Positions 1 to 20,565 of a stretch of DNA of 20,565 nucleotides are shown here, one piece after another. The translations under genes and the position numbers were made by a program. The notes under the pieces are model-generated. The model was not told the origin of the DNA, searched no databases, and saw only the letters and a list, made by a program, of their open reading frames with translations. The stretch is from a virus: IMG/VR virus record IMGVR_UViG_3300031669_000294, positions 1 to 20,565 of that record, one strand, 5' to 3'. Positions within the stretch are counted from its first letter, which is position 1; each line of letters opens with the position of its first letter.

Positions 1-9
1 CTCATAATA

Positions 10-861
10 TTAATAATATTTATCTGGATTAATATCTCCAAATTTAAAAAGACTCTTCAACATATTTAACTTAGAAGCTCCTAAGATATCCGTAGCTTGT
101 GTATAATAACTATCTAAATTCTTTGTTAATCCAGCATCAAGACCAGAAGTTATTTTATCAAAACTAAATTCTCCTGTATCGGTAATTGGTAAAAGATCCA
201 CAACGGCATCAATTTGATCAACAATTTCTTGTATCTGATCAATATACTTTAAAGCATCAGCGGAACTAGTTATACAGTTAACACTAAAATCAAGCGATTC
301 CAATAAAGGAGTCAAAGCATATCTATCAAATTCTGCTTTAACATTTGAAAGCCCTTGACATACTCCTCTTTCAGCTACTTGAAGAAAATGTTTAGCATTA
401 TCTCCAATATCTTGAGCTAAATTTCTTACTTTTCTATTTACTTCGGCAGCGGCAGTATTAATACAATCATTTATATATCCCTCAATAAATGGAACTTGAT
501 CCTCATCACATCCAAGATTACTAGTAGTCAAGTTATCTTTAACATCTAATTCCATTACAATCGGATCAGTTAAATCATCCAGATCGAAACTAAATGCTTC
601 ATCTACCCATGCGGCTGATTTTGCATATAACTCATCTCCATATCTCTCAAAAGCTGTCACATCATCTAATAACCCTCTTATTGCTGAATCCTCACATGCC
701 TTGACTCCATATGAAAAGCTGGAGCTTGAGGAAGAGCTTGTACTAGAACTTGACTCACTAGATGAAGAAGAAGAACTTGACGAAGAAGAAGATTCCGATG
801 ACGAAGAAATAGAACTTGAAGCATATGATGTAAATGGTGGATATGGTAAAAATGGTGACAT
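10..861 (-). CDS. Ser-rich phage structural protein, 283 aa
   Basis: No family recognised. The frame stays open upstream, but the start at 861 is chosen because AGGAG lies just before it, overlapping the stop of the upstream gene. Residues 1-14 are Pro/aromatic-rich (PFLPYPPF). Residues 15-48 are almost pure serine with two Glu and one Thr, which looks like a flexible low-complexity linker. Residues 50-283 look folded, with mixed helices and many acidic residues (for example FDLDDLTDP and QIQEIVDQIDAVVDLL). It is the last visible gene of the late baseplate operon, after the hub, the spike and the Pro-rich protein, so a virion or baseplate-tip role is inferred. The serine tract could be a display linker or a glycosylation target, but that is speculation. 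The gene ends just inside the window edge and appears complete. Confidence 0.75.
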   Translation of the reverse strand: MSPFLPYPPFTSYASSSISSSSESSSSSSSSSSSSESSSSTSSSSSSSFSYGVKACEDSAIRGLLDDVTAFERYGDELYAKSAAWVDEAFSFDLDDLTDPIVMELDVKDNLTTSNLGCDEDQVPFIEGYINDCINTAAAEVNRKVRNLAQDIGDNAKHFLQVAERGVCQGLSNVKAEFDRYALTPLLESLDFSVNCITSSADALKYIDQIQEIVDQIDAVVDLLPITDTGEFSFDKITSGLDAGLTKNLDSYYTQATDILGASKLNMLKSLFKFGDINPDKYY

Positions 862-871
862 TTTAAATCTC

Positions 872-1744
872 CTATGGTATTGGTATTTCTGGTGGTCTAA
901 TATATACTGGTATACAATAAACAGGCACAGGAAATTGTAACCCAAAATGATCTCTTACCCATTGATCTATTGTTGCCATAGTAAGATTAGACATACCTGA
1001 ATACATATTTTTAAGTCCTTGTGTAAAATCATAACTAGGTATATTGGTTCTTGGCATCAATGGTACTGGCATTGATAACTGGAAACCAAAACCTGGAATC
1101 GTTATCCTAGTCAAATCATATAGTGTTGGATTTGGTGGTAGTAAACTATATATTTGATCCAAAGTCGGATATGTCGGAGGTGGCCCCATTCCCCCTATAT
1201 CAGCAATACTAGCAATCCAATTTACCAAATTCTGAATAACTTGTGTAACAGATTGATAATTACTATTTATAGCTGTTTGAACAGTAGCTACAGCATCCCA
1301 TGTTGGAACATTCATCATTGGATAAGTAGGAGTAGGCATTAACGGTATTAAACTTTTATAATACTGTATATCATCCCTTAATTTTTGTGCCGCTACTTCT
1401 ACCATTTCATCAAACTTACCTTCAACAATACTAATTAAATTATATCCAGGAAATCCAGGAATATCAGGCAAAATACTACTTGGATCAATTCCTAAATAAT
1501 CAGTAGCAACTTTTGTAAATGAAGCAAGAACTCCAGTCAATTGCCCATTAACAAACTCCGAAATGGTTTGCTCCAATTGCATATCAGGAGCGTTAGTATC
1601 AGGCCAAACTGGATCTGAAAGAGTAAATTGCGGTGGCAAAATTACTGTTCCAGGTATTTCATAAAACGGATCAAATAACTCATGCATATCAGCATATGTA
1701 GGAAAACCAGTTGGAGAACATATTGTTTCTGTTATATCTGTCAT
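872..1744 (-). CDS. Pro-rich baseplate-associated protein, 290 aa
   Basis: No named family recognised. The protein is unusually rich in Pro, Tyr and Met, with repeated short patterns such as TPTYPMMNVPTW and GPPPTYPTLDQIY, and it ends in a Pro/Ile tail (PPEIPIP). A helical middle section carries hydrophobic heptads (residues about 55-115 and 150-180). There is no signal peptide or convincing membrane segment. Its ATG overlaps the stop of the gp5-like spike gene as ATGA, so the two are translationally coupled, which points to a structural partner of the spike or hub. The following gene's ribosome binding site overlaps this gene's TAG stop. A role in the baseplate or as a tail-tip accessory protein is inferred from position only. 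Confidence 0.75.
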   Translation of the reverse strand: MTDITETICSPTGFPTYADMHELFDPFYEIPGTVILPPQFTLSDPVWPDTNAPDMQLEQTISEFVNGQLTGVLASFTKVATDYLGIDPSSILPDIPGFPGYNLISIVEGKFDEMVEVAAQKLRDDIQYYKSLIPLMPTPTYPMMNVPTWDAVATVQTAINSNYQSVTQVIQNLVNWIASIADIGGMGPPPTYPTLDQIYSLLPPNPTLYDLTRITIPGFGFQLSMPVPLMPRTNIPSYDFTQGLKNMYSGMSNLTMATIDQWVRDHFGLQFPVPVYCIPVYIRPPEIPIP

Positions 1745-2793
1745 GGATTAATACTCACAAAACCTACAAGAGTTATATACGGTGAAGTTATAGTAACTTC
1801 CACACTACTATTTATTAAAATCGGTTGAATAGCATTTAAATTTACACGCTTAGTTACATCAAAATCTAAATTCCCACCAATAACTTGTTGAACATCTCCA
1901 CGTAAATCTGATTGTTGATCCCCTTCTACTCTTCTAAACTCATCTCCGTTAATTTCAGTTGATTTATTTCCTTTAACTTTTACTCTTTCATCAGCATCAA
2001 CCGTTTCATTATTAGCTCCCTTAATATGAGAATTTCTATTACCTATAACAATTTCATATTTATCTGATTGATTACGAATAACTAGTACTCCATCATTATC
2101 ACATTCAATATATGTATTACTTGGATGATATATATGAAATCTTTTAGATCCTGGAGTTGAATCAAGTTCTACTGTCAATCCTCCATGAGTAGTAAAGACA
2201 AAGTTTTCTGGATATTTAGCATTATATGCTGGTTCGGGTTCACTCCAATTCCCTCCGTATGCTGTCGGTACTACTTTATCTCTATAACTCTTCTTAGTAT
2301 TAACTAAAGTCTGACCACTTTCTCCTCTAGCTAACCTATGTACATCTGGTTCACCTACTCTAGTAGGATATTTTCCATCAGGATCTCTAAACCCATCATT
2401 CTTAGAAACAGTTTCCTCTTTATTTACTAATGTCTTCTTTAGTGATTTCTTGTTTTCAGGAATTCCAGGCATAGAAGCAAAATATCTAGGCTGTAATAAA
2501 TTTCCATTCTCAAAGAAAATCATCACATGAGATCCCTGCAATGGAACCCCCCACATTCCAAAACCACTTATAGACCCTTCTATGATAGGCAAACAAGGTT
2601 CAGCCCAAGGTAACTCATCTGTAGGAATTCCTTCTGTATCCGTTTTATTTTTCTTCTCTGTATGAAGACCAAATATACGAATCCTAACACGTCCAGCTTT
2701 TTTTGGATCATTATTATCTTCTACCACTCCTCTATAAAACCCAAAAAGTTTATTTGACTCTGGCATTAAATCACTAAGAGAATTTTTTTGCAT
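1741..2793 (-). CDS. gp5-like baseplate spike: OB fold plus beta-helix, no lysozyme domain
   Basis: Likely the central tail spike that sits under the hub and punctures the cell envelope. Residues about 16-115 read as the gp5/VgrG-type OB domain: a start like FYRGVVEDNNDPKKAGRVRI, then LPWAEPCLP and the GFGMWGVPLQGSHVMIFFENGN stretch typical of this fold (GS-V-IFFENG core). Residues about 230-350 contain short alternating V-x-V-x-G-N repeats (IVIGNRN, VKVKGNKST, VEGDQQ, VIGGNLDFDV), as expected for a triple-stranded beta-helix needle. Unlike T4 gp5 there is no lysozyme domain between the two parts: residues 116-200 are a charged linker. It starts 4 bases after the gp27-like hub gene, with AAGGA upstream, and overlaps the next gene by ATGA. 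The hub-spike pairing supports the call. Confidence 0.87.
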   Translation of the reverse strand: MQKNSLSDLMPESNKLFGFYRGVVEDNNDPKKAGRVRIRIFGLHTEKKNKTDTEGIPTDELPWAEPCLPIIEGSISGFGMWGVPLQGSHVMIFFENGNLLQPRYFASMPGIPENKKSLKKTLVNKEETVSKNDGFRDPDGKYPTRVGEPDVHRLARGESGQTLVNTKKSYRDKVVPTAYGGNWSEPEPAYNAKYPENFVFTTHGGLTVELDSTPGSKRFHIYHPSNTYIECDNDGVLVIRNQSDKYEIVIGNRNSHIKGANNETVDADERVKVKGNKSTEINGDEFRRVEGDQQSDLRGDVQQVIGGNLDFDVTKRVNLNAIQPILINSSVEVTITSPYITLVGFVSINP

Positions 2794-2796
2794 TTA

Positions 2797-4101
2797 TTAT
2801 TTCCTTATAATTATATTCGATACAGCTTTCTCTGTATACAGGTTTGTAATTTTAGAATCATAAAGTATTCTACTATTAATATTATGATATGCATTTTTTA
2901 TACATACTAGTCTTTGCTTATAGGGATAATGACCTCCTCCCATAAAATTATGAGTAACTGATTTTATCATATACTTTCCCTTTAAAGCGTCATTTAATTT
3001 TTTATCGGCTCCTTCCAGTCCTGGCCATTCAATCTCTATATGCTGTCCTGCAAATCTACTCTCATCTCCTTCTACAATAATATTCAAAATAAATTGTAAG
3101 TTATAGCGTTTAGTCCAATCATTAAAAGCGATATTGGATAATGAGTCAATATCACTTTCTCCTACAAAAGTATTTGAAGATCCAAGATCATCCATTTGAC
3201 CGTATAAAGTTTTTCTACCTAACATTACATTTCTATCAGAAGCATCTGAATATCTATATCCTACTTGCAAAAGCTTTTTTGTATTGAAGTCAAACCCTCT
3301 CCAATATCCCCCTCTTAATACTTGATTACTAGTCCTATCTATACCACTAAACCACCATTCAAGTATTTTATTTTTATCAGACACGACATCACTCTGAAAC
3401 CTATAAGGTTTTTTATCTAAGGTTTTATCAAAATCAGACAATAAATAATTCAAAGATACCGCATTAGTAGTTAATTGATTTGCAGTATTATTAAATATTA
3501 AATAGCCGCTAGATCCACTCTGTTTTCCCTTTGCTCTTCTAGCTAACCAATTTAAAGCATTTCTAGGAGTCCAATAAGGAATAATAAAATCTGTTGAATT
3601 GCTTGATTCCTCTATTTTTAAATTAAATCCACCTAACTTAACTAAAGTCATGTTATTAAGAATGTCTTTCATTATTTGAGAATACTTCTGATCACTCCAA
3701 CTTTTACTGTATCTTTTCAAAGAAGTAGGAATGTAAAAAGGATCTATTAACTCCAACTCAAATAAATTCTCACTTGTTTCTCTAATCCCTGGCCCTACTT
3801 GGCTTATCTTAGTAACTTTGTATATATCAAAAACGATATTTCTATCCGATTCACCTTGACCATAAATAAAAGCTATTCTCTCATGTCCAGTAAATGGGCC
3901 AGCTTCCATAAAATTATATCTATCGTTAAAAATTAATTTTCCTGCTATAGAAAATTTAAATATATCTTCTATAAAAAATATTCTATAAATGTCTTCATTA
4001 GCAATTATAGCATTTCCAGATTCAGATATAATCATAACTGTTATAACAGCTTTTTTAAGCTCTACCTGACCTTTCTTTTGATAATCAGTTTTTCCTGCCA
4101 T
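2797..4101 (-). CDS. gp27-like baseplate hub protein, 434 aa
   Basis: Predicted hub subunit forming the ring that joins the tail tube to the spike. Family features seen: an N-terminal beta-rich domain with EDIFKFSIAGKLIF and the ELELIDPFYIPTSL stretch, then SWSDQKYSQIMKDIL (about 134-148) and IIPYWTPRNALNWLARRA (173-190). This last pattern recurs in gp27/gpD-type hub proteins, where one fold duplicates into a pseudo-sixfold ring. A final beta domain carries GKYMIKSVTHNFMGGGHY (about residues 375-395). The length is close to T4 gp27 (391 aa). The start codon overlaps the stop of the LysM gene by one base (TAATG). The order LysM wedge, hub, spike is what is expected of a contractile-tail baseplate module. 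Confidence 0.87.
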   Translation of the reverse strand: MAGKTDYQKKGQVELKKAVITVMIISESGNAIIANEDIYRIFFIEDIFKFSIAGKLIFNDRYNFMEAGPFTGHERIAFIYGQGESDRNIVFDIYKVTKISQVGPGIRETSENLFELELIDPFYIPTSLKRYSKSWSDQKYSQIMKDILNNMTLVKLGGFNLKIEESSNSTDFIIPYWTPRNALNWLARRAKGKQSGSSGYLIFNNTANQLTTNAVSLNYLLSDFDKTLDKKPYRFQSDVVSDKNKILEWWFSGIDRTSNQVLRGGYWRGFDFNTKKLLQVGYRYSDASDRNVMLGRKTLYGQMDDLGSSNTFVGESDIDSLSNIAFNDWTKRYNLQFILNIIVEGDESRFAGQHIEIEWPGLEGADKKLNDALKGKYMIKSVTHNFMGGGHYPYKQRLVCIKNAYHNINSRILYDSKITNLYTEKAVSNIIIRK

Positions 4102-4493
4102 TATGTTTTCTGCTCCGCTATACGCTCAAGATCTTTGACTAGTGTATAAAGAAAATCTGCTTTCAAAACTTTAATTATTTGACCATCCTCTAAATCTTCA
4201 AATGGATTTAAAGTATTATTCAAAATAGGAAGTATCCACCATACATAGGGATTCTCATATAAATTCCAAGAAATATTTTCCCAATATTCTCCGTTACTTA
4301 CTTTGTAAGTATTATACATAGCAGTTTCAGTAAACACGGCATCATTCAAGATATAGCTTCTAAAGATATTCATGAATTTGGTTTCTCTATCCTCATCCAA
4401 TAAAATATTAAACAATCTCATTAAGCTATAATTGTTTATTTGTTGACCTGTTAACTCAAAAAAATTCTCATCTGTGTATTCTGTTACGCTCAT
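4101..4493 (-). CDS. gp53-like baseplate wedge protein with LysM-like domain, 130 aa
   Basis: The C-terminal half (about 61-110) is a LysM-like module: TYKVSNGEYWENISWNLYENP, then WWILPILNNTLNPFEDLEDGQIIKV (pattern Y-V-G-W-I-Y-N-P ... W-I-N-NPF ... G-I-V). T4 gp53 and related baseplate proteins have the same kind of LysM domain with W/P/NPF signatures, so it most likely helps hold wedges to the hub rather than binding cell wall. Residues 1-60 are helical and acidic. It is shorter than T4 gp53 (196 aa). AAGGAGG lies 5 bases before the ATG and overlaps the stop of the small zinc-ribbon gene upstream. A simple LysM tail-assembly protein (as in P2/Mu-like phages) is the alternative reading. Confidence 0.8.
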   Translation of the reverse strand: MSVTEYTDENFFELTGQQINNYSLMRLFNILLDEDRETKFMNIFRSYILNDAVFTETAMYNTYKVSNGEYWENISWNLYENPYVWWILPILNNTLNPFEDLEDGQIIKVLKADFLYTLVKDLERIAEQKT

Positions 4494-4502
4494 AACTCCT
4501 CC

Positions 4503-4664
4503 TTAAACTGGCTCTGTATCATAAGAACCACATTTAGGACATTTTACTTCAAAAGTTTTAGAACCAATCTTTTTCTTGAATCTTTTTCCACATTCAATAC
4601 ATTGCATTTGAGTTTTATCACTATTTTTTGCTTCTCCCAAATATTTCTCTACTGTATTCTTCAT
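4503..4664 (-). CDS. Small zinc-ribbon protein, 53 aa
   Basis: A short ORF read directly from the sequence. It has two CxxC knuckles, MQCIECGKRF (Cys22, Cys25) and VKCPKCGSYD (Cys42, Cys45), separated by a basic loop (KKKIGSK). This is the classic layout of a single treble-clef or zinc-ribbon domain. The N-terminal 18 residues form a charged helix. The ATG overlaps the stop of the 123-aa gene upstream as TAATG. It sits in the late operon just ahead of the baseplate genes. Possible roles are nucleic-acid binding, binding RNA polymerase, or a small structural factor; none can be chosen from sequence. It is one of about nine CxxC-pair proteins in the window. Confidence 0.8.
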   Translation of the reverse strand: MKNTVEKYLGEAKNSDKTQMQCIECGKRFKKKIGSKTFEVKCPKCGSYDTEPV

Positions 4665-5035
4665 TAGATCTCCTCTATACTGGTTTTAATCCCCTCATCC
4701 ATCTCTGGAGTAAGAATTCCCTCCGCTTCCAATACTTCCCTTGCAAACTGTAAATTATGCTGTCTGGTACGCCTTGAGATGTCTGGTTTGCTACCATACC
4801 TGATAGCTTGATGATAATTACCCTGTCCTGTAAAATAAGTCATTACACCGTCTTCTGACTCCTTCATTTGAATTCCCTTTACATCATCTCTTATCAACAT
4901 CTTTTCCATCTTCTTCTTATTCTTGCCTTGCTCTTTATCAGATTTATCAAGAGACTTTGCATAAACTTTATCAATTGTTTCTACTTCTTTATAAGTCGGT
5001 TTCTTCTGTAAATACTTATCCATTTTATCACTCAT
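4664..5035 (-). CDS. Unknown charged protein, first gene of the late operon, 123 aa
   Basis: No family recognised. The first half is strongly charged and lysine-rich (SLDKSDKEQGKNKKKMEKML), probably helical or disordered. The second half has GVMTYFTGQGNYHQAIRYGSKPD followed by RRTRQHNLQFAREVLEAEGILT, ending in acidic residues. The first Met is chosen over Met5 because GGGAGG lies about 9 bases ahead of it. It is the first gene after the terminator at 5165-5213 and the TATAAATA late promoter at 5095-5102, so it should be expressed late with the baseplate genes. It could be an assembly chaperone, a scaffold or an internal protein; that is inference from position. Confidence 0.78.
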   Translation of the reverse strand: MSDKMDKYLQKKPTYKEVETIDKVYAKSLDKSDKEQGKNKKKMEKMLIRDDVKGIQMKESEDGVMTYFTGQGNYHQAIRYGSKPDISRRTRQHNLQFAREVLEAEGILTPEMDEGIKTSIEEI

Positions 5036-5164
5036 TTTTGACCCCTCCCAAAATATATAATTCTCCCTAAAAAGGATATAATCCTACTATCTATTATTTA
5101 TATTTTTTTAAAGGGGATTTTCGAAATAAAGGTAAGATATCTTATATAATATACTGAAAAAGGG
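5036..5164 (-). promoter_or_regulatory. Late-operon leader region
   Basis: Noncoding stretch between the terminator and the first late gene. It is very AT-rich and holds the TATAAATA octamer listed separately, plus GGGAGG just ahead of the 123-aa gene. A short repeat pair, GGATTATATCC (positions 5074-5084 on this strand), could form a small hairpin in the leader. Nothing else is recognised. Confidence 0.6.
5095..5102 (-). promoter_or_regulatory. T4-type late promoter octamer TATAAATA
   Basis: An exact match to the T4 late promoter core on the minus strand, about 60 bases before the first late gene and 60 bases past the terminator. No -35 hexamer is needed for this promoter class, where the phage late sigma (gp55) and the sliding clamp act. 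The sequence is followed by ATA, giving the 11-mer TATAAATAATA that also occurs at 6140-6150. AT-rich DNA produces such octamers by chance, but this position, between a terminator and a structural operon, is exactly where a late promoter belongs. Confidence 0.72.
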
Positions 5165-5213
5165 AAAAAAAAGAGCGGTAGAGAAACCACGACACGAAAT
5201 TTCTCTACCGCTC
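5165..5213 (-). terminator. Strong Rho-independent terminator
   Basis: A perfect 14-bp stem (GAGCGGTAGAGAAA at 5173-5186 with its complement at 5200-5213) and a 13-base loop. On the minus strand it is followed by eight T residues (5165-5172). It ends the early-type transcript carrying the 100-aa and 48-aa genes and the multi-hairpin RNA, and insulates it from the late operon. Confidence 0.93.
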
Positions 5214-5448
5214 AGAAGAAGTGGATGTGTGCCACCCAAAAAACAAACATCCACCAAACATCACTCAACTCATCTCATGTTGAGCTTACTACTCACCTAG
5301 TCATTGGGGGATTTGACTAGGAGGGTGAACCTCCCTTCCCCAAGGAAGGTTCAAATGACCTAGCAGAAAATCCATTTTTGATGGTTACTAGGTCGGGCAA
5401 ACGGTATACTTCGATTTAAATGAGATACATGCCCATATCACGTACCGT
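5214..5448 (-). ncRNA. Multi-hairpin structured RNA, unknown class
   Basis: No protein gene fits here. The stretch is a string of six perfect or near-perfect hairpins ahead of the terminator. Arms: 5221-5228/5247-5254 (8 bp), 5264-5269/5279-5284 (6 bp), 5296-5303/5314-5321 (8 bp), 5326-5337/5342-5353 (12 bp with one G-U, four-base loop), 5357-5363/5388-5394 (7 bp, with an inner CCAT/ATGG), and 5401-5406/5443-5448 (6 bp). The loops of the third and fourth hairpins are complementary over six bases (TTGGGG with CCCCAA), allowing a kissing interaction. The region is clearly more GC-rich than its surroundings. It may be a stable 3'-UTR, a processed small RNA or a sponge/decoy. No tRNA or known riboswitch pattern was seen. 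Confidence 0.68.
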
Positions 5449-5594
5449 TAATCTTTAGTGGTAAAAATATCTTGTTGTACACCACTAGAGAAAAGATCTT
5501 GTTGCTGTCCAGTATCAAAAATTTCATCTGGAGGAACATTTGTCAATTCATCTGGATCAATAACAAATTCATCAATATCAAAAAAATCATCCAT
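5448..5594 (-). CDS. Acidic small protein, 48 aa
   Basis: A short ORF read directly from sequence, with AAGGAG 8 bases before the ATG and a UAA stop. It begins MDDFFDIDEFVIDPDEL and ends QQDIFTTKD. It is very acidic with interspersed Phe and two QQD(L/I)F motifs near the C-terminus (GQQQDLF and GVQQDIF), which look like a short repeated peptide. No family recognised. Small acidic early phage proteins are often host-factor inhibitors or DNA mimics, but that is only a suggestion. It has its own candidate promoter (5639-5667). Its first eight codons closely match the 9-codon leader ORF at 6007-6036. Confidence 0.72.
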   Translation of the reverse strand: MDDFFDIDEFVIDPDELTNVPPDEIFDTGQQQDLFSSGVQQDIFTTKD

Positions 5595-5638
5595 GATAAA
5601 ACTCCTTATTTTAAATTAAAATCCGATCTCTCATTATA

Positions 5639-5667
5639 TATTTATCATAATGATATCAGAATGTCAA
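5639..5667 (-). promoter_or_regulatory. Candidate promoter P2 for the 48-aa gene
   Basis: The -35 TTGACA (5662-5667) is perfect and lies in the 15-base block AAATAATGCTTGACA, shared with promoter P1 except for one base. At 17-bp spacing the -10 is TAAATA (5639-5644), only a partial match. A perfect TATAAT exists at 5633-5638 but at 23-bp spacing. The dyad ATCAT-T-ATGAT lies in the spacer. A promoter is supported mainly by the conserved -35 block. Confidence 0.5.
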
Positions 5668-5677
5668 GCATTATTTT

Positions 5678-5980
5678 TCATAAATATTGTTTTTTTACTT
5701 TACGATTCTTCCATGATTTGCGAGTACGAACATCACCTCTTTGATAATCATTATATGGATTAGGAAGATTTAAAGGACTTCTTTTCAATCTGCCGTAACC
5801 CTCACTAGCAAACCATTGACGTTTTTCATTTGAACTTTTCGGTCTTTTACACCAGCAATAAAAATTACCTCTTTTATATCCTATTGCAGGAACAGGATCA
5901 ATACGAAAACGATAGAATATAAATTTTCCTGAAAACCTTGTATGCCATACTCTTTCAAAAAGTTTTTCTCCGTAATTCAT
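5678..5980 (-). CDS. Basic Trp/Tyr/Arg-rich protein of unknown function, 100 aa
   Basis: No family recognised. It is strongly basic and aromatic: FYRFRIDPVPAIGYKRGNF, CWCKRPKSSNEKRQW, then GRLKRSPLNLPNPYNDYQRG and a Lys/Arg tail (TRKSWKNRKVKKQ). A nucleic-acid-binding role is plausible, but no fold is visible; a CWC pair is present without a second CxxC. The ATG follows AGGAGG, but that site is buried in a 16-bp hairpin (5981-6020), so translation is probably controlled. It is the first full gene behind promoter P1 and likely early. The gene ends just before the -35 block of promoter P2. Confidence 0.75.
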   Translation of the reverse strand: MNYGEKLFERVWHTRFSGKFIFYRFRIDPVPAIGYKRGNFYCWCKRPKSSNEKRQWFASEGYGRLKRSPLNLPNPYNDYQRGDVRTRKSWKNRKVKKQYL

Positions 5981-6020
5981 TTGATAACCTCCTAAGTTTA
6001 ATTAACTTAGTGGTTATCAA
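5981..6020 (-). promoter_or_regulatory. RBS-sequestering hairpin of the 100-aa gene
   Basis: On the minus strand, arms TTGATAACC (6012-6020) and GGTTATCAA (5981-5989) give 9 bp. After a small internal mismatch, CTAAGTT (6004-6010) pairs with AACTTAG (5992-5998) for 7 bp around a five-base loop. The AGGAGG ribosome binding site lies inside the right arm and the ATG is the first base outside the stem. The leader ORF stop codon lies in the left arm, so a translating ribosome would melt the structure. Confidence 0.85.
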
Positions 6021-6036
6021 TATCAAAATCATGCAT
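6007..6036 (-). CDS. Leader ORF, 9 aa (MHDFDIDNH), overlapping the hairpin
   Basis: A tiny ORF with an excellent ribosome binding site (AAAGGAG, 7 bases before the ATG) directly behind promoter P1. Its stop codon lies inside the left arm of the hairpin that hides the next gene's ribosome binding site. This is the arrangement of translational attenuation or coupling leaders. Its codons match the start of the 48-aa gene almost base for base: ATG-CATGATTTT-GATATTGAT against ATG-GATGATTTT-TTT-GATATTGAT. It is therefore probably a truncated duplicate of that gene's 5' end, now usable as a regulatory leader. The peptide itself may have no function. Confidence 0.6.
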   Translation of the reverse strand: MHDFDIDNH

Positions 6037-6102
6037 TTTAATCTCCTTTAATCTATGGGGTTGCTTTGCATCCCAAAGGTCGAATATCGTCTTTTTTAAT
6101 TA
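6037..6102 (-). promoter_or_regulatory. 5' leader of the P1 transcript
   Basis: About 65 bases from the predicted start of P1 to the leader ORF. It contains a small hairpin, CTTTG/CAAAG (6064-6068/6074-6078), whose loop CCC could pair with GGGG at 6057-6060. This could form a small pseudoknot, but it fits no riboswitch class I know. Nothing else was seen. Confidence 0.35.
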
Positions 6103-6109
6103 TAATACC

Positions 6110-6138
6110 ATCATATCACAACTATATACAGTTGTCAA
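6110..6138 (-). promoter_or_regulatory. sigma70-type promoter P1 with operator-like dyad
   Basis: On the minus strand, -35 TTGACA (6133-6138, perfect), 17-bp spacer, -10 TATGAT (6110-6115, five of six). The spacer holds an inverted repeat, ACAACT-GTATAT-AGTTGT (6117-6134), which starts inside the -35 and would suit a dimeric repressor. It reads into the leader ORF and the 100-aa gene. It lies at the stop codon of the glycosyltransferase gene. Confidence 0.85.
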
Positions 6139-6806
6139 GTATTATTTATAATCGGTTTAATAAAATCCTCATAAACACGTTTATACTTGACAACATAATC
6201 TTGCTGTGATCCAGCGGAGATGTCTTTCTCCGTACTATTGGCAACAAAGCTAGCTTCCGGTACAGGTACTCCTAGATAGCCCATTTTAAAGCATTTCAGA
6301 AGGAACGCATAATCCAATAGACGCTTATATTTATCATCTGTTACCAGACCTACCTTTTCAATCACGCTTGATCTAAATAACGAATTTGAGCTTATATAAT
6401 TACCCTGTAATAGCCTGTTTATATCAAATGGATCTGCATTGAATTTTTGGTTTACATGCCCTTTAAATTCAAAAGATGCGTAAGCATATCCCACCCTTTC
6501 AGCCCATTCAAATTTCTTGATCTTCGCTACCATTTTATCTAACATCCCTCTACCCATATTTATATCTCTATCTATCATAATATAATATGGAGGAAGATCC
6601 TTAAAACTCTTATACCAATTGATAGCTTCCAATGCATTACTAGGTATATTCTTATCTCCGTAGCTTTTAACCCATGTGTACCTTGTGTTATTTCTCTTCA
6701 TTGAAACTTTCGTTTCTCTACTTACCTCATGATCTGGAAGCAACGGAGTAACAACTAATACTTCTGGATTTTTACATTCTGTTACTACACATATTTTATT
6801 TCTCAT
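6135..6806 (-). CDS. GT-A (GT2-like) glycosyltransferase, 223 aa
   Basis: Predicted to transfer a sugar from a nucleotide-sugar donor. Seen: the D-x-D metal/nucleotide motif at 79-81 in YYIMIDRDINMGRG, a central acceptor region FKGHVNQKFNADPFDINRLLQ, and the typical SNSLFRSSVIEKVGLVTDD...LLDYAFLLKCFKMG block (about 142-176), where the LLDYAFLLKC part corresponds to the 'ED' helix of GT2 enzymes. The N-terminus (VVTECKNPEVLVVTPLL) is a short Rossmann-like start. The start codon overlaps the stop of the sulfoquinovose-synthase-like gene as ATGA. That tight coupling suggests it uses the sugar made by the enzyme next door. The acceptor is unknown: virion protein, DNA base or host glycan. Confidence 0.83.
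   Translation of the reverse strand: MRNKICVVTECKNPEVLVVTPLLPDHEVSRETKVSMKRNNTRYTWVKSYGDKNIPSNALEAINWYKSFKDLPPYYIMIDRDINMGRGMLDKMVAKIKKFEWAERVGYAYASFEFKGHVNQKFNADPFDINRLLQGNYISSNSLFRSSVIEKVGLVTDDKYKRLLDYAFLLKCFKMGYLGVPVPEASFVANSTEKDISAGSQQDYVVKYKRVYEDFIKPIINNT
6143..6150 (-). promoter_or_regulatory. Possible late promoter octamer TATAAATA beside P1
   Basis: The same octamer as at 5095-5102, extended to TATAAATAATA in both places, lies 4 bases upstream of the P1 -35. It falls in the last codons of the glycosyltransferase, so chance is possible. If real, the same genes would have both early and late promoters. Confidence 0.35.
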
Positions 6807-7981
6807 TCTCTTCTAAATCCTATCTTTGGTTCCACTACATTCTCCAAAGGAAATAAATCATCCTTCATAGGAACTAAAGTCTCAAGCATGTACATTATTT
6901 CTTCTTCGATTTTTCTTGTAGGAGAATACCCAAGAGCTTTCAAATTATCACTTATATAATTATAATAATGCTCTCCTGTATGTTCCATTCTAGGAGTAGC
7001 AATCCATTGTTTCTCTACTTTCAATGACATTGGAAATAAAGATTCAGTAATTGTTGAAACCATATCAGCTAGTGAATTCATAGAGTGCCATTCACTTAAT
7101 TGATTCCAAACTTGAACTCTTCCCTGTTTTGCTGGATTTTTTACAGCTAACATTAATGCTTGTACACTATCATTTAAAGATAGAAATGTTCTCTGATGTT
7201 TTCCTTCACCATATATAGTCAAAGGCATACCAAGAATTGCTTGAAGGATAAAACGATTTATAACAGTACCTCCAGCTTCATCTGAATCAAGTCTACTATA
7301 AATTTTATTTTTATCTATCTCATCTGTATATATTCCAAATACAATACCCTGCATTACATCCGTACATTTCAAATTCCATGCTCTTGCACAATAGTCAATT
7401 AAATATGTAGAAGCTGTTTTACTTGTATGATAAATACTTCCAGGTCTTCGTGGAAATATTACTTCATTACTCAACCTTCCTTTATGCTCAAATTTTGTAT
7501 ATCCTTCTTCAATGTCGATATTACAATAATGATCATATTCTCCAGCAGTACCTATAGTTATATAATGACAATCTGGAACTATCTCTTTAATATTCCATAA
7601 AATATTATTAGTTCCAATTATGTTATTAGATAAAACCGCTCCTGCAAGTTCTCTTGACTTCATACTAAACGGAGCAGAAGGATTATGAGCAAGATTAATT
7701 ACTATATCAGGCTTAAAATCATCAAACATGTTTTTTAAAGTATCTGGTTCTGTTTCAATATCAATTTCATTAAATGAAAATATGCCTTTATATAATTTAT
7801 TAAACAGAAATTCTTTTTCTTCCATATCAAAAAGAGGAGTAGCAGACATGCTACCCATTTGATCTTTTATCCATTCTCTTCTCCAAAAATTATCAAATCC
7901 AATGACTTCATTTCCTTCCGCTAATAACCTTTGAGTCAATGCATTTCCAATATAACCATCACATCCTATAACAAATATCAT
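6803..7981 (-). CDS. UDP-sulfoquinovose synthase-like NAD-dependent SDR enzyme (SQD1/SqdB/Agl3 family), 392 aa
   Basis: Known family reaction: UDP-glucose plus sulfite gives UDP-sulfoquinovose, using bound NAD. The Rossmann motif G-CDGYIG is at 6-12, followed by DNFWRREWIKDQMG (30-43), close to the DNL-RR-x-D-x-x-G of SQD1. SAPFSM (102-107) matches SAPYSM. The catalytic region reads IGTAGEY (143-149, Thr145 and Glu148) and SIYHTSK (182-188, Tyr184, His185, Lys188), and between them NIDIEEGY (154-161) is the exact SQD1 signature. Later matches are QGIVFGIYTDE, RLDSDEAGGTVINRF, YGEGKHQRTFL and EHYYN. The length fits SQD1 (about 390-400 aa). GGAGGAGG precedes the ATG, as do three dyad repeats. 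It is coupled to a glycosyltransferase. Other sugar epimerases are possible, but the SQD1-specific motifs make this the best reading. Confidence 0.87.
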   Translation of the reverse strand: MIFVIGCDGYIGNALTQRLLAEGNEVIGFDNFWRREWIKDQMGSMSATPLFDMEEKEFLFNKLYKGIFSFNEIDIETEPDTLKNMFDDFKPDIVINLAHNPSAPFSMKSRELAGAVLSNNIIGTNNILWNIKEIVPDCHYITIGTAGEYDHYCNIDIEEGYTKFEHKGRLSNEVIFPRRPGSIYHTSKTASTYLIDYCARAWNLKCTDVMQGIVFGIYTDEIDKNKIYSRLDSDEAGGTVINRFILQAILGMPLTIYGEGKHQRTFLSLNDSVQALMLAVKNPAKQGRVQVWNQLSEWHSMNSLADMVSTITESLFPMSLKVEKQWIATPRMEHTGEHYYNYISDNLKALGYSPTRKIEEEIMYMLETLVPMKDDLFPLENVVEPKIGFRRE

Positions 7982-7997
7982 AACCTCCTCCCATATT

Positions 7998-8025
7998 CCT
8001 TATGTAACTTTAAATGGTCATTAAG
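7998..8025 (-). repeat. Dyad repeat copy 3
   Basis: The most diverged copy of the motif TTAATG-NNC-N-TTTAAAGT-N-AC: CTTAATGACCATTTAAAGTTACATAAGG on this strand, split as CTTAATGACC / ATTTAAAGTT / ACATAAGG. It lies just upstream of the ribosome binding site of the sulfoquinovose-synthase-like gene. The central TTTAAA is self-complementary. Confidence 0.6.
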
Positions 8026-8027
8026 CC

Positions 8028-8056
8028 GCTTAAAGTCACTTTAAAGGAACATTAAC
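8028..8056 (-). repeat. Dyad repeat copy 2
   Basis: GTTAATGTTCCTT / TAAAGTGACTTTAAGC on this strand. It matches copy 1 at about 25 of 29 positions. The core CTTTAAAG is palindromic and the outer arms are nearly complementary. Confidence 0.7.
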
Positions 8057-8068
8057 TAGCTAAATTGT

Positions 8069-8097
8069 GCTTAATGTCACTTATAAGCAACATTAAC
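8069..8097 (-). repeat. Dyad repeat copy 1
   Basis: GTTAATGTTGCTTA / TAAGTGACATTAAGC on this strand. The arms TTAATGT and ACATTAA flank the palindrome CTTATAAG, so with two G-U wobbles the RNA could pair along its full 26-base dyad. Copies 1 and 2 are 41 bases apart (start to start). Confidence 0.7.
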
Positions 8098-8099
8098 AC

Positions 8100-8252
8100 C
8101 TACACTTTGAATTCTTCTTCCGAAAAAAATTCTTTCTCCTCTTTTTCCTTTGGCTCTTCTGGTTGTCCAATAACAATACTTCCTCTATGATTCCACCCAA
8201 TATAATCTCTATCTCCTATACAATACGCAATTGGTTTTGAATGTAATATCAT
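8100..8252 (-). CDS. Small protein with acidic tail, 50 aa
   Basis: A short ORF read from sequence. Its ATG overlaps the RNA ligase stop as ATGA, so it would be translated by coupling. The sequence starts MILHSKPIAYCIGDRDYIGW, then RGSIVIGQPEEP, then a Glu/Lys run ending FFSEEEFKV. The first half (about 30 aa) looks like a small beta unit; the rest is a charged tail. No family recognised. A role linked to the ligase is possible but not shown by sequence. Confidence 0.65.
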   Translation of the reverse strand: MILHSKPIAYCIGDRDYIGWNHRGSIVIGQPEEPKEKEEKEFFSEEEFKV

Positions 8253-9340
8253 TTTTTATATCCTTTTAGTAAATTTATTTTGTAGTTATCCGTAAATCCT
8301 TCTAAGATGTCAGTTAACTTTCTACCCTTCCTCATAGCAAATAAAGCTCCTTTAGCTGGAGAATCAGCGATAGCTAAAGCAAATTCTTTTTGATCCTGAA
8401 TACCTCCAAACTTAGTCCATGAAATAGTTACATCTTCTATCATTTTTCGATATGCTTTTATCCAAGGATCAAATTCAGGTTTATCTTCTGGAAAGTGAAT
8501 AAGATATTCTTCATAATCATTCATGAATACAAGCTTTACTACCCTCTTTTCTGTTATAGCTCCGTTTTCTCTAAGGTGAGCTATAGCTAGATAAGCAGGA
8601 TTCTTTATCTTGATCCTCCAGTCTCCTATTTTAGCTACATACCCCTCTTCCATAGCTGGTAGATCATTAGAAGCACGAACACATTCTTTCCATGTTCCGA
8701 ATTCATGTTTTTTAGGATATAGCCATTTAGCTTTTTTAGATACATTCCAATAATAAGTAGATTCATTTCCTAAAAATTCTCCAGTCTCCCTATTTCTAAC
8801 ATCCAGAAGATAAACTTTCTTCTCTGGATAAGGAGTCACCACTCTTGTCTCTGGAGATACCATTTCAAAAATTGTAACTAGATCCTTACTGATTTCCTTG
8901 AAAGCATTATCTACATCATCTCCGATTGCTTCTTCAAAAATATCAGCATAGGTCTTTTTCTTATTTGGAACTAGCCCTTCTGCAAAAGCCATTTTGCGTG
9001 TTGACGCACACCATCTGGCTCCGTCATGATAGACATTACAAAGAGATCCATCTATCTTATCATCCACGCTAGCTTTAGTAATATCAAAATCATCGGACTT
9101 AGGATCTTCTCCGTAATTCCAGAACCTATCAAAAGACCTACAAAGAACTCTGTTATCTTCTTTGCTTAAAATCAAACCTCTACACTCCATGACTATAGGA
9201 TCAAATCTACACTTATAGGAATCTATCTGATGATAATTTAATACTACTCTATCATCATATTGATTACTAGCAGTTATTCCGTAATCTTCTGTTAGCTGTT
9301 CATACGTATGATTCTTTAAGTACTCTTGTACTCTTAACAT
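8249..9340 (-). CDS. rnlA: T4 RNA ligase 1-like ATP-dependent RNA ligase, 363 aa
   Basis: Joins RNA ends through a ligase-AMP intermediate; in T4 it repairs tRNA cut by host anticodon nucleases. Nucleotidyltransferase motifs in order: motif I K95-IDGS (DDKIDGSL), with ECRGLILS upstream at about 52-59; motif III FEMVSPETRVV (158-168); motif IIIa VYLLDVRN (176-183); motif IV EEGYVAK (231-237); motif V RIKIKNPAYL (242-251). The length is close to T4 Rnl1 (374 aa), and the C-terminal third is helical like its tRNA-specific domain. The start at 9340 has AAGGGA about 10 bases ahead and lies inside the end of the exported-protein gene (41-base overlap). Presence of this enzyme suggests the host deploys tRNA-cutting defence. 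Confidence 0.92.
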   Translation of the reverse strand: MLRVQEYLKNHTYEQLTEDYGITASNQYDDRVVLNYHQIDSYKCRFDPIVMECRGLILSKEDNRVLCRSFDRFWNYGEDPKSDDFDITKASVDDKIDGSLCNVYHDGARWCASTRKMAFAEGLVPNKKKTYADIFEEAIGDDVDNAFKEISKDLVTIFEMVSPETRVVTPYPEKKVYLLDVRNRETGEFLGNESTYYWNVSKKAKWLYPKKHEFGTWKECVRASNDLPAMEEGYVAKIGDWRIKIKNPAYLAIAHLRENGAITEKRVVKLVFMNDYEEYLIHFPEDKPEFDPWIKAYRKMIEDVTISWTKFGGIQDQKEFALAIADSPAKGALFAMRKGRKLTDILEGFTDNYKINLLKGYKK

Positions 9341-9788
9341 TTTGTTTTCCCTTATTCCATTGTGGTATTTTTTTTGGAGTTATAACTGGAACATCAAATT
9401 CATTCCACCATTCCGTTTTCATCCATATTCCTTTAGCAATTTTACCTCTAATAGTAATCTCAATATAAACTCCTATAACATCTCTTGTAACAGCATCACT
9501 AAAACTGCTTATTCTTACATAATGAAATTTATCAGTATACCCATGTTTAATTAAAATTTTAGCTATCTCATCAGCTTCACCTTTACTTTTATCAAGATAC
9601 CATTTCCTCCAATTTATACTTTTAATATAAACATCTACCTCTTCAAATATTCCGTCAATTTTGTCCATCTCTGCCGCAAGTTGTTCTTTTGTATATGGAG
9701 CTTTCTTTTCAGTTGGAACTTCTTCATCTGCTCTAGTAATAACACTTAACAGAAGAAGTAATAAAAAAATAAAAATTATTTGTTTCAT
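9300..9788 (-). CDS. Exported protein of unknown function, 162 aa
   Basis: The N-terminus is a typical signal peptide: MKQ, then a run of Ile/Phe/Leu (residues 4-18), and a likely cut after TRA (residue 20, before DEE). There is no lipobox cysteine, so it should be a soluble periplasmic or secreted protein rather than a lipoprotein, or stay anchored if uncut. The mature part is Lys/Glu/Trp-rich with a helical stretch (KEQLAAEMDKIDGIFEEVDVY) and a beta-rich region (VIGVYIEITIRGKIAKGIWM). No family recognised. Its ATG overlaps the preceding stop (TAATG), with AAGGGG ahead. A role in superinfection exclusion or lysis control would fit an exported phage protein, but nothing proves it. Confidence 0.75.
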   Translation of the reverse strand: MKQIIFIFLLLLLLSVITRADEEVPTEKKAPYTKEQLAAEMDKIDGIFEEVDVYIKSINWRKWYLDKSKGEADEIAKILIKHGYTDKFHYVRISSFSDAVTRDVIGVYIEITIRGKIAKGIWMKTEWWNEFDVPVITPKKIPQWNKGKQNVKSTRVLKESYV

Positions 9789-10057
9789 TATTCCCCCCTT
9801 TCAGGCAATCTAACATTTTCCCCTCTGTCTTTTGCTTCTTGATACTTTCTATAATATTGAGTCGTATTCCCATCCCAATCACAGATATCTTTTTTAGGAT
9901 CATATTTCAATTCATAATTTCTAGGTTTTATAATTATTTTACGGCAAGTATCATGACTACATTTAGGACAAGAGTTTATTTCTAAATCCGTATCAACTAT
10001 ATCCTCAAAAATATTACCGCAATGCTCACACTCCCAATCAAACATAATCTTCGGCAT
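9788..10057 (-). CDS. FmdB-like zinc-ribbon protein, 89 aa
   Basis: The start MPKIMFDWECEHCG is chosen (not the Met-rich upstream extension) because GGAGG lies 9 bases ahead of it. Two CxxC knuckles are present: CEHC (Cys10, Cys13) and CPKC (Cys30, Cys33), followed by RKIIIKPRNYELKYDP. This resembles the FmdB family of small zinc-ribbon proteins (C-x2-C, about 17 residues, C-P-x-C-G, then basic beta strand). The C-terminal third is charged (YYRKYQEAKDRGENVRL). It overlaps the 63-aa gene by 20 bases and joins the exported-protein gene by TAATG. It probably binds a nucleic acid or protein partner; the exact role is unknown. Confidence 0.8.
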   Translation of the reverse strand: MPKIMFDWECEHCGNIFEDIVDTDLEINSCPKCSHDTCRKIIIKPRNYELKYDPKKDICDWDGNTTQYYRKYQEAKDRGENVRLPERGE

Positions 10058-10229
10058 CGTCTTCATCCTCCCATTCATCTTCTTCATCTTCATCATTCAA
10101 ACTTGACTCAAATAAACAATCTGTACATAACAAACGTCCATCTTCATCATATACCAAAATATCATCATCATTTAAATCTTCTGATGTTATTCCACAATCT
10201 TCGCATTTTTCTTCTTCTTTATAAGCCAT
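10038..10229 (-). CDS. Acidic zinc-knuckle protein, 63 aa
   Basis: Two CxxC pairs (KCEDCG near residue 9 and LCTDCL near 35) frame a short acidic beta region (DDDILVYDEDGR), and the C-terminal 20 residues are nearly all Asp/Glu (DEDEEDEWEDEDDAED). Zinc ribbon plus polyacidic tail suggests a protein-binding adaptor or a DNA-mimic tail; neither is proven. The ATG overlaps the stop of the 59-aa gene upstream (TAATG), with AAGGAAGG ahead. It is the middle one of three consecutive small zinc-ribbon genes. Confidence 0.78.
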   Translation of the reverse strand: MAYKEEEKCEDCGITSEDLNDDDILVYDEDGRLLCTDCLFESSLNDEDEEDEWEDEDDAEDYV

Positions 10230-10408
10230 TAGTATCCTTCCTTGCTAGACCATCTTTTACCTTTCAAAATAAAACTGTTCTTTGAAATTATTCTTCTAGC
10301 TATTGCTCCGCAATAATCACATACAGTAGTTTGTTTTTTAGTAGTAATTGACATAGATTCTACATTTATCTTACCACAACCTTCGCATTTAAATTCATAC
10401 AATGCCAT
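10229..10408 (-). CDS. FmdB-family zinc-ribbon protein, 59 aa
   Basis: A short ORF read from sequence. It has MALYEFKCEGCGK (Cys8, Cys11), then VCDYCGAIARRIISKNSFIL (Cys30, Cys33) and KGKRWSSKEGY. This is the textbook FmdB pattern: an initial Y-x-F-x-C-x-x-C-G, a second CxxCG, a basic RR-I stretch, S-x-F-x-L-x-G, and a Trp/Tyr end. FmdB-like proteins are annotated as putative regulators; the real function is poorly known. GAGGAG lies 6 bases before the ATG, which is 14 bases inside the end of the 199-aa gene. It is likely co-translated with the two following zinc-ribbon genes. Confidence 0.85.
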   Translation of the reverse strand: MALYEFKCEGCGKINVESMSITTKKQTTVCDYCGAIARRIISKNSFILKGKRWSSKEGY

Positions 10409-10994
10409 TTTTTCTCCTCACTAATAAACCCACACTTCCAACAGTTACATTTGGAAGTATCGGAAGACTGAAAATCATTTCATCAAAAATATGTAAAGGA
10501 AATGATTCAGCTTTCAATGAGAATAATTTAATATAACACGAATCTTCTTTCTTTGCAAGATTAAAATGCATAAGAGACTCATTTAATTTATCAGCAAAAT
10601 TACGATTAAAAATACAATCTAAAATAATAAAATCAGTATTTCCTTCCCTTAGAATAAAAATACCTTCTGGCTCAAAAACCTGATTATCCCTTGTGTTCTT
10701 CAAAGCCTTTATAAGCCTATCTCTCTTGTAATCTCCTTCAACTTTTGCTACTGTCAAATATGGATTAAGAGATTCATATTTTATATCATAACGAATCAAC
10801 CAAGATTTCACATAATCAAAAACTCTCTTTAGTTGCATCTTACTAAGACCAAACCCTATAGACGTTTCTAATACAGGTTTGGGATTTGCTACAATATCAT
10901 AGAAGACCTTATCAGTCTTACCAATAGAAGTATCTTTTACTTTCTTTCTTATACTCCTCTCAATATCATGTCCAACAAATTTACCGAATTTCAT
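10395..10994 (-). CDS. Unknown protein, possible degenerate 2H-phosphoesterase fold, 199 aa
   Basis: No firm family. The first 50 residues are Lys-rich (RSIRKKVKDTSIGKTDKVFY). Then LNPYLTVAKVEG (about 76-87) resembles the first H-x-T strand of 2H phosphoesterases, with Tyr in place of His, and the end VTVGSVGLLVRRKNG resembles their final strand. A second H-x-T is not visible, so if the fold is right the catalytic site is lost. The protein also contains FILREGNTDFIILDCIF, probably paired beta strands. It overlaps the GT-B-like gene by 14 bases and the FmdB gene by 14 bases, inside a tightly packed operon. Confidence 0.72.
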   Translation of the reverse strand: MKFGKFVGHDIERSIRKKVKDTSIGKTDKVFYDIVANPKPVLETSIGFGLSKMQLKRVFDYVKSWLIRYDIKYESLNPYLTVAKVEGDYKRDRLIKALKNTRDNQVFEPEGIFILREGNTDFIILDCIFNRNFADKLNESLMHFNLAKKEDSCYIKLFSLKAESFPLHIFDEMIFSLPILPNVTVGSVGLLVRRKNGIV

Positions 10995-11814
10995 TTTCCA
11001 AAAAATCCTCCATACCTTTAACTATTATTCTTGGATCATCTGACTCTGGAATTATAGAACATTTATTATTCCCAAAATTATATATTCCACCATATCTATA
11101 CTGACCTGGATTTTCTCCCCAACTAAACACATGCTTTCTCTGGAGATTTGCTAATCCTGTCCAATAAGATGATGGGCATATAATCGCTTTAGCCTGAGTT
11201 ATATATTGTACAATATACTTCCAACCATTTTCAAAGTAGTCAAGTCTATCTAGTATAACATTCTCATTTGAGAACCAAGTATCAGTACTCCCAACTACAA
11301 TTGCATTATACCTCTTTTTTAACACTTTGTAAACGTATGCAAGTAATTCTATTTTTTCCGTCTTGGCTGGAATGAAAATTATTTTGTTTTGATGCCGCTT
11401 TGGAATTTTAATATTTACTTCTGGAATCTCATCGAATAGCTTATTATATATAGAATATGGGGGAGTTGATTTTGAATAAGAAAGATGATGAATCTCAATA
11501 TCTCTCTTACTACAATTCTCCCTAGTTATAATTTCTTCTTTGAATTTTTTTAATATTAGCCTGAAATCACTCTTATGGATCTTTTTATGTACATATCCTC
11601 TTTGATTTTTTTCATCACGACTGTATTGCTGGAATATTGGAATTATATTTTCTACTGGAACAAAATTTTCATATAAAAATATCCTGTTCAAATGAGTAGA
11701 CAAATATATCTTATCCCATTCTATAGCTTCCGACAACCAACGGGCATAAGGACGAAACGTAAATATCTCCTCCTTAAAACTTCCTAAATACGGGCCAATA
11801 GCTAATACCTTCAT
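10981..11814 (-). CDS. GT-B-like glycosyltransferase (GT9-like), 277 aa
   Basis: A Rossmann-type start MKVLAIGPYLGSFKEEI is followed by a middle KIIFIPAKTEKIELLAYVYKVLKK (about 143-166), the second Rossmann domain. Next comes NAIVVGSTDTWF, and then AKAIICPSSYWTGLANLQRKHVFSWGENPGQYRYGG, which matches the GT-B donor-site pattern (S-x-x-x-G-x-A-x-L with a following GEN/GQ loop) as in heptosyltransferase-type GT9 enzymes. The protein is shorter than usual (about 320-350), with a reduced N-terminal domain. ATGA overlap with the 156-aa gene upstream. It could act with the other sugar genes; the acceptor is unknown. It might also be a non-catalytic relative. Confidence 0.62.
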   Translation of the reverse strand: MKVLAIGPYLGSFKEEIFTFRPYARWLSEAIEWDKIYLSTHLNRIFLYENFVPVENIIPIFQQYSRDEKNQRGYVHKKIHKSDFRLILKKFKEEIITRENCSKRDIEIHHLSYSKSTPPYSIYNKLFDEIPEVNIKIPKRHQNKIIFIPAKTEKIELLAYVYKVLKKRYNAIVVGSTDTWFSNENVILDRLDYFENGWKYIVQYITQAKAIICPSSYWTGLANLQRKHVFSWGENPGQYRYGGIYNFGNNKCSIIPESDDPRIIVKGMEDFLENEIR

Positions 11815-12281
11815 ATACCATCTTCCGATATAATTACATTACCCTTCCACTTATCAAGTACTTCCATTTTCAAGTCATGCATATTTTTACTAATGGCAAC
11901 TACTTCTGTATTCTTTAAAACATCTTCAAATACATCCTCCATTAGAAAAAAGTTTTTCTCTTCTAAACTAAGATTATTGAAATTAAGAAGGATCTTATTA
12001 TTCTTCCTAAAGAAGCTAATTATATCGGCTCCGATTTTATTCATAACATAATACTTTTTTGAAGTTCTCTTCAAAATAAAGTTATAGTCACGTATATTAT
12101 CTTCTATTACAAAACGATTTGTTTTTGGAAATAGATTTAGGACTCTATCAATAAGTATTCTGGTAGGTTCTTGAAAATCTAATTTAATTAAATGAACACG
12201 CTGTATATTCTGAAATCTATTATCAGAAAAGTTTTTTTCGTTCAGACTTATATAGTCTGTTCCCACGTTTGTTATTCTCAT
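11811..12281 (-). CDS. Unknown protein, 156 aa
   Basis: No family recognised. The start MRITNVGTDYISLNE is preferred over an upstream extension because GGAGG lies 9 bases ahead of it. The protein is Lys/Asn/Phe-rich with alternating hydrophobic strands (NRFVIEDNIRDYNFIL, KYYVMNKIGADIISFF, TEVVAISKNMHDLKMEVL, NVIISEDGI), giving an alpha/beta feel. The two flanking genes are primase and a GT-B-like protein, and it overlaps primase by 59 bases in another frame, so the primase C-terminus and this N-terminus are encoded twice. No catalytic motif seen. Confidence 0.72.
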   Translation of the reverse strand: MRITNVGTDYISLNEKNFSDNRFQNIQRVHLIKLDFQEPTRILIDRVLNLFPKTNRFVIEDNIRDYNFILKRTSKKYYVMNKIGADIISFFRKNNKILLNFNNLSLEEKNFFLMEDVFEDVLKNTEVVAISKNMHDLKMEVLDKWKGNVIISEDGI

Positions 12282-13287
12282 TACTCTTACCCTCCAACAG
12301 TTTATTAGAAATAGTAAGTTTGGCATAAGCTGTAGAAAAATTTACAGAGTTTTGGGTAATAAGCTCATAGACATTTTGAACATTTTTACCTCTAACGATA
12401 CTATTTATATCATCATACTCTGAAAATTCGGAGGGATGGAAAAAAAACTTCACTTGTCGGGAAAATTTATTTTCCTTCATGAATTTATGTAAGGCTTTTT
12501 TTCCTTCGCTATCATTGTCAAGTGCAATAATAACTCCTTGATTCGTCATTTTTAATAACTTCTCTAAAAATTCCTCTGAAATATATTTACCTAGACAAGT
12601 AGTTCCCTGAGTGCCTACCATCCATGCATCTATGATACCCTCTGGAACTATAATGTACTTATCAGGATCAAATAAGTGAAAATTCATTATGATAATCTCT
12701 TTCGGAGAAGCTGGATTATCATATTTCGGTATAATACCAGTTTTAGGTATTCTTCTTGCTTGGAAATAAACTATATTATCATCCTCATCAAATATAGGAA
12801 ATATAATTCTATTCCTATATCTACCTTGATAAGATATATATAACTTATTTTTTGGATCTATTCTTCTGCTTTTATAAAAATCCTTTAAAGCATTAACATA
12901 ACGCTCTGGTGGATCTTCGCAATCTTCTCTTATCCAATTATAATGAGTAAATTCTACTTTCTCTTCTTCCGCTTCTTTTTTATTTAATTTACTTCTTATT
13001 CTGGCTTTATCCCATTTCCAATTCTTTAACTGTTCTACTGCATCATCATAAGATATGCCTTTTATTCTTGAATAGATATTAAAAAAATTACCACTCTCAT
13101 CACAATTAAAACAATTCCAACCTGGAACTCCATCATTGTAGTCAAGATTGAATCTTCTTTTAAGTTTATTCTTCTTACTATCACCACAAATAGGGCATCT
13201 AGCTAAAAAATGAGTGCCATGTTTTGTAACTTTGACTTGCTCAAAATGAGCATACATAAATTCTGTAATAACTTGAAGATCTATCAT
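12223..13287 (-). CDS. DNA primase (T4 gp61/DnaG type), 354 aa
   Basis: Makes RNA primers for lagging-strand synthesis, probably with a helicase encoded outside the window. Zinc-binding domain: CPICGDSKKNK and WNCFNCDESG (Cys31, Cys34, Cys59, Cys62), with the RRF-NLD core between. TOPRIM domain: IIVPEGIIDAWM (Glu216) and VIIALDNDSEGKKA (Asp257, Asp259), the E...DxD metal site, preceded by the RNRIIFPIFDEDDNIVYFQARR stretch (R160 region) of the RNA polymerase domain. The length matches T4 gp61 (342 aa). The start lies directly after the stop of the 61-aa gene (TAA-ATG). The last 19 residues overlap the next gene in another frame. Confidence 0.92.
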   Translation of the reverse strand: MIDLQVITEFMYAHFEQVKVTKHGTHFLARCPICGDSKKNKLKRRFNLDYNDGVPGWNCFNCDESGNFFNIYSRIKGISYDDAVEQLKNWKWDKARIRSKLNKKEAEEEKVEFTHYNWIREDCEDPPERYVNALKDFYKSRRIDPKNKLYISYQGRYRNRIIFPIFDEDDNIVYFQARRIPKTGIIPKYDNPASPKEIIIMNFHLFDPDKYIIVPEGIIDAWMVGTQGTTCLGKYISEEFLEKLLKMTNQGVIIALDNDSEGKKALHKFMKENKFSRQVKFFFHPSEFSEYDDINSIVRGKNVQNVYELITQNSVNFSTAYAKLTISNKLLEGKSNENNKRGNRLYKSERKKLF

Positions 13288-13473
13288 TTAATCCTCATAA
13301 AATTCACAATCAAAATCACTAGGTGTATGAAGTATAGATTTATTCATTTGAATTTTTTCTTTAAAACATCCTTTAATACAATATATAAATCCTTTTTTTG
13401 ACTTACAATTAAAGCAATTCACACATAGTTTCAAACGAACATTTTGCACAACTTCTGAATTTATTTTTGGCAT
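13288..13473 (-). CDS. Cys-rich small protein, 61 aa
   Basis: Contains a dense run CVNCFNCKSKKGFIYCIKGCF (Cys17, 20, 23, 32, 36) plus a Cys near the C-terminus (DFDCEFYED). This gives a probable zinc knuckle, or an oxidoreductase-like site if the Cys pairs form disulfides. The N-terminus is basic. It overlaps the end of the HTH gene by 65 bases in another frame, an unusually long overlap, and its start has AAAGGA about 11 bases ahead. Its stop abuts the primase ATG. No family recognised; a helper for primase or the HTH protein is possible. Confidence 0.68.
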   Translation of the reverse strand: MPKINSEVVQNVRLKLCVNCFNCKSKKGFIYCIKGCFKEKIQMNKSILHTPSDFDCEFYED

Positions 13474-13816
13474 TTATTTTAATTTCCTTTTTAATTTCCA
13501 TAGGAAAGAGATTAAAAAATTTACTCATTTCTGCATCATTATCTATTGATACTCTTAAAATTTGCGACATAACAACAGCAATTTCAAAAGAATCTAAATG
13601 TTTATTATACTTCTTTAACAGTAAATAAATCTTTTTAAATCCTCTCTTCAAAGTCTGTGATACAGCCATTCTAGATACACCTAGTTCATTAGAAACGTCC
13701 GTTCCAGACATAGGTTTACCATTTAAAAATACAATAAAATCCTTTTTTAATTTCTTCCCAATATGTTCATCAATAAAAAACGAATATCCTTCCTTTATTG
13801 AAATAATATTTTCCAT
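13409..13816 (-). CDS. HTH protein resembling sigma region 4, 135 aa
   Basis: Residues about 33-67 (KPMSGTDVSNELGVSRMAVSQTLKRGFKKI) read as an HTH of the sigma70 region-4 / XRE kind: 'DVSNELGVSRMAVSQ' is the classic helix-turn-helix, followed by a basic K-R-x-x-K-K helix. The rest, about 68-115, is helical, and the C-terminus has SCAKCSFETMC, a possible zinc knuckle. It lacks regions 2-3 of a full sigma, so it is more likely a small DNA-binding regulator, or a partial sigma-like factor for middle or late transcription. GGAGG precedes the ATG, and the gene lies between the reductase and the Cys-rich/primase genes. Confidence 0.75.
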   Translation of the reverse strand: MENIISIKEGYSFFIDEHIGKKLKKDFIVFLNGKPMSGTDVSNELGVSRMAVSQTLKRGFKKIYLLLKKYNKHLDSFEIAVVMSQILRVSIDNDAEMSKFFNLFPMEIKKEIKINAKNKFRSCAKCSFETMCELL

Positions 13817-13830
13817 ACCTTTCCTCCAAA

Positions 13831-16602
13831 TTAAATTTCACATGAACCAGTTCCACAAGACATCTCTTCTGCATCGGTATGTACTTTTCCTTCTTCGATA
13901 TATCTTTTAACCTCCTTTTTAGATTTGATAGGAACAAGTATCTGCTCTTCACGACTACCATCAACGTAAAGAGTTACCCCTTTTAAGTCTCTAATATATT
14001 CAAGAAGTAAATGACTTAACTGCTCTGGTTTAAAGCCGCTAGGAGTATTAATAGTCTTAGAAATAGCTCCATCGGTATACTTCTGAATTATAACCTGTGT
14101 TTCAAAATGATCCTCTGGTTTGAGATCTGTAGTGTCAACAAACCAGTCTGGAGTAGCTTCATTTGCTTCGATAATCTTCTGATAGATAGGATGAACATAC
14201 GCTCTATCTCCTACCTCATCATGTCTCATAAAAGCCTTGAATACCAGCGGCTCCGCACTACTAGTTACTTCTGGAAGCAATGAGATAGTTCCGGTAGGTG
14301 CGATAGCCATAAGAGATACATTTCTAATACCATATTTCTTTATATCCAATCTCATATTAGCTGGAAGAGATCTAACAAAATGAGCTTTACTATACATTTT
14401 TGTATCGAACTTCGGAAAAGCTCCCTTCTCTTCTGCAATTTTAATACTAGCTTCATAGGCATAATTTCTAATATTTTTAACTAACTTCTCAATTTCGTCT
14501 ATTGCTTCTTGAGAACCATATCTAAGTTTCTTTGCAAACAAGTAATCACCTAATCCCATGAACCCCAATCCTATACGTCTACCATCAAAGGCTTTACGCT
14601 GAATCTCTGGAATGGTAATGGGATATCTGTTTACTTGAATTATATTATCTAGAAACCTTACTGCATTATAAACTGTTTCCTGCATAAGTCTCCAGTTTGT
14701 ATTTTTTTGAGCAATGAATTTAGGTAGGACTAACGAACCAAGACAGCATACACCATGCGCTGGCAAGGGAACTTCACCACAGTTTTTTGAATAAATCCAA
14801 TTACTTAGAGCAAATGAGTTAGTAGTTGATACAGTACAACAATATACTTTTTCATCAATACCATCTTCTTCTATTGAAACTATCATATTATATTTTTCTT
14901 TAACTAGTAGTTTCATTTCTCTATCAGAAAAATCTTTTAATCTGTTAAATTTAACTAGTTTAGAAAGTTCAATAGAATATCTTTGTGGTATATTTAATCT
15001 ATAAGATTTTTTACAATTATATTCTCCATATCCATCATTGAAATCTTTTTTTTCTGCTTCTTTTCCCAAAGATAATTTTGATTGAACACCGATAGTTTTC
15101 AAAAGTAACTGAATATCAAAGAGCATTTTCTTACTATTTGCCCATACTTGATATCCATATCCACTTATTTTTGAATCTCTAATAGAACCATCAGCATCAA
15201 AATATCCAGCTAAAAATTCACATTTAGATTTTAAATTCCATTGAAATATTTCTTTAGGTAATTTACTTTTATATTCATGACACCATTTATGAAGTTCATT
15301 TTTTCTAGCAGTTAATCCAGTAAGATTTTTTCTGTCATTACCTTCTTCATAATTAAATTCCAATACTTCTATTGCATTAGTATTAATTTCTTCTATATTA
15401 ATTTCACTAGCAGATTTTATTAGATTTTCTTCACAACAATATTTTGGTTCATATAATCTAAGCAATGGTTCATCATTTCTTTTAATAGAACCATCTCCCA
15501 ATAAAAACCCTTTAATATAAGATCCATTTTCTTCTATGTTACCATGAACTAATGGAGCATTAGAAAAAGATAATATATCTCCTTCTATAAGTTCTCTTGC
15601 TTCCTTTGAATTTGAATTATCTTGAAGATGAAATTTATGATATGGGGTAACTCTTAATTCAGAACCATCATATAAAGTTATTTTTAACATTTTCTGATTT
15701 TCACCAGTAACACGAAAATTATCTATAGATACCCAATTATTTCCATCCCAAACATCTACTTCCTTACCTACTAAATCTTGAATTTCAAAATGTCCTTGTT
15801 TAGTTAAAACCTTGATATCATTAGAAAAACAGGGATTTGTAGAAAGGATGGAATCAAAATAGTAAGAATTATTATTTCTAAGATTATCCCAATTGATAAG
15901 ACCTGGCTCCGCACATTTTACCATATTATCAAGAACCAGATCCCAAATTTCTCTAGCTCTAACTTCTCTCCAAACTTTATGATGCCATTTTAAATTCCAT
16001 TTATCATCTGCTTCTACGGCATCTATAAATTCTTCCATTACTCCAACTGAAATATTAAAGCAATTCAATTCACCTTCTACTAGTTTAGTGTTTATAAACT
16101 TGAAGATATCAGGATGAGACACAAGCATTAACGCTAAACAAGCGGCTCTCCTTGCTCCACCTGTCTTAATACAATTAGCTCCTGCATTAGCCCACTTTAG
16201 AAAAGACAAAGGCCCACTTGACTCCCCTCCTTTCTGTACAATTTGAGCATCCTCGGGTCTAAGGAAAGAAGCGTTACATCCAACTCCTCCACCTTCTGAC
16301 CATAAGATACCACAATTCTTTTGGAAGTCTCCAATTTCTTCTATAGAATCCTCTAGTGGTTCTACATAACAATTAAACAAAGTACCTCTAGGTCTTCCCA
16401 TGTTCCTAAGTATTCTACCTCCAGGAAGAAACAACATATCATTGATCATTTTAGAAAATTTATCTTCCCATTTACTTCTATCTACAGGCTCTACACTAGC
16501 TCCTCCACGTCCTACTCTTGTAGCTAAACCCCCCCAATCTTCTTGTTCGTTATAAGCATATCTGCTTTTAAATATAATTTCAGCTTTACTATTTAATATC
16601 AT
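13831..16602 (-). CDS. nrdJ: Class II ribonucleotide reductase with an in-frame intein, 923 aa (573 aa after splicing)
   Basis: Makes deoxynucleotides for phage DNA. Extein signs: LFNCYVEP (Cys78), GGGVGCNASFLRP, NPCGE split by the intein (Asn256-Pro257, then Cys608-Gly-Glu610), HGVCCLGSLVL (Cys619), APTGTISLLPEVTS and TDGAISKTINTPSG, the last typical of the adenosylcobalamin class, plus the C-terminal redox pair CGTGSCEI. There is no nrdB-like small subunit nearby, which also suggests class II (B12-dependent). The spliced length (573) is compact for the family. The start (MILNSKAEIIFKSRY) overlaps the upstream gene by ATGA. Splicing is required for activity because the intein sits directly before the presumed thiyl-radical cysteine. 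The class assignment is from motifs, not from a tree. Confidence 0.9.
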   Translation of the reverse strand: MILNSKAEIIFKSRYAYNEQEDWGGLATRVGRGGASVEPVDRSKWEDKFSKMINDMLFLPGGRILRNMGRPRGTLFNCYVEPLEDSIEEIGDFQKNCGILWSEGGGVGCNASFLRPEDAQIVQKGGESSGPLSFLKWANAGANCIKTGGARRAACLALMLVSHPDIFKFINTKLVEGELNCFNISVGVMEEFIDAVEADDKWNLKWHHKVWREVRAREIWDLVLDNMVKCAEPGLINWDNLRNNNSYYFDSILSTNPCFSNDIKVLTKQGHFEIQDLVGKEVDVWDGNNWVSIDNFRVTGENQKMLKITLYDGSELRVTPYHKFHLQDNSNSKEARELIEGDILSFSNAPLVHGNIEENGSYIKGFLLGDGSIKRNDEPLLRLYEPKYCCEENLIKSASEINIEEINTNAIEVLEFNYEEGNDRKNLTGLTARKNELHKWCHEYKSKLPKEIFQWNLKSKCEFLAGYFDADGSIRDSKISGYGYQVWANSKKMLFDIQLLLKTIGVQSKLSLGKEAEKKDFNDGYGEYNCKKSYRLNIPQRYSIELSKLVKFNRLKDFSDREMKLLVKEKYNMIVSIEEDGIDEKVYCCTVSTTNSFALSNWIYSKNCGEVPLPAHGVCCLGSLVLPKFIAQKNTNWRLMQETVYNAVRFLDNIIQVNRYPITIPEIQRKAFDGRRIGLGFMGLGDYLFAKKLRYGSQEAIDEIEKLVKNIRNYAYEASIKIAEEKGAFPKFDTKMYSKAHFVRSLPANMRLDIKKYGIRNVSLMAIAPTGTISLLPEVTSSAEPLVFKAFMRHDEVGDRAYVHPIYQKIIEANEATPDWFVDTTDLKPEDHFETQVIIQKYTDGAISKTINTPSGFKPEQLSHLLLEYIRDLKGVTLYVDGSREEQILVPIKSKKEVKRYIEEGKVHTDAEEMSCGTGSCEI
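14782..15831 (-). other. Intein with LAGLIDADG homing endonuclease (residues 258-607 of the reductase)
   Basis: Self-splicing element. It begins CFSNDIKVLTKQG (Cys258, block A), has the T-x-x-H motif of block B (VTPYHKF, Thr319 and His322), two LAGLIDADG helices (IKGFLLGDG with Asp370; LAGYFDADG with Asp471) and the C-terminal block NSFALSNWIYSKN ending in Asn607, with Cys608 as the +1 residue. The residue before the last Asn is Lys, not the usual His. Both endonuclease motifs look intact, so the intein is probably still mobile. It lies exactly between NP and CGE of the NPCGE motif. Confidence 0.93.
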
Positions 16603-17102
16603 GTAACCTCCCTATTACTAAAAACTCCTACCACTTTACCAGTAGTAATCATAAAACAATATCCGCAACTTGGGCAATGAACTCTTTCTTCTTGACGTAT
16701 AGAATCAATTGGTCGAAAAAGTTCACTATTTCTGAAAACAGTAATTGTACTACTCCTTGTAGTAATAACAGAAATTTTATTATTACAATTTTTACAATCC
16801 TCTTCCATAACTCTGTATTTAGAAGGATTACAAAACATTTGCCATACATTTTCAAATGACTTATTTGATTTTCTATCTTGATATGCAATGATTCTATGAA
16901 TAAGATATTCCAATTCTGATGGAATATCTTTTCCAATTTGATAAACAAGAAGGTTATAAAATTCCTCATAGGTATGAAAATCTGGAATTACTGGTTCTGA
17001 TACTTCTTTTCTATACTCTTCTGCTTTATGCTCTTCGAATATATCTTTCCAATCTCCGTTTACAAAATCTTCTAAGTCATCTAATAGCAGTTCTTTACTC
17101 AT
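16599..17102 (-). CDS. Unknown protein with C-terminal zinc ribbon, 167 aa
   Basis: The start MSKELLLDDLEDFV is chosen (not the extended frame) because AGGAGA lies 9 bases upstream. The N-terminal half is helical and acidic (about 1-95), with YEEFYNLLVYQIGKDIPSELEYLIHRII. The C-terminus has DCKNCNNKI (Cys102/105) and HCPSCGYCFMITTGK (Cys142/145/148), a split zinc ribbon with RSSTITVFRNSELFRP between. The stop overlaps the reductase start (ATGA), so it may have a role in nucleotide metabolism or transcription. It also overlaps the 101-aa gene by 8 bases. No named family. Confidence 0.72.
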   Translation of the reverse strand: MSKELLLDDLEDFVNGDWKDIFEEHKAEEYRKEVSEPVIPDFHTYEEFYNLLVYQIGKDIPSELEYLIHRIIAYQDRKSNKSFENVWQMFCNPSKYRVMEEDCKNCNNKISVITTRSSTITVFRNSELFRPIDSIRQEERVHCPSCGYCFMITTGKVVGVFSNREVT

Positions 17103-17400
17103 TAGATTGTATCTCCTGTTCATCCACAAGTGAATATCCACATTTAGGACACCAATCCCAATCCTCATTCATTTCTACAGAACAATTAGGGCATACCATA
17201 CCTACTCTTTCTCTTATCCATTTTTCTAAAGCCATTTGCAGTAAGTTAGTAGTATAACCAATGGGATCTTTAAAGTCAAATTTTGGATTCTCAAATTGCG
17301 AATCAATAGTAAGTTTATCTGTATCAAGACCATAAGATAAAGTTACAATAACAATTCTATTGTCTTCTATCTTTACTCCTTCTTTCTCTACAAATTCCAT
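17095..17400 (-). CDS. Zinc-ribbon protein, 101 aa
   Basis: The first 60 residues are a mixed acidic beta/helical region (DNRIVIVTLSYGLDTDKLTI, NLLQMALEKWIRER). The C-terminus has VCPNCSVEMNEDWDWCPKCGYSL, two CxxC knuckles separated by 12 residues, followed by an acidic tail (VDEQEIQSNE). This is a rubredoxin-like or double-zinc-ribbon end found on many small phage and bacterial proteins. CGGAGG lies 6 bases before the ATG, just after the stop of the RNase H gene. The role is unknown; its neighbours (nuclease, reductase) suggest an accessory function in replication or transcription. Confidence 0.75.
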   Translation of the reverse strand: MEFVEKEGVKIEDNRIVIVTLSYGLDTDKLTIDSQFENPKFDFKDPIGYTTNLLQMALEKWIRERVGMVCPNCSVEMNEDWDWCPKCGYSLVDEQEIQSNE

Positions 17401-17401
17401 A

Positions 17402-18358
17402 TTAACCTCCGTATAAAGGCAATAATTTATTTTCTACTTTATGAATGTTTTCTAGAAATGTGTGCATGTTGTTCTTTTCGAAAAACAAATAAATGTTTTC
17501 ACTAGGTGGAAAATTATAGCTATTATTATAACAATCTACAATTCTTTGTACTAATGTTTGTGGTATCTTATCAAAATCAACAAGGATTCGGTTTCGCTTT
17601 AAATTCTCACTAAGATTTACCTTTCCGTATATCTTATTAGTATATCCAGCATCCATGAATCCTTTTATGTCTTGTCTAACTTCCTCCCATTTTTTAGGGC
17701 CAAATCCAGGTCTTCTCTTACCTTGTGTTGATTCAGTTAATCCCCAATCATTAGGAGTATATATATTTGGAATGTCATCTTTTTTCTGACCAGAAAAGAT
17801 TAACTCCAATAGAAAATCCTTCACGTCTGGAATGTCATCTGGACTGTAAAGGACTTGTTTTATAGGATCGTATATTCTAAGGTTTTTTCTTCTTGCAAAC
17901 AATTGGAAGTAATCTTCATCTCTGGCAATGATGATAGAGTCATTTGACATTTTTCTTGAAAGTACTGCAATAATATCATCAGCTTCGGCAGATTTTACTT
18001 TCAAGAGTTTAAAGGGGAAATGATGTTTTAAATCAGCGGCAAGGATGTTCATGTGCTTATAAATATCATCCCAATTATGATCTGATGTTTTCTTTTTAGA
18101 ACTTCTGGATTCCTTATACCTACTGTAATAGGCTTTTCTCCATTGGTTCTTATCATCAACCGCTACCACTACTTCTGTTACATCTTTAATTTTCCAAAGT
18201 GTAGTCATTATGGAGTTAATACAATTATATCTCCATAATCCCCATTGAATATTTGAAGGTGTTTCCCAAATATCCTTGTTACCCATATAATTTCTAATAG
18301 CAAGATTATTAAAATCAAAGAATACAGTAACATCATTGAATTCATCAATATAATCCAT
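17402..18358 (-). CDS. rnh: T4 RNase H-like 5' nuclease (FEN family), 318 aa
   Basis: Removes RNA primers and 5' flaps during replication. The start at the ATG of MDYIDEFNDV is chosen because GGGGAG lies just ahead; a TTG-initiated extension is less likely. Acidic metal ligands follow the FEN pattern: VFFDFNNLAIRNYM (Asp15), VVVAVDDKNQWRKAYYSRYKESR (Asp68/69, basic helix), KSAEADDIIAV (Glu125, Asp127/128) and IIIARDEDYFQL (Asp147, Asp149). The helix-hairpin-helix area reads GQKKDDIPN ... GFGPKKWEEV. The length matches T4 RNase H (305 aa). It lies between unknown structural-like genes and the zinc-ribbon genes. Confidence 0.9.
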   Translation of the reverse strand: MDYIDEFNDVTVFFDFNNLAIRNYMGNKDIWETPSNIQWGLWRYNCINSIMTTLWKIKDVTEVVVAVDDKNQWRKAYYSRYKESRSSKKKTSDHNWDDIYKHMNILAADLKHHFPFKLLKVKSAEADDIIAVLSRKMSNDSIIIARDEDYFQLFARRKNLRIYDPIKQVLYSPDDIPDVKDFLLELIFSGQKKDDIPNIYTPNDWGLTESTQGKRRPGFGPKKWEEVRQDIKGFMDAGYTNKIYGKVNLSENLKRNRILVDFDKIPQTLVQRIVDCYNNSYNFPPSENIYLFFEKNNMHTFLENIHKVENKLLPLYGG

Positions 18359-18394
18359 CACATTCTCCCCTCTACACAAATTTAACTACATTGA

Positions 18395-18712
18395 CTACTT
18401 TATTTTTCGCATGTATCCATCATCTTTATTCTGAATCCAGAACGGAGCATTATATCTGCTTCCCTTCATGAATTTCTGTGTTTCGCTTCCGTTTTTAAAA
18501 CGGATTCTCTGTCTTCCGTAATTCATATTCTGATAAAATTCACCATGATCTACTTTAAATACTGGAAGACCATCTCTTTTATTTACCGCATCTGCATAGC
18601 AATCTGGAACATTAGTTTCAACCCTTCCTTCTGGTGGTGCTACCGCTTGATCTTTATCTTGTGCTATCTTTGCTTCTGGACTATCTTGAAATGTACCAGC
18701 TAACTCACCCAT
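18395..18712 (-). CDS. Unknown protein, 105 aa
   Basis: No family recognised. The N-terminal 35 residues look disordered (QDSPEAKIAQDKDQAVAPPEG). The rest has a beta-like core: GLPVFKVDHGEFYQNMNYG, RQRIRFKNGSETQKFMKG, then SRYNAPFWIQNKDDGYMRKI. The alternating aromatic/basic pattern could be a small OB or SH3-like nucleic-acid-binding fold, but that is a guess. AGGAGG precedes the ATG, which lies 8 bases inside the 139-aa gene. The order nuclease - endonuclease - 139-aa - 105-aa - RNase H suggests a replication or recombination setting. Confidence 0.72.
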   Translation of the reverse strand: MGELAGTFQDSPEAKIAQDKDQAVAPPEGRVETNVPDCYADAVNKRDGLPVFKVDHGEFYQNMNYGRQRIRFKNGSETQKFMKGSRYNAPFWIQNKDDGYMRKIK

Positions 18713-19124
18713 TATAATCTACCTCCTGCTTTAAAACTTCTACTATTAAATTTATTTCATCTTGTTCTAGTTCTTCTTTAAATAACTTTCCACCTGTTAT
18801 TTTATTTATTAATTTTTTAACTATGCTTCTCTCTGTTCTAATATTCTTAACCGCTTTACTTGATCCTATTCTTATTGTTTGTAATTTTTCACCACCTTCA
18901 CTAGCAAAAACTTTCTTAATTCTTTTATATTCTCTTCTTCTTTCTGGATCTGCATCCAAATAATATTTTAATAACTTACCTTTAAAAATATTAGCATTTT
19001 TACTCATGAAGTCGTTAAATTTACTATCACCAGTTACTACTTTTTCTGGATTAACTGCTTTATCTGCTAAGAACAATAAAGCAATATCACCGAACTCGTC
19101 TGGTGAAAGATTGAGAATTGCCAT
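18705..19124 (-). CDS. Unknown helical basic protein, 139 aa
   Basis: No family recognised. Starts MAILNLSPDEFGDIALLFLADKAV, then a basic middle (PERRREYKRIKKVFASEGGEKL, RTERSIVKKLINKITGGKL) and an acidic helical end (FKEELEQDEINLIVEVLKQEV). Mostly helical; it may bind DNA or a replication protein. GGGAGA lies upstream, overlapping the end of the homing endonuclease gene. The first four residues (MAIL) and the surrounding bases (ATGGCAATT) are the same as at the endonuclease start, possibly a trace of how the endonuclease entered here. Confidence 0.72.
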   Translation of the reverse strand: MAILNLSPDEFGDIALLFLADKAVNPEKVVTGDSKFNDFMSKNANIFKGKLLKYYLDADPERRREYKRIKKVFASEGGEKLQTIRIGSSKAVKNIRTERSIVKKLINKITGGKLFKEELEQDEINLIVEVLKQEVDYNG

Positions 19125-19126
19125 TT

Positions 19127-19666
19127 TTACAATCTCCCTAATTTTTCTAAATCTTTATGACAACCAAATTCACAACAGGTTGTCCAAAAAATTCTGTCTA
19201 AGTTTTTATATCTATGACCATCACAATGCATAGATAGTCTATATCCTGTTCTTTCTTTATGTTCTTCATTAGTCATTCCACATACTTCACATTTATCTTG
19301 ACCAAATAATTCCCTTGCTTTCTTATGGATATAAACTGTTTTCCCACCTTTCCAATTAGGATGTTTATTACCATAATATTTATCTTTTCTAGCTTTACTC
19401 ATTTTTTTCTTGGATTCTGCTGTATGTTTACCAGTAAATCCTTTACTACCTTTGAGTAATTTAGACATCTTTTCTTTTGTTTCTTCTGAATGTTTCTTAC
19501 CATAAAAATGATTATTCATACCTTTCATTTTTTTACTTATATTTTTCTTTGTTTCTTCTGATGGTTTATTATGACCTAAAATATATTCAGGAACACCATA
19601 CCATTTATGATAATCTTTTACAACTATTTTTTCATCACATCCACATTTACATTTCAAAATTGCCAT
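19127..19666 (-). CDS. Free-standing homing endonuclease, NUMOD3 repeats plus HNH, 179 aa
   Basis: A selfish element that cuts a specific DNA site to spread its own gene. The ATG at 19666 (AAGGA 6 bases ahead) is used rather than the TTG-initiated extension. N-terminal CKCGC cluster, then three or four NUMOD3-type DNA-binding repeats (PSEETKKNISKKMKG, HSEETKEKMSKLLKG, HTAESKKKMSKARK; about 36-95), then HPNWKGGK and an HNH core (126-170): KCEVCG, SMHCDGHRYKNLDRIFW and CCEFGCHKDLE, where Cys pairs hold zinc and His147 or His151 would be catalytic. The gene is wedged between a nuclease gene (20-base overlap) and the 139-aa gene without breaking either. Confidence 0.9.
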   Translation of the reverse strand: MAILKCKCGCDEKIVVKDYHKWYGVPEYILGHNKPSEETKKNISKKMKGMNNHFYGKKHSEETKEKMSKLLKGSKGFTGKHTAESKKKMSKARKDKYYGNKHPNWKGGKTVYIHKKARELFGQDKCEVCGMTNEEHKERTGYRLSMHCDGHRYKNLDRIFWTTCCEFGCHKDLEKLGRL

Positions 19667-20240
19667 AATCAATCCTTTTAGGTTTATTAGGTATACAAAC
19701 TTCTTGAATATGAATAGGTTTGACTAGTTCAAAAAAATCATTCATATCAAAAAGAAATAGATCTTCCAATGGATGTCTTTTACCACATCTACTACACTTT
19801 ATATCACTTCCCCATGATAAAGAAGCATAATTCAATTCCTTAATTAAGAAGTAAAGACTATCCTTGATAATACTATTTATACCAATAATAGGTTTTCGTC
19901 TCAATTTCCTGTAAATTAGCATAGGATACTTATTTTCAGGAGCATCTTCTATACATTGCACCCAAAAATCTTGCAAGGCGAACTTGGTAGAAGGGAAATG
20001 TTGCCAAAAGGAAGTCTTACCATAACCTGTTTTACATTCGATAGAAAAAACATCCGTTAGAAATTCAGCTTCTCTAGCTAGTGGTTTTATATCTCCAGTA
20101 AGATGAACATTCTCCGCATGTATTGTAGCAAGACCTCCGCTAGCATCCTGTCTCCAATACTTATATGGTTTCTCTGTACCTGTCAACCATTTTGTTAAAT
20201 ATTTAGAAATTTCTCTTTCAAACGATCCACCTTTTGCCAT
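19647..20240 (-). CDS. PD-(D/E)XK nuclease, Holliday-junction-resolvase-like, 197 aa
   Basis: MAKGGSFEREISKYLTKWL with RQDASGG (about 30-36) is the start seen in phage resolvase-type nucleases. Glu8/Glu10 on the first helix, Asp50 (LTGDIKP) and Glu68-x-Lys70 (FSIECKTG) form the PD-(D/E)XK site. Residues about 70-140 (KTSFWQHFPSTKFALQDFWVQ) look like the C-terminal part of the fold, and CSRCGKRH (about residues 148-155) is a possible zinc knuckle. Likely resolves branched DNA or trims ends. GAGGAG lies 9 bases before the ATG, directly after the terminator at 20256-20299, so this is the first gene of its unit. Confidence 0.82.
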   Translation of the reverse strand: MAKGGSFEREISKYLTKWLTGTEKPYKYWRQDASGGLATIHAENVHLTGDIKPLAREAEFLTDVFSIECKTGYGKTSFWQHFPSTKFALQDFWVQCIEDAPENKYPMLIYRKLRRKPIIGINSIIKDSLYFLIKELNYASLSWGSDIKCSRCGKRHPLEDLFLFDMNDFFELVKPIHIQEVCIPNKPKRIDYGNFEM

Positions 20241-20255
20241 TACATTTTACTCCTC

Positions 20256-20299
20256 AAAAAAAATAAAGGGGAAGCAAATTATATTTATGCTTCCCCTTT
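20256..20299 (-). terminator. Rho-independent terminator
   Basis: Perfect stem GGGGAAGCA (20268-20276) with TGCTTCCCC (20288-20296), extended by AAA/TTT to 12 bp, with an 11-base AT-rich loop. On the minus strand it is followed by TTT-A-TTTTTTTT. It ends the structured RNA upstream. In the plus direction the T-run is only four bases, so the effect there would be weak. The loop holds CATAAATA and TATAAT on the minus strand. Confidence 0.9.
20282..20289 (-). promoter_or_regulatory. Late-promoter-like CATAAATA inside the terminator loop
   Basis: One base off the T4 late octamer. The resolvase gene begins about 40 bases downstream but has no other promoter between the terminator and its start. 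A transcript started here would lack the left arm of the terminator hairpin. A TATAAT hexamer overlaps, without a good -35. Weak evidence. Confidence 0.35.
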
Positions 20300-20460
20300 T
20301 ACTACCAGGCGGCTTTGAGCTTCAACGCTAATACTTTCCACAGGTCACTCCCGTTTACCTATTAGCTCCACCCAACTCCAATTTTTGTGATTGCAGGACG
20401 CTTATGAGACTCAAGCGTAAGAGTCTTCTATAGTCGGGCAATCAGAATTTACGCATAATT
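20300..20460 (-). ncRNA. Structured RNA with H-type pseudoknot, unknown class
   Basis: No ORF fits. Stems seen: GATTGC/GCAATC (20389-20394 with 20438-20443) encloses two interleaved perfect 6-bp helices, 20398-20403 with 20413-20418 and 20407-20412 with 20421-20426, an H-type pseudoknot. Downstream in the RNA is a 7-bp stem, GCTAATA/TATTAGC (centred near 20345), holding AGGT/ACCT. It ends at the strong terminator 20256-20299. No tRNA T-arm, tmRNA end or group I core was confirmed. It is more GC-rich than the flanking AT-rich DNA. Confidence 0.6.
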
Positions 20461-20565
20461 TAATCTCTTCTTTCTTAGTTTAATTATTAATAATTACTAC
20501 TCTAATATATACTCCATTCTATATTCTATAACTACTATTCTATGTTTGCTATGGAACCGAAAGAA
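20461..20565. other. AT-rich edge region without a recognised gene
   Basis: About 100 bases of very AT-rich sequence at the right edge. On the minus strand it would carry the promoter of the structured RNA; TATA-like hexamers occur (TATAGAAT, TATATT) but no matching -35 was found. No ORF of note; a four-codon ATG ORF (MRKF) begins near 20453. Confidence 0.4.

What the first reader, a model, noticed from the sequence alone, without database searches (positions are those of the whole stretch)
5981..6036. Nine-codon leader ORF ends inside a hairpin that hides the next gene's RBS
The AGGAGG of the 100-aa gene lies in a 16-bp hairpin with the ATG just outside. A leader ORF with its own strong RBS runs into the left arm and stops there, so its ribosome should open the hairpin. 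This is the layout of translational attenuation or coupling (as in erm/cat leaders), here on a phage gene of unknown function. Expression would depend on translation of the leader, so the unit could sense ribosome state.
Basis: partly seen in the sequence, partly recalled or inferred. Interest (0 to 1): 0.78.

Follow-up and report, generated by a model that had tools for sequence, protein, structure and literature searches.

The report
Phage mini-peptide that unlocks next gene
A group of uncultured phages puts a nine-codon mini-gene in front of an RNA hairpin that hides the start of a small gene, so ribosomes probably have to read the mini-gene first; the hairpin and four of the nine amino acids (F-D-x-D-x-H) are preserved in distant relatives, which suggests a real and possibly signal-responsive translational switch.

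Summary
On the minus strand, leader ORF 6036-6007 (MHDFDIDNH*) has its own SD and stops inside the left arm of a 9+7-bp hairpin (6020-5981) whose right arm holds AGGAGG of the 100-aa gene; the ATG lies just outside. The hairpin far exceeds chance (z -6.7), and this is the most buried SD-bearing start among 108 examined. Relatives keep both parts. Eight distinct sequences have a 9- or 10-codon leader with its stop in the left arm and the SD in the right; stem pairs change in compensated fashion, including stop TAA to TAG with the partner U to C. In seven of eight the peptide is M-x(2-3)-F-D-x-D-x-H-stop: first and second positions of those four codons never vary, while neighbouring codons vary freely. 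In one phage the unit precedes an unrelated 66-aa gene. Best explanation: translational coupling, in which a ribosome on the last leader codons melts the hairpin and the downstream gene is then initiated. Conserved FDxDxH suggests that the nascent peptide tunes this by pausing, drop-off or slow termination, as in mgtQ or cat/cmlA leaders; that half is inference. No member was found in phage isolates. Function of the controlled proteins is unknown.

The parts
6110..6138 (-). sigma-70-like promoter TTGACA-17-TATGAT (extended -10) just upstream of the unit; TTGACA also stands upstream in relatives
   Evidence: (11/12 consensus matches; promoter-like hits in the region as a whole are not above shuffles)
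6053..6077 (-). optional 5'-UTR hairpin element TTTGGGATGCAAAGCAACCCCATAG; present also in L004, L029 and (without the leader unit) L030, absent in L003
6043..6049 (-). Shine-Dalgarno of the leader ORF (AAAGGAG)
6007..6036 (-). leader ORF MHDFDIDNH*, nine codons, stop TAA at 6009-6007 inside the left arm
   Evidence: conserved FDxDxH* in relatives
6004..6020 (-). left arm of the hairpin (TTGATAACC A CTAAGTT), overlapping leader codons 6-9 and the stop
5981..5998 (-). right arm of the hairpin (AACTTAG GA GGTTATCAA) holding the SD AGGAGG (5993-5988) of the gene
5678..5980 (-). controlled gene: basic 100-aa protein of unknown function, accessory (absent in L030, replaced by a 66-aa gene in L035)
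5448..5594 (-). next gene: acidic 48-aa protein, conserved at the locus even where the leader unit is missing; not shown to be part of the switch

Best explanation
A translational-coupling switch on a phage mRNA. In untranslated mRNA the hairpin buries the SD of the small gene. A ribosome starting at the strong leader SD melts the left arm once it reaches leader codon 4-5 and holds it open until it terminates at the stop inside the arm. Its leading edge then lies 2-8 nt short of the gene's SD, so the SD is exposed; on termination the same ribosome (or its 30S) reinitiates 25-32 nt downstream, or a new one loads before the hairpin refolds. The small protein is therefore made only in proportion to leader translation. 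The conserved nascent peptide FDxDxH* most likely sets how long the ribosome dwells on the last codons. Shown here: sequence anatomy, excess stability, compensated stem changes, conservation of leader, stop position and FDxDxH. Computed only: melting by the ribosome. Inferred: dependence of expression on the leader, the reinitiation route, the peptide's role and any signal.
For: Same architecture in 8 distinct sequences with the downstream protein diverged to 56-60% identity. Compensatory changes at seven stem positions in seven sequences, two more readable in L102. A model built without L102 finds its unit at E 1e-4. F, D, D and H codons: 0 of 120 pairwise differences at 1st/2nd positions but 13 of 60 at third positions; the other codons 60/120 and 32/60. 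Opening cost 9.6-16 kcal/mol in free mRNA versus about 2-6 with a ribosome at the first Asp or later (L025 is weak throughout). Gene start is the most buried of 108. One unit per record. Unit kept before an unrelated gene in L035. RNA-unfolding coupling by short upstream ORFs is a recognised mechanism (PMC12548453).
Against: No expression data. Few independent lineages (8 distinct sequences; some contigs are identical). Stem changes are partly with a shifted register, so only one pair scores as doubly changed on a plain MAFFT alignment. L003 has a weakened outer stem and L025 a weak hairpin (-7.6), and L025's 'leader' is the in-frame end of a longer ORF. A stop-to-start gap of 25-32 nt is long for efficient reinitiation (PMC11602170).
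Confidence: 0.8

Rival explanations
1. Nascent-peptide attenuator: FDxDxH actively pauses or destabilises the ribosome, or slows termination, in response to a condition (Mg2+, ribosome integrity, release factor, a drug), and only the prolonged pause opens the hairpin well enough; coupling alone gives little product. (An extension of the best explanation rather than its opposite.)
For: F, D, D, H are invariant in seven of eight leaders while x residues are I/Y/N/T and N/I/T. F-D codons lie outside the stem in the hairpin folds and the A of His CAY is unpaired in win/L003/L004, so pairing alone does not explain them. The hairpin is essentially fully open once the first Asp is in the P site. D-x-D within the first ten residues is the kind of motif linked to pausing or drop-off (PMC11282234); the 8-aa mgtQ with D2 and E5 unmasks the mgtB RBS (PMC8092293); cmlA has a 9-aa leader (PMC8876359).
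Against: No inducer, no alternative hairpin found, L025 lacks the second Asp and the His, and di-acidic motifs alone are not sufficient for pausing (PMC11282234). Unusual amino-acid conservation could also reflect binding of RNA by a protein.
Confidence: 0.4
2. T4-type temporal hairpin: the SD is hidden only in long early transcripts and freed in late transcripts starting from a late promoter inside the left arm; the leader ORF is incidental.
For: RBS-hiding hairpins of this type are established for I-TevI, soc, e, segB and mobE (PMC2988022), and the window is from a T4-like phage (tail protein, RNA ligase, primase).
Against: No late-promoter-like TATAAATA in the left arm or loop of the units inspected (sequence read directly); a sigma-70-like promoter lies about 80 nt upstream; codon-wise conservation of a leader with its own SD is unexplained.
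Confidence: 0.07
3. The conserved leader RNA is a protein-binding or cleavage site (translational repressor, RNase III-like processing) and the ORF is a by-product.
For: TTTGAT is invariant at the nucleotide level in all leaders aligned; the gene products are basic.
Against: Third positions of D7 and H9 vary while the residues do not; start, SD, frame, stop position and length are all kept; the downstream protein is exchanged in L035, so autoregulation by it does not explain the conservation.
Confidence: 0.08
4. The leader encodes a functional micropeptide (for example mimicking the acidic N-terminus MDDFFDIDEF of the neighbouring 48-aa protein), and the hairpin only adjusts expression ratios.
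For: The leader shares FDID with the start of the 48-aa protein in the window.
Against: The shared stretch weakens in relatives (FDYD, FDND, FDTD); the unit occurs in L025 and L102 where no 48-aa gene was seen nearby; stop codon position is tied to the hairpin.
Confidence: 0.05

Closest known systems
mgtQ-mgtB (Salmonella mgtCBRU; PMC8092293)
   Same: Very short acidic leader (8 aa, D2 and E5) whose translation frees an RBS held in an inhibitory stem-loop
   Different: mgtQ acts through alternative stem-loops 1:2/3:4 versus 2:3; here a single hairpin directly overlaps the end and stop of the leader, in phages, before unrelated small genes; acidic-residue effect untested here
cat / cmlA and ermC translation attenuators (PMC8876359, PMC4191407)
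   Same: Nine-residue leader with its own SD (cmlA), hairpin masking the SD of the next gene, ribosome position on the leader decides
   Different: No resistance gene, no known inducing drug, no second (alternative) hairpin found, leader peptide sequence not shown to be related
tap-repA of plasmid R1 (leader peptide Tap; Blomberg et al. 1992, cited in PMC5883639)
   Same: Translation of a leader peptide is needed for translation of the following gene
   Different: R1 adds an antisense RNA (CopA); plasmid replication gene; no antisense RNA was looked for systematically here
T4-family RBS-hiding hairpins (I-TevI, soc, e, segB, mobE; PMC2988022)
   Same: Phage hairpin sequestering a strong SD about 8 nt from the ATG
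   Different: Those are relieved by a late promoter inside the hairpin; here a conserved leader ORF ends in the hairpin and no such promoter is visible
Integron attI1 ORF-11 (PMC8876359)
   Same: Short ORF that boosts whichever gene follows by coupling, with interchangeable downstream genes
   Different: ORF-11 serves cassettes lacking an RBS and its amino acids matter little; here the gene has a strong but masked SD and the peptide is conserved

Membership tests
Translational coupling by RNA unfolding | Co-directional upstream ORF with its own start signals close to the downstream start | tested here: met
   Leader with SD, stop-to-start gap 25-32 nt in seven sequences, same layout in L102
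Translational coupling by RNA unfolding | Inhibitory structure over the downstream RBS, overlapping the region that the upstream ribosome occupies | tested here: met
   Fold, compensatory changes, opening-cost scan
Translational coupling by RNA unfolding | Downstream expression falls when upstream translation is blocked | not testable with these tools
   Needs reporter fusions
erm/cat-type translation attenuator | Leader ORF plus hairpin masking the next gene's SD | tested here: met
erm/cat-type translation attenuator | Downstream gene is a resistance determinant | tested here: not met
   No Pfam, NCBIfam or PHROG family for the 100-aa or 66-aa protein (a weak PHROG match of unknown function for the L025 homologue)
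erm/cat-type translation attenuator | Drug-dependent stall at a defined leader codon | not testable with these tools
   Peptide-level conservation is compatible
Acidic-leader (mgtQ/IRD) switch | Acidic residues early in the leader, conserved | tested here: met
   D-x-D conserved in seven of eight leaders; L025 has one Asp
Acidic-leader (mgtQ/IRD) switch | Alternative stem-loops exchanged on leader translation | tested here: inconclusive
   No alternative partner for the left arm is predicted in the 181-nt fold, but alternatives were not searched for exhaustively
T4-type late-promoter hairpin | Late promoter within the hairpin so that late mRNA lacks the left arm | tested here: not met
   No TATAAATA-like motif in the arms or loops of the aligned units (by reading); the late promoter consensus of this phage group is unknown
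Known Rfam cis-regulatory family | Match above gathering score | tested here: not met
   0 matches in the window; only chance-level matches at E<=10

The most novel reading that the evidence does not exclude
A phage-encoded nascent-peptide sensor: the FDxDxH* leader is an undescribed arrest or destabilising peptide that reads a state of the infected cell's translation machinery (for example Mg2+, ribosome integrity or release-factor activity) and switches on interchangeable small phage genes placed behind it.
Probability: 0.3. Interest if true: 0.8.

Novelty: new variant of a known kind. Interest (0 to 1): 0.58.

Why it matters
Leader peptides of nine codons are below the limit of gene callers, and literature searches here found no described conserved leader-peptide switch in tailed phages (absence from this library is weak evidence). 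If it works as proposed, it shows a phage gating accessory genes by ongoing translation at the single-codon scale, and gives a compact natural element (about 60 nt) with built-in covariation data and a defined peptide motif whose role in pausing or termination can be tested at once in a purified translation system.

Tried and rejected
Rfam at gathering and at E<=10: nothing. Exact or gapped DNA patterns for the hairpin and the leader in IMG/VR: apart from the known relatives only chance matches inside genes. Phage isolates: no homologue of the 100-aa protein; two marginal hits to faecal phage contigs showed no leader. AlphaFold2 of the 100-aa protein: mean pLDDT 43, so no fold search was made. 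RNAalifold on the MAFFT alignment gave one doubly changed pair because the two subtypes pair in different registers; supplemented by a per-sequence pair table. The palindrome ACAACTGTATATAGTTGT in the promoter spacer is not conserved in L003/L004 and was dropped as an operator. Blocking-by-ribosome via pairing probability was misleading; opening free energy used instead. Similarity of the leader to the start of the 48-aa gene was considered as a duplication but weakens in relatives. Whether a stalled ribosome at the stop would admit a second ribosome: the geometry (edge 2-8 nt from the SD) argues against it, which favours reinitiation or a pause at the first Asp.

Full report
What is there. 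The window is a whole IMG/VR record, a 20.6-kb fragment of a T4-like phage with nearly all long ORFs on the minus strand. On that strand a sigma-70-like promoter TTGACA-17-TATGAT (6138-6110) is followed by a short 5' UTR, a leader ORF with SD AAAGGAG (6049-6043), ATG 6036 and stop TAA 6009-6007 (MHDFDIDNH*), and then the gene ATG at 5980. The bases 6020-5981 fold into a 9+7-bp hairpin (-18.0 kcal/mol, z -6.7, 0/200 shuffles). The stop codon is in the left arm, AGGAGG in the right arm, the gene ATG just outside.

More than chance. A scan for the full layout finds one strong case (-17.5 kcal/mol) in the window and none at -14 or better in 60 shuffled windows. Of 108 SD-bearing ORF starts in the window and five relatives, the gene start in question is the hardest to open (16.2 kcal/mol; median 4.3), and the starts behind the unit in relatives are also among the top nine.

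Relatives. Homologues of the 100-aa protein were found in IMG/VR at 100% (L002), 90% (L003), 80% (L004), 68% (L029), 59% (L031-L034, mutually identical in this region) and 56% (L025), and at 60% in L102, a contig binned with an archaeal MAG but carrying a tRNA cluster like L025 and probably a mis-binned phage. Each has a leader of nine codons (ten in L029) ending about 25-32 nt before the gene: MHDFDIDNH, MNKFDIDNH, MHDFDIDNH, MPYKFDIDIH, MLKFDYDIH, MSNYIFDIF, MTVFDTDTH. In L035 the same leader, MNKFDNDIH with a TAG stop, and the same hairpin stand at the same genomic place but before a 66-aa protein with no detectable relation to the 100-aa family. In L030 leader and gene are both missing while the flanking genes remain. 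In L025 the leader is in frame with a longer upstream ORF and its hairpin is weak, so it is the least certain member.

Evidence for the stem. Pairing each left-arm base with its partner in each sequence shows changes on both sides with pairing kept at seven positions, for example stop TAA to TAG with the partner U to C (L035), His CAC/CAT with G/A, Asp GAT/GAC with A/G, and stop+5 T-A/A-T. L102 adds inner-stem pairs T-A and A-T where the others have G-C and T-A. A plain alignment shows only one such pair because the two subtypes differ by two bases between stem and SD. A covariance model built without L102 finds its unit at E = 1e-4. Hairpin z-scores are -5.5 to -7.4 in window, L004, L029, L031, L035 and -2.7 to -3.6 in L003, L025, L102.

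Evidence for translation of the leader. Among six distinct leaders with the motif, the F, D, D and H codons show 0 of 120 pairwise differences at first and second positions and 13 of 60 at third positions, while the other four codons differ at 60 of 120 and 32 of 60. Start, SD, reading length and position of the stop within the stem are kept. In the hairpin folds the F-D codons lie outside the stem and the middle A of the His codon is unpaired in three sequences, so pairing alone does not account for the conserved residues.

How it probably works. With a ribosome footprint P-14 to P+15 on the leader, the cost of opening the gene's SD-to-ATG falls from 9.6-16 kcal/mol to about 2-6 as soon as the first Asp codon (codon 5) is in the P site and stays there to the stop (L025 is low throughout). 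With the last codon in the P site the leading edge lies 2-8 nt before the SD. The hairpin is therefore melted but a second ribosome would have little room, which points to termination-reinitiation by the same ribosome, or to loading right after release. A pause around the first Asp would leave more room. These are computations, not measurements. Both coupling models are described in PMC12548453.

Is there a sensor? The conserved D-x-D within ten residues of the start resembles motifs linked to ribosome pausing or drop-off (PMC11282234) and the acidic 8-aa leader mgtQ, whose translation unmasks the mgtB RBS (PMC8092293). The length of the leader and the masked SD also recall cmlA and cat leaders (PMC8876359). 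No alternative hairpin, inducer or resistance gene was found, so membership in the erm/cat kind is not claimed. I give about 0.4 to a peptide-driven attenuator as an addition to coupling.

Known kinds. T4 phages hide SDs in hairpins, but release them by a late promoter in the arm (PMC2988022); no such promoter is visible here. tap-repA and integron ORF-11 are functional parallels. The combination of a conserved minimal leader peptide, a stop-containing hairpin and exchangeable downstream genes in phages is best called a new variant of translational coupling/attenuation.

Limits.

Noticed in passing
window 5170-5440 (-): About 250 nt of non-coding, structured sequence after the 48-aa gene, ending in a strong terminator; several helices, 11 pairs with compensated changes in four sequences, no Rfam match: a candidate phage non-coding RNA. 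Conserved opening GCCCGACCTAG in most relatives.
   Followed up: partly
window 5448-5594 (-): Acidic 48-aa protein kept at the locus in all relatives with it, with a tandem QDLFSSG..QDIF motif that resembles sliding-clamp-binding pentapeptides (resemblance recalled, not tested); starts MDDFFDIDEF, like the leader's FDID.
   Followed up: partly
window 6053-6077 (-): 5'-UTR hairpin element TTTGGGRTG-NNN-GCANCCCCATAG present in window, L004, L029 and in L030 (where leader and gene are absent), missing in L003.
   Followed up: partly
L083 around 8044 of the minus strand (record of L025): Another RBS-hiding hairpin (-12.7 kcal/mol) whose loop side holds TATATAAATA, like the T4 late-promoter hairpins of soc and e.
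   Followed up: no
window 13831-16602 (-): Ribonucleotide reductase ORF of 923 aa that appears to contain an intein (CFSNDIKVLTKQGHFEIQDL ... SNWIYSKNC).
   Followed up: no
L102 (JAEHCK010000038.1): Contig binned as a Thermoplasmata MAG carries a tRNA cluster, the 100-aa homologue and the leader unit; probably a mis-binned phage contig.
   Followed up: partly
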